Source of the DNA: an uncultured Desulfosporosinus sp.
GTDB taxonomy: Bacteria > Bacillota > Desulfitobacteriia > Desulfitobacteriales > Desulfitobacteriaceae
Length of the DNA stretch: 64,000 bases
Assembly (NCBI GenBank): GCA_927405585.1
Contig: CAKMJS010000029.1
Coordinates: 1-64,000, forward strand
Direction of reading: 5' to 3'
Part shown: positions 1 through 64,000 of the stretch, in pieces
Numbering within the stretch: position 1 is the first letter of the stretch
Layout: every line of letters starts with the position of its first letter
Position numbers and translations under genes: made by a program
The notes under the pieces: generated by a model
Told to the model about the DNA's origin: nothing
Seen by the model: the letters and a program-made list of their open reading frames with translations, nothing else
Databases searched by the model: none

Positions 1-329
1 ATACCAATAAAGCCATCATGCAAAACTTACTTGTAGAGTGTTCCTTTGTTTTAAGTGATTTACGTACGACAGGAGTCAAAAATCCCTCAATAACTACCCC
101 TACTAACACGACACTTCTTCAAACCAACTTTTCTCAACCAAAGCGAATGTCCTTTCTTGTCGATAAGAAAGTCCTTACCCTTGATGTGCAATCTCTTCAA
201 ATTGAGGTTGAAGGGGCTAATATTGGACAGGTAACCCTCAATCAAATAATTATTCTGCAGGGTATCAAGAACCCTAATCTAAGGTCTGCCTTTAAAGCCG
301 TTAGAGAAATGTTGCATGGTAATAATTAA
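1..329 (+). CDS. Hypothetical protein, probably 5'-truncated by window edge
   Basis: An open frame runs from the left edge to the TAA at 327-329. The first ATG is at 18, but no ribosome site is visible before it and the frame stays open upstream, so the true start may lie outside the window. The visible product (about 103 residues from ATG 18) has no signal peptide, membrane segment or motif I recognise. It is rich in Thr, Asn and Leu, and its C-terminus is mildly charged (FKAVREMLHGNN). A clear terminator follows immediately, which supports a real gene end. Function unknown. Confidence 0.5.
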   Translation, partial: TNKAIMQNLLVECSFVLSDLRTTGVKNPSITTPTNTTLLQTNFSQPKRMSFLVDKKVLTLDVQSLQIEVEGANIGQVTLNQIIILQGIKNPNLRSAFKAVREMLHGNN

Positions 330-334
330 TTTCA

Positions 335-367
335 TAAAAGTTGCTTAATAGCAACTTTTATTTTTGT
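335..367 (+). terminator. Rho-independent terminator
   Basis: A perfect 10-bp stem (taaaagttgc / gcaactttta) closes a 6-nt loop and is followed by a T-rich run. It sits 5 bp after the first gene and separates it from pabAB. The next 140 bp before pabAB hold no gene; a small hairpin (aaacc-gtccg-ggttt, 477-491) lies just ahead of the pabAB ribosome site. Confidence 0.8.
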
Positions 368-506
368 TAATAAATGCTAGAGAAATGTGTCTCACGGATT
401 AAATGTAGAGTCTATGAATTGGATAAAGACACCCTGAGTCAGAGAAACTATAACGCGTAGAAACCTCAAGATAATGAAACCGTCCGGGTTTAAAGGGGAA
501 ACAACG

Positions 507-2543
507 ATGATATTTTTGCTAGACAATCACGATTCTTTTACCTACAACCTCTATCAATACTTCGGGGAACTTGGAGAGCACATCATAGTCAAACGCCATG
601 ACGAAATCACGATTACTGCGATTGAAGCAATGCATCCTGATTTAATTGTAATCTCACCTGGACCCTGTACTCCGAGTGAATCTCCTCTTTCATTAGCTAT
701 CCTCCAACGCTTTAAGGGCCAAATCCCTATTTTAGGAGTATGTCTCGGACATCAAGCCATCGGACAATATTTTGGTGGAAAAGTAGTCCAAGCCATAAGG
801 CCTATTCATGGAAAAACAGCATTCATTCGTCATGATCAGCAGGGTGTATTCACTGACTTAGTTAATCCATTGGAAGTGACCCGGTATCACTCGCTAATCA
901 TCGAGCGCTGTACACTTCCAGAGGAATTAGTAATTACTGCCGAGTCAGAGGATGGCGAAATAATGGGAATACGACATGTTTCTCTCCCCATTGAAGGAGT
1001 TCAGTTTCACCCGGAAGCTATCTTAACCCAGTCTGGCCATCAATTGTTAAAAAACGCCCTCCAAAATGCTAAAATTTGGAATCTAAAGAATTCACCATCG
1101 CCTTGGATTGTCAAGCCACTCTCCCTTTCAATTACCCCTTGTCACTTATTTACGGCATTTAAAGAGAAGCCTTCTCCGTTTTTTTTGGATAGTGGAAACG
1201 ATTACAAAGAGCTTGGCCGTTATTCTTATATGGGAGCATCCCCTTTTTTAGAAGCGACAGCCTATCCAAATCAGCTTGAGCTGTACTGGGCGAAACGTTC
1301 TCATCAAGAAATAGTCCCACTTCAAAAATCGGAAAGTTTAAACTTTCTTAACGATTCACAGAGCAAATACCACCTACTTCATTCTCCGTTTCCCTTTTCC
1401 GGTGGCGCAGTAGGTTATTTTAGCTATGATCTTAAAGATGAGCTCGAATCGCTACCCGATGGTACTACAGATGACTTAAACCTACCTCTGTGGCGTTTCA
1501 ATTGGTATGACGGAATCGTAATCTACGATCACGTTCAACAAAAATATTGGATCACCGCCTGCGGTATCGACGAAGATGGAATTTGCCATACTGATTTAGC
1601 TCAAGAAAGGCTTACTGATTTAGAAGAGATCCTTTATGCATTTGTTTCATGTGAGCAACATAGCGATCTCGACCACATCATGCCAGTGCTAAACCATTCC
1701 CTCTCAACCATCGTCCCTAGTGTCTCTCATGCCCAGTATTTAAAGGATCTAAAACGCGTTATTGAATACATTTATGCTGGGGATATCTATCAAGCTAACC
1801 TAACCCAACGCTTTTCAATGGTTTGGGAGGGAGATCCATGGCAACTCTATGCCCAACTCCATCAACAAAACCCAGCTCCCTTTGCTGCATTTCTGCCTTA
1901 CTCGGATTTTCAAATTCTCTGCAGTTCTCCAGAGCGCTTTATTCGAATTCAAATGGATGGGCAAATTGAAACGCGACCCATTAAAGGTACTCGTCCCCGC
2001 GGAAAATCGACATCAGACGATCAGCGCCAAGCCTTTGAACTTCAAAATAGTTCGAAGGATCGTGCCGAATTGACCATGATTGTTGATTTAGAACGCAACG
2101 ACCTCGGACGTATTTGTGAATTCGGAACGGTTAAAGTTCCAGATTTAATCCAACTTGAAAAATATCCGACTGTTTGGCACCTAGCTTCGACTATTACCGG
2201 TCAACTAAGGCGTGATCTCAAACCCAGTGATATTATTCAGGCAGTTTTCCCAGGTGGGTCAATCACTGGAGCCCCTAAAATTCGGGCGATGGAAATTATT
2301 GAAGAGTTGGAGATATTCAAACGGGGTTTGTATACTGGAAGCATTGGCTATATGGGTTTTGATGGCGCTTGGGACTTTAATATTGTCATCCGTACGATTT
2401 TATTAAAAAACGGGAAAGCTTATATCCATGTTGGAGGTGGGATCGTGGCAGACTCGATTCCTGAAAGTGAGTACAACGAAACACTTGATAAAGCTAAAGC
2501 CCTATTTAGGGTTCTGAAAGGACGATTAGATGTTTCCAACTGA
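507..2543 (+). CDS. pabAB: Aminodeoxychorismate synthase, PabA-PabB fusion
   Basis: Makes 4-amino-4-deoxychorismate from chorismate and glutamine, the first step to p-aminobenzoate and folate. The N-terminal class I glutamine amidotransferase (about residues 1-190) shows the nucleophile in GVCLGHQAIG (Cys about 79) and the His/Glu pair in VQFHPEA. The C-terminal chorismate-binding domain carries PIKGTRPRG, DLERNDLGR and PGGSITGAPK; the Lys in PIKGT is the residue typical of PabB, where TrpE has Ala, so this is folate and not tryptophan synthesis. The start at 507 is chosen because aaaggggaa lies 6 bp upstream; an in-frame ATG at 474 lacks such a site. The 3' end overlaps pabC by 14 bp. Confidence 0.93.
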   Translation: MIFLLDNHDSFTYNLYQYFGELGEHIIVKRHDEITITAIEAMHPDLIVISPGPCTPSESPLSLAILQRFKGQIPILGVCLGHQAIGQYFGGKVVQAIRPIHGKTAFIRHDQQGVFTDLVNPLEVTRYHSLIIERCTLPEELVITAESEDGEIMGIRHVSLPIEGVQFHPEAILTQSGHQLLKNALQNAKIWNLKNSPSPWIVKPLSLSITPCHLFTAFKEKPSPFFLDSGNDYKELGRYSYMGASPFLEATAYPNQLELYWAKRSHQEIVPLQKSESLNFLNDSQSKYHLLHSPFPFSGGAVGYFSYDLKDELESLPDGTTDDLNLPLWRFNWYDGIVIYDHVQQKYWITACGIDEDGICHTDLAQERLTDLEEILYAFVSCEQHSDLDHIMPVLNHSLSTIVPSVSHAQYLKDLKRVIEYIYAGDIYQANLTQRFSMVWEGDPWQLYAQLHQQNPAPFAAFLPYSDFQILCSSPERFIRIQMDGQIETRPIKGTRPRGKSTSDDQRQAFELQNSSKDRAELTMIVDLERNDLGRICEFGTVKVPDLIQLEKYPTVWHLASTITGQLRRDLKPSDIIQAVFPGGSITGAPKIRAMEIIEELEIFKRGLYTGSIGYMGFDGAWDFNIVIRTILLKNGKAYIHVGGGIVADSIPESEYNETLDKAKALFRVLKGRLDVSN

Positions 2544-3348
2544 GACATTATCCTCCGATGACCGCCTAGCTTTATTTGGTTACGGTCTTTTTGAAACACT
2601 TCTCATCACCGAAGTTGGGCCACTTTTTGTTGATATGCATTGGCACCGCATGAACAAGGGGGCAAAGTTTCTTCGTCTTAATCTACCGGATAAAACTGAA
2701 TGGGTGAAATGGATTCATAGATTTATTGAAGAAACCTCTAGTCCATACCCTTATGCACTTCGTATCACGCTAAGCGGCGGGTCACCTCTAGCTGAGCTTC
2801 CATCCCAACTACTGTTTCACAAGCGAGCAATACCCTATACACCCGTTCAGTATACGCAGGGGATTCGACTACACCGATTATCAACCCTCCGTAATGAGCT
2901 ATCTCCTTTAGTCTCTATTAAATCTACCAATTATCTAGAAAACATCCTAGCCAAGGAAGAAGCTCTTCTAAAAGGTGCTGAAGAGGGCCTGTGGCTTAAT
3001 ACTAAAGGCTACATTTCTGAAGGTACGATGAGCAATCTTTTTTTTATTAAAAATTCTACTCTCTTTACCCCCGCCTTAACAAGCGGATGTTTGCCAGGAA
3101 CACGTCGTCAAATAATTCTCGATATAGCCCGGTTACAACAGATTCCGACTTGCGAGGGTTTGTACCCCTTCTCAGACCTATTATTGGCCGATGAGATTTT
3201 CATGACCAATGCCCTCATGGGCATTATGCCCGTTCGACAGATTGATGATTTTCCCTTTCTAATCGCCCCGCTGAGTTCCAAAAAATCAGAAATGAGGAAA
3301 CTGGAAGTAGCGTATCATGATCTTATTAATAAACATCGGCTCAATTAA
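2530..3348 (+). CDS. pabC: Aminodeoxychorismate lyase (class IV aminotransferase fold)
   Basis: A PLP enzyme that splits aminodeoxychorismate into p-aminobenzoate and pyruvate. The 272-residue product has the family start (ALFGYGLFETLL), the Schiff-base lysine in SIKSTNYLEN, and the PLP-phosphate region SEGTMSNLFF followed by PALTSGCLPGTRR. Its ATG lies inside the end of pabAB and is preceded by gaaaggacgatt within that gene, so the two are translationally coupled. Together they form a complete PABA module. A branched-chain or D-amino-acid aminotransferase is the alternative for this fold, but the neighbour makes PabC far likelier. Confidence 0.9.
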   Translation: MFPTETLSSDDRLALFGYGLFETLLITEVGPLFVDMHWHRMNKGAKFLRLNLPDKTEWVKWIHRFIEETSSPYPYALRITLSGGSPLAELPSQLLFHKRAIPYTPVQYTQGIRLHRLSTLRNELSPLVSIKSTNYLENILAKEEALLKGAEEGLWLNTKGYISEGTMSNLFFIKNSTLFTPALTSGCLPGTRRQIILDIARLQQIPTCEGLYPFSDLLLADEIFMTNALMGIMPVRQIDDFPFLIAPLSSKKSEMRKLEVAYHDLINKHRLN

Positions 3349-3371
3349 GCTAATTCAGAATAGATATAATT

Positions 3372-3402
3372 GAGGTGCTAGGAAAATATCTCCTAGCACC
3401 TC
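3372..3402. terminator. Bidirectional hairpin between convergent genes
   Basis: A perfect 12-bp stem (gaggtgctagga / tcctagcacctc) with a 7-nt loop lies between the end of pabC on the plus strand and the end of the ABM-domain gene on the minus strand. The flanking T-runs are weak on both sides. Confidence 0.6.
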
Positions 3403-3408
3403 TGATGA

Positions 3409-3672
3409 TTAATATTTTTCTTCAAGCACTTCAAATATTTGTGGCGTGGAAGACTTAAATGCTTTGTTTTCGCCAACGGTATTTGCCCAATTTTCATAAG
3501 CAGAAAGACTTTCCCATTTAGAAAAAAGCATAATATCCGATGTATTTTCTTGTTTATTAACTGATGCAAATTTAAATCCTTGGATATTATCAACCGATCG
3601 TATTCCTGTTCGAACCTCTCCTAATATACGATCAGCATCTGGACCGTTAAATGTATGAATCACTGTAAGCAT
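3409..3672 (-). CDS. Antibiotic-biosynthesis-monooxygenase (ABM) fold protein
   Basis: An 87-residue protein with the layout of the dimeric alpha-beta barrel ABM family: an opening beta strand (MLTVIHTF), a central helix, then a FSKWESLSAYENWANT segment close to the W-x-s-x-e-a-y-x-x-W pattern of that family. Members include haem-degrading monooxygenases (HmoA/IsdG type) and small quinol oxygenases; which activity applies here cannot be told. The start is supported by ggaggg 8 bp upstream on the minus strand. It stands alone, convergent with pabC. Confidence 0.65.
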   Translation of the reverse strand: MLTVIHTFNGPDADRILGEVRTGIRSVDNIQGFKFASVNKQENTSDIMLFSKWESLSAYENWANTVGENKAFKSSTPQIFEVLEEKY

Positions 3673-3890
3673 ATAATATTCCCTCCATAAATTCTTATTT
3701 TCCCTATCCTAGTTTATCCTAATCTCATTTCAGCATACGTTTTAATTCTATGAACTTTCATTCAATCCTAAGCATAAGTTAAAAGGAGAAGATAGCAGAT
3801 CTCAAAAAATCCATCGTTTAATTATTCTTTCCGTGATATACTAAAAGTGATACTCGATGCACAACAGAGTAGCACAAAGGGGGCCAGTGG

Positions 3891-4190
3891 ATGAAGCTAA
3901 TTTACATTCGAACAGACTTCCCTAATGGTCGTTCACACATTTTAATGCGTGATACCGAATCTACTTACCCAGAACTAGTTCATTTCGTGATGGTTTTAAG
4001 CAACAAAGGCACCTTATGGGTTGATGTTTTTTGGCCATACGACCAAGAATCTGAAGGATATACTCGTAGAATTTCAGAACAACAATTTTGGCAAACCTTC
4101 CGCGAGTGGAGACTACAGGGTATTCTTCTTGGTGACAGTGGGAAAGTGGCGGAAATGCTAGCACGAAGACGCTTAGCCAAGAAGGTCTAA
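3891..4190 (+). CDS. Hypothetical 99-residue protein
   Basis: Well supported as a gene by an aaagggggcc ribosome site upstream of ATG 3891 and a strong terminator 20 bp after the stop. The product is soluble, has no signal peptide or membrane segment, and is rich in aromatic residues (LWVDVFWPYD, QQFWQTFREWRL), ending in a basic helix (MLARRRLAKKV). No family recognised. The 218 bp before it hold only a weak promoter-like tatact at 3837-3842. Confidence 0.65.
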   Translation: MKLIYIRTDFPNGRSHILMRDTESTYPELVHFVMVLSNKGTLWVDVFWPYDQESEGYTRRISEQQFWQTFREWRLQGILLGDSGKVAEMLARRRLAKKV

Positions 4191-4210
4191 GAAAAAGCAA
4201 TAAAAACGAC

Positions 4211-4246
4211 AAAATAAACAAGTAGCTACTGCTGCTTGTTTATTTT
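4211..4246. terminator. Bidirectional rho-independent terminator
   Basis: A 16-bp stem with one G-T pair (aaaataaacaagtagc / gctgcttgtttatttt) and a 4-nt loop. A-rich on the left and T-rich on the right, it suits both the plus gene ending at 4190 and the minus gene ending at 4271. Confidence 0.8.
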
Positions 4247-4270
4247 ATACCGGTATATACTTAACGCTCT

Positions 4271-4714
4271 TTAGATATTACTGTAGAGACCCCCTCTTAG
4301 ACTCTGTAATTGTTTCAGATGATCATGTTCATCTGAAAAGATGGGTTCTAGGACCTCTTTTTCAGCGCTACTTAAGTATTGTTCCGAATATTGTACTGCA
4401 CGAGCTAGACCCTTATCCTCCCCGTCATAAAGGCGTTCAAGGATCTTCATTGGCTCTGCCTTACCTAAATTAGTCAGACGCGTTTTCCAATCTGCCAGAA
4501 CACCCACGAAGCCAGCCCCTTCTTGAGCCTGTCCTCCATTTGTTTGAATGTAATACGATATTCTAGTAGCATGCTCTTTATGATCTGTGAGAATCCCCGT
4601 TAGATGGTTACGTAATGGTCCGTCGGTTAGTTCCCCAATATAGGCTTGATATTGTCTGATGGCCATATGCTCTCCCTTAAGGATCTTATTAAGCACTTCA
4701 AATGAATTATTCAT
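4271..4714 (-). CDS. DUF2383-type ferritin-like four-helix protein
   Basis: A 147-residue protein that is nearly all helix, with the look of the DUF2383/ferritin-like group: EVLNKILKGEHMAIRQYQAYI near the N-terminus, TDHKEHATRISYYIQ in the middle and SDEHDHLKQL near the end. The Glu and E/D-H-xx-H residues could bind metal, but a full di-iron ExxH set is not certain. The start at 4714 is preferred over 4729 because gggagg lies 5 bp before it. A stress or metal-handling role is inference only. Confidence 0.7.
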   Translation of the reverse strand: MNNSFEVLNKILKGEHMAIRQYQAYIGELTDGPLRNHLTGILTDHKEHATRISYYIQTNGGQAQEGAGFVGVLADWKTRLTNLGKAEPMKILERLYDGEDKGLARAVQYSEQYLSSAEKEVLEPIFSDEHDHLKQLQSLRGGLYSNI

Positions 4715-4787
4715 AGCGACCTCCCGCATTTTATTATATCTAATAATAGTTTGCGAAGCATTCTATGAATTATGTATGGACGGCTAA

Positions 4788-5057
4788 TTAACTTCCACGT
4801 AATTTCCTTTTTTCCAATCTATAAATAAAGGCTAGGATCTCTGCCACTGCACGATAAAGCTGGGGTGGAATTTCCTTGGTTAATTCCACTTGCATTAGTG
4901 CTTCGACGAGAACTTCATTCTTTTGAAGAGGTATGCCTTCTGCTTCAGCGGTTTCAATCATTTTTCGAGCTACTTCCCCAACCCCTTTAGCCACAATCCG
5001 AGGTGCCCCGATTTGGTCGTAAACTATAGCTGCTGCCTTATCTTGCTTTTCTTTCAA
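4788..5057 (-). CDS. FlhB C-terminal-domain homologue (FhlP/YlqH type)
   Basis: An 89-residue stand-alone copy of the cytoplasmic tail of the flagellar export-gate protein FlhB: AAAIVYDQIGAPRIVAKGVGEVARKMIETAE, then NEVLVEALMQVELTKEIPPQLYRAVAEILAFIY. The AxAlkYd..apkVvakG pattern matches FlhB after its autocleavage site, but the NPTH cleavage motif and the membrane part are absent. It starts on TTG, overlapping the stop of the FliK-like gene (TTGA), so the two are co-translated. In Bacillus the equivalent pair is ylqG-ylqH. A role in flagellar export is inference; no flagellar operon is in the window. Confidence 0.8.
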   Translation of the reverse strand: MKEKQDKAAAIVYDQIGAPRIVAKGVGEVARKMIETAEAEGIPLQKNEVLVEALMQVELTKEIPPQLYRAVAEILAFIYRLEKRKLRGS

Positions 5058-6154
5058 CTCTGAATATCAACTCCACTTCGTCTGGATCCTCGTAAGAAAT
5101 TCTGAAACTCTATGTTTTGAGCTAGCTCACCCGTTTCGATATTCGTCAACTTGAAGCCCAGCTTAGAAAATTGAGTCCTTGTTTCAGGCAAAACCTCCTC
5201 TAGGAGTCGGGGCAGAAATTGGAGGTCATTGGAGAGGACACGAAAGGTCAATGAATCTTCATAAAAATAAGCATCTATCCCAACTTGTCCAAGTTGCTCG
5301 GTTTCCAGTTGAATACCCACACGACAGTGTTGTTCATCCATTTTACCACCTTTACGAGAACTTTCAATTGCTATTTGTACAGGCATAAGTTGTTCGTGAT
5401 TTAACAAGGGTAGATGAAGTAATAGATACGCATTTTCTAGAGCTCCAGTTTTAAACCACAGTTGCTGTCCAGTTAATTTCTGAAGCAAATTTACCAGTAT
5501 TCCGTCGGAATCATCCAAACCATCTTGGTTTCGAAGAGCATCGAGGAGTACAAATTTAAACGTTTCTTTTAAACTGTTTTTCTCGGTTTCCAGGGACTGA
5601 TAATCTAAATTCATCATCTGCAGGATACGTTGTTCGTAATTTAGTCCAAGTTTACGCAGACACTCCACAAGCTTTTCCGCCCCAGTTTCCTCTGACAACC
5701 CCTCCCATTGTGGAATTAGATTTCGAAATTTCATGAGAAGTCCATCCAATGGAGTCCCTTGAAGACTGGTCAATAAAGTACTAAGTATTCCGGTATTTGC
5801 TATTGGAAAAGATTTAAGTAAAGATATAATTTCCTGATTATTTGGTAGCCCTCTCTCAACAAGTTGCTTAAATTGTAGAGGGACGATGGGTATATCTCCT
5901 TGCTTCAGCATTAGAGGCTCGCGGATCAACAATAAGCTACCTTCGCTTAAATTACCTACTTTGACCCAGAACTTTTCCCCCACTTTAGTCGATGTATCTA
6001 GGAGAGCAGACACATCTAGGCCTTTTACACGAATTGTTCCTTCTCTCTCAGATGTTTTCTGAACGACTTCCACCAGTAAACGCTCACCTAGATGCCATTG
6101 TTTGAATAATGTTGATTGAACCGCACCGGGGGCTAATATGCCACCTACTTCCAT
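5054..6154 (-). CDS. FliK-like flagellar hook-length-control domain protein
   Basis: A 366-residue soluble protein. The C-terminal third reads like the Flg_hook (FliK C-terminal) domain: CRVGIQLETEQLGQVGIDAYF, then a strand-helix LTFRVLSNDLQFLPRLLEEVLPE and a final strand. The N-terminal part starts with a beta-rich segment and continues as helical, Leu-rich sequence without a recognised domain. Its ATG has ggagg 7 bp upstream, and its stop overlaps the FlhB-tail gene start. Conservation with that neighbour suggests a pair acting in export-substrate switching, but it could be a paralogue outside the flagellum. Confidence 0.7.
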   Translation of the reverse strand: MEVGGILAPGAVQSTLFKQWHLGERLLVEVVQKTSEREGTIRVKGLDVSALLDTSTKVGEKFWVKVGNLSEGSLLLIREPLMLKQGDIPIVPLQFKQLVERGLPNNQEIISLLKSFPIANTGILSTLLTSLQGTPLDGLLMKFRNLIPQWEGLSEETGAEKLVECLRKLGLNYEQRILQMMNLDYQSLETEKNSLKETFKFVLLDALRNQDGLDDSDGILVNLLQKLTGQQLWFKTGALENAYLLLHLPLLNHEQLMPVQIAIESSRKGGKMDEQHCRVGIQLETEQLGQVGIDAYFYEDSLTFRVLSNDLQFLPRLLEEVLPETRTQFSKLGFKLTNIETGELAQNIEFQNFLRGSRRSGVDIQS

Positions 6155-6199
6155 ACACCGACCTCCTATCTGGGAGACACATAATCTATTAATTATTAC

Positions 6200-6232
6200 A
6201 AAACAGCTTAGGGAGTAGTCCTAAGCTGTTTT
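6200..6232 (-). terminator. Terminator after the DUF2103-type gene
   Basis: A 13-bp stem (aaaacagcttagg / cctaagctgtttt) around a 7-nt loop, with TTTTG following in the minus direction. It touches the stop codon of the minus gene that ends at 6232 and separates it from the FliK-like gene. Confidence 0.7.
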
Positions 6233-6840
6233 TATTTGTCGTTCAATGTTACGCGCTTCGCATGAGTTTTTTTATTTTTCGAGGATTCCAGAGACTTTTT
6301 TAATTTACTTAAAGCCTTAAGTGTTGCACGGTCCAACTGATCAGCAACTTTTGGGGGATCAAGATCAACTAAACTAGTCTTAGAGACTTTTCCGTAAGGA
6401 CGTTTTTTTGATTGATGAAGGCTTCTAGAGGTGGCCTTCTTCTTGAAGGCATAGTTGGGTTCTTTAGGCACGCTGGGCAACTGTTTCATAGGAACTGATC
6501 TCTGGGTACTTTTCGTAATAACCTCAGCTCCCGTCGATGGCAAATCTGGCGGAAATTCTTGCTTCACCCATTCCAGAACACACGTCGGATTTTTGGTCAC
6601 CACAAAGACTTCTTGTATTGAACCATTACTTTTAAGTAAAAGCTTACAACCTGTTTGGGTTTCATATTTATAGACAATCCCTCGTTCTGAGGAATGAGTG
6701 ACGTCTATAACACCGGGAATAATATCTATAACTTCTGATAAGCGGCCTAAGTTTTCAAGCCACTCCAGAGCATTTTGTATGATGCCGTGTTCACGTTTCA
6801 CCTTATTTCTACGATATTTCAAGCCTGCACCAGCTTTCAA
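6232..6840 (-). CDS. DUF2103-type protein with basic C-terminal tail
   Basis: A 202-residue protein. The first 90 residues resemble the DUF2103 family (GLKYRRNKVKREHGIIQNALEWLENL, IIPGVIDVTHS, TGCKLLLKSNGSIQEVFVVTKNP), described in databases as predicted metal-binding; the function is unknown. The remaining 110 residues are Lys/Ser/Pro rich and look disordered, ending in KKSLESSKNKKTHAKR, so nucleic-acid contact is possible but unproven. It starts on TTG, overlapping the phosphodiesterase stop (TTGA), the same overlap form as the pair just downstream. Confidence 0.65.
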   Translation of the reverse strand: MKAGAGLKYRRNKVKREHGIIQNALEWLENLGRLSEVIDIIPGVIDVTHSSERGIVYKYETQTGCKLLLKSNGSIQEVFVVTKNPTCVLEWVKQEFPPDLPSTGAEVITKSTQRSVPMKQLPSVPKEPNYAFKKKATSRSLHQSKKRPYGKVSKTSLVDLDPPKVADQLDRATLKALSKLKKSLESSKNKKTHAKRVTLNDK

Positions 6841-7319
6841 AAATACATATGATTTGCTCTTAGCTGTCCTTGCTGGATATCCAATATTCCAAAGGAGTAT
6901 CGGGGCTCACGCCTTTTGTCCGTCGGAGAACCAGGGTTAAACATGAAAATTCCGTCACGCCATTCCATAAAAGGGGCATGACTGTGTCCAAAAACAATTA
7001 GATCAACAGCTTGTTCTTTAAAGGCGTTGTAAGCTCGATCAGGTGTACTCTTCCCCTTGCCTGAATCTCCATGAATCAACCCTATCCTGAATCCCTCACA
7101 TTCAATAATATCACGATCAGGTAATGAAACATCCCAGCTATCACAATTTCCTCTGACGGCTCTTACTGGGGCAAGACAGGCTAATTCTTCGATTAAACCC
7201 ATATGTGTCAAATCACCCGCATGAATAATCAGATCGATTTGTGTTAACTGTTCCCAAACAAAACTAGGAAGGGTTTTCCCTACACGCAAATGAGTGTCTG
7301 ATAATACGGCGATTCGCAT
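6837..7319 (-). CDS. YfcE/MJ0936-type metallophosphoesterase
   Basis: A small (160-residue) calcineurin-like phosphodiesterase. Metal ligands are visible in order: SDTHL (D, H), HAGDLTH (D), RGNCD (N), HGD (H) and GHSH near residues 118-121, as in the MJ0936/YfcE group, which hydrolyses phosphodiesters in vitro. The start at 7319 is preferred over the GTG at 7328 because agaggtga lies 6 bp upstream of it. Co-translated with the DUF2103-type gene; mqnE lies 44 bp upstream on the same strand. Confidence 0.85.
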   Translation of the reverse strand: MRIAVLSDTHLRVGKTLPSFVWEQLTQIDLIIHAGDLTHMGLIEELACLAPVRAVRGNCDSWDVSLPDRDIIECEGFRIGLIHGDSGKGKSTPDRAYNAFKEQAVDLIVFGHSHAPFMEWRDGIFMFNPGSPTDKRREPRYSFGILDIQQGQLRANHMYF

Positions 7320-7362
7320 TCGATTCACCTCTGAGTTGACTCATACCATCACATTATACTGC

Positions 7363-8463
7363 TTATGGTCGAATCGTTTTAATGACTTGGTAGTAGGTAT
7401 CTCGTTCAACGGCCACTAAACCTGCTTCATGAATCAAATGGATCAGCTGTTGTTCACTTTGCATTTGAGGAGTGGTGGCACCTGCTGTATGATATATTTT
7501 TTCTTCTCTGACAACCCCATCAAGATCATTTGCCCCGAACGAAAGTGCCATCTGAGCCACTTGAGGACTGGTAGAAATCCAGTAAGCTTTAATATAATTA
7601 AAATTATCTAAGATTAAGCGTGCTACGGCAATCACTTTTAGCGTACGTAGGGCGCTAGCTGGAGAAACCTCCTCAAACTTCGTGTTCTTTGGATGAAATG
7701 CGGTAGGAATTAGTGCGTAGAAACCCTTCGTTTCGTCTTGTAAATCTCGCAAAGCCAACAGATGATCAATCAATTCTTCATTTGTTTCAAGAAGTCCATA
7801 CAGCACATTAGCATTGGTAGGTATACCTAACTGATGAGCGGTACGGTGAATCTCTAACCATCGTTTTCCGCTTAATTTTCCAGGACAAATTATTTCCCGG
7901 ACCCTTGGGCTAAAATTTTCCGCTCCACCACCAGGAATAAAACTTAGGCCAGCTTTCTTAAATGTTTTAAGGATTTCTAGTACAGGAACATTTTCCATTT
8001 GAGCAAAAAATTCATAATCTGACGCAGTGAAGGCTTTCAGACTGACTTGAGGAGCTCGTTCTTTGATCTTCGTAATCATGTTTAGGTAATATGAAAATGG
8101 GAGATCTGGGTGTATCCCACCGACAATATGAAGTTCTGTAACCCCTTGATCTGCAAATTGCCCCGCTTTCGTTACTATCTCTTCAATAGACATGGTATAG
8201 GATCCCTTATCCCCGAGGTCTTTACCAAAAGCACAAAGCCCGCAACGAACTTTACATACATTACTATAGTTAATATGGGCATTATTATTAAAGAATACTT
8301 GATCACCGGTCATAGCGCGTTTTCGTTCATTCGCTAAGTAGCCCAGACCAAGTATATTGGTTGTTTGTAATAGTTGCAGTCCGTCTTTTTGATTAAGTCG
8401 TTGATCCCTGATCATTTTCTCATATACATCTTCTAATCCCATGATTATTGGATTAAATTCCAC
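7363..8463 (-). CDS. mqnE: Aminofutalosine synthase (radical SAM)
   Basis: The radical-SAM enzyme of the futalosine menaquinone route; it joins 3-[(1-carboxyvinyl)oxy]benzoate to S-adenosylmethionine to give aminofutalosine. The 366-residue protein has the cluster motif CKVRCGLC (Cys 70, 74, 77), then HIVGGIHPDLPF, LSFIPGGGAE, EIHRTAHQLGIPTNANVLYG, TAFHPKNT and KAYW. These match MqnE better than MqnC. The start is GTG with agaagg 7 bp upstream. Its substrate comes from MqnA, encoded 17 kb away in this window. Confidence 0.9.
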   Translation of the reverse strand: MEFNPIIMGLEDVYEKMIRDQRLNQKDGLQLLQTTNILGLGYLANERKRAMTGDQVFFNNNAHINYSNVCKVRCGLCAFGKDLGDKGSYTMSIEEIVTKAGQFADQGVTELHIVGGIHPDLPFSYYLNMITKIKERAPQVSLKAFTASDYEFFAQMENVPVLEILKTFKKAGLSFIPGGGAENFSPRVREIICPGKLSGKRWLEIHRTAHQLGIPTNANVLYGLLETNEELIDHLLALRDLQDETKGFYALIPTAFHPKNTKFEEVSPASALRTLKVIAVARLILDNFNYIKAYWISTSPQVAQMALSFGANDLDGVVREEKIYHTAGATTPQMQSEQQLIHLIHEAGLVAVERDTYYQVIKTIRP

Positions 8464-8587
8464 TCCTGAACCTTCTTTCTCGAAATTGTTATTATTCTAT
8501 TATAACATAATTCTTAAATTTCAAGAAAAGATTGTCCTCAGTAGCAAAGGACTCTAAGCGTTACCACTTAAAGTCCCTATTGTTCAC

Positions 8588-8962
8588 CTAATGATATTGT
8601 TTCATCATAGTTTGTCGTTGGCGTTTGATAGCTTTACGCACTTCATTGGCAACGCGCCACGTTTCTGGTTGGTGGGGAGTTATCAATTCCAGTTTTCCAG
8701 AACGTTTATCGATTAAAATGTCGACTGTTGGCTTACGCCCTTTAACTCTTTGTCCTGGGTGTAAAATATCAATTCCAATTTTATGTTCATCGTATTGAGG
8801 AGGAACGAGGTAATTGAGGACTTCTTCCGTTGCATCCATTAATTCAACAACTTGATCCTGTGGGTATCCTTCTCGTAACAATATATCGCGTACAGATGTT
8901 AAAGGATGTTCAAGTGTGAGTAGCATCTGGGCGCGCTGTATTAGATTATAATCGATGTCCAA
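8588..8962 (-). CDS. Hypothetical 124-residue soluble protein
   Basis: Starts on TTG with a strong ggaggtgg site 5 bp upstream. The N-terminal half is helical (YNLIQRAQMLLTLEHPLTSVRDILLREGY) and is followed by an acidic stretch, a beta-like segment (IGIDILHPGQRVKGRKPTVDILIDKRSGKLELITPH) and a basic C-terminal helix (VRKAIKRQRQTMMKQYH). No cysteine clusters, signal or membrane segment. No family recognised. It lies 124 bp upstream of mqnE in the same direction and could share its transcript. Confidence 0.6.
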   Translation of the reverse strand: MDIDYNLIQRAQMLLTLEHPLTSVRDILLREGYPQDQVVELMDATEEVLNYLVPPQYDEHKIGIDILHPGQRVKGRKPTVDILIDKRSGKLELITPHQPETWRVANEVRKAIKRQRQTMMKQYH

Positions 8963-9097
8963 AACGCCACCTCCACCTTTATTTAATTTCTAGATTATTT
9001 TCATTTTCCCCTTATCCTTTCTAATGAATACTGATAGATCTTTAACGAATATAGTTATATTTTCCACACTAGTTAAATCAACCTAAGGAGGTTAATA

Positions 9098-9541
9098 ATG
9101 TCAAAATTATTTTCTCTACCATTTTTAGTTGCAGCGATTTCGGGGATTGCGATGGCAATCCAAGGCACTATTAATTCGTCATTAAGTCAAAAAACATCAT
9201 TATTATCAGCAACCCTTGTAGTCCATATCATCGGTACGTTAGTAGCTATAGTCGCCGTACTAGCTTGGCGTGTCCCACTCTTAAATAACAACTGGATTTC
9301 TGTACCATGGTATCTGTATCTTGGTGGTATACTCAGTGTCCTTATTGTCGGACTTGTAGCTGTAAGTATCCCAAAAATAGGCGTGTGTAACGCGACTACA
9401 GCAATTATCATAGGTCAGGTCAGTATGGCTGTGCTTATCGATCATTTCGGATGGTTCGGTATGAGTCGTCTATCATGGAGTTCTTCTCAGCTCATTGGTA
9501 TTGCTTTATTTGCTGCGGGAGCCAAACTCCTCTTTCGATAA
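9098..9541 (+). CDS. Small DMT-superfamily permease (YdcZ/DUF606 type)
   Basis: A 147-residue integral membrane protein with about five hydrophobic segments (residues 5-25, 37-57, 72-92, 96-115, 126-146). The opening AAISGIAMAIQGTINSSLS and the middle WYLYLGGILSVLIVGLVAVSIPKIG are typical of the DUF606/YdcZ group of the drug/metabolite transporter superfamily. Such proteins often act as dimers; the substrate is unknown. The ribosome site aaggagg is 7 bp before ATG. It is convergent with the next minus gene. Confidence 0.8.
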   Translation: MSKLFSLPFLVAAISGIAMAIQGTINSSLSQKTSLLSATLVVHIIGTLVAIVAVLAWRVPLLNNNWISVPWYLYLGGILSVLIVGLVAVSIPKIGVCNATTAIIIGQVSMAVLIDHFGWFGMSRLSWSSSQLIGIALFAAGAKLLFR

Positions 9542-9561
9542 AGGGTGGTTCTTTCACGAGT

Positions 9562-10083
9562 TCACTTTATACGAGCTTCAATTAAGGCAATATTATTTAT
9601 AATCGAATAAATTTCTTCACTGACTATGAGCTTTCGAATCTGTCCGTTAGCTGTCAATATGACTGTGCTTTTGCCGGTAGCCTTTTTATCACTTTCAATG
9701 AGCCGTAATAGAAAGGTATAGGTCTCGGGAGTCACCGCCAGCTGCTTAAACTCTCCTTCAGAAACGAAGATGATCCAATACCCAGAAGTTACTTCGTCAT
9801 TCCCGTAATTATAAGGGGAGTTTGGAACACTTGAGAGATCCTGTCCAAGTATGGTCTGCGATGTTGTCAGATTAGGGTATAAATCCAAAGTATTATTCAG
9901 TGTATAATTGTCATCTAGTGTACTAGTTTTAGATACTGGATCCGATAAGCGTGAGTAAATATCTTTAAAAAAATTAGGGAATAGTACGTATCCGACAACC
10001 CCAATAATCAAAATCCAAAGAGCTAAGGCCTGTAAATCCTGCCATATTTCATTTCGTGGTGGTCGTCCCCAAGCACTCGGCAT
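9562..10083 (-). CDS. Hypothetical single-pass membrane protein
   Basis: About 173 residues with one membrane helix (ALALWILIIGVVGYVLF, about residues 24-40) after a short, mixed-charge cytoplasmic N-terminus, then a Thr/Asn/Ser-rich linker and a soluble domain facing out (YWIIFVSEGEFKQLAV to the end). ATG 10083 is preferred to GTG 10092 because ggaggtgg lies 6-7 bp upstream. It diverges from uvrC; the 148 bp between hold the near-repeats gatatacgttgatatatacg. No family recognised. Confidence 0.6.
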   Translation of the reverse strand: MPSAWGRPPRNEIWQDLQALALWILIIGVVGYVLFPNFFKDIYSRLSDPVSKTSTLDDNYTLNNTLDLYPNLTTSQTILGQDLSSVPNSPYNYGNDEVTSGYWIIFVSEGEFKQLAVTPETYTFLLRLIESDKKATGKSTVILTANGQIRKLIVSEEIYSIINNIALIEARIK

Positions 10084-10231
10084 ACCTTCCACCTCCCATT
10101 AGTATTCTAGCTTCGGTTAAGAGCTCCGAAAACGATATACGTTGATATATACGTTCATTTATACGAAGATATGTACATGAAACTTGCATCTCCCAATTCC
10201 ACCCTCTAAAATAAGAAGTGAGGTGGGGAAT

Positions 10232-12004
10232 ATGGATCTACTTCGACAGAAACTGACCTTGTTGCCCGAAAATCCGGGAGTCTATCTCATGAAAGATAGC
10301 CAGGGACAGATTATTTATGTCGGTAAAGCTAAAATACTAAAAAATCGAGTAAGATCATACTTCAATGGATCACACGATGGCAAGACCGGGCGGCTCATTA
10401 GCCAAATCATTGATTTTGAATATATCATGACCGAGTCTGAAGTTGAAGCTCTTGTCTTAGAATGTAACTTAATTAAAAAGTACAATCCTAAGTTCAATAT
10501 CCTCTTAAGAGATGATAAAACTTACCCATATTTATTAATTACAGAGGAATCTCACCCAAGGATCCTTGTCACAAGGCAAGTAAAAAAAGGTCATGGAAAA
10601 TACTTTGGTCCTTATCCGAATGCAACGTCAGCCAAAGAAGCTGCTCGTTTACTTAATCAGCTTTTCCCATTTAGGAAATGCCGTCAAATTCCCTCTCGTC
10701 CATGTCTTTATTATCATTTAGAACAATGCCTCGCCCCTTGTGTCTCAGACGTCCCCCAGGCGGTTTATTTGAATATGCGCAAAGAGGTTTCGACCTTTCT
10801 TAAAGGCGACCAACGAGGGATAATCGCCCTTCTCGAAGGAAAAATGCAAACAGCGTCCGAAGCACTTCTCTTCGAACGGGCAACAGAATATCGGAATCTT
10901 ATCGAACACTTAAAACTTCTCGTGGAAAAACAAAATATCACGCTTAATGATTTTATCGATCGCGATGTATTAGGTTACGCTATAACAACCGATCAGATAT
11001 GTATTCAGGTTTTCTATCTACGCCTGGGAAAGTTGCTGGCGCGTGATAGTTTCATTTTCCCTTATTATGAAGAACCTGAAGAAGCCTTCATCTCTTTTGT
11101 CACTCAGTTTTATACTGAGCACCCAATATGGCCACAAGAGATATTACTCCCACCGATTGAATCCTTGGCCATAGCAAGCCTATTTCCCGTCACCGTACCC
11201 CAAAAAGGAAAGAAACGTGATCTCGTACAGATGGCTATGTCCAATGCGCAGACGACCCTCCACGACCAAATTTCACTTGAAATTCACCAACAATCTGAAA
11301 CACAACTTGCTTTAGCTACTCTCGGGGAACTCTTATTTATCCCTGTTCCTAGCCACATTGAAGCCTTTGATATTTCAAATACCGCCGGTACAAATACGGT
11401 TGCTGGTATGGTTCAATTCATTGAGGGTAAACCTCAGCGCAGAGGGTATCGAAAATTCAAGATCCAGCCCATGGAGACTTCCGATGATACCGCCGCCATG
11501 GGCCAGGTTATTTTGCGACGGTATTCACGCTTGCTTTCTGAGAACATGCCACTCCCGAATTTGATTTTAGTCGATGGGGGTAAAGGACAAATCAATGCGG
11601 CAATAAGGGCACTAAAGGAATTGAATCTAATAATCCCAGTTGCTGGAATGGTTAAGAACGATCGGCATCAAACCCATGGCCTCTTGGCTCGTTCAGGCAC
11701 CCCGATCGCTTTACCCAAAAGCCATCCCACGTTTAATTTACTCGGCAGAATCCAAGATGAAGTCCATCGCTTTGCCATCACCTTTCATCGCCAACAACGA
11801 GTCAAGAAAATGACATTATCTGCTCTCGATAACATCGCTGGCATCGGACCTAAGCGCAAACACAAACTATTACTTCATTTTCCGTCCCTTGATGACATTA
11901 AACAAGCAAGCATCTTAGAGCTTCAAGAAGCAGGAATACCCCTAAGTACTGCAACACTTATTTACGAATACTTCCACACAACGCCCACTGCAACCATAGG
12001 ATAA
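10232..12004 (+). CDS. uvrC: Excinuclease ABC subunit C
   Basis: The dual-incision nuclease of bacterial nucleotide excision repair. In order: GIY-YIG domain (GVYLMKDSQGQIIYVGKAK, about residues 13-90) for the 3' cut; a Cys-containing stretch (CRQIPSRPCLYYHLEQCLAPC); a UVR helix pair near residue 200; the RNase-H-like 5' nuclease domain (HIEAFDISNTAGTNTVAG, LILVDGGKGQINAA); and a helix-hairpin-helix tail (LDNIAGIGPKRKHKLLLHF). 590 residues is normal. ATG 10232 is chosen for its aggtgggg site; the earlier TTG at 10184 has none. uvrA and uvrB are not in the window. Confidence 0.95.
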   Translation: MDLLRQKLTLLPENPGVYLMKDSQGQIIYVGKAKILKNRVRSYFNGSHDGKTGRLISQIIDFEYIMTESEVEALVLECNLIKKYNPKFNILLRDDKTYPYLLITEESHPRILVTRQVKKGHGKYFGPYPNATSAKEAARLLNQLFPFRKCRQIPSRPCLYYHLEQCLAPCVSDVPQAVYLNMRKEVSTFLKGDQRGIIALLEGKMQTASEALLFERATEYRNLIEHLKLLVEKQNITLNDFIDRDVLGYAITTDQICIQVFYLRLGKLLARDSFIFPYYEEPEEAFISFVTQFYTEHPIWPQEILLPPIESLAIASLFPVTVPQKGKKRDLVQMAMSNAQTTLHDQISLEIHQQSETQLALATLGELLFIPVPSHIEAFDISNTAGTNTVAGMVQFIEGKPQRRGYRKFKIQPMETSDDTAAMGQVILRRYSRLLSENMPLPNLILVDGGKGQINAAIRALKELNLIIPVAGMVKNDRHQTHGLLARSGTPIALPKSHPTFNLLGRIQDEVHRFAITFHRQQRVKKMTLSALDNIAGIGPKRKHKLLLHFPSLDDIKQASILELQEAGIPLSTATLIYEYFHTTPTATIG

Positions 12005-12018
12005 GGAGAGATGATTGA

Positions 12019-12177
12019 ATGATTCTTAATTACCGAGTAGAGGTATGTCGAAAGTGTTACTTTAAACGAACACACAGCTGCTCAATTTCTGATTCATATA
12101 TCCAAAATCCTTATTTCTCAATGACTAAACCAAGTGGAGAATGTCTGAAATACAAACCAATACCTTGGTTACCTTAA
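12019..12177 (+). CDS. Small Cys-rich protein, 52 residues
   Basis: Read by hand: ATG 12019, TAA 12175-12177. It has aaggaga 8 bp upstream and lies 15 bp after uvrC, so it probably shares that transcript, and a strong terminator follows 39 bp later. The product starts MILNYRVEVCRKCYFKRTHS and holds CxxC, a third Cys 7 residues on and a fourth near the C-terminus (GECLKYKP). Four cysteines in this spacing could bind zinc or form a redox centre. No family recognised. Confidence 0.65.
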   Translation: MILNYRVEVCRKCYFKRTHSCSISDSYIQNPYFSMTKPSGECLKYKPIPWLP

Positions 12178-12215
12178 CTTGATCATGACCAGCGGAAATA
12201 CTATATACTAATCTA

Positions 12216-12253
12216 TAAGGGACAACAGTAACTAAACTTACTGTTGTCCCTTA
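12216..12253. terminator. Bidirectional rho-independent terminator
   Basis: A perfect 16-bp stem (taagggacaacagtaa / ttactgttgtccctta) with a 6-nt loop, between the plus-strand uvrC unit and the minus-strand UPF0210 gene. Confidence 0.8.
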
Positions 12254-12320
12254 ATTAGTTAATTTTGCAGAACTAAGTCGTTATTATTCTATTCATTCGA
12301 GCATGAAGAGGTTCCAACTA

Positions 12321-13688
12321 TTAATTAGTAAGGCTAATAATCGGCGCAGGAATACGGCCACCACGATTCACAAACATTTTTGACGAGAAAGGATGGATGT
12401 CCATCACGGGTGCTCCGCCTAACAATCCTCCAAATTCCACACGATCGCCTGCTTTCTTACCAATTGCTGGTATTACTCGTACTGCGGTTGTTTTCTTATT
12501 GATCATTCCAATTGCTGCTTCATCCGCGATAATAGCCGAGATTGTTTCAGCACTCACATCCCCAGGTAGCGCAATCATATCTAAACCGACAGAACAGACA
12601 CAGGTCATGGCCTCTAATTTATCAAGGGTTAAGGCCCCTACTTCCACAGCTTTTACCATTCCAGCATCCTCAGAAACAGGTATAAAAGCACCGCTTAATC
12701 CCCCAACATGTGAAGAAGCCATTGCTCCGCCTTTTTTAACAGCATCATTTAGTAATGCCAAGGCGGCGGTTGTTCCATGCGTTCCACACCGTTCAAGACC
12801 CATATTTTCGAGAATCTCTGCGACACTATCTCCAACTGCAGGGGTAGGGGCTAGCGAAAGATCAACAATTCCAAAAGGTACATCTAAGGCCTTCGAAGCG
12901 GCGCGCCCAATCAGCTCTCCCATCCGGGTGATTTTAAAAGCGGTCTGCTTTATAAGATTGGAAAGCTCACTAAAATCAGCTTCCGGATATTTTTTAACGA
13001 CCTTAGCCACAACACCAGGGCCACTGACGCCCACATTGATAACACACTCTGGCTCTCCAACACCATGAAAGGACCCTGCCATAAACGGATTATCTTCTGG
13101 GGCATTACAGAATACTACTAATTTTGCTGCAGCAATTCCGTCTTTATCTGCGGTTAGTTGAGCACACCTCAGAACGACATTACCCATCTTCAAAACTGCA
13201 TCCATATTAATTCCCGATTTAGTCGTTCCAATATTCACTGACGAGCAAATAAACTCCGTCTCACTTAGGGCCTGTGGAATGGCCTCGATAAGTGCCCGAT
13301 CTCCCACAGTAAACCCTTTTTGAACCAAAGCAGAAAAACCGCCTATAAAATTAACCCCCACTTCACGGGCGGCCCGATCTAATGCTTTTGCAATGCGTAC
13401 CATTTCTTCCGAATTCATGTTGGCAGCCATAATGGCTATGGGAGTGACAGAGACACGCTTATTAATAATAGGTATTCCGTAACGTGCTGAAATCTTTTCG
13501 CCCACAGAGACCAATGACCCGGCATTTCTGACAACCTTATCATATATTTTTTGTTCCAGCCGGTTAATATCTTCCGAACCGCAATCCAGCAGACTGATTC
13601 CCATCGTAATGGTTCGAATATCAAGATTCTCTTCATGGATCATTTTAAGCGTTTGTTGAATTTCTTCTCGTGCAAATGTGATAGTCAT
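12321..13688 (-). CDS. UPF0210 (PFL/DUF711) family protein
   Basis: A 455-residue cytosolic protein of a widely conserved family without an established reaction. Recognisable stretches: [84 protein letters not shown] and a Gly-rich C-terminal part. The fold is related to pyruvate formate-lyase-like barrels, but no glycyl-radical motif is visible. As in many Firmicutes, it follows a small ACT-domain gene (42 bp gap), which hints at a regulatory or amino-acid-linked role. ATG 13688 has gggagg upstream. Confidence 0.85.
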
Positions 13689-13730
13689 GATTTCCTCCCA
13701 TTCCCTTACTTAAGTTCTCATAATTCAAGA

Positions 13731-14024
13731 TTAGATACGATGCATGAAAGCAAAGATATCCTCGTGTTGTACCTTCACTTGAAGTCCCTTGACCTTACCC
13801 TGATCTTCCAGCATGCGCGATAATGCGACTAACTCAATATTGGCAGGATCTAAATCAACCACCATAATCATTGTGAAAAATCCACTGATAATAGTCTGAC
13901 TGATATCCAATATGTTTACGCTATATTCTGCGAGTCGCCCGGTGACCCAAGCGATAATGCCGATTTGATCACAACCTAATACGGTAATGATAGCCCGGTT
14001 AGACTCTTGCAATGGTAATGTCAT
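13731..14024 (-). CDS. ACT-domain protein (UPF0237 type)
   Basis: A 97-residue stand-alone ACT domain: AIITVLGCDQIGIIAWVTGRLAEYSVNILDISQTI, then GFFTMIMVVDLD and a final helix-strand. ACT domains bind small ligands, usually amino acids, at dimer interfaces. The start at 14024 is fixed by gggagg 8 bp upstream; the open frame extends further back but only through promoter sequence. It forms an operon with the UPF0210 gene, a pairing seen across Firmicutes, where the ACT protein may be the ligand sensor (inference). Confidence 0.85.
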   Translation of the reverse strand: MTLPLQESNRAIITVLGCDQIGIIAWVTGRLAEYSVNILDISQTIISGFFTMIMVVDLDPANIELVALSRMLEDQGKVKGLQVKVQHEDIFAFMHRI

Positions 14025-14088
14025 AATATTTCCTCCCTTAATAGACGAATGTATTTCCAATATGGACAATAGACTAACATACTTGTGA

Positions 14089-14142
14089 ATTATACTCAAG
14101 CTGTTTTTCCATGCTAATTCTCTCATTCGTATTGTATACAAT
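14089..14142 (-). promoter_or_regulatory. Promoter and palindromic operator ahead of the ACT/UPF0210 operon
   Basis: On the minus strand, TTAGCA (14112-14117) and TATAAT (14089-14094) are separated by 17 bp, a good housekeeping promoter. Just upstream lies the perfect 12-bp palindrome ATTGTATACAAT (14131-14142), whose GTATAC centre resembles GntR-family operators. No GntR gene is nearby, so the link to a regulator is inference. Confidence 0.5.
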
Positions 14143-14184
14143 TTTAGGGTGTTTAACGAAGGGACCCTTCCCTTTGTGGGAAAC

Positions 14185-14213
14185 AAAAAGAGAGCTCAGT
14201 GAGCTCTCTTTTT
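14185..14213. terminator. Bidirectional rho-independent terminator
   Basis: A perfect 13-bp stem (aaaaagagagctc / gagctctcttttt) with a 3-nt loop. In the minus direction it ends the HesB-like gene that stops at 14228. Confidence 0.85.
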
Positions 14214-14227
14214 ACTAATCTTGTTTT

Positions 14228-14551
14228 TTAGCAACTTCCGCCGCAACTATCGCCGCAGCCACCGCCAGATTTCGCAGTACGTATTTCGAATCCTCCGCCG
14301 TGAGCGGATTCAATATAGTCAACAGTCGCACCCTCTAAATGAATAGTGAGCTTTTTATCTGTTACTAATGATACGCCGTACTCTTCATCAAGAATATCAT
14401 CATCCGTCTTTGACTCTTCCAGAGTCATGCCGAAATTCGGCCCACCTCAGCCAACGCCTACAAGATAGAGGCGAAGAAATGCATTTTCTTTATTTTGATT
14501 TTTTAGCACTTCTTTAACTTTTTTGGCAGCAATTTCTGTAATTTTGACCAT
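14228..14551 (-). CDS. HesB/IscA-like A-type Fe-S protein, candidate selenoprotein (UGA read as Sec)
   Basis: ATG 14551 opens a frame that reads MVKITEIAAKKVKEVLKN and continues to a TGA at codon 35 (14447-14449). The same frame resumes without a shift as GGPNFGMTLEES and ends at 14228, giving 107 residues. In A-type Fe-S assembly proteins the codon before GGPxFG is Cys (VGxGCGGPxFGM), so TGA stands exactly at the first cluster ligand. HesB-like selenoproteins with this Cys-to-Sec change are known. A SECIS-like hairpin follows at the right distance. The C-terminus holds GGGCGDSCGGSC, the other ligands. A terminator follows. The alternative is a pseudogene with one nonsense mutation; the intact flanks argue against it. 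Confidence 0.82.
14411..14427 (-). promoter_or_regulatory. SECIS-like hairpin downstream of the UGA codon
   Basis: The mRNA reads UGACUC-UGGAA-GAGUCA, a perfect 6-bp stem with a 5-nt apical loop whose second base is G. That G lies 27 nt after the UGA codon. Bacterial SECIS elements typically have a short stem, a G among the first loop bases and a loop 16-37 nt downstream. A second hairpin (GCCGA-AUU-UCGGC) lies between the two and overlaps the GGPNFG codons. Confidence 0.65.
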
Positions 14552-14648
14552 AATTCTTCACTCCTTTAAACCTATTCTAATTAATATACCATACTTTTCG
14601 CTTTTCACAATGCTTTTTCAGGAAATAACTACGTTTTCGAGATTATTA

Positions 14649-14888
14649 TCAAACTTCTTTTCCATTCCCACTGGGTCGGAAATCATTCCAGAAACGGCGC
14701 ACCTCCACCTCAATACTGGCAGGAAGATCTTGTGAGAATTTTTGTAATTGTCTAATTTCCCCCTGTAGCTTGAGTGTCCAGTCATTATCTGCCGGCCAAG
14801 AAATAAATGCCTGTGGTTGTGGAACAATGAAGGTTCGTAAAAATCCTAAGATTACTAAGAGAGTAAATACACGCCAAATCCAACGCAT
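14649..14888 (-). CDS. Hypothetical small protein with N-terminal membrane anchor
   Basis: About 79 residues starting MRWIWRVFTLLVILGFLRTF, a basic start followed by one hydrophobic helix (signal anchor), then a short outside domain rich in charged residues (LQGEIRQLQKFSQDLPASIEVEVRRFWNDF in part). The start at 14888 is preferred because aaaggatga lies 8 bp upstream; earlier in-frame ATGs (14900, 14918) lack spacing. It follows the HD hydrolase gene by 34 bp on the same strand. No family recognised. Confidence 0.5.
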   Translation of the reverse strand: MRWIWRVFTLLVILGFLRTFIVPQPQAFISWPADNDWTLKLQGEIRQLQKFSQDLPASIEVEVRRFWNDFRPSGNGKEV

Positions 14889-14922
14889 TGATGAACTCAT
14901 CCTTTCAGAAAAAGCCATTATA

Positions 14923-15543
14923 CTAAGTAGCTTGTCCCGAAAGCACTAGTTTGAGTCGTTCAGCATGTAACTCATGCCAAAACTTTTCCATAAAGAGAAA
15001 TAAAGGTTCAAAATGGTCTTTAGCAGCCTTAGTATATAAATGGTTTTGATAACCACAGATTTTTTCTAGGTAAAACGTCTCACAGGAATTCTCGCCCACT
15101 AATGGCCAACCTTCTACCCCGCCCATGGCAAACAGACGTCCCAGTCCTATCGCACCTACAAAGTCCAATTTGTCTGCATCGTACAGGATTTTTGCCTCAA
15201 GTGTGTTCGGTTCGTGCCCTACTTCACGAGAATGAGTCAGAATTGCATCTCTAACTCTTAGAACAATCTCCTCCGAATACCCCGTTTTGTGAAGAATATT
15301 GACAGCGAGACCTGCACTGCTTTCGGCATGTGTTTTTTCTACGCCAGAACGACCAATGTCATGAAGAAGCGCTGCTAACTCAATGACAGTAGCATCTGCC
15401 CCATCCCCCTCCGCCAGCAACTTACCCCACTCCCTGACTCTTAAAGCATGCTCAAGATCATGCGCACGGTCTTTACGCGCGTAAAATCCCTGAGCTACTA
15501 AAATAACCTGTTGCAGGTTGTCTTGTGTTGTATTAGATTCCAT
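14923..15543 (-). CDS. HD-domain phosphohydrolase
   Basis: A 206-residue protein with the complete HD signature: H in DRAHDLEHALRV, HD in AALLHDIGRSG (about residues 60-66) and the last Asp in KILYDADKLDFVGAIGLGRLF. This arrangement is typical of YedJ/YpgQ-like metal-dependent nucleotide or phosphate hydrolases. The substrate is not deducible. The preceding ggaagtggg serves as ribosome site. It diverges from the TPR-protein gene. Confidence 0.85.
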   Translation of the reverse strand: MESNTTQDNLQQVILVAQGFYARKDRAHDLEHALRVREWGKLLAEGDGADATVIELAALLHDIGRSGVEKTHAESSAGLAVNILHKTGYSEEIVLRVRDAILTHSREVGHEPNTLEAKILYDADKLDFVGAIGLGRLFAMGGVEGWPLVGENSCETFYLEKICGYQNHLYTKAAKDHFEPLFLFMEKFWHELHAERLKLVLSGQAT

Positions 15544-15755
15544 GGTCCCACTTCCAATCGGTATATTATAAATTACTTAATTATTTCCAGTTAATTCAAA
15601 TTAATCTTACTCCTCTGATTCTTGTTTTGTCAAGTTTACAGTTTTAATTCTTAGGTCAAGAGGAGGTAGTGCTTCTTTATATATTCATCCAATGCTATAA
15701 TAAGCACAGAATTACTCTTTTATCTAAAGACTAAATCTTTAAAGGAGAGCTTAGC

Positions 15756-16469
15756 TTGAAACTTTCTAGATCAATGTACTTATTGTTGGTATCGATCAGC
15801 CTTGTAATCATCACCTTGACCATTTTTTTCTTCATGCGAAATTATAAAACAGCGCAAATCAATCTTCCGATTACTGCTACACCATCACCGGTAGATACTC
15901 CGACTGACACAGCCAAATCCTCTGTTCCCTTAACGCCTCTTCAGACTACACCGCTCCCTATACTCCATGTTTCAGAATCATCTGCCCTAACTTTGTACGA
16001 CCAAGGGCTCAAATTATATTATCAACGTCAATTTCCAGAATCCCTCGCCCTCTTTAATCAAGCCTTAGCGATCGACGCACAATGTTATGAGGCACTCAAT
16101 GCTAAGGGTGCCACCTTAGCATTTCAGGGGCATTACGATCAAGGGCTTGCCTTGATCCAGCAAGCTCTTGATCTGAATCCATTGTTTGTGTATGGCCATT
16201 TCAACCAAGGATTGGCCAACGAATTGGCCGGACGCTGGGACCCTGCCATTGCGGCGTATCAGAAAGCTTTACACCTTGACAATCATGATACGTGGAGTTA
16301 TTACGGCATCGCAAGCATCTACGGGCGACTAGGTAATACCGACAAAGTTCTTGAATACCTGACACCAGCGATTGCCCTTAACTCTGATGTCAAGGAAGTA
16401 GCCCGTAACGAACATGACTTCGCCCCTGTTCGAGAGGACCCCCGTTTTCAAACCTTAGTCAAACCCTAA
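15756..16469 (+). CDS. Membrane-anchored TPR protein
   Basis: A 237-residue protein. Residues 7-27 form a signal anchor (LLVSISLVIITLTIFFFM), followed by a Thr/Pro-rich linker (about 35-75) and at least three tetratricopeptide repeats (LYDQGLKLYYQRQFPESLALFNQALAID, then AKGATLAFQGHYDQGLALIQQALDLN, then GHFNQGLANELAGRWDPAIAAYQKALHLD in part). TPRs mediate protein contacts, here outside the cell. It starts on TTG with aaaggagag upstream; a tataat at 15696-15701 may be its promoter. It is convergent with pepF, with one base between the stops. Confidence 0.8.
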   Translation: MKLSRSMYLLLVSISLVIITLTIFFFMRNYKTAQINLPITATPSPVDTPTDTAKSSVPLTPLQTTPLPILHVSESSALTLYDQGLKLYYQRQFPESLALFNQALAIDAQCYEALNAKGATLAFQGHYDQGLALIQQALDLNPLFVYGHFNQGLANELAGRWDPAIAAYQKALHLDNHDTWSYYGIASIYGRLGNTDKVLEYLTPAIALNSDVKEVARNEHDFAPVREDPRFQTLVKP

Positions 16470-16470
16470 C

Positions 16471-18273
16471 CTACGCTAATAGAGTTTCCAAACGTTCGAC
16501 AAGTTCCGTAAAGACTTGAAGCGCATTACTAACTGGAACAGGGGTCTCCATATCGATACCTGCTTTACGCAACAACTCGATCGGATAATCTGAACTACCA
16601 CTGCTCAAAAATTCTATATATCTAGCCACAGCCGGCTCTCCTTCATCTAAAATTGCCCGAGCTAAGGCTGTCGCAGCAGAAAATCCTGTTGCATATTTAT
16701 AAACATAGAACGCATTATAAAAATGTGGGATACGTGCCCATTCTAACGCAATTTCAGGATCAAGGATCACCGCTGACCCATAATAGACCGAATTTAAATT
16801 ACGGTAGATTTCCGAGAGGGTGTCGACTGTTAAGGCGCCGCCCGCTTCGACAACGGAGTGAATCTTCTTCTCAAATTCAGCAAACATGGTTTGCCTGAAA
16901 ATCGTACCTCGGAACTGCTCAAGATAATGGTTAATCAGATAAGCAAGGGTTTTAGGGTCTTTATTAATTTCCAAGAGATGCTCCATAATCAATGCTTCAT
17001 TCAAGGTTGAAGCAACTTCTGCTACAAAAATTTTGTATCCCGCATAGAGATGGGGTTGTTCACGAGTGGAAAAAAAAGTATGTAACGAGTGTCCCATTTC
17101 ATGAGCGAGGGTAAACATAGAATCGAGAGTGTCTTGATGATTAAGCAAGACATAAGGATGGGAGCGGTAAGTGCCCCAAGAATAAGCTCCACTAGTCTTT
17201 CCTTCATTTTCATAGACATCAATCCATTTCTTCTGGAAGCTTTCCTCAAGGATATTTAGGTAATCTTGTCCCAACGGCTTTAGACCATCAATTAACATGT
17301 CTTTTGCTTCCTCATACGTAATCGTCATCGTCGTTTCTGGAACAATTGGAACATAGATATCGTACATATGTAATTCGTTTAGCTTTAAGGCTTTTTTCCG
17401 AAGTTGGACGTAGCGATGCATTTGAGGCAAAAATTCGTGAACCGTATCAATTAGAGAATCATACACCGCTAAGGGAACACGATCATCATCTAAGGAAGCC
17501 TCAAGTGCCGAGGGATAGTTTCGAGCCTTTGCGAAAAAAACGTTCGCTTTGACACTTGAATTCAACGTGGCTGCCCATGTATTCTTTTGCTTCTCATAGG
17601 TATGATAGAGCGTCTCAAAGGCTGCTTTTCGTACACTTTGTTCATGGCTTTCCATGAATTGAATAAAATTCCCTTTGGTTAACTCTACAGATTGGCCGGA
17701 TTCATCGACAATACTCGGAAATTTCAAATCAGCATTATTTGCCATAGAAAAAATAGCACCTGGAGCTTCTGCTAACTCACCGACTTCTGCCAATAACTTT
17801 TCCTCGACGGAACTAAGAATATGCTCTTTCTTGCGAATAATATCATTAAGGGCGTGGTTATAGATTTCCATTTTATTGGTCTTCGCGCGAAATTCCTTCA
17901 AACGATCTTCAGGCATCGCTAATAATTCCGGGACCACAAAGGACGCAGAGCTGCTCACCTTTACAGCTAAGGCTCCTGCTCGATCTGTCAATGCTTGATA
18001 GGTTGCATTGCGGTTATCCTCATCACGCCGCATACGGGCATAAGTATATACCTCTTCGATTTGTAGACTTAAATCATCCATCCAATCAAAACACTCGATT
18101 AAGGTCTCCGGAGCATCGGCTAGATGTCCCTCATATTTTTTTCCTTCTCCTAAAAGGTTTTCGACTTGTGTGAACGCTTTCTCCCATTGATCATTATCAG
18201 AAAAAATGTCCTCCAAGTGCCACTTGCTAGCCTCTGGAATTTCTGTTCTAGACTTTAGCCGTCCTTGTTCCAC
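16471..18273 (-). CDS. pepF: Oligoendopeptidase F (M3 family)
   Basis: A cytosolic zinc metallopeptidase that cuts short peptides. The 600-residue length is normal for PepF. The zinc motif HEMGH is at residues 391-395, with the distal Glu in FVAEVASTLNEAL about 30 residues on. Conserved GAYSWGTYRSHPYVLLNHQ and GFSAATALARAIL flank it. It starts on GTG with aggaggg 6 bp upstream, and tataat at 18305-18310 on the minus strand may be its -10 box. Confidence 0.92.
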   Translation of the reverse strand: MEQGRLKSRTEIPEASKWHLEDIFSDNDQWEKAFTQVENLLGEGKKYEGHLADAPETLIECFDWMDDLSLQIEEVYTYARMRRDEDNRNATYQALTDRAGALAVKVSSSASFVVPELLAMPEDRLKEFRAKTNKMEIYNHALNDIIRKKEHILSSVEEKLLAEVGELAEAPGAIFSMANNADLKFPSIVDESGQSVELTKGNFIQFMESHEQSVRKAAFETLYHTYEKQKNTWAATLNSSVKANVFFAKARNYPSALEASLDDDRVPLAVYDSLIDTVHEFLPQMHRYVQLRKKALKLNELHMYDIYVPIVPETTMTITYEEAKDMLIDGLKPLGQDYLNILEESFQKKWIDVYENEGKTSGAYSWGTYRSHPYVLLNHQDTLDSMFTLAHEMGHSLHTFFSTREQPHLYAGYKIFVAEVASTLNEALIMEHLLEINKDPKTLAYLINHYLEQFRGTIFRQTMFAEFEKKIHSVVEAGGALTVDTLSEIYRNLNSVYYGSAVILDPEIALEWARIPHFYNAFYVYKYATGFSAATALARAILDEGEPAVARYIEFLSSGSSDYPIELLRKAGIDMETPVPVSNALQVFTELVERLETLLA

Positions 18274-18361
18274 AATTTTCCCTCCTAGAAATATAATCTC
18301 ACTTATTATATACAGACTGAACGGAAATTACCATTTCTCAGGAACTATTGTAGAGAAAAGC

Positions 18362-18394
18362 GAAACAGGCAGCGTACGTTCCACTGCCTGTTTC
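18362..18394. other. Inverted repeat, possible orphan terminator
   Basis: A perfect 11-bp stem (gaaacaggcag / ctgcctgtttc) around an 11-nt loop, in the 283-bp gap between the divergent pepF and hydrogenase genes. No gene ends here on the plus strand. Nothing else is evident in the gap apart from promoter-like AT-rich sequence at 18490-18540. Confidence 0.45.
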
Positions 18395-18556
18395 TTCCAC
18401 CTTATCCACTAATCCCCCGAAAGGTTCCCCAACCTTCCATTTTCAATCTTACTCGAATTAAGCCTTCTTCGCAAGCGGTTACGTATTCATATTAGTTATA
18501 AGTTATTCGTTTCAGTTTATACTAATCTGTAAAGAATTATTCACTAGGGGGAACTA

Positions 18557-19813
18557 ATGAAAACCTACGATGACATCTTCCAACAACTTATTCATGCAGC
18601 CTATCGGGGGAATTTAACTGATACCATTAACAGTCTTCGTAATTCTGGTAAGGCCGACCAAGAAAAACTTGAACTTCTCCTCCATCCTGAAAATCTATCC
18701 CCAGTCGTACATCTAAGTCAAGACGATTGTTCTTGTTCCCCTGCCCCCTCACCTTGCGAGGTTGCTTGCTTATTCTCTGCAATTGAAAAAGATGCCAAAG
18801 GTCACGTCCTTGTTTCTACCGAGGCATGTGTGGGGTGTGCACGTTGCCTTGAAAGTTGTACAAGTGGCCATCTTGTGGATCGCAGAGATTTTGTCCCACT
18901 CTTTGAAGAACTGTCCTCTCGTAAACATCCAGTTTATGCCATGTTAGCCCCTGCTTTCGTTGGTCAGTTTACTTCTGATGTTAGCCCTGGTAAACTACGC
19001 ACTGCCTTTAAAAAAATAGGGTTTTATGGCATGATGGAAGTTGCTCTTGTTGCCGATATCCTTACGTTGAAAGAAGCCTTTGAGTTCGATCGAGCAATTC
19101 AGAACGACCGGGACTTCCTCTTAACGAGTTGTTGTTGTCCGATGTGGGTTGCTATGATCCGTAAAACCTATCACAAGCTCATCCCCCATCTACCAGCCTC
19201 GGTCTCACCTATGGTGGCCTGTGGTCGAATAATTAAGCACCTTCATCCTGAGGCAAAAACTGTCTTTATTGGGCCTTGTATTGCCAAAAAAGTCGAGGCC
19301 AAAGAAGCTGACATTAAGGATGCTGTCGATTATGTTCTCACATTTCAGGAAATCCAAGATATTTTTAAGGCTGCGGAAATATGTCTTCCCACTCTAGAGG
19401 AAGATGAAAGGGATCACTCCTCCCGCGGAGGACGAATCTATGCCCGAACTGGTGGAGTAAGCTCGGCCGTCTCAGATACTCTGGCCAGACTTCGTCCAGA
19501 TCGCACCATACCCTTGCGCTCTGAGCAGGCAAACGGTATCCTTGCCTGCAAAAAAATGCTTAAGGACGTACAAAATGGTGAAATCAGAGCCAACTTCATT
19601 GAAGGAATGGGTTGTGTGGGTGGATGTGTGGGCGGACCCAAATCCTTGATCAAAGGCGACCTAGCAACGGAATATGTGAACGAATATGGTAATGAAGCCC
19701 CTTATGAGACGCCCGCTGATAACCCCTTTGTCCTACAATTACTTGACAGACTTGGATATGCTACGCTCGAAACTCTGCTTTCTCACGAATCCATGTTTAC
19801 TCGTAAATTCTAA
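18557..19813 (+). CDS. [FeFe]-hydrogenase-like protein, group B type
   Basis: A 418-residue protein with an N-terminal 4Fe-4S ferredoxin part (DDCSCSPAPSPCEVACLF, then CVGCARCLESC at residues 91-101) and a C-terminal H-cluster domain. The three H-cluster motifs are present in modified form: TSCCCPMW (190-197), IGPCIAKK (238-245) and EGMGCVGGCVGGP (349-361). The extra Cys in the first motif and GPC in place of MPC are features reported for group B enzymes such as clostridial CpIII. It may oxidise or evolve H2 with ferredoxin. Group B physiology is poorly known, and maturases HydEFG are not in the window. ATG follows taggggg. Confidence 0.82.
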   Translation: MKTYDDIFQQLIHAAYRGNLTDTINSLRNSGKADQEKLELLLHPENLSPVVHLSQDDCSCSPAPSPCEVACLFSAIEKDAKGHVLVSTEACVGCARCLESCTSGHLVDRRDFVPLFEELSSRKHPVYAMLAPAFVGQFTSDVSPGKLRTAFKKIGFYGMMEVALVADILTLKEAFEFDRAIQNDRDFLLTSCCCPMWVAMIRKTYHKLIPHLPASVSPMVACGRIIKHLHPEAKTVFIGPCIAKKVEAKEADIKDAVDYVLTFQEIQDIFKAAEICLPTLEEDERDHSSRGGRIYARTGGVSSAVSDTLARLRPDRTIPLRSEQANGILACKKMLKDVQNGEIRANFIEGMGCVGGCVGGPKSLIKGDLATEYVNEYGNEAPYETPADNPFVLQLLDRLGYATLETLLSHESMFTRKF

Positions 19814-19951
19814 ATTTGCTCCTACTTTAATAACACTTGCCGTCAATGTCTATCTGTATTATGATAGTGTGAATAACTCTAACATGATAGTTAATCATTT
19901 ACATTTCATTTCTATTTTTATTGATATATAAGAGTTGTTAGAATTGCCATG

Positions 19952-19983
19952 AGGGTATCGCAACGAGGTTCTGACTCGTCCCT
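19952..19983 (+). promoter_or_regulatory. T-box-antiterminator-like structure in the pheA leader
   Basis: AGGG (19952-19955), a 7-nt bulge TATCGCA, ACGAG, a 7-nt loop, then CTCGT and CCCT. This copies the geometry of the T-box antiterminator (AGGG, UGGNACC bulge, paired arm, CCCU), but the bulge lacks the UGGN that pairs with the tRNA end. A GTCCC/GGGGC pairing followed by TTTT (up to about 20010) could be the competing terminator. No stem I with an AGUA loop was found in the 140 bp upstream, so it is at best a relic or variant. Confidence 0.3.
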
Positions 19984-20031
19984 TTAGAGTGGATGGGGCA
20001 GACCTTTTCAATTATCGGGAGGAGATTAAGT

Positions 20032-20895
20032 ATGAAGACTATGGGTTATTTAGGACCAAAGGGAAGTTTTTCCGAGGAAGCAATTCATTTATTTTTGGCC
20101 TCTCAGCCTGAATTTAAGGAAACTCCACCAACGCTTATTCCCTTCCCAACAATACCTCGCTTACTTTACGCTTGTAATGATATGGAAATAGACTGGGCCT
20201 TTGTCCCTTTAGAGAATTCTACCGAAGGGCAAGTTGGTGTGACTATGGATACGCTCGGACAGACTGAGCATCTCTTTATCACGCACGAATTTGTCCATCC
20301 GATCGATCAATGTCTTTTGACACTCGAACCAATACCGCTTGCCCAGATAGAAAGAGTTTATTCTCACGAACAGGCGATAGGGCAATGCCGGGATTTTCTC
20401 GAGCAACATCTCCCCCATGCTGAACAAATTACCTGTTTAAGCACCGCTGACGCCGCCCATAGAATATCCTCTATCCGGGAAAACTGGGCAGCCATCGGAC
20501 CCCGACGAGCCGCTTACCTGTATAACCTTCACCTTCTTCAAGAACGTATACAGGATGTCGTTCTAAATGCCACTCGTTTCGTACTTGTTGGTCATGCCCT
20601 CGCAGAAATGTCGGGTGGCGAAGATAAAACATCCCTCCTTGTCATTGCAGATAATACCCCAGGCTCTTTATATCGTATTTTAGGTGAATTTAGTAAACGC
20701 CAAATCAATCTAACTCGGATTGAATCGCGTCCGTCGAAACGGAAACTGGGCGAGTACGTTTTCTTCTTCGATGTAGACGGTTATGTCTTCGCTCCACCCA
20801 TTCAAGATGTCTTATGGGCACTCAAAGCTGCTAAAATCTCTGTAAAACTATTAGGTTCCTATCCCAAAGCACATCCAGATGAAACAATATTTTAA
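20032..20895 (+). CDS. pheA: Prephenate dehydratase
   Basis: Converts prephenate to phenylpyruvate in phenylalanine synthesis. The 287-residue product has the two-lobed PDT domain (GYLGPKGSFSEEAIHLF at the start, FVPLENSTEGQVGVTMD, and the catalytic TRFVLVG around residue 175) and a C-terminal ACT domain (KTSLLVIADNTPGSLYRILGEFSKRQINLTRIESRPSKRKLGEYVFFFD in part) for feedback by phenylalanine. ESRP is the family signature. The start is fixed by gggaggag 6 bp upstream. No chorismate mutase domain is attached. Convergent with thrC. Confidence 0.93.
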   Translation: MKTMGYLGPKGSFSEEAIHLFLASQPEFKETPPTLIPFPTIPRLLYACNDMEIDWAFVPLENSTEGQVGVTMDTLGQTEHLFITHEFVHPIDQCLLTLEPIPLAQIERVYSHEQAIGQCRDFLEQHLPHAEQITCLSTADAAHRISSIRENWAAIGPRRAAYLYNLHLLQERIQDVVLNATRFVLVGHALAEMSGGEDKTSLLVIADNTPGSLYRILGEFSKRQINLTRIESRPSKRKLGEYVFFFDVDGYVFAPPIQDVLWALKAAKISVKLLGSYPKAHPDETIF

Positions 20896-20923
20896 GGAGA
20901 GAGGATAAATCCTCTCTCTTTTT
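20896..20923. terminator. Terminator between pheA and thrC
   Basis: A 10-bp stem (gagagaggat / atcctctctc) directly after the pheA stop, with TTTTT following on the plus strand. Confidence 0.75.
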
Positions 20924-20927
20924 CCAT

Positions 20928-22403
20928 TTAAATAAATATTTTTTTCAGAACTTCAGGGATTTCTTCCGGCTCACACACCTCAACAGTTTTAGTTGGCTTT
21001 TGATCTAACCCTTGTAAACCTAATGGTATGTCCCATCCAGTCAATTTAGTCAGATCCTCCAGAGCAATCCATTCGTCCTTCAAACTCTCATGTTTGGCTT
21101 CTTCTAAAGCTTGTAAAACATTCGAGGAGAATTTAAAGGGACTAGCCGTTGAGGCAATTACAGTGAATGTTTGATCGTTTGTTGTGGAAAGATAATCCTC
21201 GTACACTTTCATACCAACAGCAGTGTGAGGGTCAAAAACATACTGATAGGCTTTATAACTTCTGGATATCGTCTCAAGTGTCTCCTCTTCATCAGACCAT
21301 CCCGCATAGACAGTAGCCTGGCATTGTTTCAGCGTAGCAGGATCAACTTCAAACGTTCCTTGGTTCATTGTGTCATACCAGGTCTGAATCTTCTGCGCAT
21401 CTCGCCCACTCATCTCATAGAGAAAACGCTCGAAATTACTTGATACTAAAATATCCATGGATGGGGAGATCGTTTGAAAGAAAGGTCGCTGGCTCTGATA
21501 TACACCCGTAGTGAAAAAATCGGTTAAAACATTATTTTTATTCGCAGCACTGATCAGGCGACCGATAGGAAGTCCCATTCGTTGAGCATAATAGGCTGCC
21601 AGTAAATTCCCGAAATTACCGGTAGGTACTACCACATTCATAGTACTCCCCGGGGTAACTTTCCCTTGCTCTACCGCTTGTAAATAAGCCCAGTAATAGT
21701 AAACGATCTGGGGCAAAAGCCTTCCCCAGTTGATGGAATTAGCTGAGGAAAAAATTAAACGCTTTTCTTGTAACTGAGCTTTCAAATCATCCATGGCAAA
21801 GACACGCTTGACAGCGGTCTGACATTGATCGAAGTTGCCTTTAACCGCAACTACGTGGGTGTTCTGCCCTTTAGTCGTAGTCATTTGACGTTCTTGGACT
21901 GCACTCACACCACCCTCCGGGTAAAAGACAACGATATTCATACCTACTCTGTCTTTAAACCCTTCCAATGCAGCCTTCCCAGTATCACCTGAGGTTGCCA
22001 CAAGAATCAAGACGTCAGTATCCAGTTCCAACTGATCAAGGCTAACTTTCAACAAGTCGGGCAAGACTTGCAAGGCCATATCTTTAAATGCTGCCGTTGG
22101 CCCGTGCCAAAGCTCCAGTACGCCAAAACCTCCCACTGAAATAAGAGGTGCTGGGTTAAGCCCGTCGAACGTTCCATCCTCATAGATGTTTACAATGTCA
22201 GTGAGAACCTCTTGAGGGAACTCAGGTAAATATGGGGTCATGACCTTTTGAGCAACATCACGATACGTTAATCCTTGAAGGTCCCGCCAATTTAAGGCGG
22301 GAAATGTTGAAGGTACAAAGAGTCCACCACCTGGGACCATACCTAAGGTAATTGCCTGTGATGCCCTTTGTCCAGAAAGATTACCCCGTGTGCTTTCGTA
22401 CAA
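20928..22403 (-). CDS. thrC: Threonine synthase
   Basis: The PLP enzyme that turns O-phosphohomoserine into threonine. The 491 residues and the opening MYESTRGN...LGMVPGGGLFVPSTFP are typical of the longer, E. coli-like class. PLP lysine 107 lies in HGPTAAFKDMA, and a PLP-phosphate loop is seen in VATSGDTGKAALEGF. VPTGNFGNLLAAYYAQRMG is also conserved. It starts on TTG with ggaggg upstream. No thrA or thrB neighbours; it stands alone between pheA and the divergent kinase fusion. Confidence 0.93.
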   Translation of the reverse strand: MYESTRGNLSGQRASQAITLGMVPGGGLFVPSTFPALNWRDLQGLTYRDVAQKVMTPYLPEFPQEVLTDIVNIYEDGTFDGLNPAPLISVGGFGVLELWHGPTAAFKDMALQVLPDLLKVSLDQLELDTDVLILVATSGDTGKAALEGFKDRVGMNIVVFYPEGGVSAVQERQMTTTKGQNTHVVAVKGNFDQCQTAVKRVFAMDDLKAQLQEKRLIFSSANSINWGRLLPQIVYYYWAYLQAVEQGKVTPGSTMNVVVPTGNFGNLLAAYYAQRMGLPIGRLISAANKNNVLTDFFTTGVYQSQRPFFQTISPSMDILVSSNFERFLYEMSGRDAQKIQTWYDTMNQGTFEVDPATLKQCQATVYAGWSDEEETLETISRSYKAYQYVFDPHTAVGMKVYEDYLSTTNDQTFTVIASTASPFKFSSNVLQALEEAKHESLKDEWIALEDLTKLTGWDIPLGLQGLDQKPTKTVEVCEPEEIPEVLKKIFI

Positions 22404-22611
22404 ATTGTTTCCCTCCTTTACTATTAGATTGATTAATTCTTAGAGAATCTATTCGCTGTATATTCGCCAATTGAGACTTATTTCCTTCCTGTAAGGACAA
22501 ATTCCTAGCACGATTTGCAAATTCAGCATAAATTGATCGAGCACTTTAGAGGAAATCTCCTAGTTCTGTTGAATAACTTGTAATCACAAATCATTGAAAG
22601 GGGGACCAGGA

Positions 22612-24000
22612 ATGCCAGATTACGAACTTCGTCGATATCGACAGAGTCTGATTCTTGGACTCATCGGTGTCGTTAAAGAACGATTCCCTGGAGAACAACT
22701 CAAAATTTCTCATTCAATCCTCGACGGTGTCTATTGTGAACTTGTCGGATCAGTGCTTTCGTCGAGGGAAGTCCAGGAAACTGAGGAACATTTACGAAAC
22801 TGGGTTCTTTCTGATCAGCCTATTCCCTATGAGACTGGGAAAGATCATTTATATCATTGCAGTATAAACCAGCAGAAAGTTACCACTATTTACCCACCTT
22901 TAGATCAATCAGGAAGCTTAAAACATTTTAAACTGATTCATTTCCTGCCTGGATTCATCCTACTCTTCCCCAATATCGCTCATCGGGAATCGATTTCCCC
23001 CTTTGTTCCTCCGGAAAAGCTCGCTGCAACCTTCTCTGAAACCCAACGTTGGTTAGAAAACTTACACCTTTCCACCGTTCAAGATGTTAATGCCATTATT
23101 ACTTCAGACTCTTCCCACGACTTAATTTGTTTGGCAGAAGCCCTACATGAAAAGAAAATATCTTCAATTGCAGACCAGATTTTTGAAAAACGCCGCAACG
23201 TTCGAGTTATTCTCATATCCGGACCTACTTCATCCGGTAAAACTACCTTCGCCCAACGATTATCAACCCAACTACGTGTTAATGGTTTACGCCCAATTGC
23301 CCTATCCCTTGATAACTACTTTCTCCCACGAGAAGAGACTCCCCTAGACTCTTGTGGACAATACGATTTTGAATGCCTAGAAGCCCTTGATTTACCTCTA
23401 CTCGATACTCATTTAAAAACTTTGATTAGTGGCTCTGAAGTCGAGACTCCGATCTTTGATTTTGTCTGCGGCGGGCGATGCCCTACCTGTAAACCTATGC
23501 AATTGTGTTCTGACCAGATTCTTGTTGTTGAGGGGATACATGCTCTCAATCCTTGTTTACTACCTTCACTCGATCGAAACCAAATGTTCAAGATTTATGT
23601 AAGCGACCTTTTCCAGCTCAATATTGATAACTATACTAGAGTCCCTACTACAGAAGTCCGACTCATCCGCCGGCTTGTTCGAGACGTTAAATTCCGAGGA
23701 ATTGATCCTGAACGAACACTAGCTCAATGGGCAAGTGTCCGTCGAGGAGAAAATAACAATATCTTTCCCTATCAAGAAGAAGCCGATGTCATGTTTAACT
23801 CCAGTCTATTGTATGAACTCAATGCACTTCGTCCCTTAGCCGAACAATTATTAAGCACTGTCACATCGGAGTCCCCACATTATCAAACGGCCATCCATCT
23901 CTTAACCCTTTTGTCGTTCTTTAACTCCATGGAGAGTTCCACCGTCCCCTTCAATTCTATTTTGCGAGAATTTCTAGGTGGGAGTGCTTATGAAGTATAG
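22612..24000 (+). CDS. Nucleoside kinase: ThrRS-like N-terminal region fused to uridine-kinase-like domain
   Basis: A 462-residue fusion. The N-terminal 180 residues resemble the TGS/second additional domain region of threonyl-tRNA synthetase, including HFLPGFILLFPNIAH, and the C-terminal half is a P-loop phosphoribulokinase/uridine-kinase domain: SGPTSSGKTTFAQRL (Walker A), LSLDNYFLPREETPLD and ILVVEGIHALNP. Such fusions are common in Clostridia and called nucleoside kinases; the substrate is unproven. ATG 22612 is preferred over TTG 22594 for its ggggga site. It diverges from thrC, and a terminator follows. Confidence 0.85.
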   Translation: MPDYELRRYRQSLILGLIGVVKERFPGEQLKISHSILDGVYCELVGSVLSSREVQETEEHLRNWVLSDQPIPYETGKDHLYHCSINQQKVTTIYPPLDQSGSLKHFKLIHFLPGFILLFPNIAHRESISPFVPPEKLAATFSETQRWLENLHLSTVQDVNAIITSDSSHDLICLAEALHEKKISSIADQIFEKRRNVRVILISGPTSSGKTTFAQRLSTQLRVNGLRPIALSLDNYFLPREETPLDSCGQYDFECLEALDLPLLDTHLKTLISGSEVETPIFDFVCGGRCPTCKPMQLCSDQILVVEGIHALNPCLLPSLDRNQMFKIYVSDLFQLNIDNYTRVPTTEVRLIRRLVRDVKFRGIDPERTLAQWASVRRGENNNIFPYQEEADVMFNSSLLYELNALRPLAEQLLSTVTSESPHYQTAIHLLTLLSFFNSMESSTVPFNSILREFLGGSAYEV

Positions 24001-24023
24001 ACTCTCTTTTTACTAATAAACTT

Positions 24024-24071
24024 TAAGAGCTGTAACAGAAACTTTTTTAAGTCTGTCACAGCTCTTTTTTA
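24024..24071 (+). terminator. Rho-independent terminator
   Basis: A 15-bp stem with one mismatch (aagagctgtaacaga / tctgtcacagctctt) followed by TTTTTT. It ends the nucleoside-kinase transcript and may also serve the convergent minus-strand run. Confidence 0.85.
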
Positions 24072-24090
24072 GCTTCTTAAAGTACAACCA

Positions 24091-24276
24091 CTACTTGTCA
24101 CAGGCGAGTTTTCCTGACTTAGAAAAATTTTCCTTAGACATGTCCCGTATAATAATTGTTATATTCTCTGCAGGAGCACCAATAGAGTCCACAATAGCTT
24201 GTGTCACTTTCTCCACGAGTAATCTTTTCTGTTCGAGAGTGCGGCCTTCTAATAACTCAACTTGTACGATTGGCAT
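24091..24276 (-). CDS. 4-oxalocrotonate tautomerase family protein
   Basis: A 61-residue member of the 4-OT family, which uses its N-terminal proline as base after Met removal. It reads MPIVQVELLEGRTLEQKRLL, with the helix LVEKVTQAIVDSIGAPAENITIIIRD and KENFSKSGK. The start at 24276 places Pro at position 2 and has ggaggtga 6 bp upstream. The usual third-residue Arg pair (about R11/R39) is only partly matched, so the reaction is open. Last gene of a minus-strand run with mqnA. Confidence 0.85.
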   Translation of the reverse strand: MPIVQVELLEGRTLEQKRLLVEKVTQAIVDSIGAPAENITIIIRDMSKENFSKSGKLACDK

Positions 24277-24291
24277 TGTATTCACCTCCAT

Positions 24292-24633
24292 TCAGTCTCT
24301 TCGATTGCCTAAATCCTTAGATGTCTCTGTGATGGGGAAGGTCAGCTTACGACGCTCAGCGAGTCGATAAATCATATCTGGTTCCTTAATCAATTGATCC
24401 TTTTGTAGTCGCGGGCATTTCTTTATGGCGTGTTCCAACCGTAGGGCATCACTCCATGACCCGACCTCCCAGGCTTGTGCTAAAGAAACCGGAAGATGCG
24501 AAGCTGTATACTTGGCCTTGTTCCCTTTTGAGGACCCACTGTTATGCTCTCGTTCTCTCCGTACAAGGTCCGTCGTTGCACCCGTATAAATAGAATTATT
24601 ACCACACCTGGCAAGGTACACCCAATAACCCAT
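24292..24633 (-). CDS. GIY-YIG nuclease domain protein (UPF0213/YhbQ type)
   Basis: A 113-residue protein consisting of one GIY-YIG domain: WVYLARCGNNSIYTGATTDLVRREREHN, then KYTASHLPVSLAQAWEVGSWSDALRLEHAIKK with the catalytic-type Glu, and a tail. The YhbQ/YurQ group are small nucleases of uncertain DNA-repair role. It starts 3 bp after the mqnA stop, and its coding end runs into the tautomerase leader, so it is in the same transcript. Confidence 0.85.
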   Translation of the reverse strand: MGYWVYLARCGNNSIYTGATTDLVRREREHNSGSSKGNKAKYTASHLPVSLAQAWEVGSWSDALRLEHAIKKCPRLQKDQLIKEPDMIYRLAERRKLTFPITETSKDLGNRRD

Positions 24634-24636
24634 GCT

Positions 24637-25455
24637 TTACTCCTTCGGCCAAAACTGTAACACAGGACGACTTGACAACAGCTTCTGCTCAAAACACAAA
24701 TCTAAATATTTCCTAAGCCCTACGACAGTCATTTGATCTAAACCATAATTAATCTGGGTAAAATAATTCCTCCAAAATTGGAGCGAGCCTCCAAGCATGG
24801 TCTGGCAAGTATTAACAATACCCTCGATATTACCCAATGCCCTAGTTTTAGAGTCGATTAACATTTGATATACTGTGTATACCTCTTCTTTCCGCTCGGA
24901 AATCAGTTTATTTGGGAATGCCCATACTGCATATGTCATGGATAATCCTGTGAAATTAAACCATTCTTCACCCAGATCATAGATATAACATTGCGGAACT
25001 AGAAGGGCAGCTTGAATGGCTGCATCTCCGATTAGAAGTGCAGCATCTGCCTTTGCTAACATTTCCGGAAGATCCGAACGCATCGTCAAATAACGAGGAG
25101 AAACACCATAGTAATGATGGAGCAGAATTTTGGTCAGATTGACTGACGTTGCAGAAGTGTCAGTCAACGCTATGGTCAAGCCATCCAGATCCTGTAAGGG
25201 AACTTTAGAGAATATCAGAATTGACCCGACCCGCCCCTTGGTGGAGACAGAAAGGTTCGGCAAAATCGAATAATCTTTCCAGTGTTCTCCATAAGAAAAG
25301 GCACTAATTGGGGCCATATCAATTCGGCCATCCGACAACATAGCATTGTGACCGGTGGGTTCCGCAATGATCGACTCCAGCAAGGGATGATCGTTTGGCA
25401 AATAATAAAACATTGGCAACATATTAGTATTCGGGTTATGTCCAATCCGAATCAT
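24637..25455 (-). CDS. mqnA: Chorismate dehydratase of the futalosine pathway
   Basis: Removes water from chorismate to give 3-[(1-carboxyvinyl)oxy]benzoate, the substrate of MqnE. The 272-residue protein has the periplasmic-binding-protein-like fold of the MqnA/MqnD family: RIGHNPNTNMLPMFYYL, SDGRIDMAPISAFSYGEHW, GRVGSILIFSKVPL, LLIGDAAI and a WFNFTGLSMTYAVWAFPN motif. These match MqnA rather than MqnD. The start has ggggg 6 bp upstream. It is downstream of an FAH-family and an MFS gene; the other futalosine genes mqnB, mqnC and mqnD are not in the window. Confidence 0.88.
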   Translation of the reverse strand: MIRIGHNPNTNMLPMFYYLPNDHPLLESIIAEPTGHNAMLSDGRIDMAPISAFSYGEHWKDYSILPNLSVSTKGRVGSILIFSKVPLQDLDGLTIALTDTSATSVNLTKILLHHYYGVSPRYLTMRSDLPEMLAKADAALLIGDAAIQAALLVPQCYIYDLGEEWFNFTGLSMTYAVWAFPNKLISERKEEVYTVYQMLIDSKTRALGNIEGIVNTCQTMLGGSLQFWRNYFTQINYGLDQMTVVGLRKYLDLCFEQKLLSSRPVLQFWPKE

Positions 25456-25484
25456 GCGTGTACCCCCAAAATTTATGCGTGACT

Positions 25485-26243
25485 TTACCTTAATGTATTG
25501 CGTAATTGTCCAATCGATTGAATTTCGACAATGACCTCGTCCCCCGGAAGCATTGGACCAATCCCTTCCGGTGTCCCTGTTAGTACCACATCCCCAGGGA
25601 GAAGCGTCATGACTTGGGAAATAAAACTCACGAGTTTTGGCACCGAAGCCATGAAATTCCGGGTATTAGAAGACTGTTTAACCATACCGTTAAGCAGAAG
25701 TCGAACGTCCAATTGGCTAGGATCGACTTCTGTAACGATCCATGGACCGATAGGACAAAACGTATCAAATGATTTGCCACGGGTCCATTGACCATCTTTT
25801 TTTTGCAAATCCCTTGCTGTTACGTCATTAGCGCACGAATACCCGAAAATCCCCTCAATAGCTTCTGCTTCTGTGACGTCTTTGATGGTTGTTCCAATAA
25901 TTACAGCAAGTTCTGCTTCATAGTCTACTCTCTGACTCATGTTGGGGTAGAGAATCTCCTCATCAGGGCCGATAACACAGGTTGGTGGTTTTAGAAAGAT
26001 AACAGGGTCATCTGGTAATGCATGATTCAGTTCCTTGGCGTGGAGGGCATAATTAAGCCCGACACAGATTACTTTGCTCGGTAGTACAGGCGCTAACAAA
26101 GTCACCTCGTCTAAGGATACCCAGGCATTAGTTTGTTTATTTGATGGATCAAGAAAATTTTTGTCTAGCAATTGTATCATTTCCCCTTGGATAACCCCAT
26201 ACCCAATCTCGTTTTGACCGTTCATAAAACGACAGTATTTCAT
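25485..26243 (-). CDS. Fumarylacetoacetate hydrolase (FAH) family protein
   Basis: A 252-residue protein of the FAH superfamily, which cleaves or decarboxylates 2-oxo acids with a divalent metal. The core is complete: KVICVGLNYALHAKE, PVIFLKPPTCVIGP, VDYEAELAVIIG (the metal-binding E-x-E), YSCANDVTARDLQ, KSFDTFCPIGPWIV and TGTPEGIGPMLPGDEV. The substrate (for example acylpyruvate or oxaloacetate) cannot be told. It lies between mqnA and an MFS gene, all on the minus strand. Confidence 0.9.
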   Translation of the reverse strand: MKYCRFMNGQNEIGYGVIQGEMIQLLDKNFLDPSNKQTNAWVSLDEVTLLAPVLPSKVICVGLNYALHAKELNHALPDDPVIFLKPPTCVIGPDEEILYPNMSQRVDYEAELAVIIGTTIKDVTEAEAIEGIFGYSCANDVTARDLQKKDGQWTRGKSFDTFCPIGPWIVTEVDPSQLDVRLLLNGMVKQSSNTRNFMASVPKLVSFISQVMTLLPGDVVLTGTPEGIGPMLPGDEVIVEIQSIGQLRNTLR

Positions 26244-26278
26244 TTGATCAACCCCTTATGTTTTAGGTATGTACTATT

Positions 26279-27493
26279 TTACCCTATTCTCTTTTCGTTG
26301 CCCAATTCCTTCTCCCTGGGGGTAAACGCCTTCCAGAAATAGATACTCGCAATAAGATATAGTATAGCGGTGATAAAGTACGGAACGCTATAATTCGTCT
26401 TTTCCATCAACCATCCACCGAGTATTGCACTTGCTGCTCTACTAAGATTTTGGGCCATTCCAACGAGACTAGCGACGGACGCACGCTGCTCAGTCGGAGT
26501 TATTTCCATGGTGAAAAATGAGCTGATCGGATAGCTCATGTTCATTAAAGCATTTCGTAGCAAGAAGGAAAGAATAACAATGCCCAATGATTGAGGGAGT
26601 GCAATCATTAATAAAAACGGAATGGAGACAAGCTGAGAGAATACCACGGATTTAACTTTACCCAACTTTAAGATCAAGTAAGGCGCCAGAAGACCTGCTA
26701 GTGCCATCGCCACTTGTGACATGGATAAAACCACGCCAACCATAGGAGTCGGGGCCTTAAGCCGGTTCGTAAGAAAAATATTAAAAAACGGAATGACTAA
26801 GCCCGCCCCAAAGCCAATCAGAGTGTTATAGATAAATACATCTTTTATAAGATTTGATCTAAGTAGAAGTTTACTATACTTTTTCAGGTTTACGAATGTT
26901 TGCACGGGATGAGCAGATATCTCTTTTTCTTGTAAAAATAGTAATGAAATTCCAAATGCAACGACCTGAAGCAGGGCAAATCCGATCAAGACCTGATGTG
27001 GAGAAAAGAAATCGGGTGCCTTTCCAGCAATCAAACTTCCTAGTACGAAGGCAGCCATGGTGATTGAAAAATTCATACTGAACAATTGAGCTCGGTTTTC
27101 TGGAATACTAATTTCCATAAGAATTGGCAGGGTAGCAATGCCTAACATCGCTTGGCCGATTCCAAAAAAAACAGAAAATCCCATGGTGAGATTCCCCAGC
27201 GGCAAAGCTGCTTGTCCAAATAACCCCACTCCAGTTAAACCAAGTGCCAAAAGCAAAGTACGTTTTTTTCCCCATAGATCAGCTAGAATCCCAACAGGTA
27301 TAGAAAGCACGCCGGTGGCGAGCAAACCAATTGCCAATATTTGCCCTAAAAAAGCTTCGCTTCGCCCTAATTGCAGCACAACAATGCCAAAAAGCATGTT
27401 AAAGGCACCTGTACTTAAGGTAGTAATAAATGTAATCAACAAAAAAACCTTGATATTGGGTGAACAATCTTTGAAAAATTGATGATATGACAA
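26279..27493 (-). CDS. MFS transporter, 12 TM segments
   Basis: A 404-residue major facilitator with about 12 hydrophobic helices. The loop after TM2 carries the family signature GILADLWGKKRTLLLALG, and the second half repeats it weakly (APYLILKLGKVKSVVFSQ). No substrate signature is recognised; drug or metabolite efflux is possible. It starts on TTG with gaaggtg 6 bp upstream. It heads the run MFS - FAH - mqnA - GIY-YIG - 4-OT; functional coupling with these is not evident. Confidence 0.85.
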   Translation of the reverse strand: MSYHQFFKDCSPNIKVFLLITFITTLSTGAFNMLFGIVVLQLGRSEAFLGQILAIGLLATGVLSIPVGILADLWGKKRTLLLALGLTGVGLFGQAALPLGNLTMGFSVFFGIGQAMLGIATLPILMEISIPENRAQLFSMNFSITMAAFVLGSLIAGKAPDFFSPHQVLIGFALLQVVAFGISLLFLQEKEISAHPVQTFVNLKKYSKLLLRSNLIKDVFIYNTLIGFGAGLVIPFFNIFLTNRLKAPTPMVGVVLSMSQVAMALAGLLAPYLILKLGKVKSVVFSQLVSIPFLLMIALPQSLGIVILSFLLRNALMNMSYPISSFFTMEITPTEQRASVASLVGMAQNLSRAASAILGGWLMEKTNYSVPYFITAILYLIASIYFWKAFTPREKELGNEKRIG

Positions 27494-27564
27494 TTACGGC
27501 ACCTTCTTCGCATTTCGAAATATATTCTAACACGAAGTGATGATAAAAAGAAGAAGAAAATTAT

Positions 27565-28218
27565 CTAGTTAAATACATTACTTTGGTATGACTTACAAAC
27601 GCTGGCAACTGGACATTCTTGACAATGTGGTTTTCGAGCTATGCAGATACGTCTACCAAGGAAAATCAAGAGATGATGGCCTAGTGACCATTTTTCTCTG
27701 GGAAATATATTCATAAGTTCGTCTTCAACTTTTTCCGGTGTTTTCCCATGAGCGATGCCTAAGCGATGAGCGACGCGAAAAACATGTGTATCAACGGCAA
27801 TCGCTGGAATACCAAAGGCATTACTGCCAACTACATTGGCGGTCTTACGTCCCACCCCAGGAAGTTGTCTCAATAAATCTAGTGTTTCAGGTACCTGACC
27901 TTCGAAATCCTTAACCAGAAGTCGACACGCGTCCATAATATTTTTAGCCTTATTACGAAATAAACCGAGCGAGCGGATTTTGTTTTCCAGTTCGATTTGC
28001 CCTAACGCAATCATAGCCTCAGGGGTATTTGCCTCAGAAAAAAGAGAAGCTGTCACAATGTTTACTCTTTCATCCGTGCATTGAGCGGATAAAATTGTGG
28101 CAATCAAGAGTTCAAACGGCGAGTGAAAGACGAGCTCACAGTGCGCGTCGGGAAACTCCTTCTCTAAGGCGTTCAAAATGAAGTTTGCGCGCGCTTTATC
28201 ACTATTAATTTGTGTCAT
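27565..28218 (-). CDS. nth: Endonuclease III
   Basis: A base-excision-repair DNA glycosylase/AP lyase for oxidised pyrimidines. The 217-residue protein has the helix-hairpin-helix LPGVGRKTANVV (119-130) with catalytic Lys 125, the aspartate in AVDTHVFRVA (Asp 143), and the 4Fe-4S loop Cys 192, 199, 202, 208 (C-x6-C-x2-C-x5-C), all in place. Normal length. It follows the HD-GYP gene by 20 bp and is probably co-transcribed. Confidence 0.95.
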   Translation of the reverse strand: MTQINSDKARANFILNALEKEFPDAHCELVFHSPFELLIATILSAQCTDERVNIVTASLFSEANTPEAMIALGQIELENKIRSLGLFRNKAKNIMDACRLLVKDFEGQVPETLDLLRQLPGVGRKTANVVGSNAFGIPAIAVDTHVFRVAHRLGIAHGKTPEKVEDELMNIFPREKWSLGHHLLIFLGRRICIARKPHCQECPVASVCKSYQSNVFN

Positions 28219-28238
28219 TATTAATCGCCCCTCTGAGG

Positions 28239-29270
28239 TTAGCCTAACACTTTTTCAATGAAAATGGTCCGTTTTTCCACCATATCATATTCTTTAGTTA
28301 CATTTTTTCCAAATTCCAATTCATCAAATACGCGAACAACGGGTCGTGCTGGCATACTTAAATTTTGATCCACAACTACCCCAATTTCACCGGTATTGAG
28401 TCGTACTGTTACCCCTGTTGGATAGGCAGCAATATTCTTGAGAAATTGACGAACCATTTCTAACGGATACAGTGTCCCTGCAATCCCCATTAAAACTTCA
28501 CACGCCTCATGAGGCATAATCCGTTGTTCTGCACTATGGTCTGAGGTAAACTTATCATAGAAATCTGCAATCGCCACAATCTGGGCTAAAGGGTGTATTT
28601 CGCCTTCTTTGAGGTGGCGAGGATACCCTGTACCGTTCATATGCTCATGATGCTGAAAAGCAATGTGGGCAATGATCAAGTTGAGATCTTTTCGTTTCTT
28701 AAGATATTCAAAGCCGAGGGTCGTATGTGTTTTTAGAAGTTCTCCTTCTTCGGAAGTCAAATCAATTTGCACCTTCCCAATATCGTGCAAAATCGCACCA
28801 ATGGCCAAAGTCTCTAGCTTTTCGCGATCTAATAACAGTGCCTTCCCTAAAACAGTCGAAAGAACACAGACATTGACTGAATGAGCAAACATCTGGTTGT
28901 CTTTGCTACGTATATCCATCATATTGACTAAGATATCTTTCTTAAACAAAATTTCCTCAACAATATTATTGATCACTTTTTTAAGTTCAAAGCATTCAAG
29001 ATTCTTCCCTAACCGAACAGAGCGAGTACTTTTCTCCAAGATTTCCAGGGCGTCGCGACGATGCTCTTCATTGATAACATCTTCCACAATAACATCATCA
29101 AAACGTTCGTCTTCAATATAGAGAATGGAAATTCCCATGTCCCTTAATTTCGCTATAAATACTGAGGTTAGTTTAACTCCTTTACTTAACAGGATTCTAC
29201 CTGAACTGGAAAAGATGGTTTTACCTAAAACATCTCCAACTGTCAAGGAATTAACACTTATTTGTCGCAC
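28239..29270 (-). CDS. HD-GYP domain protein (cyclic-di-GMP phosphodiesterase type)
   Basis: A 343-residue protein. The C-terminal HD-GYP domain has HSVNVCVLS, ILHDIGK, FQHHEHMNGTGYP and IVAIADFYDKFTSD, all metal and GYP residues intact, so cyclic-di-GMP hydrolysis is likely. The N-terminal 110 residues include a short beta domain (VLGKTIFSSSGRILLSKGVKL) seen in many clostridial HD-GYP proteins. There is no membrane segment or receiver domain, hence a cytosolic enzyme. It starts on GTG with aaggag 8 bp upstream. Confidence 0.9.
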   Translation of the reverse strand: MRQISVNSLTVGDVLGKTIFSSSGRILLSKGVKLTSVFIAKLRDMGISILYIEDERFDDVIVEDVINEEHRRDALEILEKSTRSVRLGKNLECFELKKVINNIVEEILFKKDILVNMMDIRSKDNQMFAHSVNVCVLSTVLGKALLLDREKLETLAIGAILHDIGKVQIDLTSEEGELLKTHTTLGFEYLKKRKDLNLIIAHIAFQHHEHMNGTGYPRHLKEGEIHPLAQIVAIADFYDKFTSDHSAEQRIMPHEACEVLMGIAGTLYPLEMVRQFLKNIAAYPTGVTVRLNTGEIGVVVDQNLSMPARPVVRVFDELEFGKNVTKEYDMVEKRTIFIEKVLG

Positions 29271-29436
29271 TAGGTTTGCTCCTTCCTATTGAAGCATTCT
29301 TTAAGTTACAAATCATGATTTAATCCTACACTATTTTATGTTTTTTTCCCAGTCCTAGTGTGCCTTATGATGACGGATAGGTAATTCGGGAGTATACTTA
29401 GTGATATCGAGTCGTTATAAGTAAGGGGTTAACATT

Positions 29437-30186
29437 GTGCTTGATCTTTTTATCATCTGCACTCTCGGGTTTTTAGCTGCGCTAGTTGATGCAATTGCTG
29501 GAGGAGGAGGACTCATAAGTCTACCTGCCTTACTGTTGGTGGGTGTGCCCCCCCATCTCGCCCTTGGAACCAATAAATTTGCAGCATCTATGGCCTCTCT
29601 GAACAGTTCCATAACGTTTGCTCGTTCTGGAAAGGTCCACTTTCCACTGGTAAAGTGGCAAGTCCCCTTTACTTTAATCGGTGCATTCTTAGGTGCTTGG
29701 GCCGTTCTTAGTGTAAGCTCTGATTTTTTAAGTAAAGCGGTCCTAGTCTTAATCTTATTAGTTGGCATTTATACAATGGTTCATAAAACCTTAGGCATGG
29801 AAAATAATTTTAAAGGATTGAATTCTAACAATCTTGTTCTAGGGTGTCTGTTTGCCCTAGCCTTAGGTTTTTATGACGGATTTTTCGGTCCTGGCACTGG
29901 ATCTTTCCTTATATTTTCTTTTATTGCACTCTTCGGCTTCGACTTCGTCGTAGCTTCTGCGAATTCTAAGGTTCTAAATTTCACCAGCAACTTCGCCTCG
30001 CTCCTTATCTTTGCCTGGAATGGTAAGATTCTCTTATACTATGGTATCCCCATGGCCGTATTCATGATTTTGGGATCTTACGTAGGAACGAGACTTGCCA
30101 TTCAACGCGGAGCAGAACTCGTCAAGCCAATCTTTATCTTAATGTCTTTACTTGTGGCTGCAAAACTCATTTATCAGTATCTATAG
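29437..30186 (+). CDS. TSUP-family (TauE/SafE) anion exporter
   Basis: A 249-residue membrane protein with about eight helices. The two internal repeats show the family pattern: ALVDAIAGGGGLISLPALLLVGVPPHLALGTNKFAAS in the first half and GFYDGFFGPGTGSFLIFSF...ASANSKVLNFTSNFAS in the second. TSUP proteins export sulfite, sulfoacetate or related organic anions; the substrate is not shown. It starts on GTG 29437 with aagggg upstream; an atgacg/tatact pair 17 bp apart (29370-29398) is a plausible promoter. A terminator follows. Confidence 0.88.
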   Translation: MLDLFIICTLGFLAALVDAIAGGGGLISLPALLLVGVPPHLALGTNKFAASMASLNSSITFARSGKVHFPLVKWQVPFTLIGAFLGAWAVLSVSSDFLSKAVLVLILLVGIYTMVHKTLGMENNFKGLNSNNLVLGCLFALALGFYDGFFGPGTGSFLIFSFIALFGFDFVVASANSKVLNFTSNFASLLIFAWNGKILLYYGIPMAVFMILGSYVGTRLAIQRGAELVKPIFILMSLLVAAKLIYQYL

Positions 30187-30202
30187 CGAAATTAAATAAA
30201 TC

Positions 30203-30242
30203 AACTCCCTAAAGCAGGTTACTAAACCTCCTTTAGGGAGTT
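30203..30242. terminator. Rho-independent terminator
   Basis: A long stem with a single-base internal mismatch (aactccctaaag-aggtt / aacct-ctttagggagtt) and TTTT after it on the plus strand, ending the TSUP gene. Confidence 0.8.
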
Positions 30243-30317
30243 TTCATGAAGAGCCCTAACAATATTATCTAAACACTGTTGGGTAATATTTTAAGAGTTC
30301 GACTTCAATGAACGAGT

Positions 30318-31442
30318 TCACTTAGGGTCTTTGCTCCAATCTTCAGGATGACTAGGATAACCATTTGGTTTTAGCAGAATCGGATGAGAATCATCTGCTA
30401 AACCAAATAGTTGTATACGTAGCCAGTTCGACCCAGTACGGGCACTGATATACACGTATCCTTGGGTATCATTGAGAAAGCGAAAATCAAGTAACCCAAA
30501 GGCCACTGTCGCATCTTGCCCTTTCAACACATATGATACTGGCAAGGTATGTGTATGTTTCTCTACTATGTGTAAATGAGCCTGTCGAACGGCTTGAAAG
30601 AGTGTACTAGAGCCTTGGCATATGCCCCCTCCATTATCTTTAATCACATTTTGATCCACAAAAACATAGGCTGGCAAATATCCGGCAGCCTCTGTACGTT
30701 CTCCAACGACATCGTTAAATGAAAACACTTGTCCCGGTGGAATTAAATGATTATCCAAAGCCATCGCAGCTAAACGAATATTTTTTGTTCGTGGTAAATC
30801 CTGAGGATTATAAAACGTTGTGTAATCTCCAATAATATCCTGGATCTTCTGCAAATCTACTTTGTCCGGCTTTGCAGGCACATCGTTTACTACTGGTTCA
30901 ATTGTATGCTTTTCATGCTCGGCCGAAATTCTTAGCCAGGTTGCTTCAATATCCAATTCTTGTCCTACTTGTCCTTCGGTCTTAACTAAAAGTCCATTGG
31001 AATAAGTGATGGTGGCCGGAATCATAGGTTTATTAATAATCTTACCAATCGATAGCAACTGGGCTATTATTTCATCTTTATTTAGTTCGAAGTCATTTGA
31101 CGAAATATCTATTGACGGACGCGCCAGACTATGGAGTATATCAGTGAACCAAAAACCGGTGGGTAGCTCAAACACTTGATCTAATAATTTTTCGAAATTT
31201 TCATAAGAAAGGTCAATAGACAAAGGATAAATTTGTTCCTTGTAGGTTATCGAATTCGGAATTCTTTCTTTTATTTGAGCTGTTACCTGAATTCTACTCA
31301 TTCCAGAGTAGTCCTGACCCCAAACTATCAAGCCAGACGGTGCACGATCATGCGTTTTACCGTATGCGACGACGCTTCCCAACCCTAAAGTGACGAATAA
31401 TTGTAATAGTAATGCCAGCAAAAGTAACCAAGTCTTTTTCAT
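30318..31442 (-). CDS. VanW-family cell-envelope protein
   Basis: A 374-residue secreted or anchored protein: signal segment at residues 4-26 (WLLLLALLLQLFVTLGLGSVVAYG), two beta-rich peptidoglycan-binding-4-like domains, and a C-terminal VanW domain with NIRLAAMALDNHLIPPGQVFSFNDVVGERTEAAGY, NGGGICQGSSTLFQAV and YVLKGQDATVAFG. Named after the VanB vancomycin cluster, VanW has no proven activity; most members are housekeeping envelope proteins. No strong ribosome site is visible, and it may be coupled to the PRC-barrel gene 18 bp upstream. Confidence 0.9.
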   Translation of the reverse strand: MKKTWLLLLALLLQLFVTLGLGSVVAYGKTHDRAPSGLIVWGQDYSGMSRIQVTAQIKERIPNSITYKEQIYPLSIDLSYENFEKLLDQVFELPTGFWFTDILHSLARPSIDISSNDFELNKDEIIAQLLSIGKIINKPMIPATITYSNGLLVKTEGQVGQELDIEATWLRISAEHEKHTIEPVVNDVPAKPDKVDLQKIQDIIGDYTTFYNPQDLPRTKNIRLAAMALDNHLIPPGQVFSFNDVVGERTEAAGYLPAYVFVDQNVIKDNGGGICQGSSTLFQAVRQAHLHIVEKHTHTLPVSYVLKGQDATVAFGLLDFRFLNDTQGYVYISARTGSNWLRIQLFGLADDSHPILLKPNGYPSHPEDWSKDPK

Positions 31443-31460
31443 ACAATTAACTCAATTTTC

Positions 31461-32267
31461 TTAGTATTTTTGTAAATGAGAGGTTATTTCCATTAACGAA
31501 CTCCGACTCGTTATTTGAGTCACAATTTCTGGCGTAATGTGTTCTCCTGCACGTAATACCTGCGAGTTATCAAGGACAATATCCTTTTCTACCTTTTTGC
31601 CAATGAAATATTGCAGTTGGCGTTGTTCAAATAGGTTAAAATCCATTTCTGATTCACCTAAGGAAGCAACGTCCTCTGTAGTGTTAACTTCGACTTGAAA
31701 ATTAGTTTCTTCGGCAGATACTGCATCCTTGATGAGATCTGTCAGATCAGGCGTTGGCATCTGATTTTCACTATTAGGTTCCGTAATCTGTTGGTTTGTC
31801 ATGGTGGGGAAGCCCTCAATAATCAGTAATTCTTTGCCTAAAGTAATCACTTGGTCAATCTCAACTTGCTGCAGTTGACCCTGAGCTTCAAAAAGACAAG
31901 CAGCTATTCGACCCGTTTCATCCTCAATGAGTACTTCTGTCACCGTTCCTATGAGTTGCCCCTTTTTAGTCAATACCTTTGTTCCTAACACACGAGTATC
32001 TTGTTTTAATAAATTTTGTGCATCAATATTTTGAGCGACATCTTGGATGACTTCAGGATGAGGAATCGTAATCGCAAACTCACCAATCCCCAGTATATCA
32101 GCAAAGGCAATGACCTTTGCTCCAAAAAAATCAGTTGGTTGATCAACAATCACAAAATCTAACGTTTTCTCCTGGGGGTTAAGAACAAGTTCCTTCACAA
32201 CCCCAACTTGAGTTCCTTCCAAAATGCTGATAATACGCAATCCGATTATCTCCTGTGTTGGCTTCAT
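31461..32267 (-). CDS. PRC-barrel domain protein (two barrels)
   Basis: A 268-residue cytosolic protein with two PRC-barrel-like halves: IIGLRIISILEGTQVGVVKELVLNPQEKTLDFVIVD at residues 6-41 and VLGTKVLTKKGQLIGTVTEVLIEDETGRIAACLFE at about 92-126. The rest is an acidic linker and a C-terminal segment (FIGKKVEKDIVLDNSQVLRAGEHITPEIV). PRC barrels occur in RimM, photosynthetic reaction centres and the sporulation protein YlmC/YmxH; here a sporulation or envelope role is possible. The start has aggaggc upstream. It lies between a repeat-bearing membrane protein and VanW, all on the minus strand. Confidence 0.8.
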   Translation of the reverse strand: MKPTQEIIGLRIISILEGTQVGVVKELVLNPQEKTLDFVIVDQPTDFFGAKVIAFADILGIGEFAITIPHPEVIQDVAQNIDAQNLLKQDTRVLGTKVLTKKGQLIGTVTEVLIEDETGRIAACLFEAQGQLQQVEIDQVITLGKELLIIEGFPTMTNQQITEPNSENQMPTPDLTDLIKDAVSAEETNFQVEVNTTEDVASLGESEMDFNLFEQRQLQYFIGKKVEKDIVLDNSQVLRAGEHITPEIVTQITSRSSLMEITSHLQKY

Positions 32268-32321
32268 GATAATCTAGCCTCCTTATTGTAATTAAGAATT
32301 ATTTCAGTGCTTCTACAAAAC

Positions 32322-33386
32322 TTAGTTGAACGAGTTCACGAGGTTTTCTTTCACCATCCAGTTATCAAACTGAAGACGAAGCTCAGTGTTAAATAATGGC
32401 AAGTACTTATGGACATGGGTTCTCAATTGGGTTAGTGCATACTCATTTTTTCCCAGATTATTCCAAAGCCAATAACTATCAATAATTAAGTAAAACGCTA
32501 AATCAGGCTTAGGGTCTCGGGATAAAGCATTGGAAAAATAGGCTGCTGCTTGTTCAAAATTCCCTGAATTTTTTTCTTCAAATCCTAAATCAACGAGTTC
32601 ATCTGTTTGTAAGACTCCCACTTCTTCTAGTAGGAGTGGGAACCCGTACACTTCTTCGGTGACGCTAGTCTCCAGTGCGAAAGCCTCCACTGCGCTTGTC
32701 TCCGGTACAATTATCTCCTCTATGACTGTCTCCTCTACGACTATTTCCTTTACGGTTGTCTCTTGTACGTACGTCTCTTGTCTGATTATCTCTTGTTCGA
32801 TTATCTCCGGTGGAGAATATGTCTGAAGTCTTGATCGTAAAAGAAATGCCGATCGTCGAAGGATGGGCTTGCACCGAGGCGCCCTTCCCAATAAGCACGC
32901 TTCTGCGGCATAGAGGGTAGACACGGTCACCGAAGTCTTGTTGTTCAAATCAATGTGTTTATCGTTAGGTAACACTTTAAGATTAACAGGACTGTCTGAA
33001 TGAACCACGTTCACCTGAATTGGTTCGTCCAATCGTGGCACTTCCACTTCTAGAAGTGGGAGTGGAAGGTTTTCATGTTTAATAATATCTTGGTCAATGG
33101 TTTTTAATTTTTCACTAATTTCGGACGACAATAGTTCGCCCTTTGTCTTGAAAATTAGTCCTCTTGTCCATAATATTGACAAAATAAACAGTACGATTAT
33201 GGAAAGAAACCACCAGTTAATCCACCCTAGCCGAAGTGCCCAAGGAAATAGCATCACAACTCCACTCAAATAGACCATTAAAAAAAATGCACTCTTTTTG
33301 TTTAATCCAAAGACATTAGCTTTCGAAATGAAAAACACTACAAACGGTATACTTCCCAAAAAAACGGTAATTTGATATTCAAGAAT
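32322..33386 (-). CDS. Membrane protein with pentapeptide-type acidic repeats; possible AUU start
   Basis: An unrecognised protein of about 354 residues: two or three N-terminal membrane helices (FVVFFIS, AFFLMVYLSGVVMLFPWAL, WWFLSIIVLFILSILW), a charged linker, a low-complexity run of five-residue repeats (QETTV, KEIVV, EETVI, EEIIV), and a C-terminal TPR-like region (NFEQAAAYFSNALSRDPKPDLAFYLI). A TTG at 33359 has no ribosome site. An in-frame ATT at 33384-33386 lies 7 bp after aaaagggggga and would give a natural start, MLEYQITVF. The start is therefore uncertain. The gene leads a minus-strand unit with the PRC-barrel and VanW genes. Confidence 0.65.
   Translation of the reverse strand: MLEYQITVFLGSIPFVVFFISKANVFGLNKKSAFFLMVYLSGVVMLFPWALRLGWINWWFLSIIVLFILSILWTRGLIFKTKGELLSSEISEKLKTIDQDIIKHENLPLPLLEVEVPRLDEPIQVNVVHSDSPVNLKVLPNDKHIDLNNKTSVTVSTLYAAEACLLGRAPRCKPILRRSAFLLRSRLQTYSPPEIIEQEIIRQETYVQETTVKEIVVEETVIEEIIVPETSAVEAFALETSVTEEVYGFPLLLEEVGVLQTDELVDLGFEEKNSGNFEQAAAYFSNALSRDPKPDLAFYLIIDSYWLWNNLGKNEYALTQLRTHVHKYLPLFNTELRLQFDNWMVKENLVNSFN
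32661..32812 (-). repeat. Imperfect 15-bp tandem repeats inside the membrane-protein gene
   Basis: About ten imperfect copies of a 15-bp unit near gtctcctctacgact, read on the plus strand. They encode the five-residue acidic/hydrophobic repeat of the gene above. The period is a multiple of 3, so changes in copy number keep the frame. Confidence 0.7.
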
Positions 33387-33563
33387 ACGGGTTCCCCCCT
33401 TTTATCCCGTATAATATTTATTATGTTTCGACAGATGTTTTCATTTCTCCTTCTTCTTTCCCTTTGTTTAGCGAAGTTAATCAAATTTATGCAAACTAAT
33501 ACTATTTTTTTGATCTAATTAAACAAGAATTATCAGAAATACATTTTCTAACAGTACCCTCAA

Positions 33564-33615
33564 AACACATAAAAAACACCACATTCACATGGAAAAGTGG
33601 TGTTTTTTATGTGTT
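33564..33615. terminator. 19-bp perfect inverted repeat, probable terminator
   Basis: aacacataaaaaacaccac pairs perfectly with gtggtgttttttatgtgtt across a 14-nt loop. It follows the 39-residue gene on the minus strand by 25 bp. The T-rich tract lies inside the stem rather than after it. The gap from here to 33386 holds AT-rich promoter-like sequence and nothing else seen. Confidence 0.6.
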
Positions 33616-33639
33616 CAAATTCGGTGAACTTACTATACT

Positions 33640-33759
33640 TCAAAAAAAGTCCTCGCTTTCCTGGAAATCCTTGATCAGTGAATAACTAGAAGTTGTTATT
33701 ACAACAGCACATCCCCCGATAAATCCCAAAACTATTAAAGCTGGGAACCACGCTAACAT
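33640..33759 (-). CDS. Small membrane peptide, 39 residues
   Basis: Read by hand: ATG 33757-33759, TGA 33640-33642. The product starts MLAWFPALIVLGFIGGCAVV, a single membrane helix, followed by a short charged tail (LIKDFQESEDFF). An agaggcg site lies upstream. The length and N-out hydrophobic form resemble small sporulation or stress peptides. A longer overlapping minus-strand frame (33686-33874) is less likely because it has no hydrophobic or other pattern and no good start. Confidence 0.5.
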   Translation of the reverse strand: MLAWFPALIVLGFIGGCAVVITTSSYSLIKDFQESEDFF

Positions 33760-33952
33760 AAATATCGCCTCTTTCTAATTTATTTTCGCTTCTCTCCCTT
33801 TTCCATTTTGCTGAGTTTCGTTTAACCATTAGTATTTTATATAGCATATACCGGTTATTACTATGATTATACACCTTGAATATAAAAAAAGAAAGTGATT
33901 ACATTCACTTTCTCAAAATAATATTTTCACAATCTCACCTGCTATGCATTGA

Positions 33953-34567
33953 TTAACCCCATATCGTCCCACGGTCCTCATATGGTACTTGTTTCCGAGT
34001 AAAATCATCCATAAATCTCTCAAACAATTCATTGTCTTGGTCTGGAACCATGACAAGTAGTTTAACAATTTCAGTAAACTCTTCGTTATTCGTTTTCCAA
34101 TTATGTTGATCGAACTGGTATTTGAGTGGTTCGAACCATTCATAAGGTATACACAATGCCTTAACATAATAACGAGCTATTTTTTTTAATTCAGATTCAA
34201 TTATGACGAGTCGTGCAGTACCTACATAAGCCCTTGATAATCCCCCTGTTCCAAGTAGTACTCCCCCAAAATACCTCACAACAACTACTAATACATTCCA
34301 GACATTTCGATGTTGAAGAAGCTCCATTATCGGGCGACCTCCAGTCCCTTGCGGTTCACCATCGTCAGAAGACTTCTCAATAAACCCGTCATAAAGGCGG
34401 TAAGCATAGACGTAATGTCGCGCATTAGGATAGTTTTCTCGGATCTCATGCATCGCGATTCCTATTTCGCTTAGTGACTTTAGCGGAACTGCAATCGCAA
34501 TAAATCGGGATTTTTCTACAACTTGTTCCGCACTTGTTATTTTAGGTAATGTATAAAAACCTTCCAC
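33953..34567 (-). CDS. YigZ/IMPACT family protein
   Basis: A 204-residue protein with the IMPACT (UPF0029) N-terminal domain: EKSRFIAIAVPL, RENYPNARHYVYAYRL, SSDDGEPQGTGGRPIMELLQ and VVVVRYFGGVLLGTGGLSRAYVG, all highly conserved, then a DUF1949-like C-terminal domain. The bacterial role is unknown; the eukaryotic homologue regulates the kinase Gcn2. It starts on GTG, 2 bp after the stop of the thioesterase gene, so the two are co-translated. Confidence 0.92.
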   Translation of the reverse strand: MEGFYTLPKITSAEQVVEKSRFIAIAVPLKSLSEIGIAMHEIRENYPNARHYVYAYRLYDGFIEKSSDDGEPQGTGGRPIMELLQHRNVWNVLVVVVRYFGGVLLGTGGLSRAYVGTARLVIIESELKKIARYYVKALCIPYEWFEPLKYQFDQHNWKTNNEEFTEIVKLLVMVPDQDNELFERFMDDFTRKQVPYEDRGTIWG

Positions 34568-34569
34568 AA

Positions 34570-34959
34570 TTACAATTCCAGCTTGCGACTTTGAGATTTA
34601 GCAAGAAAATGCTCAATATCGATAATAAAACGTTCATGCTTTCCTTCACCAATCTGGCCCGCTTCGTCACATACCTCTACTTGAAAAACTAAACGTCGTC
34701 GATCTATTTCTATGAGTTCGGCAGTTGCCGAGACTTTTGTACCTAATGGGCTTGCAGAAGTGTGGACAATGCTAAGCGAGGTGCCAACACTCGATTGCCC
34801 TTCCGGTAAGTTAAGTGAATTTACAGCAGCTTGCTCCATGAGTGCCACCATTGCTGGAGTTGCGAAGACCTCTAATTGTCCACTGCCCATAGCCTTGGCT
34901 GTATTTAAAGAAGTTACAGTAGTATGTGCTTGACCCCTTATTCCAAGTTGCAAATTCAA
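34570..34959 (-). CDS. Thioesterase of the fluoroacetyl-CoA-thioesterase (FlK-like) group
   Basis: A hot-dog-fold protein of 129 residues: LGIRGQAHTTVTSLNTAKAMGSGQLEVFATPAMVALMEQAA, then SSVGTSLSIVHTSASPLGTKVSATAELIEIDRRRLVFQVEVCDEAGQIGEG in part. This is the layout of small thioesterases near FlK; the substrate is unknown, and specificity for fluoroacetyl-CoA is not implied. TTG 34959 with aaggatg upstream is a better start than the TTG/ATG-type start at 35004, because family members begin just before the LGIRG strand. Co-translated with yigZ. Confidence 0.8.
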   Translation of the reverse strand: MNLQLGIRGQAHTTVTSLNTAKAMGSGQLEVFATPAMVALMEQAAVNSLNLPEGQSSVGTSLSIVHTSASPLGTKVSATAELIEIDRRRLVFQVEVCDEAGQIGEGKHERFIIDIEHFLAKSQSRKLEL

Positions 34960-35007
34960 AATGAACACATCCTTATACTTATAGTTCACAATCAATTTTA
35001 ACACAAA

Positions 35008-35046
35008 ATACAGTAGCGTTGTTAAATTATCACAACGCTACTGTAT
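35008..35046. terminator. 15-bp perfect hairpin
   Basis: atacagtagcgttgt / acaacgctactgtat with a 9-nt loop, lying between the frameshifted small gene (ends 35075, minus) and the thioesterase gene. T-rich sequence follows in the minus direction, so it probably ends the CBS-protein transcript. Confidence 0.7.
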
Positions 35047-35074
35047 ATTCTGTTCAATTGTATTTGTAGTATTA

Positions 35075-35199
35075 TTACATCCTGGCAATCCAATAACCAA
35101 TATATCCGACAACAATAATACCTACTACATGCGGACCCACCACCCTTTTCGAAATGCGCCCCAAGTTCCTAAGTCGATACGATCACGTAATTCGCCCAT
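35075..35199 (-). pseudogene. Small membrane protein (about 41 residues) with an apparent 1-nt deletion
   Basis: ATG 35197-35199 has aaagggg upstream and reads MGELRDRIDLG. One frame gives a stop after 24 codons (35125). Shifting frame near 35165-35170 restores LGRISKRVVGPHVVGIIVV and GYIGYWIARM, a membrane helix ending at TAA 35075. The total of 125 nt is one short of 42 codons. The joined protein is a plausible small membrane peptide downstream of the CBS gene. It is either a frameshifted gene, a sequence error or an unusual recoding; no classical slippery site is present. Confidence 0.55.
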
Positions 35200-35222
35200 T
35201 TTTTACCCCTTTCATTTTTGGA

Positions 35223-35645
35223 CTAATGGTGAGCACCTCGTGATATATCGCTAAGTGCATCTCCTGCTTCATTAATATGAATCTTTTCAATGGCCAGATC
35301 ACCTATAGCTACAATCCCTACTAATCCGCCCTTTTCTAAGACAGGCAACCGTCTAATCTGATACTTCGACATCAAATTTGCGGCTTCATGCACATCTTGA
35401 TCAGCGGTGACTGAAATAATATCTGTACTCATGATATCCTTGCAAGATACGTTATTAGTATTTTTCCCAGCTGCTACGACATTCAAAACGATATCCCGAT
35501 CTGTAATAATGCCAACTAAGTTATTATCTTGACATATGGGAATAGAACCTACGTCATCTTTCTTCATCAATTGTGCAACTTCAACCACCTTGGTATCTGG
35601 GGTAACCCAATCAACTGACCTTGTCATTACGTCTCGAACCTTCAT
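35223..35645 (-). CDS. Protein with two CBS domains
   Basis: A 140-residue stand-alone CBS pair: KVRDVMTRSVDWVTPDTKVVEVAQLMKKDDVGSIPIC with NNLVGIITDRDIVLNVVAAG, then KDIMSTDIISVTADQDVHEAANLMSKYQIRRLPVLE with GGLVGIVAIGDLA. CBS pairs bind adenosine nucleotides and act as energy or redox sensors. The ATG has aggagggg upstream. It is probably co-transcribed with the small frameshifted gene that follows. Confidence 0.92.
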   Translation of the reverse strand: MKVRDVMTRSVDWVTPDTKVVEVAQLMKKDDVGSIPICQDNNLVGIITDRDIVLNVVAAGKNTNNVSCKDIMSTDIISVTADQDVHEAANLMSKYQIRRLPVLEKGGLVGIVAIGDLAIEKIHINEAGDALSDISRGAHH

Positions 35646-35750
35646 ACTTCAAGCCCCTCCTATTGATTATTTTCCATTGATAGTATAAGCATCTTTACGA
35701 AAAAGCATACAAGTTTGCTGAATACCTCCTGTAATCTGTACTTAATTACA

Positions 35751-35795
35751 AAAAGCCCTCCGATAGCATCATTCCAATGCAATCGAAAGGCTTTT
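35751..35795 (-). terminator. Probable terminator after menG
   Basis: aaaagcc pairs with ggctttt, with further cgat/atcg and gcat/atgc pairs inside. It is located 20 bp beyond the menG stop on the minus strand, with TTTTTG following. Confidence 0.7.
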
Positions 35796-35815
35796 CATAT
35801 GTTCTTACTTGTTAC

Positions 35816-36541
35816 CTATTTTACAGGTTTTGTACCTGTTACAATGGCAACAACACCACCTGCTAAATTTTCATAATGTGAGTCAATTAGACCACACTCT
35901 GTAAAAATACGAACCAGCTCGGCCTGAGCCGGGAATTCACGGGCAGAGTCATGTAAATATTGATAAGCACAGGCTTTTTTTGCCCATATTTTGCCCATCA
36001 AAGGAACGAGTTTTTCGAAATATAGCCAATAAGCCTGTTTAAACAATGGAGTAGATGGTTTAGCCATATCTAGCGATACTACTTTGCCTCCAGGTTTAAC
36101 CGTGCGGACCATCTCCCGTATTCCCTGTTGCAAATCCGGTAAATTACGTAAACCCCAGCCAACTGTAACTCCATCGAACGATTGATCTGGAAAAGGCAGA
36201 TCCATTGCATTTCCTTGGATAAATCGAATATTTCCTGGATTTGAGGACTGAATCAAGCTATATTTAGCGACTTCTAACATATTTTGCGAAAAGTCTAAGC
36301 CGGTAACGTTGCCTTCTGAGCCAACAACGTTCCCCAATTCCATTGAGAGTTGACCTGTCCCGCAGCATACGTCAAGAATATGCATACCAGGCTTTGCACC
36401 GACTCGTTTTACTGCAATACGTCGCCATCTCTTATCCAGCCCTAAACTCATTAAACTATTCATTAAATCATAATGTTTAGCAATAGAATTAAAAGTCTCT
36501 TTAACATAAGTTGCTTTATCTTTACCCGAAAAGTCCATCAT
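35816..36541 (-). CDS. menG: Demethylmenaquinone methyltransferase
   Basis: Methylates demethylmenaquinone, the last step of menaquinone synthesis, using S-adenosylmethionine. The 241-residue protein carries the UbiE/MenG signatures: YDLMNSLMSLGLDKRWRR, ILDVCCGTGQLSMEL (SAM motif I), GVTVGWGLRNLPDLQQGIREMVRTVKPGG and the C-terminal NLAGGVVAIVTGTKP. It completes the pathway begun by MqnA and MqnE elsewhere in the window. The start has gggag upstream of a double ATG. Confidence 0.93.
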   Translation of the reverse strand: MMDFSGKDKATYVKETFNSIAKHYDLMNSLMSLGLDKRWRRIAVKRVGAKPGMHILDVCCGTGQLSMELGNVVGSEGNVTGLDFSQNMLEVAKYSLIQSSNPGNIRFIQGNAMDLPFPDQSFDGVTVGWGLRNLPDLQQGIREMVRTVKPGGKVVSLDMAKPSTPLFKQAYWLYFEKLVPLMGKIWAKKACAYQYLHDSAREFPAQAELVRIFTECGLIDSHYENLAGGVVAIVTGTKPVK

Positions 36542-36627
36542 TTTTCTCCCTACCTCTATTGATTATTGATTTATTCTTAGTATTGGACATTCTTTTAAAT
36601 ATTACGCCAACATTGATCTCTTGTCTA

Positions 36628-36677
36628 CTATAAGGAAAGGAAGGGATTACTTAAGCAATCCCTTCCTTTCCTTATAG
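36628..36677. terminator. 21-bp perfect inverted repeat
   Basis: ctataaggaaaggaagggatt pairs perfectly with its inverse across an 8-nt loop, 14 bp after the TetR stop on the minus strand. No T-run follows on either side, so termination may be rho-assisted or the hairpin may protect mRNA ends. Confidence 0.6.
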
Positions 36678-36690
36678 TCAATGCAGTTTC

Positions 36691-37278
36691 TTAATTTTTA
36701 GCTCTAAAAGCTCCACGGATCAAGTCAATAAGCACATCTTCTACCTCAACTAAAGAACGTGGTTTCTTCGAAATTACCCAATCGCTGATGACAGCATCTA
36801 AGGTCCCGAAGAAAAGCTGCCGTCCTACCTTAAGATCACGTATAACTATTTCTTCCTTTTCCATCCCTTCAGCCAGAACTTGTTCAATCAGCTGAAAATA
36901 TTCTCGGAGTGGTCCAGAAATGGCTTCTCTAATTTGAGGATCGGATTGTCTTAGCTCAATCTGCGTGACGATGGCGAGTGAACGATTTTCCTCCATATAT
37001 CTTAAGTGAGTCCGTACAATACTCGCTAGTCGCTGCTGCGTCGTTCGACACTGAACAATTTCGTGTCGGATCTCTTGAGTAAACTGCCCCATTCGCTCCG
37101 CAAAAAGGCTAACCAGAATATCTTGCTTGTTCTTAAAATAAAGATAGATAGTACCATCAGCAACACCAGCTAATTTGGCAATTTTGGATACTTGGCAAGA
37201 AAAATATCCATATTCTGCAAAAGCCTCCGTGGCCGCATCTAAAATTGCTTTATATTTTTCTTCACGGGGCTTACTCAT
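36691..37278 (-). CDS. TetR-family transcriptional regulator
   Basis: A 195-residue repressor with the TetR N-terminal helix-turn-helix: EEKYKAILDAATEAFAEYGYFSCQVSKIAKLAGVADGTIYLYFKNKQDILVSLF (in part). The C-terminal ligand domain, with ITQIELRQSDPQIREAISGPLREYF and LIRGAFRAKN, resembles FadR-like (fatty-acyl-CoA responsive, YsiA-type) regulators of Firmicutes. Control of fatty-acid use is therefore possible, but no target gene adjoins. The neighbours are feoC upstream and menG downstream, all on the minus strand. Confidence 0.88.
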   Translation of the reverse strand: MSKPREEKYKAILDAATEAFAEYGYFSCQVSKIAKLAGVADGTIYLYFKNKQDILVSLFAERMGQFTQEIRHEIVQCRTTQQRLASIVRTHLRYMEENRSLAIVTQIELRQSDPQIREAISGPLREYFQLIEQVLAEGMEKEEIVIRDLKVGRQLFFGTLDAVISDWVISKKPRSLVEVEDVLIDLIRGAFRAKN

Positions 37279-37361
37279 TAAAAACTCAAGCTCCCTTCTA
37301 TACCAACAAAATGTAATTAATATTTTCTTATCATATCATAAAAATGAAATTTTCAAAATAC

Positions 37362-37646
37362 TTACTGTAGTACCGAATCCACGATTGTCTGGCCTCTCTC
37401 AGTGAGCACCCAAACCGGCAAAGATTCTGAAGTTGCAAACCCACACCCTTCACAATGATCGCTTCCACAGCTTGAATTACTACATGATTGCCCGAATATA
37501 TCTCGATGAATATATCCCATATGATTGAGTAGCTCCATAGCGCTTTCAAGTTCCTTATTTGTACACCCTACTGCATTTGCTAACTGTGTCATTGATAACG
37601 CTTCCTTGAGTGCTAGTATTTCTAAAATACTGGTTAACGTAACCAT
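37362..37646 (-). CDS. feoC: FeoC-like winged-helix regulator with Cys cluster
   Basis: A 94-residue protein starting with a winged helix (ILEILALKEALSMTQLANAVGCTNKELESAMELLNHMGYIHR in part) and an inserted Cys-rich wing (Cys 55, 60, 65, 68: CSNSSCGSDHCEGCG). FeoC proteins bind an Fe-S cluster or regulate FeoB stability. It is the third gene of the feo operon, starting 89 bp after feoB. The C-terminus (LPVWVLTERGQTIVDSVL) is part of the winged-helix domain. Confidence 0.8.
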   Translation of the reverse strand: MVTLTSILEILALKEALSMTQLANAVGCTNKELESAMELLNHMGYIHRDIFGQSCSNSSCGSDHCEGCGFATSESLPVWVLTERGQTIVDSVLQ

Positions 37647-37735
37647 TCACCCCCCACAGGGTTAATTATTTCCAAGAGTCCTACTTTTATAAGTGTAGTC
37701 TCATGCTCCTTATGGTTAGCCTTAGTAAAGTTCAC

Positions 37736-39817
37736 TTATTGGAAACCTAATACCTGTCCTCCATGAAATACAATCCACCCCATGATGAAACTGAGAATCA
37801 GGTTATAAGCGACTCCAAAACTGGTCCAACCTAGGCTTCCTGATTCTTTATACGTGGTTACAACCGTGGCCAGACAAGGAATATACAGCATATAAACTAC
37901 TAAGAAAGTATACGCATTCAGAGGAGTCATTGCCCCCGTCATAGCTTGGGCAATGGACTGCGAGGCATCTGCTGCGACACCATACAAAATACCTAGGGTT
38001 GACAAGGTCGTTTCTTTAGCAGCAAATCCAAAAACAATGGCGACCATAATCCGCCAATCAAAGCCTAACGGCTCTCCGATAAAGGTTAACCATCCTCCCA
38101 TTTCTCCTGCCCACGTTGCTTCCATGGAAACCCCTTCGGGATATGAGCTTAGTACCCAAACCACGATCGAAGCCACTAAAATAAACGTCCAGGCTCTTTT
38201 GAGAAAGGAAAATGTTTTCTGCCAAGTAGGTAATAGAATATTACGTAATGTGGGAATATGATACAAAGGTAATTCCATGACAAAAGCTGAGCGTTCCGTT
38301 TGCTTGACCACTCTTCTCAAGAATAATGCCGAGAACATCACTAGAAGCATACTTAACATCAAAAGGCTAAGCATCACAACAGATCCACGAGAACCGGGAA
38401 AGAAGGCTGCTACGACTGCACTCATGACTCCTAACCTTGGAACACAGGGAATTAAAGGACTAATAAGCATGGTTATCAAACGGTCTTTAGGATCTTCTAG
38501 GGTTCTTGTGGCCATAATCCCAGGAACGTTACACCCGAACCCAGAAACCAAGGAGAAAAAGGATTTCCCATGCAACCCCATAAGTTGCATAAAACGATCA
38601 CCTAAAAATGCTGCGCGCGCTAAATAGCCGCTGTCTTGCATAAAGGAAAAAAAGGCAAAAAAAATAGCAATTTGGGGTACAAAAGCTAATACGGCACCTA
38701 CCCCTGCAAATATTCCGTCTCGCACTAAGCTTTGAACAAAGTCCGGAACATGAGCCCATTGTAGTAAGTTAACGATCCCCTCGGCTGTCCAAGCCATACC
38801 TTGGGAAATTGCTCCACCCAAAGGAGCACTAGCAACAAAAGAACCCCAAAAAACAAGGGCTAGTACTGCAAACATAATTGGATAACCCCAAATTGGAGAT
38901 AGAGCCCAAACATCGATCAAATCAGTCCAGGTCGGTTTAGTTGGAGTTAGATCTGTTCTGAACTTTGGAAGTAACTGAGAAATGTACTGATATTTTGCGT
39001 CTGCAAAGGCCATCTCAAAATGGTCCTTGCTCCATCCTTCTTCTTCATATTTCTGAAGTAACTCCTCGCCAGGAAGAGCAGTCGTTTTTTGAAGTTCGAA
39101 GCTGATGTCATCTCCAATATCACAGCAAGAATCATTACTTAGCTTTTGCTTTGATACGCTAACCTTCCACTCTTGCCCGATTTCCGGATCTCTTTCAAGA
39201 CGTTTAAGGGCTAACCATCGTAGTGGATACCTCGTTGCCCATGTGTTATTGACTAAAAGTCCTTCCATCGCCTGAACTCGTTGTTCAAGTTCTTCGGGAT
39301 AAGGAACTTTACCCGGTAAAGGATCTGTTGTCAGTGTTCCCATCCGAATGGCTTCGGTTAAGAATTCCTCGATTCCTTTTCCTTTAGCAGCAACAATCTC
39401 AACCACTGGAACATTCAACGCCTTGGCTAACTCGACAGTATTTATTGAGATTCCCGAGGACTGTGCTAAGTCCATCATATTTAACCCTATCACTACGCGT
39501 GACGCAAGTTCCAGGAGCTGTAGTACGAGATAGAGATTTCTCTCAATATTTGAAGCATCAACCATCGCCATAACGACATCAGGTTTTTCTCGCAGAATAT
39601 ATTCTCGTGTGATAATTTCTTCTTGGGAGTAGGCTGTCAAACTGTAAGTTCCCGGAAGATCAATAATTTCTATTGATTGATTAGCCCTTTGAATTATTCC
39701 CGATTTTCGTTCAACGGTTTTTCCAGCCCAGTTTCCAACTTGTTGGTTTGAGCCAGTTAAGGCATTGAAAACTGTACTCTTTCCTACATTTGGATTACCC
39801 ACAAGCGCTATTTTCAT
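37736..39817 (-). CDS. feoB: Ferrous iron transporter FeoB
   Basis: A 693-residue GTP-dependent Fe2+ importer. The N-terminal G domain has G1 GNPNVGKST (7-15), G3 DLPGTYSL and G4 NMMD, then a helical GDI domain, then the membrane core with two Gate regions (ISPLIPCVPRLGVMSAVVAAFFPGSRGSV; MLYIPCLATVVTTYKESG) containing the conserved cysteines. FSLVSGFGCNVPGIMATR is typical. It follows feoA by 88 bp and precedes feoC in a likely Fur-controlled operon. Confidence 0.96.
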   Translation of the reverse strand: MKIALVGNPNVGKSTVFNALTGSNQQVGNWAGKTVERKSGIIQRANQSIEIIDLPGTYSLTAYSQEEIITREYILREKPDVVMAMVDASNIERNLYLVLQLLELASRVVIGLNMMDLAQSSGISINTVELAKALNVPVVEIVAAKGKGIEEFLTEAIRMGTLTTDPLPGKVPYPEELEQRVQAMEGLLVNNTWATRYPLRWLALKRLERDPEIGQEWKVSVSKQKLSNDSCCDIGDDISFELQKTTALPGEELLQKYEEEGWSKDHFEMAFADAKYQYISQLLPKFRTDLTPTKPTWTDLIDVWALSPIWGYPIMFAVLALVFWGSFVASAPLGGAISQGMAWTAEGIVNLLQWAHVPDFVQSLVRDGIFAGVGAVLAFVPQIAIFFAFFSFMQDSGYLARAAFLGDRFMQLMGLHGKSFFSLVSGFGCNVPGIMATRTLEDPKDRLITMLISPLIPCVPRLGVMSAVVAAFFPGSRGSVVMLSLLMLSMLLVMFSALFLRRVVKQTERSAFVMELPLYHIPTLRNILLPTWQKTFSFLKRAWTFILVASIVVWVLSSYPEGVSMEATWAGEMGGWLTFIGEPLGFDWRIMVAIVFGFAAKETTLSTLGILYGVAADASQSIAQAMTGAMTPLNAYTFLVVYMLYIPCLATVVTTYKESGSLGWTSFGVAYNLILSFIMGWIVFHGGQVLGFQ

Positions 39818-39905
39818 TAACTTAGTCGCCTTCCTCTTTAGAGCTTGTTCCGCATATCTTGTAGTACAATACCCTTGTATTACGTATTTCTGTAAAATTG
39901 AGAAT

Positions 39906-40211
39906 CTATCGACTAGCTAACGGGTGTTCAAGGTGTTGTCCTTTGTCTATAGGGCATAGTTTTTCCTGGTTTTCCTGGTGTGGTTGCTTAACAACAATTT
40001 TAGCACATTCACCACATCGCATAGCTAAATAATAACCTTTTAGTTTTACCTGAAGAGGCCCTCCAAAGGGTGCACGACGAACAACTTCTAACTCAACACC
40101 AGGAACGATACCCATATCCATCATACGTCGGCGTATTGCCCCGCCACCCTTAATACACTCAACACATGCGCGTTCCCCCGATTTTAAATCCCCTAAAAAG
40201 CGTTCCATCAC
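39906..40211 (-). CDS. feoA: Ferrous iron transport protein A
   Basis: A 101-residue protein with the SH3-like FeoA domain: FLGDLKSGERACVECIKGGGAIRRRMMDMGIVPGVELEVVRRAPFGGPLQVKLKGYYLAMRCGECAKIVV (in part). A short tail with Cys (KLCPIDKGQ) is added. FeoA binds FeoB and is needed for iron uptake. It is first in the feo operon, with Fur-like boxes directly upstream. The ATG has ggaggga 4-6 bp upstream. Confidence 0.92.
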   Translation of the reverse strand: MMERFLGDLKSGERACVECIKGGGAIRRRMMDMGIVPGVELEVVRRAPFGGPLQVKLKGYYLAMRCGECAKIVVKQPHQENQEKLCPIDKGQHLEHPLASR

Positions 40212-40230
40212 TCATCCCTCCTTGTAAAAA

Positions 40231-40282
40231 TGATAACCATTCTCAGTATAAATCTCTAAAAAGTTAATGAGAATTTATCTCA
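40231..40282 (-). promoter_or_regulatory. Two Fur-box-like sites ahead of feoA
   Basis: TGATAACCATTCTCA (40231-40245) matches the 7-1-7 Fur pattern TGATAATnATTATCA at 12 of 14 positions. A second, palindromic site TGAGAATTTATCTCA lies at 40268-40282. Both sit in the feoA promoter, so repression by Fur with iron is likely. fur itself is not in the window. Confidence 0.6.
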
Positions 40283-40362
40283 TTTTTTATAGAATACTCT
40301 GCTTTTCAAACCCTGTCAATAGATAAAAAACACTACAGGTTTTCATCGATAAGATTATTATA

Positions 40363-41040
40363 TTACAAAAAAACATCAGGAGATTTTCTTTTTAGTATCT
40401 TTTCTTTCAATAATATTAGATCCTCATCGATGAACCGATGTTTGACGCTGTTTACATCAAATTTCAATACTTTAAAAGTGAATTGAATAATATAGCCTAA
40501 CGCAATGGCCATAATTAAGGTTCCAATTCCAACAAAACCTCCTAATAGATATCCAACAATTAATGCGCTTAATTCAATAGAATTCCTTATAAATCTGACC
40601 GATTGATGGGTCATTTTAGTTAAGGCGATCATTAAACCATCTCTTGGACCAGAACCTAATGCAGCGCCAATATAAAAATAACTTGCGACTCCAATTACAA
40701 CCATCCCCAGTAGCATCATTATAATGTTAGGTATAATGCCTTCATAGATAGGAATCAACTGATTAAGCATAAGAAAATCCATAAATAGTCCAATAAACAA
40801 CATATTGCACAGAGTTCCCCAACCTAATCGTTCACCTAATACCGCGTCTAAGATCACTAGAATTATCCCTACAGCGATACTTGCTTGACCCATGGTAATA
40901 CCGGTAAGTAAAGAAATTCCCTGATGAAAAACATCCCACGGTGAAAGACCCAAGTTAGCGTGAATCGTCAACACAATCCCGACAGCATATAGGCAGAGAC
41001 CGATAAATAGCCTTATTATTCGTTGCACCATGTGTTCCAA
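40363..41040 (-). CDS. YczE/YyaS/YitT-like membrane protein
   Basis: A 225-residue protein with five or six membrane helices: IIRLFIGLCLYAVGIVLTIHANLGLSPWDVFHQGIS at the start, then IGIILVILDAVLG, MLFIGLFMDFLML, IIMMLLGMVVIGVASYFYIGAALGSGPRDGLMIALTKMT and a last pair. The two DGL/PWDVFHQG motifs are those of the YczE family. In Bacillus, YczE is needed for surfactin-type antibiotic production; its mechanism is unknown. It stands between the feo operon and a GNAT gene. Confidence 0.85.
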   Translation of the reverse strand: MEHMVQRIIRLFIGLCLYAVGIVLTIHANLGLSPWDVFHQGISLLTGITMGQASIAVGIILVILDAVLGERLGWGTLCNMLFIGLFMDFLMLNQLIPIYEGIIPNIIMMLLGMVVIGVASYFYIGAALGSGPRDGLMIALTKMTHQSVRFIRNSIELSALIVGYLLGGFVGIGTLIMAIALGYIIQFTFKVLKFDVNSVKHRFIDEDLILLKEKILKRKSPDVFL

Positions 41041-41073
41041 GACTTGTCACCATTACCTTCTACAAAATCATCG

Positions 41074-41559
41074 TTAACTGAACCATTGATACATAACAAA
41101 AGCATCGACGTATCCTTTTCCACGCTGGTTAAAAGCGTTAGGAAGTGTACCGACTATGCTAAAACCACATTTCTTCCATAACTCAATGGCGACTTGATTA
41201 GTACTTACGACAAAATTATATTGCATCGCCTTAAATCCATGCGTTCTTGCAATTATTAAAGAATGCTCACACATCAATCTACCTATACCTTTCCGCCGAG
41301 CTTTAGGGGCAGTCACATAACCAACATTGCAAACGTGTGCGCCTAAACAAGGTTGATTTGGTTTTATAAAATAGGTACCCACTATATGTTCGTATTCAAG
41401 GGCCACATAGGTTGCTAGCGGCATTTCCATCCATAGATGATACGCTTCCTCTCTGGTGGTATCCGGTGAGAAAGTATAAGTATCTCCTAGTTTAAATGTC
41501 TCGTGTAAAATCGCCCAGATTTGATCAAAGTCTGAAGCCGTAGCTTGTCTAATTTCCAT
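41074..41559 (-). CDS. GNAT-family N-acetyltransferase
   Basis: A 161-residue acetyltransferase: MEIRQATASDFDQIWAILHE opening, acetyl-CoA loop VTAPKARRKGIGRLMCEHSL (about residues 88-107), and a C-terminal VSTNQVAIELWKKCGFSIVGTLPNAF. This resembles the GNAT group annotated as phosphinothricin- or L-amino-acid-acetylating; the substrate is unknown. The ATG has aggagga 6 bp upstream; ridA follows... on the same strand upstream by 33 bp, suggesting co-transcription. Confidence 0.85.
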   Translation of the reverse strand: MEIRQATASDFDQIWAILHETFKLGDTYTFSPDTTREEAYHLWMEMPLATYVALEYEHIVGTYFIKPNQPCLGAHVCNVGYVTAPKARRKGIGRLMCEHSLIIARTHGFKAMQYNFVVSTNQVAIELWKKCGFSIVGTLPNAFNQRGKGYVDAFVMYQWFS

Positions 41560-41592
41560 TACTTATCCTCCTAGACCAATTGGATGCTTCAA

Positions 41593-41976
41593 TTATCGCT
41601 TTTTTTGGGCTATCATTTCAATTTCTACTTGAGCCCCTAAGGGTAGGGAGGCTACGCCTATCGTCGTACGCGCAGGATAGGGAGCAGAAAATTGGTTTGC
41701 ATATACCGTATTCATGGCCGTGAAATTACCCATGTCAGTCAAAAAGACGTTCACCTTAATCACATCATCGGACGTCAAACCTGTTACAGATAAAACTTTA
41801 AATAAATTTTTAAAGCACTGTTCAGTTTGAGCAACAATATCCCCTAGAACAAGCTTTCCCGTTTCTGAATCTATAGGAGTTTGACCGGAAAAGTAGATTT
41901 GATCACCTGACTCGACGGCGTGTGAATATGGACCAACTGCTACTGCTCCTTCGGCACTATAAGCACTTCTTGACAT
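41593..41976 (-). CDS. ridA: RidA-family enamine/imine deaminase
   Basis: A 127-residue YjgF/YER057c/UK114 protein: AVAVGPYSHAVESGDQIYFSGQTPID, then FKNLFKVLSVTGLTSDDVIKVNVFLTDMGNFTAMNTVYANQF and the signature PARTTIGVASLPLGAQVEIEMIA. The arginine in PARTT is the catalytic residue that hydrolyses reactive 2-aminoacrylate and similar enamines. Normal length; gagg site 6-8 bp upstream of the ATG. Confidence 0.92.
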   Translation of the reverse strand: MSRSAYSAEGAVAVGPYSHAVESGDQIYFSGQTPIDSETGKLVLGDIVAQTEQCFKNLFKVLSVTGLTSDDVIKVNVFLTDMGNFTAMNTVYANQFSAPYPARTTIGVASLPLGAQVEIEMIAQKKR

Positions 41977-42042
41977 TTAATACCCTCCTCCATTCATTCG
42001 TAATGACTCCCATTTTTTTGTGAGTCAGAGTAGTAGTACTAC

Positions 42043-42609
42043 TTAGCTAGACGAAGAACACTTTTCTAATTTATATATTACCATATCGATACACTTTCCC
42101 TCGAAAGAAATATTTTCTTGATAAGTCGCTTGTTTAACAAAATTAGTTCTAGTTAAAAGTTTTATAGATTTTAAATTGTGAACATCGAGAATTGCTTCTA
42201 TTGAATGGAGTTTCATAGTTTTAAAACCATAGCCTATAACCGTTGTGACTGCTTCTTGCATAATTCCTTTTCCTTGATAGATAGGCATCAACTCATACCC
42301 TATTTCAGCTTTAGAATGGTCTTCTGAAATATTCCATAAACAGACCGTTCCTAACAATTTGTTATTGTTTTTTTCATTAATTCCCCATAGAATCCATTCA
42401 TTCTTAACAATCCCATCCTTAATTTTCTGAAGAAAATGTCGAGATTCATCGAAAGTTTTAGGCTTAGAATTAAGATATTTTAAAATTTGAGAGTCAGATT
42501 TAAGAATGTGAAATTCATGTTCATCCTCACTATTGATTTGTCGTAATGTTAAGTGTTCAGTGGCTAAACTGGGAAAAGGGTTAAAATTGAAGTTGACTAT
42601 TGCACTCAT
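42043..42609 (-). CDS. RimJ/RimL-type N-acetyltransferase
   Basis: A 188-residue GNAT of the ribosomal-protein acetyltransferase group: LATEHLTLRQINSEDEHEFHILKSD, LGTVCLWNISEDHSKAEIGYELMPIYQGKGIMQEAVTTVIGYGF and the C-terminal HSIEAILDVHNLKSIKLLTRTNFVKQ. The real target may be a protein N-terminus or an antibiotic. ATG 42609 is preferred over TTG 42615, with ggaaggtg 7 bp upstream. The low-complexity C-terminus (KLEKCSSSS) is unusual. Confidence 0.85.
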   Translation of the reverse strand: MSAIVNFNFNPFPSLATEHLTLRQINSEDEHEFHILKSDSQILKYLNSKPKTFDESRHFLQKIKDGIVKNEWILWGINEKNNNKLLGTVCLWNISEDHSKAEIGYELMPIYQGKGIMQEAVTTVIGYGFKTMKLHSIEAILDVHNLKSIKLLTRTNFVKQATYQENISFEGKCIDMVIYKLEKCSSSS

Positions 42610-42739
42610 GTTCAAACACCTTCCCTATCAAGAAGCATATGTGGTCCACTTAGTTAACTCATTCAATTAATTAATTATAGATCGAGGTTTCTATGGAGGA
42701 GCCGCACCATTAGACTCACTCAACTACTGAAATCCATAA

Positions 42740-42774
42740 AAAAGGCCAGGGGGTTATCCCCTGACCTTTTGTTA
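42740..42774 (-). terminator. Terminator after the zinc-ribbon gene
   Basis: aaaaggccagggg pairs with cccctgacctttt (one mismatch) around a short loop, 10 bp beyond the stop at 42784. On the minus strand TTTT follows within and after the stem. Confidence 0.7.
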
Positions 42775-42783
42775 ATTTTTATT

Positions 42784-43110
42784 CTAGTAACGGCGCATCG
42801 ATTGGAAGCAATCGCGACAGTACACAGGTTTTTCGCCAGAAGGTTGGAAAGGAACTTCTGTTTGAACACCGCAACTTGCGCAGACAGCAGGGAACATTTG
42901 ACGCTGTGGGCGACTTCCATTACTACCGAAACTACCACCGCCGTAATTATTGCGGCCTCCACCGATTTGTTGCTTTCGAGCTTGTCGACAAGCTGGGCAA
43001 CGAGTTGGATCATTTTCAAATCCCTTTTCAGCATAGAAATCTTGTTCGCTAGCCGAAAAAACAAATTCCTGACTACAATCGCGGCATGTTAAAGTTTTGT
43101 CTTGAGCCAT
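42784..43110 (-). CDS. CxxC zinc-ribbon protein with Gly-rich linker
   Basis: A 108-residue protein with two Zn-ribbon halves. The first has CRDC and CPAC (LTCRDCSQEFVFSASEQDFYAEKGFENDPTRCPACRQARK in part), the second CASC and CRDC near the C-terminus, joined by a Gly/Asn/Ser linker (GGGRNNYGGGSFGSNGS). It resembles zinc-ribbon proteins annotated as CxxC-x17-CxxC or cold-shock-linked proteins. RNA binding is plausible from the RGG-like linker but is inference. Strong aggagg ribosome site. Confidence 0.85.
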   Translation of the reverse strand: MAQDKTLTCRDCSQEFVFSASEQDFYAEKGFENDPTRCPACRQARKQQIGGGRNNYGGGSFGSNGSRPQRQMFPAVCASCGVQTEVPFQPSGEKPVYCRDCFQSMRRY

Positions 43111-43120
43111 GATAACTCCT

Positions 43121-43185
43121 CCTTATTTGGTGTTCCTTGTACGCGTGGGATCCTCCATGAATTTTCATCCGTTCACCAAATAAGG
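43121..43185 (-). promoter_or_regulatory. 5'-UTR hairpin overlapping the ribosome site of the zinc-ribbon gene
   Basis: ccttatttggtg (43121-43132) pairs perfectly with caccaaataagg (43174-43185), a 12-bp stem with a 41-nt loop. The inner arm runs into the AGGAGG at 43118-43123, so folding could partly hide the ribosome site. A temperature- or protein-controlled switch is possible. Confidence 0.4.
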
Positions 43186-43366
43186 TCAGAATTCTGGATT
43201 CCAATTTTAGTTAGGCCCATGTCTTAACAAGCACAGGGTCAGTATAGCAGAGCGACTGCTCAGAAGCAAACTAAACTTTCTACAAAGTAATCACTTTCCG
43301 ACATATTTATTACACAAAGTATTAAAAATCTTCGGAAAGGTATTATAGCTATCATAAACGACAATA

Positions 43367-44359
43367 TCAAGTAATATTAACGGCACCGTTTGCGAGGATC
43401 TTCTTTAATTCCGTCTTATCCATCCCTTGCCCTAAAGCAATACTTAAAAACAAGCGCACCTTTTCCGTCGATAAATCAGCAGCAAACCAAGCCCCAACCT
43501 GTTCAAGGTCAGCTCCCCCACCAGGATATCCATAAACAGGGGCCGTACGTCCAAACAAACAGCGTGATGTAATGACGACTGGAATACCTCTTGCGATAAT
43601 CCTAGAAATACCGTTCATGAGTTGAGGTGGTAAATTGCCTCGACCAAAAGCTTCAATAACAAATGCTTCCGTTGAATCTTCGATCATTGCCTGCAATATA
43701 CTCGCATGCATTCCCGTATAAGCCTTACAGATTGCTACATTGGCTAGTTTCTTAGGAACTCCTAGTTTAACAGTGTGTTCTGGTTTGCGATGCCAAATGA
43801 CCTCACCTGTATCTATACTTCCTAAAGCTCCAATATCTCCCGAATCGAAGGCATCTACATGACTGGTATGCAATTTGCGGACATCACGAGCTGCGTTAAT
43901 TTCTTCATTGAGCGCAATGACCACTCCTCGATTTAGAGCCCGTGGATCTAAGGCTATCCTCATGGCATTATGCAAATTACGCGGCCCGTCTGAATCACTC
44001 TCAGAAGCATCTCTTTGGGAAGCGGTAAGAATCACAGGACGCGGATCTTTAATGGTAATATCTAAGAAATAAGCGGTTTCTTCAAGCGTATCTGTACCGT
44101 GTGTAATGATGACCCCTTTTAGGGAAGGATCATGTAAAAAGTGCTGCTCGACTTCCACTGCTAACGACATCATATGCATTGGGTCAATATTACAACTAGC
44201 AACATTACTTAATTCGCAAATTTCCCAATCAGTCTCTTGGGTGAGTCCAGGTAAACTGTCAATTAACTCGTGACCGCTCACAGCTGGAACTACTTTTCCT
44301 AACTCATCCTTACGCATAGCAATGGTCCCACCTGTGGCAATTAGTAGCACTTTATCCAT
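43367..44359 (-). CDS. ansA: L-asparaginase, type I-like
   Basis: A 330-residue amidohydrolase converting asparagine to aspartate and ammonia. The active-site threonines are present in ATGGTIA (residues 8-14) and HGTDTLEETAYFLD (87-100), with Lys in the DGPRNLHNAMRIAL region downstream. There is no signal peptide, so it is cytoplasmic. It overlaps nothing and follows an HD-domain gene by 6 bp on the same strand. Glutaminase side activity cannot be excluded. The gene symbol is by analogy. Confidence 0.9.
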   Translation of the reverse strand: MDKVLLIATGGTIAMRKDELGKVVPAVSGHELIDSLPGLTQETDWEICELSNVASCNIDPMHMMSLAVEVEQHFLHDPSLKGVIITHGTDTLEETAYFLDITIKDPRPVILTASQRDASESDSDGPRNLHNAMRIALDPRALNRGVVIALNEEINAARDVRKLHTSHVDAFDSGDIGALGSIDTGEVIWHRKPEHTVKLGVPKKLANVAICKAYTGMHASILQAMIEDSTEAFVIEAFGRGNLPPQLMNGISRIIARGIPVVITSRCLFGRTAPVYGYPGGGADLEQVGAWFAADLSTEKVRLFLSIALGQGMDKTELKKILANGAVNIT

Positions 44360-44365
44360 AACTCT

Positions 44366-44857
44366 TTACCCTTCCTTCAACTGACTAATTCCTAAAGTTG
44401 TTAATGCTTGCTTTAGTCTGTGGATATGATGAACTTTATCAATTTTCAGGCCATGCCAGTAACAATCTAATATATCTGCATCTTTAACAAGTTCCTCAAG
44501 TGGAGTTCCGATGTGTTCTTTCTTAGAATGGTTGATAACTGCTTGAACTATTTGTTCTCGCATCCCAATACTACCCTTCGCTTCGGCTAAGAAACTACGA
44601 GCAGGTTCCTCTCCTTTAGGTGCATGGTCAACTTGTCGACCTGATATCCAACGCCCAATATCGTGAAGTGCACAAGCCAAAGCTGCCTGTTCCGTGTCGA
44701 TATTTCGCTTTTCTGCTAACATTCGACCGATTTGAGCGCAACTTATGGCATGTGTTCTTTCCCATATAATTGGATAGTCACGTTCTAGCGCTTGCTCCTC
44801 CAAATAATTCATTAAACTGTAAATCCTTTGCAAGTCATTCATAAAATCTCTATTCAA
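44366..44857 (-). CDS. HD-domain hydrolase
   Basis: About 163 residues with the HD signature: ERTHAISCAQIGRMLA, ALACALHDIGRWISG and VKDADILDCYWHG. Each metal ligand (H, HD, D) is in place. The substrate is unknown. The start is uncertain: TTG 44857 has gaggtg 6 bp upstream; ATG 44842 is another choice, and the frame stays open to 44923 without a ribosome site. Upstream of and close to ansA, so a shared transcript is likely. Confidence 0.8.
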   Translation of the reverse strand: MNRDFMNDLQRIYSLMNYLEEQALERDYPIIWERTHAISCAQIGRMLAEKRNIDTEQAALACALHDIGRWISGRQVDHAPKGEEPARSFLAEAKGSIGMREQIVQAVINHSKKEHIGTPLEELVKDADILDCYWHGLKIDKVHHIHRLKQALTTLGISQLKEG

Positions 44858-44964
44858 TCTCAACACCTCAATTTTCCTTATTTTACCACAAAAGAAAAGA
44901 AAATTTTTATTCTTCCTCCTCATATCTTATCCTAGGAGTATTGCATCATAAGGAGGAGGTCTGT

Positions 44965-45945
44965 TTGAATTCAAATTGGACACCTATAGCTCGACGCCTT
45001 ATCAACAAACGCTTATGGATACTCGGTTATGTAACTGAGGATTTTCAAGGGGACTTGGGCTCGTTAAACTCACTTCAACAACACGGTTCACACATTGATG
45101 TTTATGCTGACTTTGCCTTTCAGCTTCAGCCTGATGGCCAGATCACCGGTCAAGTTAATAATCTGGCACTTCAAGAGGCCACTACACGAGGTATTGCACC
45201 CCTTATTCTTTTTCATAATTTTAACGGAACGATTTTTGATCCACTCCCACTGCGAACAGTCTTATCTTCCACAGCCTTGCAACGGAATACTATACGCCAA
45301 ATGATAAATTTGCTTCCAGCTAATGTGGCAGGATTACAAGTAGATTTCGAAGGCGTAGAAGCCCCTTACCGAATTCCATTTCTGACTTTTCTAGAGTCCT
45401 TAAGAGCTTCATTACATGAACGGGGGCTATTATTAACCATCGCTATCCCTGCAAAACGTTCAGAGTGGGAAGCACCAGGCTATGACTTTGCAGGAATTGG
45501 GCGTTTTTGTGATTCAATTACGTTGATGACTTATGACGAGCATTACTCTGGTGGTTCACCCGGTCCTATATCAAGTTTACCATGGATGACCGAAGCGCTC
45601 GACTATGCCATTCGTTATATTCCACGTGAAAAAATCCTATTGGGAATTCCTGTTTATGGTTACGATTGGTCCAGCGAACCCACTCGAATTGTACCAATGC
45701 GAGATATTCCAGAGTTAGTCGCTCGATCCAATGCACAAATCCTTTGGTCCGACCCTGCCGTCGAACCATATTTCTATTATTGGAAAGGACGAGTTAAACA
45801 TACAGTATGGTATGAAAATGAACTTTCTGCAAAAATTCGCCTCGGTTTTGTAAAAAGTTATCGACTAAGAGGAATTGCTATTTGGCGACTTGGTTATGAA
45901 ACTAATCGATTCTGGCAAGAGTTAACCAATAAACTCAATAAATAA
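44965..45945 (+). CDS. Glycoside hydrolase family 18 protein (YaaH/YdhD-like)
   Basis: A 326-residue GH18 barrel: LWILGYVTEDFQGDLGSLNSLQ, PLILFHNF, VAGLQVDFEGVE (the DxE motif with catalytic Glu), ITLMTYDEHYSGGSPGPISSLPWM and KILLGIPVYGYDW. This is the pattern of spore-cortex or cell-wall N-acetylglucosaminidases such as YaaH and YdhD, but no LysM repeat or signal peptide is seen, so it may act in the spore. TTG 44965 is the start, with aaggaggagg upstream. A terminator follows. Confidence 0.88.
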   Translation: MNSNWTPIARRLINKRLWILGYVTEDFQGDLGSLNSLQQHGSHIDVYADFAFQLQPDGQITGQVNNLALQEATTRGIAPLILFHNFNGTIFDPLPLRTVLSSTALQRNTIRQMINLLPANVAGLQVDFEGVEAPYRIPFLTFLESLRASLHERGLLLTIAIPAKRSEWEAPGYDFAGIGRFCDSITLMTYDEHYSGGSPGPISSLPWMTEALDYAIRYIPREKILLGIPVYGYDWSSEPTRIVPMRDIPELVARSNAQILWSDPAVEPYFYYWKGRVKHTVWYENELSAKIRLGFVKSYRLRGIAIWRLGYETNRFWQELTNKLNK

Positions 45946-45960
45946 GCAAAATATCACTTG

Positions 45961-46014
45961 GAACAAGTAGTTAAAGAGCATCTTCTCATGAGGATGTTCT
46001 TTAACTACTTGTTC
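45961..46014 (+). terminator. Rho-independent terminator
   Basis: A 22-bp stem with one G-T pair (gaacaagtagttaaagagca... with its inverse) and a 10-nt loop, 15 bp after the GH18 stop. Confidence 0.8.
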
Positions 46015-46073
46015 TTTAGAGATTTAGCACTTATTATTAAATTATCAAAATAATCAAAGGAAGTGAAGTTTTA

Positions 46074-46349
46074 ATGTACGAACTTTTAAATCATACTGAA
46101 AAATCTGTCCGCCAAGCACTTCAGGATTTTCTCGTGGAGAACATCCTACCATGCTCATGCGAACTATGTCAGGCGGATATTATGGCACTTGCGTTAAATC
46201 GATTGCCCGCCCATTACTATGTTTCTCAACGCGGTGAGATTATGACTCGGTGGGAATCCCAGTCCACTACAGACAAAGCCCGTATCATGGCCGATGTTGT
46301 CCGTGCAGTACAACAAGTAGGTGCTTCACCATCTCACCAACTCAAATAA
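46074..46349 (+). CDS. comFB: ComFB-family late-competence protein
   Basis: A 91-residue protein like ComFB: NHTEKSVRQALQDFLVE, then CSCELCQADIMALALNRLPAHYYVSQRGE, with the Cys triplet (C-S-C-E-L-C) conserved. ComFB in Bacillus lies in the comF operon, and a role as a cyclic-di-nucleotide-binding protein has been reported for relatives. comFA and comFC are not adjacent. It is preceded by aaaggaagtga. Confidence 0.85.
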   Translation: MYELLNHTEKSVRQALQDFLVENILPCSCELCQADIMALALNRLPAHYYVSQRGEIMTRWESQSTTDKARIMADVVRAVQQVGASPSHQLK

Positions 46350-46367
46350 TATATTACTCGTACCCTA

Positions 46368-46493
46368 TCAGATTTGGTCAGAATTAACTACAATAATGGC
46401 GGTCAATATAATGCTAACAAATACTGCCACTACTCTAAAAGGAGTGTCGATGGTCGGTCGTATGCTTACTTGCGTTAATTCTATGTCAACCAT
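46368..46493 (-). CDS. Small membrane protein, 41 residues
   Basis: Read by hand: ATG 46491-46493, TGA 46368-46370. It has aaggagga 5 bp upstream, one of the best ribosome sites in the region. The product starts MVDIELTQVSIRPTIDTPFR and continues as a membrane helix (VVAVFVSIILTAIIVV) ending NSDQI. A cytosolic amphipathic start and one helix suit a small regulator of a membrane complex. It is antisense to the 3' flank of comFB. No family recognised. Confidence 0.6.
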   Translation of the reverse strand: MVDIELTQVSIRPTIDTPFRVVAVFVSIILTAIIVVNSDQI

Positions 46494-46630
46494 GCCAGTT
46501 CCTCCTTGCAATATGAAAGACTTCTTTTACTTTCTATACTATGCAAAACTACCATCAATGGATTACAATTTCAATCATCTCTGATCCTTAACACACATAA
46601 CTAAAAGCATTATAAATGTCCAGAGATACA

Positions 46631-46658
46631 TTAGGGGCGCGATGCATCGTGCCCTTAA
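46631..46658. repeat. 28-bp palindrome, copy 1 of a REP-like motif
   Basis: ttaggggcgcgatgcatcgt continues to gcccttaa: a nearly perfect palindrome centred on ATGCAT, with GGGGC...GCCC arms. A related palindrome lies at 50601-50622. Such short iterated palindromes occur in several bacterial genomes. Confidence 0.5.
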
Positions 46659-46678
46659 TTCGAAATGAGGTGTAATTA

Positions 46679-47353
46679 GTGCTTAAGTCTGAAGACCTTC
46701 TGCGTTTTTCTCTATTCTCATCATTAACTCCTACGGACCTCTCTCTGTTGCTCCCTCATTTAAAAGAACGTCGCTACCGTCGTGGTCAATTATTATTTAT
46801 TGAGGGGGAGATTGGCTCGTCAGTATTTTTTGTCCTTTCTGGCCAAATTAAACTCAGTAAATCGACACCTAATGGGGATGAACAAATCCTCGATTGGTGC
46901 GGCCCCTATGAATGTTTAGCGGAGATTTTACTTCTTGAAGACGGCTCCTACCCAGCAACTGCTGAAGTCCTTCAAGACAGTACACTTTTAGTTCTACATA
47001 ACGAAGTGATGCCTAGCATACTGGAAGCTAGCCCTGCCCTTTCTGTCGCCCTCATACGCACTTTGAGCCGGCGTTTAAGACTTGCCCAAGAATTCATACG
47101 GATTTTAACTAACCGTTCTACTGCAGGAATACTTGCCGCACTTTTCCTAAGACTAGCCCAGCCTGCCAGTAAACCTGGCCAACCAATATTTGTTGATGCA
47201 TCCCTCACTCATCGCGACCTTGCCAGTATGATTGGAACAAGTCGAGAGTGTGTCAACCGTTCCATAAATGGATGGAAAAAATCTGGAATACTGAAGCTCG
47301 TCGACGATCGATTAGAAATTATCAAACCCTATGAATTAGCGGAATGGCCATAA
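46679..47353 (+). CDS. Crp/Fnr-family transcriptional regulator
   Basis: A 224-residue regulator with a cyclic-nucleotide-like sensor domain (RRYRRGQLLFIEGEIGSSVFFVLSGQIKLSKSTPNGDEQIL) and a C-terminal winged helix with LTHRDLASMIGTSRECVNRSINGWKKSGIL. The Fnr cluster cysteines are absent (the Cys residues do not sit in the N-terminal cluster pattern), and the cAMP-binding set is incomplete, so the ligand is unknown. GTG start with gaggtg upstream. Desulfitobacterium CprK-like regulators share this fold, but the match is only general. Confidence 0.85.
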   Translation: MLKSEDLLRFSLFSSLTPTDLSLLLPHLKERRYRRGQLLFIEGEIGSSVFFVLSGQIKLSKSTPNGDEQILDWCGPYECLAEILLLEDGSYPATAEVLQDSTLLVLHNEVMPSILEASPALSVALIRTLSRRLRLAQEFIRILTNRSTAGILAALFLRLAQPASKPGQPIFVDASLTHRDLASMIGTSRECVNRSINGWKKSGILKLVDDRLEIIKPYELAEWP

Positions 47354-47364
47354 GCCTAACCATT

Positions 47365-48207
47365 TTAGATTAAGGCTTCTGATCTTTCCAGTTGATTAAT
47401 TATGTGCCAGCAATCTTCCCAACTTATGTTTAACTGACGCCTCCAAAAAATCATGGTCGCTCGAGTTTTTTCACACGTTCGATCATTAAGCAGACTTTGG
47501 ATCGGAGGCTTTCCTCCCCAAGCTTTAATCCATTCTTGGTAACACTGAATTAGTTCAATCGATTGGCTTTTTAGATATCGCAGAGTATAGATACTTGTTA
47601 GCCAATGAACCGCCTCATCTTCGCCTCCCCTAGAATATACTTGCCCATCTAAGTCCTCTCCGGCGATTAAGAGGAGCAAAAATAAGAAGTGAACTCGCAC
47701 AGCCTGTCGTAAGGACTCAGGATTCATTTGGAGGATTTCCGCAAACCTACCCAAGGGTTTTAGAAATAGTTTAACGCATGGATCTCGATAGGTACAGACT
47801 CCGAAAGCAGATAGGGGAATCGGGAAAACTTCCTCTAGCCCACACTCTTTTAATTGATCCACTAAGTCTCGTTCAGCCTGAACTAACCTTTGTTCTCGGA
47901 TTGAAAGTTGGTCAGTCGTTTCTTTAAGGAAAGATTCCGCATCTCGGGGACGATCCGGTAGAGAATCTGCCCATTCGCGTAAGCGGGAGCGTCGGGGCAT
48001 TAGAATATCAATCAACGATCCCGTTTCTTGATGCAATAATTTGAAGCCTTGGCGGACCCGTTCGGGATCACGATATAATCCCCGCATTAACATTTCGGCC
48101 GCCCGTGGAATTTCCATTGATTCTTCAAACCGAATTAATGATTCTCCGTTTTTCTCTGGAAACTTGAGTCCCATCGCTTGCTCAATCTCTAATCGCAACG
48201 AAGACAC
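47365..48207 (-). CDS. Hypothetical 280-residue protein
   Basis: GTG start with ggagggg 6 bp upstream. Soluble, helical and mixed-charge, rich in Arg, Glu and Leu (MLMRGLYRDPERVRQGFKLLHQ, SRLREWADSLPDRPRDAESFLKETTDQL); a hydrophobic stretch VHFLFLLLLIAG near residue 185 is not clearly membranous. No motif recognised. It is convergent with the Crp-like gene and divergent from the helicase. Codon use is like its neighbours. Confidence 0.6.
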   Translation of the reverse strand: MSSLRLEIEQAMGLKFPEKNGESLIRFEESMEIPRAAEMLMRGLYRDPERVRQGFKLLHQETGSLIDILMPRRSRLREWADSLPDRPRDAESFLKETTDQLSIREQRLVQAERDLVDQLKECGLEEVFPIPLSAFGVCTYRDPCVKLFLKPLGRFAEILQMNPESLRQAVRVHFLFLLLLIAGEDLDGQVYSRGGEDEAVHWLTSIYTLRYLKSQSIELIQCYQEWIKAWGGKPPIQSLLNDRTCEKTRATMIFWRRQLNISWEDCWHIINQLERSEALI

Positions 48208-48291
48208 CGTGATCCCCTCCTAGTCTCAACCCTTGTCTCTAATTCCATCATATGGATTTCGAAGGGCATTCAGACCATTCTCCGCCTAAAG

Positions 48292-48320
48292 TTGACCATT
48301 AATCACCATTTTGTTAATAT
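48292..48320 (+). promoter_or_regulatory. Housekeeping-type promoter of the helicase gene
   Basis: TTGACC (48292-48297), a 17-bp spacer and TAATAT (48315-48320). Transcription would start near 48327, leaving a leader of about 27 nt. No clear ribosome site precedes ATG 48354. Confidence 0.55.
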
Positions 48321-48353
48321 AAGTAAAATGAAATCAGAAACGAGCTGACTCGC

Positions 48354-50603
48354 ATGGCTAACCGCACCTATCACCAATTCACACTCGACTCTTTTCAAGA
48401 AGAAGCACTGGATGCTATTGATGCCGGAAAATCAGTCATTGTTGCCGCTCCCACAGGGACTGGTAAAACGTTGGTTGCTGATTATTTAATCGAAAAAGCT
48501 ATGAATGAACACTTACGAGTGATCTATACCGCGCCCATCAAAGCGTTAAGTAATCAAAAATACAGAGACTTCAAAGCACAGTTTGGAGAAGAGGCAGTAG
48601 GCATCATGACTGGGGATGTTGTCCTTAATCCGACCGCCCCCCTCCTTATAATGACAACTGAAGTATTCCGCAACCAAGTCATCACGGAAGATCCTAATCT
48701 TGAGTTCGTTTCTCATATTGTTTTTGATGAAATTCACTGGCTTAATGACGAGGAACGCGGGACCGTATGGGAAGAGTCCATAATTCTTGCGCCGGCGAAA
48801 ATGAAGATCCTGGGATTAAGTGCTACCATCGCAAATGCTCAACATTTAGTTGATTGGATTAAATCCATACGGCATGAGGATGTTGCCCTTATCGAAGAAT
48901 CCAAACGAGTTGTTCCTTTAGAATACTTTTACTACACTAAAGACACTGGGCTTGTCGACTATGACCAACTTTGGCATTATTATCGCCAGAAGCTTAAAGA
49001 TCGGATTGATGATCAAAACCCCTTCGGACCTACTACTCACTTAGACCTCATTCGCGCGATTCAGCGTGAGCATCTTCCTGCATTATTTTTTGTTTTTAGC
49101 CGCAAGCAATGTGCTGTAAAAGCCATGGAATTATCGATGATTGCCAATTATTTAAGATCTCCAGAACGCCGAATTGTTGAACAGAAATTTCTAATGCTCT
49201 TTGGTCCCGAAATTGAATGGTCGTCCTCTACACGTCAGCTCAAGCGTTTATGTTCAAAAGGTATTGCCTATCATCATGCTGGTTTACTCCCTTCCCAAAA
49301 AGTCGTGGTGGAAGAACTCTTCTTACAACGCTTAATTAAAGTACTTTACTGCACCGAAACCTTTAGCGTTGGGATTAATTATCCCGTCAAAGCAGTTTGT
49401 TTTGACACGCTCAGCAAATATGATGGACACAACTTTCGTCCGCTTGCGAACCACGAATTTTTCCAAATGTCTGGCCGTGCTGGACGACGAGGCCTTGATG
49501 AAAAAGGTTATTCATTTGCTGTCGTAGATTTAGCCTATATGGAAAAAAGCCCACCCCCGAAATTCCAGTTAAATCGCCTTGAACCACTTACCAGTCAATT
49601 TAGACTGACCTACAATACAGTACTTAATCTCACGGCAACTCTGACCCAAAGCCAGATAGAAACTTATTTTCAGAAAAGTTTTGCGGCATATAGTTACCAC
49701 TTAAGCTCCAAGCATTTACATACCGAATTAACTGAAATCGAGCAACAGCTGGAAGGAGCTCAACATAACCTCTGCGAAGAAGTTGGAACGTTTATCTGTC
49801 CCTTGAAACATCACCCCAAACGAAAAGAATTTGAGAGACTTAAGAGAACATATAAGGCTCTAGGACCCCGCAAGCAAACTCGGGTTTACGGACGGGAAAT
49901 GGCTCGGAAAATTCGAGCCTGGGAGAAACTATTATCCCAAGCTCCAAAGAGTTGTCCCTCAGCACGACAAGATAGTTGTAAAAACCATAGCAAATCATAC
50001 TTAGCTATACAACAACGCCGCAAGGAGCTCCAAACGGCCCTAGCTGATCTTCCAGAGGAAAATGCCTTTCTACTTGAATTTGAATACAAGAAGAACCACC
50101 TTCGTCAAATAGGCTACTTACGAGAAGATGAACTCCTACCTCGTGGTACATGTGCGAGTCGTATATATGTACAAGAGCTCTTGGTAACAGAACTTATTTA
50201 CTCAGACATATTCAATCAAATTGATGACGATCAGCTTAATGCCTTGCTGTCGAGTATCGACTTCGAAGCACGCAAAAACGATGTGTTTCAGCGTGCTGGA
50301 GTTTTCGATTTAGCGCCAGTCAAAGATATTTGTGAGTATATCCAAAGCATTTGTGGTGAAGATGCCATTAGATACGACCCACGCGTGGCAGGAATTACCT
50401 ATGCTTGGAGCCAAGGCTCAACGTTCGTTGAAGTACAAGCATTATGTAATCTTGATGAGGGCGACATCATCAGTGTTTTTAGGCGAACTATCGATCTTCT
50501 GCGCCAGATGCGAGAAGCAACCAGCGATTCTGTCATGCGAACGCGTTTTAAAGCATGTATGACTAAGCTGGATCGAGATGAAGCCGCAATTATGGAACTG
50601 TAG
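48354..50603 (+). CDS. Ski2-like DEAD/DEAH-box helicase
   Basis: A 749-residue superfamily-2 helicase. Motifs in order: I APTGTGKT (about residues 31-38), Ia TAPIKALSNQK, II DEIH, III SATI, IV-VI including GIAYHHAGLLPSQK, TETFSVGINYP and QMSGRAGRRG. The N-terminal core resembles the Ski2/Mtr4-type (DSHCT) family. The C-terminal 280 residues have a Cys-containing stretch (QAPKSCPSARQDSCKNH) and no recognised domain. An RNA-processing role is inferred from the family. No companion gene adjoins. Confidence 0.88.
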   Translation: MANRTYHQFTLDSFQEEALDAIDAGKSVIVAAPTGTGKTLVADYLIEKAMNEHLRVIYTAPIKALSNQKYRDFKAQFGEEAVGIMTGDVVLNPTAPLLIMTTEVFRNQVITEDPNLEFVSHIVFDEIHWLNDEERGTVWEESIILAPAKMKILGLSATIANAQHLVDWIKSIRHEDVALIEESKRVVPLEYFYYTKDTGLVDYDQLWHYYRQKLKDRIDDQNPFGPTTHLDLIRAIQREHLPALFFVFSRKQCAVKAMELSMIANYLRSPERRIVEQKFLMLFGPEIEWSSSTRQLKRLCSKGIAYHHAGLLPSQKVVVEELFLQRLIKVLYCTETFSVGINYPVKAVCFDTLSKYDGHNFRPLANHEFFQMSGRAGRRGLDEKGYSFAVVDLAYMEKSPPPKFQLNRLEPLTSQFRLTYNTVLNLTATLTQSQIETYFQKSFAAYSYHLSSKHLHTELTEIEQQLEGAQHNLCEEVGTFICPLKHHPKRKEFERLKRTYKALGPRKQTRVYGREMARKIRAWEKLLSQAPKSCPSARQDSCKNHSKSYLAIQQRRKELQTALADLPEENAFLLEFEYKKNHLRQIGYLREDELLPRGTCASRIYVQELLVTELIYSDIFNQIDDDQLNALLSSIDFEARKNDVFQRAGVFDLAPVKDICEYIQSICGEDAIRYDPRVAGITYAWSQGSTFVEVQALCNLDEGDIISVFRRTIDLLRQMREATSDSVMRTRFKACMTKLDRDEAAIMEL

Positions 50604-50624
50604 GGGCATTCATGCATTGCCCAT
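50601..50624. repeat. Imperfect palindrome, copy 2 of the REP-like motif
   Basis: taggggcattcatgcattgc followed by cc, overlapping the helicase stop codon. The GGGGC...GCCC arms flank ATGCAT as in copy 1 at 46631-46658. Copy 2 has one mismatch in its inner stem. Confidence 0.45.
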
Positions 50625-50632
50625 ATCTTTAC

Positions 50633-50682
50633 GAAAATCAGAAGGGAAAAGCGAAATCGTTCGCTTTTCCCTTCTGATTTTC
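50633..50682. terminator. 22-bp perfect hairpin after the helicase gene
   Basis: gaaaatcagaagggaaaagc (plus ga) pairs perfectly with its inverse around the 6-nt loop aatcgt. It lies between the helicase and rubredoxin genes (convergent), so it may end both. No long T-run follows. Confidence 0.75.
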
Positions 50683-50752
50683 CGAATTAGAGTACGGGGA
50701 TCCATCCCACGTGAAGAAGTGGGAGTCTTACGATTGGATAAACTAATTTGAG

Positions 50753-50914
50753 TTACTCTGATACCTCAAACTCTTCTTTACCTACTCCACAAACTGGGCA
50801 AACCCAATCCTCCGGTATATCCTCAAAAGCTGTACCTGGTGCAACACCGGAGTCAGGATCCCCAACCGCTGGATCATAAACATAGCCACAAGCAGAACAA
50901 ACATACTTTTTCAT
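50753..50914 (-). CDS. Rubredoxin
   Basis: A 53-residue electron carrier with one Fe(Cys)4 centre. It reads [20 protein letters not shown], then [20 protein letters not shown] and [13 protein letters not shown]: CxxC at residues 6-9 and CPxC at 39-42, the classical rubredoxin spacing. The ATG has aggagggg upstream. Such proteins pass electrons to rubrerythrin, superoxide reductase or flavoproteins in anaerobes; none of these partners adjoins. Confidence 0.95.
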
Positions 50915-51012
50915 AGAACCCCTCCTAATTTGATTAATTGAAATTAATATTAGTTTAACATCTTTTAAATACTATAGCAAATGCTGTAGACTACTCTTAT
51001 CACTTTTGGATA

Positions 51013-51465
51013 CTAGCTTAACGATCCGCTATATAATGAAATGTTGTATTCCATTACAACATAGCGACGAAAATTCTCCACGCAATGACATGGCTCCAAG
51101 TGATCGCAAAAACCAACTTCCAGTTTACCAATTAAATGATGGTGCAAAATATGTACATTGACGTATAAGTGATTTACTCGCTCACTGACTGCTAAATAGT
51201 GGCGTGTAGTGAAATACACTAAAACGAGCATTACCGTGCTCATAATTAATCCGCTTCCTGGTAATAACCAAGGAAGAAATAAAATCGATAACACTAGCAC
51301 TAAAAGAATAAATAACTCAAGTGTTTCTTGCAATTTAGCCGTTTTCCATGCGTAATAACGCCCAAGAAATTCACTGAATAACTGAGCCATACGTAAGGAG
51401 AGAACTGGCAAATTTTGATGTCCTTTCGTTTTAAATATAGGTTGGCAAAGTATCCCCACTCTCAT
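51013..51465 (-). CDS. Hypothetical protein with two membrane helices
   Basis: 150 residues. A basic N-terminus precedes two adjacent hydrophobic helices (LELFILLVLVLSILFLPWLL and GLIMSTVMLVLVYFTT), then a soluble C-terminus rich in His and Cys (YVNVHILHHHLIGKLEVGFCDHLEPCHCVENF in part), a possible metal site. Start at ATG 51465 after aaggggc. The gene lies 21 bp beyond the HAD hydrolase in the same direction, so they probably share a transcript. No family recognised. Confidence 0.55.
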   Translation of the reverse strand: MRVGILCQPIFKTKGHQNLPVLSLRMAQLFSEFLGRYYAWKTAKLQETLELFILLVLVLSILFLPWLLPGSGLIMSTVMLVLVYFTTRHYLAVSERVNHLYVNVHILHHHLIGKLEVGFCDHLEPCHCVENFRRYVVMEYNISLYSGSLS

Positions 51466-51486
51466 CCGCCCCTTCAGTCCAGCAGA

Positions 51487-52179
51487 TTACAAATTCTTTT
51501 GACTAATTAAACGGAATAAATCCTCAAGAGTGCCTGCGTAATCAGTCTGCGCCTCGGAATCTATAGATCCTACGAGAAACATCTTCATCCCCAGTTCCCG
51601 ACAGACTATGTCCTGTGATTTCCCGCTGACTAACAAGCAGCTTTCAGGAGAAACACCAATACTACCTGCAACTTCGCTATAAAAGTCGAGTTTAGGTTTC
51701 AAGTAATGGAAATTATCAAAGGCAGGAACAATCTTGAAATGTTCGGGCGTAAGCCCAGCCCAACGTACATGCTCTCGCATGGCACTTAACGGGAGAACAG
51801 GGTTTGAGGCAACTGCTGTTATAAATCCTTGTTGAATGGCATGCTCTACCACTTTAGCCCCTTGAGGAATGGCCTGAACCAAACACCTTAATGCTGGGAA
51901 ATCAGATTCATAAAATTCCTCAAAAATTGGACGAAGAGTAAGTAAGGAATGTCCCGTCGCTTTAGTAAAATCGTCGTAAAATGTCTGCATATTTGTCTGC
52001 CCAGGCTTAGGATCAGTTTGTGAAGTTTCCAGTGATTTTAATAATTGTTTAGAGAACTTATCTGGAGAAATTAGATGCGCAAAGCGAGGGGCCAAAATTC
52101 CTAGATAATTGCGCATAAAAACGGTCATATCAACACTTATCAGCGTTCCCTCAAGGTCAAAGAGAATGGCTTGAATCAA
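51487..52179 (-). CDS. HAD-superfamily hydrolase
   Basis: A 230-residue phosphatase-like protein. HAD motif I is FDLEGTL (about residues 7-13: the second acid is Glu in place of the usual Asp), motif II is VASNPV, and motif III/IV is the KLDFYSEVAGSIGVSPESCLLVSGKSQDIV region with Lys and a GKS in place of GDS. The missing second Asp and weak motif IV raise doubt about phosphatase activity. TTG start with aggagg upstream. Confidence 0.75.
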   Translation of the reverse strand: MIQAILFDLEGTLISVDMTVFMRNYLGILAPRFAHLISPDKFSKQLLKSLETSQTDPKPGQTNMQTFYDDFTKATGHSLLTLRPIFEEFYESDFPALRCLVQAIPQGAKVVEHAIQQGFITAVASNPVLPLSAMREHVRWAGLTPEHFKIVPAFDNFHYLKPKLDFYSEVAGSIGVSPESCLLVSGKSQDIVCRELGMKMFLVGSIDSEAQTDYAGTLEDLFRLISQKNL

Positions 52180-52333
52180 GGTATTATCCTCCTAGTCGAG
52201 GTCATAAACACAGAACATTGATTGTTCTGGTTCAGACTTATATTATTCTCCTTTTCCTTACGAATTCCTTCTAGTGTTTGAGATGTTTCCTATTAAACAT
52301 TTATATTCCCTCATCTACAAAAAATATTCACAT

Positions 52334-52369
52334 AAAAAAAGTGCCTTTGGGAATTTATCCCTCAAGCAC
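52334..52369 (-). terminator. Terminator of the lut transcript
   Basis: On the minus strand GTGCTTGAGGGA and TTCCCAAAGGCAC form an imperfect stem, followed by TTTTTTT (52334-52340). It ends transcription coming from the lut operon and the small ORF at 52430-52609. Confidence 0.65.
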
Positions 52370-52429
52370 CTTAACAATTCTCAGTTTAGCAACGACCCAC
52401 TCTGATTACAAAGAGGTGCATTACTGAGA

Positions 52430-52609
52430 TTATCCCTCTCTAACGAGCTGCAGACACATTAGCAGGGTCCTTACTTTCTTTAGTGAAGCGTTAGAAATTG
52501 CCCCTGGATCCTTTTTCCCACGCCTACACCTTTTCTCCTTATGCGATTTCGCTCGCTTTCGAGGCACCAATGCCTTACTAATTTCTGGATAAAAAGGTGT
52601 CTGCTTCAT
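52430..52609 (-). CDS. Possible small basic protein, 59 residues
   Basis: Read by hand: ATG 52607-52609, TAA 52430-52432, starting MKQTPFYPEISKALVPRKRA. The middle is very basic (KSHKEKRCRRGKKD) and the end helical (LKKVRTLLMCLQLV). No good ribosome site is visible and codon use is not distinctive, so it may be chance or a decayed gene. It lies between the lutB-A fusion gene and the operon terminator. Confidence 0.3.
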   Translation of the reverse strand: MKQTPFYPEISKALVPRKRAKSHKEKRCRRGKKDPGAISNASLKKVRTLLMCLQLVREG

Positions 52610-52689
52610 TTCTTACTTCTAGATGGTTATAGTAAATTCCTTGAGAGAAAAAGATATAATTTACACCTATATTGTAAGATTTATACTAA

Positions 52690-54858
52690 CTAGCTCTTAC
52701 CCTTTTTCTTGGCCTTTTTGCGTTTCTCTAAAAGAAGTTCAGCGGTGTGAATTACTTTAATTCTTTGGTTTTTCTTATCTAAGCCGCCACCTATTTGCAT
52801 TAAACAACCTGGGCAATCCACAACAACGAAGTCTGCGCCCGTTTCTTCAATATTCTTCATTTTACGATCCAAGATGGGTCCCGATATCTCAGGGAATTTG
52901 ATTGAGTAAGAACCAGCGAAGCCACAACACCGATCGGATTCATTCATCTCAATGAGTTGGACCCCTGCAGTGTCTTTCAATATTTTTCGAGGTTCAGCAT
53001 AAACCCCCATAGAGCGTTTCAGGTGACAGGAATCATGATACGTAACCTTCATGGGTACACCGTCTCCACCAGGCGTTAATCCCCCTAAGTCAAATAACAA
53101 TTTTGAAAAGTCTCTTGATTTACTGCTCAGCACTTCAGCTCTGGCCAATAAAGCAGGATCATCATGGACAAGCTCTTTGAAGCTGTCGATAAGGGCATGA
53201 GTACAGGTTGGACATCCGCTAACAACATAGTCAACCTTTTCCGCCTCTAGCGCTTCAATATTCATAATCGCACACTTACGTGCATTTTTGCGGTCACCCA
53301 TGTACGTTGCCGGAGCACCACAACAGGATTGCCCATCAGGGAATATTACTTCATATCCTTTTTCATTGAGGCCTGCAATAATCCCTTCACCGATTTTCGG
53401 ATAAACAAAGTCAATGAGGCAACCAGCATAGAGCGCAATCTTACCTTTAGGATTTTTCACCTCTTGCTTAACCTTTTTGATTACATCTCGCAAGGGGACC
53501 TTAGCAACCGTCGGTAAACTTTTCTTTTCCGTAAGTCCTGAGAGGAACATAGGTAAATGCCGAATAACAGGTTGCCCTTTTGAGAACGGTAGCTGGGCAA
53601 GTGAAGCAATACGCAACATCGAATGAAACAGGCGCCGATTGGACACTACATCCAAAGCAAATTTAGGGGCTGCTCCGATACCATCTTTTTCGCCCATACG
53701 ATTGCGCAGTTCTAAAATCATCTGCGGAATATCTAACTTCCCGGGACATACTTCAGTACACTTTCCACATTGCAGACAGAGATTTTGTGGATTTTTAGCA
53801 TCCTTATCGGAATTTACAAAGTTAGTTAAAATGGTACCAATGCCACCGGTATAAATATGACCATAGACATGCCCACCCAAGAGTTGGAAAGCAGGACATA
53901 CATTAAGACAAGAGGCACATCGAATACACTGGAACGTCTTTTTGAACTTTTCATCGTCATACATCTTCCGACGCCCATTGTCAATAAGGACGATGTGAAA
54001 TTCCTTATCTTTAACCGTACCATCCGCATAATAGGCAGGGGTAGGTCCCGTTACCATACTCACATAACTAGTAATCTGCTGACCCGTTGCACTCCGCGGT
54101 AGAGCCTGTAGGATGTGAGTCGCATCTTCAAACTTTGGCACAAGTTTTTCGATCCCCACGAGAAATACATGTAGAGGCGGTAAAGTAGTTGTAAGGCGGC
54201 CGTTTCCTTCATTTGTGAGCATGATCAAGGTCCCTGTCTCAGCAATGGCCATGTTAGCCCCAGAAATGCCCATATCCGCCTCTAGAAACTTCTTACGGAG
54301 TTCTACCCTAGCAGTTTTAACAAGCTCAGCAATCACTGGTTGTTCCAAGCGATTTAAGTGGCCACTAAAAGTATCTGCAACTTCTTCTTTCGTCATATGA
54401 ATCGCTGGCAAGATCATATGAGAAGGATGTTGCCCAGCCAACTGTACAATCCATTCTCCCAGGTCTGTTTCCTGAACGTCTATCCCATCGGCGATCAAAT
54501 TGTCATTTAGCAAGATCTCCTCTGAAACCATGGATTTCGATTTTATTATTCGTTGTACACCATGCTTTTTGGCTAACTCACTGACATATCTTTTGGCATC
54601 TTCCGCGGTAGTAGCACGGTAAACCTTTGCCCCTCTTGCTGTGGCTTCCTTTTCGAATTGATCCAGCATTTCATCGAGATGGCTCGCCGCAAAGGATTTA
54701 ACTCGCACAATATCTTCGCTGATAGCTTCAAAGTCATACCCTTCATACGCTTTTGCACGAGCTATAGTATAAGCATCCCCAAAGCGCCCTAAAGCCCCAC
54801 GCAAAACTTCGTTCCCCAGTGCATCAGAAATTTTCTTTTTAAAATTTTGGTCAGCCAT
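52690..54858 (-). CDS. lutBA: Lactate-oxidation Fe-S protein, LutB-LutA fusion
   Basis: 722 residues. The first 460 match LutB: the LUD-like core (ILPAIHMTKEEVADTF, GANMAIAETGTLIMLTNEGNGR), then two 4Fe-4S sites (CIRCASCLNVCP; CLQCGKCTEVCP). The C-terminal 250 match LutA, with two CCG domains (ALYAGCLIDFVYPKIGEG...SCCGAP...CPTC; YHDSCHLKRSMG...CCGFAGSYS...CPGC) that bind non-cubane Fe-S clusters. Fused LutB-LutA forms occur in sulfate reducers and relatives. With LutC it forms an L-lactate dehydrogenase feeding electrons to the membrane. It starts right at the LutC stop (TAAATG), with aggtgg before it. Confidence 0.9.
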   Translation of the reverse strand: MADQNFKKKISDALGNEVLRGALGRFGDAYTIARAKAYEGYDFEAISEDIVRVKSFAASHLDEMLDQFEKEATARGAKVYRATTAEDAKRYVSELAKKHGVQRIIKSKSMVSEEILLNDNLIADGIDVQETDLGEWIVQLAGQHPSHMILPAIHMTKEEVADTFSGHLNRLEQPVIAELVKTARVELRKKFLEADMGISGANMAIAETGTLIMLTNEGNGRLTTTLPPLHVFLVGIEKLVPKFEDATHILQALPRSATGQQITSYVSMVTGPTPAYYADGTVKDKEFHIVLIDNGRRKMYDDEKFKKTFQCIRCASCLNVCPAFQLLGGHVYGHIYTGGIGTILTNFVNSDKDAKNPQNLCLQCGKCTEVCPGKLDIPQMILELRNRMGEKDGIGAAPKFALDVVSNRRLFHSMLRIASLAQLPFSKGQPVIRHLPMFLSGLTEKKSLPTVAKVPLRDVIKKVKQEVKNPKGKIALYAGCLIDFVYPKIGEGIIAGLNEKGYEVIFPDGQSCCGAPATYMGDRKNARKCAIMNIEALEAEKVDYVVSGCPTCTHALIDSFKELVHDDPALLARAEVLSSKSRDFSKLLFDLGGLTPGGDGVPMKVTYHDSCHLKRSMGVYAEPRKILKDTAGVQLIEMNESDRCCGFAGSYSIKFPEISGPILDRKMKNIEETGADFVVVDCPGCLMQIGGGLDKKNQRIKVIHTAELLLEKRKKAKKKGKS

Positions 54859-55437
54859 TTAAGCCACCTCCTCTACTTGTTCATCAACAAAGACCACTAT
54901 GAGTTGTTTGGGGCCATGAACCCCAACCGTCAAAACGCGTTCAATATCCGAAGTTCGACTGGGACCTGTGATAAATCCAACAAATCCAGGAAGTCGAGGA
55001 AGTCGATGTAGAATTGCCATGGTTTCCGCTAAGGTAGGTATCATTGTAGATGTCGAAACCAAGGCAATGTGGATAGGAATAAGGGTCGAACAGAGACGAT
55101 CATCAACATTTGCATCTGCTGCTGCCTGAACAAGCGTTCCAAGTTCAGCAATGGCATAGTTTACTTGCGTTATACCCGCATGCGCATCCGGCGTAACTTC
55201 TCTAAAACGATCTGTGTAGACAGTTATACCTGCTTCACCGATTTGCTCTTCAAACTTTCCCTTCAGAGAGATTGGAGAATTTAAGAGTGCTACATTCTCA
55301 ATTCCCTTTTCCTTCATCACTTTACAAACAAGTTCTGCGGCTTCATTGGAAGTCTTGACACGAAAACATTCTCCGGACAGGACTTCTACCTTCGATTTAA
55401 AGCTTTCGTACAGCTCAGTGGTTCGATCAATTCCCAT
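54859..55437 (-). CDS. lutC: LUD-domain protein LutC
   Basis: 192 residues of the LutC/YkgG (LUD) family: AAELVCKVMKEKGIENVALLNSP, VTPDAHAGITQVNYAIAELGTLVQAAAD and RLPGFVGFITGPSRTSDIERVLTVGVHGPKQLIVVFVDE. It is the third subunit of the LldEFG/LutABC lactate oxidation complex. The ATG has aggagg upstream. It is first in the operon; a permease is not in the window. Confidence 0.9.
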   Translation of the reverse strand: MGIDRTTELYESFKSKVEVLSGECFRVKTSNEAAELVCKVMKEKGIENVALLNSPISLKGKFEEQIGEAGITVYTDRFREVTPDAHAGITQVNYAIAELGTLVQAAADANVDDRLCSTLIPIHIALVSTSTMIPTLAETMAILHRLPRLPGFVGFITGPSRTSDIERVLTVGVHGPKQLIVVFVDEQVEEVA

Positions 55438-55474
55438 ATGAACCTACCTCCTCATAATTGAATACTATAGTTTT

Positions 55475-55522
55475 ATTGTACACGGGCCTGACACAGCCTT
55501 AAGAATATTTCACGGTCAGACC
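55475..55522 (-). promoter_or_regulatory. Possible promoter box and LldR/FadR-type operator of the lut operon
   Basis: On the minus strand TGGTCTGACC, containing GGTnnnACC (55514-55522), matches the core of FadR-subfamily GntR operators (tGGTnnnACCa). TACAAT (55475-55480) is a plausible -10 box. The upstream part lacks a good -35. No GntR regulator is in the window, so the assignment is inference. Confidence 0.35.
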
Positions 55523-55679
55523 ACCATACCAGTCTAATAGATTAAGTTTAAATTATAATTCATAAAATTACAATATCAATCCATGCAGAATTGCAAATAT
55601 TGTGAGAAATATACTAATTTTTCTCCTATAAATTACACATTGATTTTCGACAAACTTTGCGTTAATGTATAAATAAGTA

Positions 55680-55828
55680 AAGCCTAGTAGTTTAGTTTTC
55701 TAGGCCTTGCGCAGAAGAGGATTTCCGGACGCGGAAGTCCTCCCATAATATTACTGGCAAAGTTAGAATTTATTCAGTCAGTTACAAGGGTTTCAGAAGA
55801 ATTAGTTCTTCTGAAACCCTTTTCTAAT
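55680..55828 (+). ncRNA. Candidate small non-coding RNA (three hairpins with terminator)
   Basis: In a 500-bp gap, a short stem CCTAG/CTAGG (55683-55704), an 11-bp stem GAGGATTTCCG-GACG-CGGAAGTCCTC (55717-55742, one G-U pair) and a 16-bp rho-independent terminator (55786-55801 / 55806-55821, then TTTCTAATTTT) follow in order. TTGATT-17 bp-TAATGT or a TATAAA lies just upstream (55640-55673). No open frame with a start fits. The terminator serves no known upstream gene. It could be a free sRNA or a leader with attenuator for the TPR gene at 55939; no riboswitch class was recognised. The rest of the gap (55523-55639, 55829-55938) shows nothing else. Confidence 0.45.
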
Positions 55829-55938
55829 TTTCTAACAATTTTTATGTATGGTTGATACGCTACATTCCGCCTAGCATGTATTGACGTCTATGTTCTAATT
55901 ATCTCCCGTCCATAGTAACTATATATGGGGGGGATGGA

Positions 55939-56718
55939 ATGCAAGAGGTGCAATACGATCCTGAAATCCTTTATGTTCAAAAAGTATATTTTTTTATTTT
56001 CTTAATGACGTTTACATTGCTCACATCAGTGGCATGCTTTTGGCTTATGAGCTTAGATTTCGCACTTTTAGTTCTAGGAGTTGGTGTTATTCTTTCCTAT
56101 ATTGCCATGATTAAGAAGAAGACCTTTGCCCCCCCTGCAAAGAATATTTCTGCTAGAAGAATGGCACATGAAATCTCGCAAGACACAAGTCCTGTCTCAG
56201 TAGCTCGCTTTGCATGTCAACTGTACTACTATTTTCATGAATCCACTCAAGCTATATCGTTGCTGGAAAAATTCCTTCCAAGCCACGACCCATTGCTTTG
56301 CTCTACACTCGGAGACATCCTTCTTAAAGATGGCAATGCTAAACGGGCACTCTATATATTGCGCGAAAATCCCAATGCTTCAGTCGACCCACTTATGCTT
56401 GCAACTCAAGGTCATGTTCTTAAACAAATGGGTAAAATCCCCGAAGCCATCAAAATGTATGATCGAAGTTTACGACTCGCTAAACAAAATGGTTTTCCGT
56501 ATAGTGGAGACCATTGGTTTACTCAAAAGCTCCTCACTCTTAGCTATATGGCGAATATTCATCATACTCTAGCTGATTGCTACGTTATTCTTGAAGATTT
56601 CCTTAATGCCAGACACCAGTACAGAGCTGGGAACCTGCTACTTTTTGACCTTTCACTTTGGCGCAAATGCCCACAAGTAGTGAGGATAGATACAAAAAAA
56701 ACAAATATATCTCGTTAG
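55939..56718 (+). CDS. Membrane-anchored TPR-like protein
   Basis: A 259-residue protein with two N-terminal membrane helices (VYFFIFLMTFTLLTSVACFWL and FALLVLGVGVILSYIAMI), then a cytosolic region of helix pairs that read as TPRs (ATQGHVLKQMGKIPEAIKMYDRSLRLAKQNG and MANIHHTLADCYVILEDFLNARHQYRAGNLL). Its function is unknown; it is probably a scaffold. A ggggggga precedes ATG. It lies 110 bp after the candidate RNA. No obvious partners. Confidence 0.7.
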   Translation: MQEVQYDPEILYVQKVYFFIFLMTFTLLTSVACFWLMSLDFALLVLGVGVILSYIAMIKKKTFAPPAKNISARRMAHEISQDTSPVSVARFACQLYYYFHESTQAISLLEKFLPSHDPLLCSTLGDILLKDGNAKRALYILRENPNASVDPLMLATQGHVLKQMGKIPEAIKMYDRSLRLAKQNGFPYSGDHWFTQKLLTLSYMANIHHTLADCYVILEDFLNARHQYRAGNLLLFDLSLWRKCPQVVRIDTKKTNISR

Positions 56719-56866
56719 TTCAGCATTCTTTCTTCTTTTAAACCTAGGATTTTTTCCCTATTCCAACAGGTTTTTTAACTGTGATTCTCTATAATAAGGA
56801 TAAAGCCTGTATATATTCGCAAAATTATACGATACTCAACTCAAGTTCACGAATGGAGGGTGAAAA

Positions 56867-57085
56867 ATGCTGTCAACTCATGGTGAAGATATTCTGATAT
56901 TTATTCAAGATTTTGAGACATCCTCTCGGGACTATCTCCAATCTAAAGGCTTGAGTGAAAATGAGATGACCAACGCCTATCTCGACTTACAATGGAATTT
57001 CCTCCATACGATTCTTAAGCAACAGGCAGAAATTCATAAGAATACTCAACGCCATATGCTTTGTTCTCAGAAACAAGCTATATAA
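56867..57085 (+). CDS. Hypothetical 72-residue protein
   Basis: Supported by ggagggtg 6-7 bp before ATG and a strong terminator after the stop; tataat at 56790-56795 may be the -10 box. The product is soluble, acidic in the first half and helical (ILIFIQDFETSSRDYLQSKGLSENEMTNAYLDLQWNFLHTILK in part), with one Cys near the end. No family recognised. Confidence 0.6.
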   Translation: MLSTHGEDILIFIQDFETSSRDYLQSKGLSENEMTNAYLDLQWNFLHTILKQQAEIHKNTQRHMLCSQKQAI

Positions 57086-57086
57086 A

Positions 57087-57134
57087 TACCCCCCAAACAC
57101 TTTGACTATTTCCGTAAGTGTTTGGGGGTAATTT
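57087..57134. terminator. Rho-independent terminator
   Basis: taccccccaaacactt pairs with aagtgtttgggggta (one C bulge) around a 13-nt loop; AATTTT follows. It separates the small plus-strand gene from the convergent cyclase-like gene. Confidence 0.8.
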
Positions 57135-57151
57135 TCTGTAGTGTTCCTTTT

Positions 57152-58738
57152 TCACCTAAAGAAAGATGCCTTATACAACCGTTGATATCGCTGTAAAGCT
57201 CGAATAGCTGTTAGTGCCGTAGTTAAAGGTTCTTCATAATTCCATCCTTTAGCGTAGATCCCTCCAAAAGACGCTTCAAATGAACCAATGCTGGTCTGTA
57301 CCCTGAGAAGATTTCGTATTCCATTATGAAATATTGCACTTGGAATCACTTTAGCATTGCGCCATAAACTAGCAAGTGCCAAGCTGGTATCCACAACAGA
57401 ACCCCAGCCCCCGTCACTGCTCTGTGCATTAATTAGGAACTCCTGCGCTCTCGTTCTTGATCTATAGATCTGACCCGCGTTACTCCACCTTCTCCAACTA
57501 AACTCCCACTTATAAAGCAGTTCTAAAACTTGTGCAGTACTATAGACCGGCCCCTCAAACCAAGATGACGGAAAGGAGCCTTCCTCATCCTGTTGGTCTA
57601 GAACCCAAGATATCCCTCGCGAGATACCCTCATATTGAGAACGAGAGCTCCGCCATAACGCCTCAAGGACATGAATACTAACGTCAACACTAGGAATATA
57701 TACAGGGAACCCTGAAGATATTTCGGGTGGAATGCCATGAAAACTGGGAAACGTTCCCCAACTTCCATTTGTATTTTGTAACTGCTTGAGGAGATTAATT
57801 CCTAACGGATTCTCTTCGCCGAGCACCTGATGCAACCCTATTAAAGCAACGGAAGTATCATCCAAATCAGGATGCGTGTACGGTGGAGTACTTCCATAAC
57901 TACCATCAATATTTGAACCCTTCTTTAGCCAATCTACCGTTTGCAAGAGCCAAGGAACATCAGAAGGGTTCTGAACAGTTTCTCCGAAGACACATGCAGT
58001 CCAGCCCATAGCCCATATCTTGAGTTGGTCAAAAGCAGGCCATCCACCGCTTAGATACTGTTTCTGAACCAACCATTGTCCAGCTCTCTGTGTCGGTTCA
58101 GAATAGTCGCCCTTACTCAATAGAGCGAGGATTGACATACTCGTGACTATAACATCCTCTGACCATGAACCATCCGTCATTTGTGTTTCCAAAAGATATT
58201 GAATTCCTTTATGAGTTCCTTCTCGAGAGTTTGTGGCAAGAAGTGACGCGGCCACAATGATTGGTCTACCATACATCGGCAACTTAGTTATAACTCTCTC
58301 TTCGAGAATCTTCGGAAGCAATATCTCTTCCTTCGTAGGACCCTCCAAACCAGGAACTACAGCTTGGCCTAAGGTTAAAATCAAAGATGAAAAATATCGC
58401 GCTTGAGCTAAAAGCTTAAGCTTTGCCTTCCACCCGCCTTGACTCCCCATGAGGACCATCCGGACAAGCTGCGTCAACTCACCATCCGGTTTGTCACCAG
58501 GAAACTTCCCCCATCCACCTCGTTGCTGCTGCTTCAGCCATTGTATTCCACGTTGCTGAGCATTCTCAAACCCTCTTCCTACTGCTAGTAAAGCAAGAGC
58601 GGCAAGCGCCGTTGCCCCAGGGCTTGCAGATACACTATGCATTTCATCGCAATTTCCAGAAAGGATCTGTTCTACGCCCTCGACCACATAATACCGTGCT
58701 TTCTCAAGACCAGCGTGGACTTCTTTCTTCAACTCCAT
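57152..58738 (-). CDS. Squalene-hopene-cyclase-like (prenyltransferase/squalene-oxidase repeat) protein
   Basis: A 528-residue alpha/alpha-barrel protein with QW-type repeats: QQRGGWGKF (71-79), QMTDGSW, QYLSGGWPAF, QNTNGSWGTF, NAQSSDGGWG. The class II cyclase acid PDLDDTS (DxDD at 291-294) is intact, so protonation-type terpene cyclisation is possible. It is about 100 residues shorter than squalene-hopene cyclase or the Bacillus sporulenol synthase (about 630). No prenyl-synthase or squalene-synthase partner is near. Alternatives: a squalene/sesquarterpene cyclase or a cyclase-like structural protein. ATG 58738 lacks a clear ribosome site, and a candidate RNA block lies upstream. Confidence 0.75.
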   Translation of the reverse strand: MELKKEVHAGLEKARYYVVEGVEQILSGNCDEMHSVSASPGATALAALALLAVGRGFENAQQRGIQWLKQQQRGGWGKFPGDKPDGELTQLVRMVLMGSQGGWKAKLKLLAQARYFSSLILTLGQAVVPGLEGPTKEEILLPKILEERVITKLPMYGRPIIVAASLLATNSREGTHKGIQYLLETQMTDGSWSEDVIVTSMSILALLSKGDYSEPTQRAGQWLVQKQYLSGGWPAFDQLKIWAMGWTACVFGETVQNPSDVPWLLQTVDWLKKGSNIDGSYGSTPPYTHPDLDDTSVALIGLHQVLGEENPLGINLLKQLQNTNGSWGTFPSFHGIPPEISSGFPVYIPSVDVSIHVLEALWRSSRSQYEGISRGISWVLDQQDEEGSFPSSWFEGPVYSTAQVLELLYKWEFSWRRWSNAGQIYRSRTRAQEFLINAQSSDGGWGSVVDTSLALASLWRNAKVIPSAIFHNGIRNLLRVQTSIGSFEASFGGIYAKGWNYEEPLTTALTAIRALQRYQRLYKASFFR

Positions 58739-58888
58739 AGCACCGTCTCCGTCAATCTATTTAGCGCATGCCATAGTATGATTTATGATAGATGACGGAA
58801 AATTGTTCCAAACAGAAGAAACGTCGAACCGTTATTGGCCGACGTTCTTTACTTAAAAAAATAGCTCCTAGAATACTAAAAGCATTCG

Positions 58889-59301
58889 CTATGCAAGTCC
58901 ACGGGATGCAAACAAGAACCGTCCCCGACTTGCACTAAGCGCGCCTTTGTGTCAAAGACGCAAACAGCCTCCCAAACGCTCCAACCACCGTTCCACTCCC
59001 GGTCAACCCAAGCTAGAGGAAGTTTCTTAGCTTAGGGAGCACGGAGAGAGGAAGCGCGTCAATGAAACGCAGTCGATAAGGCGTGAAGAAACGCAACTGG
59101 CTTGTCCAAGGATGGACTGATGTCGCGGTGCCATGGATGGCAAGGAGCGACGCGCACATGCAGAAAGCACAAGGGTTTTGCGTTTTAGCTTTAGCGACAA
59201 GAGAATAGCACGATAGTCTCCGGTGGAGAGTATCGCCGAAGCCGCGATCCCTAAGGAATACTTACCGGCGTAGGATTGGAACGTGTGCGACTGCGCTAAG
59301 A
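58889..59301. other. GC-richer gene-free block with nested inverted repeats, candidate structured RNA
   Basis: No open frame with a start and ribosome site spans this block. It holds many short perfect stems: GCAAGTC/GACTTGC (58893-58899, 58927-58933); a nested set CCGT/ACGG (58988-58991, 59041-59044), CTCCC/GGGAG (58996-59000, 59035-59039) and AAGCTA/TAGCTT (59010-59015, 59028-59033); GCGT/ACGC at 59056-59070 and 59081-59094; GTCCA/TGGAC (59104-59117); GTCGC/GCGAC around TGCCA/TGGCA (59122-59151); TCTCC/GGAGA (59217-59229); CGCCG/CGGCG (59234-59270). Base content is visibly richer in G+C than the flanks. A large structured RNA or a decayed mobile element would fit. Strand unknown. A further hairpin AACGTCG/CGACGTT lies at about 58821-58845. 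Confidence 0.4.
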
Positions 59302-59311
59302 CACTGACTCT

Positions 59312-59764
59312 CTATAGCATGCGACTTACTGCTATCTCATCACAATTGGGGAACTTGATACAATTAATACACTCTGACCATACTTTTTGTGGCATTTGAT
59401 CTTTACTAACTTCATCATAACCACAGTATTTAAAGAACTCTGGCTGATAAGTCAACGCAAAAAGTCTTGTACAACCCAGTTCCCTTGCTTCTTCTTCTAG
59501 GGCTCTAACTATCTGCGTTCCAATCCCTCTTCGCTTGTAGCCACTTGAAACTGCCAATGCTCGTATTTCTGCCAAGTCACTCCAAAGGATATGGAGTGAC
59601 GCAACCCCGACTAATTGGTTATCTTCTTCCGCTAGCAGGAATTCACGTATATTTTCATATAGCATATTTCTAGAGCGGGGAAGCATGAGTCCTTGCTCTG
59701 CATTACTATTAATCAATAACATCATCTCTTCAACATCTGATATACGAGCTTTACGCAATTTCAT
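59312..59764 (-). CDS. GNAT N-acetyltransferase (ArgA-like short form)
   Basis: About 150 residues: MKLRKARISDVEEMMLLINSNAEQGLMLPRSRNMLYENIREFLLAEE, then acetyl-CoA loop AVSSGYKRRGIGTQIVRALEEEARELGC and TYQPEFFKYCGYDEVSKDQMPQKVW. The GLMLPRS and FF.k.GY segments match the short N-acetylglutamate-synthase-like group, which acetylates glutamate or related compounds. Two Cys near the C-terminus (INCIKFPNCDE) are typical. Start at 59764 (aaaaggag upstream) is preferred over 59818. No arg genes in the window. Confidence 0.85.
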   Translation of the reverse strand: MKLRKARISDVEEMMLLINSNAEQGLMLPRSRNMLYENIREFLLAEEDNQLVGVASLHILWSDLAEIRALAVSSGYKRRGIGTQIVRALEEEARELGCTRLFALTYQPEFFKYCGYDEVSKDQMPQKVWSECINCIKFPNCDEIAVSRML

Positions 59765-59849
59765 CGAAATACTCCTTTTGTTTTGCATAATTATACAACA
59801 TACACTATATTTCTGCATCTTTTTTTGAATAAGGATTTCCTAATAAGCG

Positions 59850-60300
59850 ATGACTGGGACTCAAATGCAACAACTAAGTCTCACTGAAACAATTCATACT
59901 AAGGGCAAACCTGATTAAACGTTGACATTAAGCAAGCTGTTACACTAATTTTGAACTCCCTTCTCCCTTACTCATGGGTGACTATGAACAACTTCTATAG
60001 GCTCTTTTTAACTTGCTCAATAACGCGATTGAAGCCTCACCTAAGTGAGGCAAAATCCTTATGCGATTATCTGAATAAGAGTCTTTCCGCTATGATAAGC
60101 GTAATCGACAAACTGACCAAGTATCCCTATAAGCCTTCGTCATCTTGTCCTTGAACGGTTCTTCACTACTCAGTATACAGTACCGTACTATGGTTAACTA
60201 TAGCACAACCAAATCATTCTTGCACAACATGGCAAGCTCCATTTTTTCGAACCATGTCTTGCGGTACAGAAGCGATGATGGATTTACCGTGTTTATCAAA
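59850..60300 (+). pseudogene. Decayed sensor histidine kinase (HATPase part)
   Basis: Reading past stops and one frame change, the plus strand contains kinase motifs in the right order: GDYEQLL, stop, ALFNLLNNAIEASPK (N-box, 59977-60045), stop at 60046, GKILMRLSE, then in another frame PSIPISLRHLVLERFFTT (G1/F box, about 60117-60170), a degraded G2, QIILAQHGKLHF (60210-60245) and the final WIYRVY. At least five in-frame stops and a frameshift show it is non-functional. The N-terminal sensor and the phospho-His part are gone. It resembles PAS-type sporulation kinases (inference). Confidence 0.65.
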
Positions 60301-60302
60301 GT

Positions 60303-61547
60303 TTACGAATACCCTTTATGCATAAGTGAGTTATTCATAAGAGTTCGACAATCAAGCTGATAAATTCCTTTTTCTTTCCAGTTTTCCGGTAAAGTCCAAA
60401 TCGGGAACTTATGCATATCATCTAACCAATAATACCAACGCTGAAGGTCTTCCTCTATGCTCGTTGTTGTAAGCCAATGTACTCGGCCATCCCAAACTAA
60501 TGAATTCCCTTGTTCATCTTTAGCATAGACTAAAAGGAGGCTCCGTTCTAACACACATCCTAACAAAACACTTTGGGACGCTTTTAAAAGTGGTTTTTCA
60601 AAAATTGGGCAGATGACACTCAATTGTCCATTTCCTTGATAGAAATACCATTCCCCCAGTTCGAGTACAGAATTTTCGCTACGCTCTTTTGGAAGCCAAG
60701 GCCATGGCCATGGACTTCCCCAGAGTGACTTTATAACCCTATCTCCCTGATGAAGCCACAAAGCGAGGAGATCCTGAGTACGAAGTTTGCCCTCTTTCTC
60801 TAAAGATTCTAGGTGGTCAAGAATCTGAAGCATGACCATACAAAATTCTGAATTAAGCGAGTCTGAAGCATCCACCCATCCATGTTTTTGCCACCTTGAT
60901 ATTTGTTCGTTATCCTTAAGCCACTTTACTTTACTGTTCAGTTCAAATTTCTTGCCCTTGCGACGAACTTCTGCGATCTCAAAATTCCCCCAAAGAAAAG
61001 CGATATGTTGAGGTTTTACTTCAATTCGAACACGTCGACAAGCCAAACTATCAAAGAACATGTTCACTATCCTAAGTTGTTGCTGCGCGACAGGATTTAA
61101 ACTTTGTCCCCAGCGTTTCCAGTTAGGGCGTTCTTCCCCCAAGGCATAACGTGACATTCGGCTTTGACGTTCCTGGGGAATTAGGTATAAACTTGGAGTT
61201 AGTTTTTCCCTCCAATAAACTGCCCTGGCAGAGATATTTCCCCCAATTTTAGAAACTCCATCTAAAAAAGCTGACGAAAAATTAGGGGCTACATAATAAA
61301 TTACAGTCTTAGCGCCGTTACTTAATCGATTTCCCCATAATACTCCGGCTAAAAGGAATTCTTCTTCGCGCACAATTGAAGAGCTGGCGATGATACCGAC
61401 TCGCAAAGTGGTCTCGCCACCCATAAAATAGGCGAACTGTGGGGAGAGGCGGTTTGCTTTTTTTCTGTCATCTGGGCATTCTTGCCAGTTCCTTGCAATA
61501 AATACATCGGGATGAGCTTCCCAGATCAAATTCCAGGTGATACTCAC
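60303..61547 (-). CDS. Hypothetical 414-residue protein
   Basis: Not recognised. Trp-rich and soluble-looking, with mixed charge (KLTPSLYLIPQERQSRMSRYALGEERPNWKRWGQSLNPVAQQQLRIVNMFF in part); no signal peptide or long membrane helix. Recurring features are W-containing segments (SLWGSPWPWPWLPKERS; QRWYYWLDDM) and a Ser/Gly region near residue 50 (MGGETTLRVGIIASSSIVREE). It is preceded by ggttc/aaggga sequence upstream of ATG 61547. Its left end abuts the kinase remnant. A role as a nuclease-like or carbohydrate-related protein cannot be argued from the sequence. Confidence 0.65.
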   Translation of the reverse strand: MSITWNLIWEAHPDVFIARNWQECPDDRKKANRLSPQFAYFMGGETTLRVGIIASSSIVREEEFLLAGVLWGNRLSNGAKTVIYYVAPNFSSAFLDGVSKIGGNISARAVYWREKLTPSLYLIPQERQSRMSRYALGEERPNWKRWGQSLNPVAQQQLRIVNMFFDSLACRRVRIEVKPQHIAFLWGNFEIAEVRRKGKKFELNSKVKWLKDNEQISRWQKHGWVDASDSLNSEFCMVMLQILDHLESLEKEGKLRTQDLLALWLHQGDRVIKSLWGSPWPWPWLPKERSENSVLELGEWYFYQGNGQLSVICPIFEKPLLKASQSVLLGCVLERSLLLVYAKDEQGNSLVWDGRVHWLTTTSIEEDLQRWYYWLDDMHKFPIWTLPENWKEKGIYQLDCRTLMNNSLMHKGYS

Positions 61548-61651
61548 AATGAACCTCCCTTAGCTTTTCTCCATAAGCATGTTTACGCGCTAACCGAGGA
61601 TATCATGACACTTTAAGAAAAATCTAACGATGACATAAATTTCACGTAAAA

Positions 61652-61688
61652 TATCCCCCGTAGTACTCTATCGAGACAATGGGGGATA
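61652..61688. terminator. 8-bp hairpin, possible terminator of the TetR gene
   Basis: tatccccc (61652-61659) pairs with gggggata (61681-61688) around a 21-nt loop, beyond the TetR stop on the minus strand; ATTTTACG follows there. Confidence 0.45.
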
Positions 61689-61740
61689 AGTAGGATCTAT
61701 ACTATTACGTAGTGATCTTCAAAGGACATCGCAGTATGTC

Positions 61741-62322
61741 TTATGCCTCTTGCTTTTTTTCACAGAGACCATCTAGAAAGACAGAGAGCGCATGATTCAC
61801 CTCTTGATGCAAATCGCCCACACCAGAGACAAACCAGCGTATAAAATGTTGTATCATCATACCTTCTAGGCTTTCGGCTAAAAAGGCGGGATTAAACTCT
61901 CGGCTGATTTCGCCATGCTGTTGACCGACCGTTAGAATAGCTAATAGGCCATAATGTAAACTCATATCATAATCTGCCCCTTCGCGATTCCGTACAGTGA
62001 CCCAGGCGATTTCACGATCTTTAATCATAAATTCAGCCCAATCATGGAGAAGGGTTCCTAAGCGCTGCCGAGTGCCCAGGCTTGGCTTTTGACGACCATT
62101 GTTGATGAGATCTTGACAGGTACGCCGCGAGAATTCTAAAATAACAGCTTCTTTAGTGGGAAAATAGTTGTAAAAGGTTCCTTTCCCTACGTCTGCATGT
62201 TGCGTAATCTGCTCAACAGAAGTGGCCGTAAATCCCTGCATACGAAAAAGGTGCATTGCATTTGAAAAAATCTTTTCGCGAGTTTCTTTTTTCTTGCGCT
62301 CTCTGCGAGACAAATCTGTCAC
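61741..62322 (-). CDS. TetR-family transcriptional regulator
   Basis: A 193-residue repressor: basic N-terminus (SRRERKKKETREKIFSNAMHLF) and a helix-turn-helix (FTATSVEQITQHADVGKGTFYNYFPTKEAVILEF), then a ligand domain that ends LSVFLDGLCEKKQEA. The target is unknown. It stands between glycerate kinase (upstream) and the hypothetical 414-residue gene, all on the minus strand. In Firmicutes such TetR proteins often control a drug exporter; none is adjacent. Confidence 0.88.
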   Translation of the reverse strand: MTDLSRRERKKKETREKIFSNAMHLFRMQGFTATSVEQITQHADVGKGTFYNYFPTKEAVILEFSRRTCQDLINNGRQKPSLGTRQRLGTLLHDWAEFMIKDREIAWVTVRNREGADYDMSLHYGLLAILTVGQQHGEISREFNPAFLAESLEGMMIQHFIRWFVSGVGDLHQEVNHALSVFLDGLCEKKQEA

Positions 62323-62475
62323 CTTAAATCCCCCTTCATACCCAATATTAGAGATAAATAATCCTTTGTATAGTCATTCTCTAATATCCATATTTTTCCT
62401 TCTTTTTTAAGGGGATTTAATACATTTTACAAATATTATTTTTGTGGCAAATCTAGACAGCGAACAATCATTCTA

Positions 62476-63642
62476 TTATCCGACACGATTCATTTTTTTG
62501 ACAGCAGATTCCTCTCCGAGCTTCCAAACCGTTAGTACCCTCCATACTGCCCTCTCTAGCTGTTGATCAGCCTTCATGAAGGCCTCTTCGAGGGTTGCAG
62601 GCCCTTCAGCAACACTGAAACAGCTTGCAACACCAGCATTCGCTAGAAAATTTGGAGAACCTTCTACCGATCCAGAAATAGCAAGTACAGGGACAGAGTA
62701 TTTCTGAGCTAAAGCCGAGACACCTACTGGAACTTTACCGAAAGCTGTCTGAAAGTCTGTCCTTCCTTCTCCCGTGAGGACCAAGTCAGCGTGCATAATT
62801 TTTTGATCAGCATTTGACACTTCTAGAACCATTTGTGACCCTGGTCGCAATTTAGCCCCTAGGAAACCGACAACTCCCGCGCCAAGTCCTCCTGCTGCAC
62901 CCCCGCCAACTAACTCCAGAAGATTTGTGCCTGACACTCTACTTAGTATTTCTCCAAACCTTTGCAGAGCTGTATCCAACACCTTGATATCCTTAAGACT
63001 TGCACCTTTTTGCGGGCCATAAACAGCACTTGCGCCCTCTGGACCACAAAGTGGATTTTGAACATCGCAAGCAACCTCGATCTTAACTTTTGCTAAGCGA
63101 GGATCGAGTCCCGACATATCAATACTGACTAGATTAGCCAGTGCTGCTCCTCCCTGAGGTAATTCATTACCTCGAGCATCAAGCATCTTAACTCCTAAAG
63201 CAACGGCCAGACCAGCTCCACCATCGTTCGTCGCACTTCCCCCGATTCCGAGAAGTATCTTCTTCACTCCACGATCTAAGGCATTACTAATTAAAAACCC
63301 AGTTCCTTGCGTAGAGGTTACAAGCGGGTTTCTTTCTTGATTACCCAAAAGTGTTAATCCAGAAGCAGCGGCCATTTCAATAATCGCCGTCTCACCCTCA
63401 TCAATAAGGCCATATGTCGCATCAATTGATCGACCGAGTGGGTCTGTTACATTGACCGTAATTTTTTCACCAGTTACTGCGCAAAGCATTGCTTCCACAG
63501 TACCTTCTCCCCCATCCGCCATCGGTATCATATCTATGACACTGTCGGGATAAACCCTTAGTACACCTCTTTGCATAGCAAGTGCTGCGTCCAAAGCATT
63601 TAAGCACCCCTTAAAAGAGTCTGGTGCAATGACAATTTTCAT
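62476..63642 (-). CDS. Glycerate kinase (GarK/GlxK type)
   Basis: A 388-residue kinase that phosphorylates D-glycerate to 2-phosphoglycerate or 3-phosphoglycerate. The family opening MKIVIAPDSFKGCLNALDAA and PMADGGEGTVEAM are present, as are LLGIGGSATNDGGAGLAVALG and LTGEGRTDFQTAFGKVP. This is the type I (GarK) fold. It starts 3 bp after the stop of a small membrane gene, so both share a transcript. Feeds glycerate into glycolysis. Confidence 0.93.
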   Translation of the reverse strand: MKIVIAPDSFKGCLNALDAALAMQRGVLRVYPDSVIDMIPMADGGEGTVEAMLCAVTGEKITVNVTDPLGRSIDATYGLIDEGETAIIEMAAASGLTLLGNQERNPLVTSTQGTGFLISNALDRGVKKILLGIGGSATNDGGAGLAVALGVKMLDARGNELPQGGAALANLVSIDMSGLDPRLAKVKIEVACDVQNPLCGPEGASAVYGPQKGASLKDIKVLDTALQRFGEILSRVSGTNLLELVGGGAAGGLGAGVVGFLGAKLRPGSQMVLEVSNADQKIMHADLVLTGEGRTDFQTAFGKVPVGVSALAQKYSVPVLAISGSVEGSPNFLANAGVASCFSVAEGPATLEEAFMKADQQLERAVWRVLTVWKLGEESAVKKMNRVG

Positions 63643-63645
63643 AAC

Positions 63646-63984
63646 CTATCCCTCCTTAGACTGAGCACGCTGCCCCATAATCATTCCAAGCTTAAGATAA
63701 AAGCCAACACTTAGGAAATCCAAGACAACGATTATCAAACTACCAAAAGGTATTCCTGCAAAACTTGCAACTAAATAGGATAGAATATTAAAAGAATATG
63801 CTGCCACGTAAGCGGATCGTATCGTTTCAAACCGAGGTCTATATCCTACCAAAAAACCAATAGGGTAAAAAATTGCAAAATTAAAGACAAGTTGATTAAA
63901 TACTCCACCCTCAATAAAAAACTCGCCCCATAAAATGAAGAGCAAGCTTAATATGAGAAGATAGCGCCAAAAAGCAAAATTCAT
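63646..63984 (-). CDS. Hypothetical small membrane protein
   Basis: 112 residues with four hydrophobic segments (YLLILSLLFILWGEFFI, LVFNFAIFYPIGFLVGY, AYSFNILSYLVASFAG, GSLIIVVLDFLSVGFYLKLGM). The ATG at 63984 has aggagg 4-6 bp upstream, at the very edge of the window. It precedes the glycerate kinase gene with a 3-bp gap. The N-terminus fits a normal start, so the gene is complete. No family recognised. Confidence 0.6.
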   Translation of the reverse strand: MNFAFWRYLLILSLLFILWGEFFIEGGVFNQLVFNFAIFYPIGFLVGYRPRFETIRSAYVAAYSFNILSYLVASFAGIPFGSLIIVVLDFLSVGFYLKLGMIMGQRAQSKEG

Positions 63985-64000
63985 ACCATCCTCCTATCTC

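Follow-up and report, generated by a model that had tools for sequence, protein, structure and literature searches.

In carriers of the A-type, iron or an Fe-S cluster is held by Cys35 together with a CxC pair at the C terminus. HesB-like selenoproteins, in which selenocysteine (Sec) stands at the first conserved Cys of a small A-type protein, were catalogued in 2006, together with a Cys form from Desulfitobacterium hafniense that retains a SECIS remnant (Zhang et al., PMC1794560). UxGP has been given as the motif of the family (PMC13188914), and a HesB-like selenoprotein of Methanococcus maripaludis, MMJJ_08070, was identified by means of mutagenesis and 75Se labelling (PMC11097638).

The candidate gene described here lies in a 64,000-nucleotide stretch of DNA from an uncultured Desulfosporosinus sp., which was analysed as a whole and is referred to as the window. 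It joins the known HesB-like selenoproteins and is, as a kind, already described. Common to that family and the window protein are the small A-type architecture, the predicted Sec at the first conserved Cys, the UxGP motif (here UGGP), and a downstream SECIS; the window protein differs in its Cys/Gly-rich C-x3-C-x3-C tail and in model scores that lie under the cut-offs. With IscA, SufA, and ErpA it has the fold in common, and the Sec aligns with their first Cys, but it carries Sec for that Cys and the C-x3-C-x3-C tail for CxC. MMJJ_08070 is likewise a Sec-containing HesB relative, but an archaeal one. In archaeal selenoproteins the SECIS lies outside the reading frame, and MMJJ_08070, being archaeal, is decoded via an archaeal SECIS. 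A search of the open literature found no work naming a Desulfosporosinus HesB selenoprotein. What is new is a clade whose scores miss the thresholds of the two models that NCBI provides for HesB selenoproteins, its C-x3-C-x3-C tail instead of CxC, and the coexistence of a Cys paralogue in the same genome.

Results

The reading frame and its in-frame TGA

The gene runs on the minus strand from 14551 to 14228 as a frame of 108 codons, which ends in TAA and is otherwise free of stops except for a single TGA at codon 35. An earlier note on this DNA, which named no strand, had described a frame intact on both sides of one TGA, and no further stop was encountered. The features of the gene are as follows.

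14228–14551, minus strand: hesB/iscA-like selenoprotein coding sequence (predicted), 107 aa plus TAA, ATG at 14551, Sec at codon 35
14447–14449, minus strand: in-frame TGA, predicted Sec35, aligned with the first conserved Cys of A-type carriers
14561–14567, minus strand: ribosome-binding site AAAGGAG, 9 nt 5′ of the ATG
14231–14257, minus strand: tail codons of C99 (14257–14255), C103 (14245–14243), and C107 (14233–14231), invariant columns

The translation follows the pattern MVKITEIAAKKVKEV...LVGVG-U-GGPNFGMTLEES...CGDSCGGSC, after which the frame stops. Upon alignment, the TGA column is occupied in HI1723 and AQ_1857 by their conserved first Cys, as expected from the proposal that the UGA replaces the conserved Cys of A-type proteins, and U35-G-G-P38 represents the UxGP motif. 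The C-terminal Cys ligands that had also been proposed are only partly as described: the cysteines C99, C103, and C107 are present, but they are spaced C99-x3-C103-x3-C107, and the canonical CxC is absent. Judged from the alignment, these three conserved tail cysteines stand where the CxC would be.

The AAAGGAG motif also precedes related copies of the gene, and a scan for sigma-70 promoters returned promoter-like matches only near chance level. On the 3′ side of the Sec gene, an inverted repeat (AGAGAGCTC..GAGCTCTCT, 14185–14213) lies between A and T runs; it was found by eye, is absent from the terminator-scan list, and is likely a bidirectional terminator.

An A-type protein outside the curated selenoprotein models

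With the TGA read as a residue, the window protein passed the cut-offs of the superfamily models TIGR00049 (72.5 bits, cut-off 58.8) and PF01521 (37.4, cut-off 26.3). It scored under the cut-offs of the ErpA, IscA, and SufA equivalog models, and also under the curated cut-offs of TIGR01911 HesB_rel_seleno (48.6 bits against 66.35) and NF038090 IscA_HesB_Se (68.1 bits against 85); the relatives tested likewise fell under both. Because it misses these two NCBI cut-offs for HesB selenoproteins, the protein is filed as a Sec form of the A-type carrier superfamily and not as a formal member of TIGR01911. The initial description as HesB/IscA-like thus holds at the level of the A-type superfamily, whereas the HesB selenoprotein cut-offs are missed. 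In an AlphaFold model with Sec modelled as Cys (pLDDT 79.9), the predicted fold is of the A-type; comparison with E. coli IscA (1r94) gave a Z score of 14.4 over 96 residues with an rmsd of 2.5. The tail past residue 95 is of low confidence (pLDDT < 50).

An RNA hairpin downstream of the UGA

Three features were located in the sequence that directly follows the UGA.

14411–14427, minus strand: SECIS apical hairpin UGACUC-UGGAA-GAGUCA, +20 to +36 after the UGA
14429–14441, minus strand: proximal hairpin GCCGA-AUU-UCGGC, +6 to +18, just 5′ of the SECIS hairpin
14411–14446, minus strand: codons +1 to +12 after the UGA, synonymous change nearly absent, in Sec copies only

The stem of the apical hairpin starts 20 nt past the UGA and its loop at +26, with G at +27 and +28, so the first loop G is found where a SECIS-like hairpin with a loop G had been noticed, 27 nt downstream. 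Bacterial SECIS elements have been described as having a loop of 3–9 nt with G in the first two loop positions, a stem of 4–16 bp, a distance of 16–37 nt from the UGA, and a free energy of at most −7.5 kcal/mol (PMC13188914). The loop (UGGAA), the 6-bp stem, and the spacing (25 nt from UGA to loop) of the apical hairpin all lie within these rules, and the G-G within a closing U-A pair follows the pattern given in the same work. Folded alone, the apical hairpin has an energy of −7.2 kcal/mol, against the quoted limit of −7.5, and a 45-nt segment reaches −14.7 kcal/mol (z −2.7 versus shuffles). An Rfam search at the hairpin site returned nothing but a sub-threshold chance match to a snoRNA.

Comparison of 19 distinct Sec sequences, with relatives down to ∼35% protein identity, showed 98.2% of the cells of the apical stem to be paired. 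Compensation was seen from G-C to A-U in 5 rows and from A-U to G-C or G-U in 5 rows, and the pairing signal was gone when the partners were slid; the loop reads UGGA(A/U) across Sec copies. The proximal hairpin is 73.7% paired in the same 19 sequences. It is frozen within the genus, partly compensated, and absent in distant relatives, and it may help decoding in the Desulfosporosinus-type clade.

Synonymous identity was defined as the probability that two sequences sharing an amino acid share its codon. Among 24 non-redundant Sec copies of the genus it is 0.975 at codons +1 to +12 versus 0.579 elsewhere, a value never attained when 100,000 codon sets were drawn at random in a permutation. In contrast, no freeze is apparent in the Cys copies (n = 21), with 0.498 at the same codons versus 0.542 elsewhere. 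Constraint on the protein also contributes to the frozen stretch.

Conservation of the locus

The close relatives of the window protein all belong to Desulfosporosinus or its neighbors. A relative is present in 42 of 46 genomes from the family, and its best copy mostly contains a single in-frame TGA. Within Desulfosporosinus the UGA is kept in all syntenic copies that were found, 29 different sequences at the DNA level, and UGA copies also occur in sister genera and in further families of the same order. The gene order HD protein, 89-aa protein, hesB, ACT, DUF711/UPF0210 recurs in nearly all genomes of the genus, with the following immediate neighbors in the window.

14649–14918, minus strand: conserved 89-aa protein, family unassigned, directly upstream and syntenic across the family
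13731–14027, minus strand: ACT-domain protein, downstream, in conserved synteny, followed by DUF711/UPF0210

The 89-aa protein has no Pfam match, and it adjoins the Sec gene in other genera too. Elsewhere in the window, positions 18557–19813 encode a protein with the iron-only hydrogenase large-subunit C-terminal domain (PF02906). In one genome of the comparison (G001), three separate TGA copies were observed (L084, L085, and L087), with differing tails.

The earlier note would have abandoned its reading had homologues in sister strains lacked Cys or Sec at this position; the sister copies examined carry TGA or Cys, with the exception of a single diverged Ser paralogue. A diverged paralogue at L026:3001–3345 has SSD in place of Sec or Cys (VGESSDGPNFG), and the ligand is therefore lost in that copy.

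Selenocysteine machinery

All four genes that the earlier note had named for a check were found in the genome: selA, selB (above cut-off), selD, and selC, the last as a tRNA-Sec with anticodon TCA above the Rfam gathering score. The genome's own selD (KAG-U-GCKIGP) and fdhA, for the formate dehydrogenase alpha subunit (CART-U-HAPTVAGL), carry in-frame TGA codons as well, at the usual Sec positions of both proteins, so UGA recoding looks routine in this genome. For D. orientis, two tRNA-Sec candidates have been reported (PMC5330540); the figure 13 beside the species in that work is read here as its selenoprotein count.

Across the class, 48 of the 50 genomes with a TGA copy have a selB match, and the remaining two are 79% and 85% complete. 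Only two of the seven Cys-only genomes have selB (Fisher p ∼1e-4, with genomes counted regardless of phylogeny). In G038, which has no selB match, the sequence GFG-C-GGPAFG is found in the copy beside the genes for ACT and DUF711; Cys at the syntenic locus of a genome with no selB match is what one would expect were TGA read as Sec.

Duplicated copies with cysteine

The same genome holds a Cys paralogue, L029, on contig C125 (G000:C125, from 32974), with the motif VGMGCGGPNFG, and Cys paralogues are found in many sister genomes, also at loci other than that of the Sec copy. These proteins (L029, L010, and others) resemble the window protein, with ∼61%–82% identity and a similar tail, but differ in having TGC or TGT at the site, in their genomic place, and in lacking the synonymous freeze. 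A SECIS-type hairpin is still visible in L015, L100, and L108, and in a protein tree (112 columns, with many forks unresolved) the Cys paralogues fall within the Sec group. Because some of them keep the hairpin and they nest within this group, a change from Sec to Cys after duplication is suggested, as reported for Desulfitobacterium (PMC1794560).

The surroundings of two paralogues were inspected by eye. Downstream of L029 (L144:4778–8810), open reading frames resemble genes of a peptide/nickel-type ABC transporter. The Cys paralogue of Desulfosporosinus sp. SRJS8 (L010:299–6088) lies between formate-dehydrogenase-like and aldehyde ferredoxin oxidoreductase-like genes.

Discussion

Conservation of the UGA, the frozen codons, the SECIS-type hairpin, the Sec machinery, and the co-occurrence with selB make it very likely (probability of about 0.95) that the UGA at codon 35 is decoded as Sec. 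The gene was first put forward as a candidate selenoprotein, and the conserved UGA, the RNA element, and the machinery support that proposal. In the mechanism envisaged, SelB with Sec-tRNA(Sec) would bind the UGGA-loop hairpin 20–36 nt past the UGA, and insertion of Sec35 would yield a 107-aa A-type (HesB/IscA/ErpA-like) protein. Sec35 would take over from the first conserved Cys and, with the Cys-rich tail, bind iron or a transient Fe-S cluster, and the product would serve this Fe-S-rich anaerobe in cluster carriage or repair. By analogy with the family, a Sec-ligated iron or Fe-S site in the window protein is modestly favored, and its physiological role would be that of an Fe-S carrier or repair protein.

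The main rival reading, possible if less probable, is that Sec35 is made but serves redox chemistry or the binding of selenium or a metalloid, the A-type scaffold having been recruited to another task. The variable Cys/Gly-rich tail in place of CxC, the scores under the ErpA, IscA, and SufA cut-offs, and the lack of isc or suf genes adjoining the window gene would all be consistent with such a role, as would the Methanococcus HesB-like mutant, which is unimpaired in nitrogen fixation (PMC11097638). Against it stand the placement of Sec, precisely where a cluster ligand is expected, and the preserved A-type fold.

A distinct, order-wide clade of Sec A-type proteins whose selenolate and Cys-rich tail would hold a mixed Se/S-ligated cluster, with a two-hairpin SECIS and a duplicated Cys isoform that maybe replaces the Sec form when selenium is scarce, is rather doubtful. 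Quite unlikely is a UGA that acts as a selenium-sensing switch, giving the full protein when selenium is present and a stop when it is not, whereupon the Cys paralogue would take over. Such paralogues are indeed found in this genome (L029, on C125) and in many sister genomes, and selenium-dependent switching between Sec and Cys isogenes is known from Methanococcus (PMC11097638), but the near-complete sister genomes G010, G013, and G016 carry the Sec copy only.

That the UGA is a real stop, leaving a pseudogene or a split gene that restarts at the ATG at 14428 to give a 66-aa C-terminal protein, is highly improbable: a mechanical ORF caller does yield only the 66-aa ORF, but dozens of genomes, far more than chance would allow, share this TGA within an intact frame that is under purifying selection, synonymous sites are frozen in the codons that follow it, and the usual replacement in homologues is Cys. 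A pseudogene, a sequencing error, or a split gene was rejected on the strength of conservation across independent genomes.

With decoding of the UGA as Sec as the preferred reading, genes of this kind can easily be mistaken for pseudogenes or 66-aa fragments, since the UGA is read as a stop. A locus that is fixed for the Sec copies, paralogues with Cys at other places, and Cys at the locus itself where selB gave no match provide a clean natural experiment, which addresses why an Fe-S carrier, as in the HesB-like selenoproteins, would use selenium.

Follow-up and report, generated by a model that had tools for sequence, protein, structure and literature searches.

A gene-free block in a Desulfosporosinus genome is a mosaic of dispersed repeats built on a covarying seven-helix backbone

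We analysed a 64,000-nt stretch (the window) of contig CAKMJS010000029.1 from an uncultured Desulfosporosinus sp., in which a gene-free block lies between two minus-strand genes. On its left is a gene for a putative squalene–hopene/prenyltransferase-like (SHC-like) protein of 528 aa (57152–58738), which served as a synteny marker, and on its right a gene for a putative GNAT-type acetyltransferase of 168 aa (59312–59818); both assignments were made by eye. An earlier note on this DNA had described the block as gene-free and unlike its flanks in composition, and both descriptions held: there is no ORF of at least 60 aa between 58738 and 59312, and the GC content is about 54% versus 32–49% in most flanking windows, with the sign of the GC skew flipped. 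ARAGORN found no tRNA or tmRNA in the block. A terminator-like hairpin (AACGTCGAACC..GGCCGACGTT; 58820–58846) lies between the two genes, outside the element, and is also present in relatives that lack the element. The flanking genes, which had been called well separated, are not so on the right side, where the element sits directly behind the GNAT gene and stops about 1 bp short of its stop codon.

Rather than one RNA gene, the block is made up of several dispersed repeats of this genome, joined as a mosaic. It opens with a REP-like palindrome (GCAAGTC..GAACCGTCCCCGACTTGC; 58893–58933), followed by a plus-strand backbone of about 250 nt (58941–59310) that carries two inserts, modules B and C. 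The backbone is contiguous in aligned copies without inserts, and the window copy has two extra segments. Its parts, as judged from aligned copies, are a conserved 5′ hairpin (GCGCCTTTGTGTCAAAGACGCAAACAGCC; 58941–58969), a variable C-rich linker (58970–59003) and a rod core containing both insertions (59004–59310), the last recognized by covariation, a pairing control and a covariance model match. That model (R1) matched the window copy at 59004–59237 with 77 bits, the 3′ part being displaced by module C. Helix P1 is formed by GAGGAAGTTTCTTAGC (59016–59031) and GCTAAGACACTGACTC (59295–59310), the latter being the 3′ end of the element that abuts the GNAT stop codon; these arms are inverted repeats, of which one lies at the 3′ end of the element and the other not at its outer 5′ end. 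GCAC (59039–59042) pairs with GTGC (59285–59288) in P2, and the 5′ strand of P3, AGCGC (59053–59057), has a 3′ strand split by module C (59208–59209 and about 59274–59276). P5 joins GTCGATAAGGC (59072–59082) to 59188–59198, and P6 joins AAACGCAA (59089–59096) to TTGCGTTT (59178–59185). Mutual information (MI) supported P1, P2, P3, P5 and P6, and the pairing control also supported P1, P5 and P6. Compared with its dinucleotide shuffles, the block folds more stably, modestly so on the plus strand (z = −2.4) and more clearly on the minus strand (z = −3.5). Elsewhere, three loci hold a sister group that diverges from the backbone and has both P1 arms changed (GAAATGTAATTGC / GCAATTTCATT), and at four loci the 3′ tail is found in tandem duplicate, either as ACTTCCTCCC / ACTTCCTCCT units or as a larger GAACG..CTTCCTC unit.

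The short stems named in the earlier note are all present where it placed them. Stems of 4–6 bp within 400 bp are alone not beyond chance; covariation across copies is. We computed MI on a profile alignment of 127 non-redundant copies without assuming any structure and found nested Watson–Crick pairs at the top of the ranking, which together describe one rod of seven helices and 46 pairs. Across these copies, 92.8% of cells were paired and both sides had changed at 32 of the 46 pairs, whereas sliding the partner strand by 1–3 columns left 31–40% of cells paired and 4–8 pairs with both-side changes. In a shuffle control on 22 sequences, 92.3% of cells were paired compared with 82.6 ± 0.5% after shuffling, and none of 500 shuffles reached the observed value. 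RNAalifold returned almost no structure for the 127 copies, probably because of alignment gaps, and we therefore relied on MI on the profile alignment. The same rod was evident in 34 distant members from other genera (mean identity 58%), in which 94.3% of cells were paired, both sides had changed at 43 of the 46 pairs and the covariation score was 0.751 versus 0.201 ± 0.010 after shuffling; this alignment was fitted to the plus-strand model and leans towards it, and slid controls dropped to 20–47% paired. The unpaired stretches AGCGAACC, GGTTMACATCAGG, AAGYGAACAGC and GGTGARCGG appeared by eye to be conserved in this set. The rod fold is real and is kept by compensatory change, the absence of which from related genomes the earlier note had named as a refutation. 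By contrast, the three-level nested stem proposed there did not survive as a conserved structure: at the two levels scored on a reduced alignment, 55% of cells were paired for CTCCC/GGGAG and 73% for AAGCTA/TAGCTT, and the stem competes with P1, whose arms the earlier note did not list. The two stems with 4-nt loops (AGGA and TGGA) proved real and covary within module B. Of the proposed large structured RNA, what remains is a large covarying structured element; the single RNA gene gives way to a backbone that was later invaded twice, with a REP-like palindrome beside it.

Pieces of the block gave 65 matches in its own genome, with recurring breakpoints, and matches with modular boundaries were found in 45 of 60 relatives. 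A scan of named genomes with a backbone motif returned 45 stretches, all from Desulfosporosinus. A covariance model made from 22 copies reached further, with matches at E ≤ 0.01 in 57 of the order's 73 genomes searched, which represent 18 of the 22 genera covered. The earlier note had recognized no RNA class here, and Rfam searches of the window and of near and distant copies, at gathering and relaxed thresholds, likewise gave no match of the element to HEARO, group II introns, T-boxes, riboswitches or any other family; the same search detected a nearby T-box, tRNA and glycine riboswitch, which shows that it works. We also found no account of the backbone family in the literature searched, which consisted mostly of non-subscription journals. 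The family thus appears to be previously unlisted, a statement that rests on its absence from Rfam and from that literature and is no proof of first description.

Evidence of recent movement came from G066, a relative in another genus with about 48 matches. One subfamily in this genome comprises 13 near-identical copies with only 2 distinct 184-nt cores, which indicates that the family moved recently. Likeness between the copies extends no more than 14 bp to the left and about 54–64 bp to the right, which shows that they did not arise as larger segmental duplications. As in MITEs, backbone copies have no ORF, are numerous and intergenic, and are polymorphic for presence or absence; comparison of the syntenic locus and of the G066 copies established no target-site duplication. 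There is good support for a dispersed, mobile and structured repeat family that lacks ORFs and carries nested insertions. The main alternative in the earlier note, a decayed mobile element, was right about mobility, although the element is an ORF-less repeat and not a decayed insertion sequence.

The history of the locus can be followed because the GNAT and SHC-like genes are adjacent throughout the genus. Thirteen relatives have a gap of 124–194 bp between these genes and no backbone, and the terminator-like hairpin is present in all 11 of them whose gap sequence was inspected. In G002 and G013 a clean backbone, free of B and C, occupies the corresponding position directly behind the GNAT stop codon and has the same orientation, and the syntenic gap of a further relative holds a decayed backbone (recognized by eye) with a REPIN-like palindrome. 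As B and C are missing from the orthologous copies in G002 and G013, they are most simply read as later insertions in the lineage of the present genome, precise loss in both relatives seeming less likely. Module B (59099–59151, plus strand) occupies the apical loop and comprises the hairpins GTCCA-AGGA-TGGAC and GTCGC..TGCCA-TGGA-TGGCA..GCGAC; its loops, A[AT]GGAT (59105–59141), are constant while the stems covary. Module C (about 59210–59276, plus strand) consists of a ACGATAGTCTCC..GGAGAGTATCG hairpin and a second stem and ends in GGCGTAGGAT. Both of its stems covary, with Watson–Crick-for-Watson–Crick swaps and almost no G·U. The modules also occur alone in this genome (in total, 19 matches for B and 46 for C). 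Nested modules have preferred sites: of the module C copies, 33 lie at three places in the backbone's 3′ part and a further 26 in the loop of another C hairpin. A weak module C-like match (70% identity) occurs elsewhere in the window, at 32798–32867.

The palindrome on the left of the backbone probably belongs to a separate, RAYT-linked repeat. Its GAACCGTCCCC motif (58916–58926) recurs at another locus of this genome (L141, 1393–2260), where a RAYT-like Y1 transposase of 256 aa lies between inverted GGGGACGGTTC / GAACCGTCCCC palindromes, and 19 of 80 copies have such a motif at their start or in the 120 bp preceding it. The flanks of this RAYT gene contain only GGGGACGGTTC repeats; the motifs of the backbone, B and C are all absent. 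This genome has two Y1 transposases, neither of which adjoins a backbone copy, and none was seen near copies of B or C. RAYT-associated REPs carry GTAG or GTGG heads (PMC2817692). The backbone, at about 250 nt and 46 pairs, has neither the size nor the head of a REP or REPIN, and it is the GAACCGTCCCC palindrome, itself comparable to a REP in size, and not the backbone, B or C, that flanks a RAYT gene.

In Desulfosporosinus, where genes were called mechanically as ORFs of at least 90 aa, an opposing gene has its stop codon no more than 12 bp from the element's 3′ end in 28 of 41 cases, compared with 4.0 ± 1.7 expected from uniform placement in gaps. The flank class '<E><' outnumbers '>E>>' by 66 to 22, and no intact copy has its 5′ end less than 45 bp from a gene. 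At five loci, host frames reach an element-like tail and use its stop, the encoded C terminus being ..EEVS or a variant such as EEAS or ESVY. Elements lie on the GC-skew-negative strand in a ratio of 91:32, or 51:9 in loci of at least 11 kb. Since 93% of coding is on the other (leading) strand, the effects of replication and gene orientation are inseparable. We rejected strand-specific insertion on the lagging strand as an explanation, as the 51:9 bias is confounded by gene orientation and is not seen in recent copies; those in G066 show no clear orientation preference (6 '<E><', 5 '>E>>' and 1 '>E><'). Cells with G·U outnumber those with A·C by 107 to 63 in Desulfosporosinus and by 43 to 6 in the distant set, whose alignment was fitted to the plus-strand model, which favors the plus strand. 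For an RNA, G·U is rare overall (about 2–3% of cells), and single-stranded DNA would also be compatible with this.

The block is probably an old copy of a non-autonomous, ORF-less, structured mobile repeat family of this order that is copied in trans. A single strand, most likely the plus strand here, would fold into a long seven-helix rod with conserved internal loops, and the folded strand, either RNA or single-stranded DNA, would be recognized by an enzyme supplied in trans that copies it into intergenic sites. Insertions behind stop codons would be tolerated. The hairpin modules may spread by a similar process and, since loops or junctions are where most of them land, would be tolerated too. 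We hypothesize that the fold acts in copying, and does so as RNA. Counting against this explanation are the distance of both Y1 transposases from any backbone copy, the rarity of G·U pairs, the failure to establish a target-site duplication and the tight fit to stop codons, which neutral insertion leaves unexplained. A more specific version, which we regard as tentative, is a SINE-like retro-repeat: an undescribed, order-wide, seven-helix RNA family copied in trans whose loops serve as a landing pad for smaller hairpins.

The stop-codon fit (28/41 versus 4.0 ± 1.7) is also a point for a different reading, in which the repeat was recruited by the host as a 3′-UTR module (an mRNA stabilizer, a terminator-proximal structure or an antisense RNA) and selection keeps the fold. 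The excess of '<E><' over '>E>>' flanks (66 versus 22) and the several host ORFs that terminate within the element, at ..EEVS or a variant, agree with it, and BIME, ERIC, NEMIS, Efa and Ype provide precedents as transcribed structured repeats near gene 3′ ends (PMC1590033). We nevertheless consider this reading unlikely: relatives differ in whether the locus is occupied, recent G066 copies lack an orientation preference, the native terminator-like hairpin remains beyond the element, and the strand with the better support runs antisense to the host gene. Doubtful, too, is a substrate for single-stranded DNA transposition, with the hairpins recognized on the lagging-strand template by a Y1 transposase of the IS200/IS605 or RAYT type. 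The seven-helix fold is much larger than REPs, no Y1 gene turned up in the vicinity of the backbone or of either module, recent copies are unbiased and the 51:9 strand ratio is inseparable from gene orientation, although that ratio, the Watson–Crick swaps of module C, its GGCGTAGGAT end, which recalls the GTAG/GTGG heads of RAYT REPs (PMC2817692), and the RAYT gene with GGGGACGGTTC repeats in this genome all point in its direction.

Two further readings have less in their favor. Quasi-palindrome correction by template switching could change both arms of a helix together without any function, and low frequencies of G·U and A·C, together with many C–G to G–C and T–A to A–T swaps, are consistent with such an artefact. 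Template switching should erase internal mismatches, however, and these are conserved with the loops across genera (58% mean identity) while the helices change, which makes the artefact very unlikely. We think it most improbable that module B is a CsrA-binding hairpin of a Csr sponge-like RNA. Its A[AT]GGAT loops, which fit the ANGGA hairpin loops that CsrA sponge RNAs carry in multiple copies, are kept while the stems covary, CsrA occurs in 50 of 60 relatives, and the hairpins presumably resemble the CsrA SELEX hairpin and TwoAYGGAY; yet three genomes have CsrA without the motif, and two others, both incomplete, have the motif with no CsrA found.

A family of mobile repeats invites comparison with REP, REPIN and BIME repeats and their RAYTs (PMC2817692, PMC3116915), which share dispersed intergenic palindromes, mosaic structure, compensatory changes and the lack of an ORF; a RAYT flanked by REP-like repeats occurs in this genome. 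The units described here are longer (about 175–250 nt with seven helices, versus 20–60 nt for REPs), and the RAYT is not linked to the backbone, B or C, with the backbone also departing from the GTAG head rule. ERIC, NEMIS, Efa and Ype are likewise structured intergenic repeats near gene 3′ ends, some of them exceeding REPs in size (PMC1590033). By description, not by sequence, the present family is set apart from these by a covarying multi-helix rod, conserved internal loops, order-wide distribution and nested hairpins. The non-coding repeats known from bacteria are mostly simple palindromes, whereas here a gene-less mobile repeat covaries as strongly as an established structured RNA. It gives tractable access to two questions, namely which agent copies repeats of this kind and in which form, RNA or single-stranded DNA, they are copied. 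Any mechanism will have to account for two separate regularities, hairpin-in-loop insertion and the fit to stop codons. BOX elements of Streptococcus are also modular, with a fixed boxA, boxB and boxC order, whereas the present modules B and C are also found alone. HEARO, the IsrB omega-RNA, is a large structured RNA that spreads as a repeat, as the present element may do, but here there is no Rfam match and no ORF. In cyanobacteria, as Elhai reportedly described in 2008, small dispersed repeats (SDR) are nested inside other repeats. Very small repeats inside other repeats, with heptamer arrays nearby (here in G066 only), are common to both systems, although lineage and sequences differ and the host repeat here has a deep covarying fold. 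Such 7-nt arrays are almost absent from Desulfosporosinus loci and reach about 33 per 100 kb in the G066 loci, where degenerate tandem arrays (CTGACTC, CTGAATT, CAGTAGT and CAGGAGT; L309–L328) flank the recent copies.
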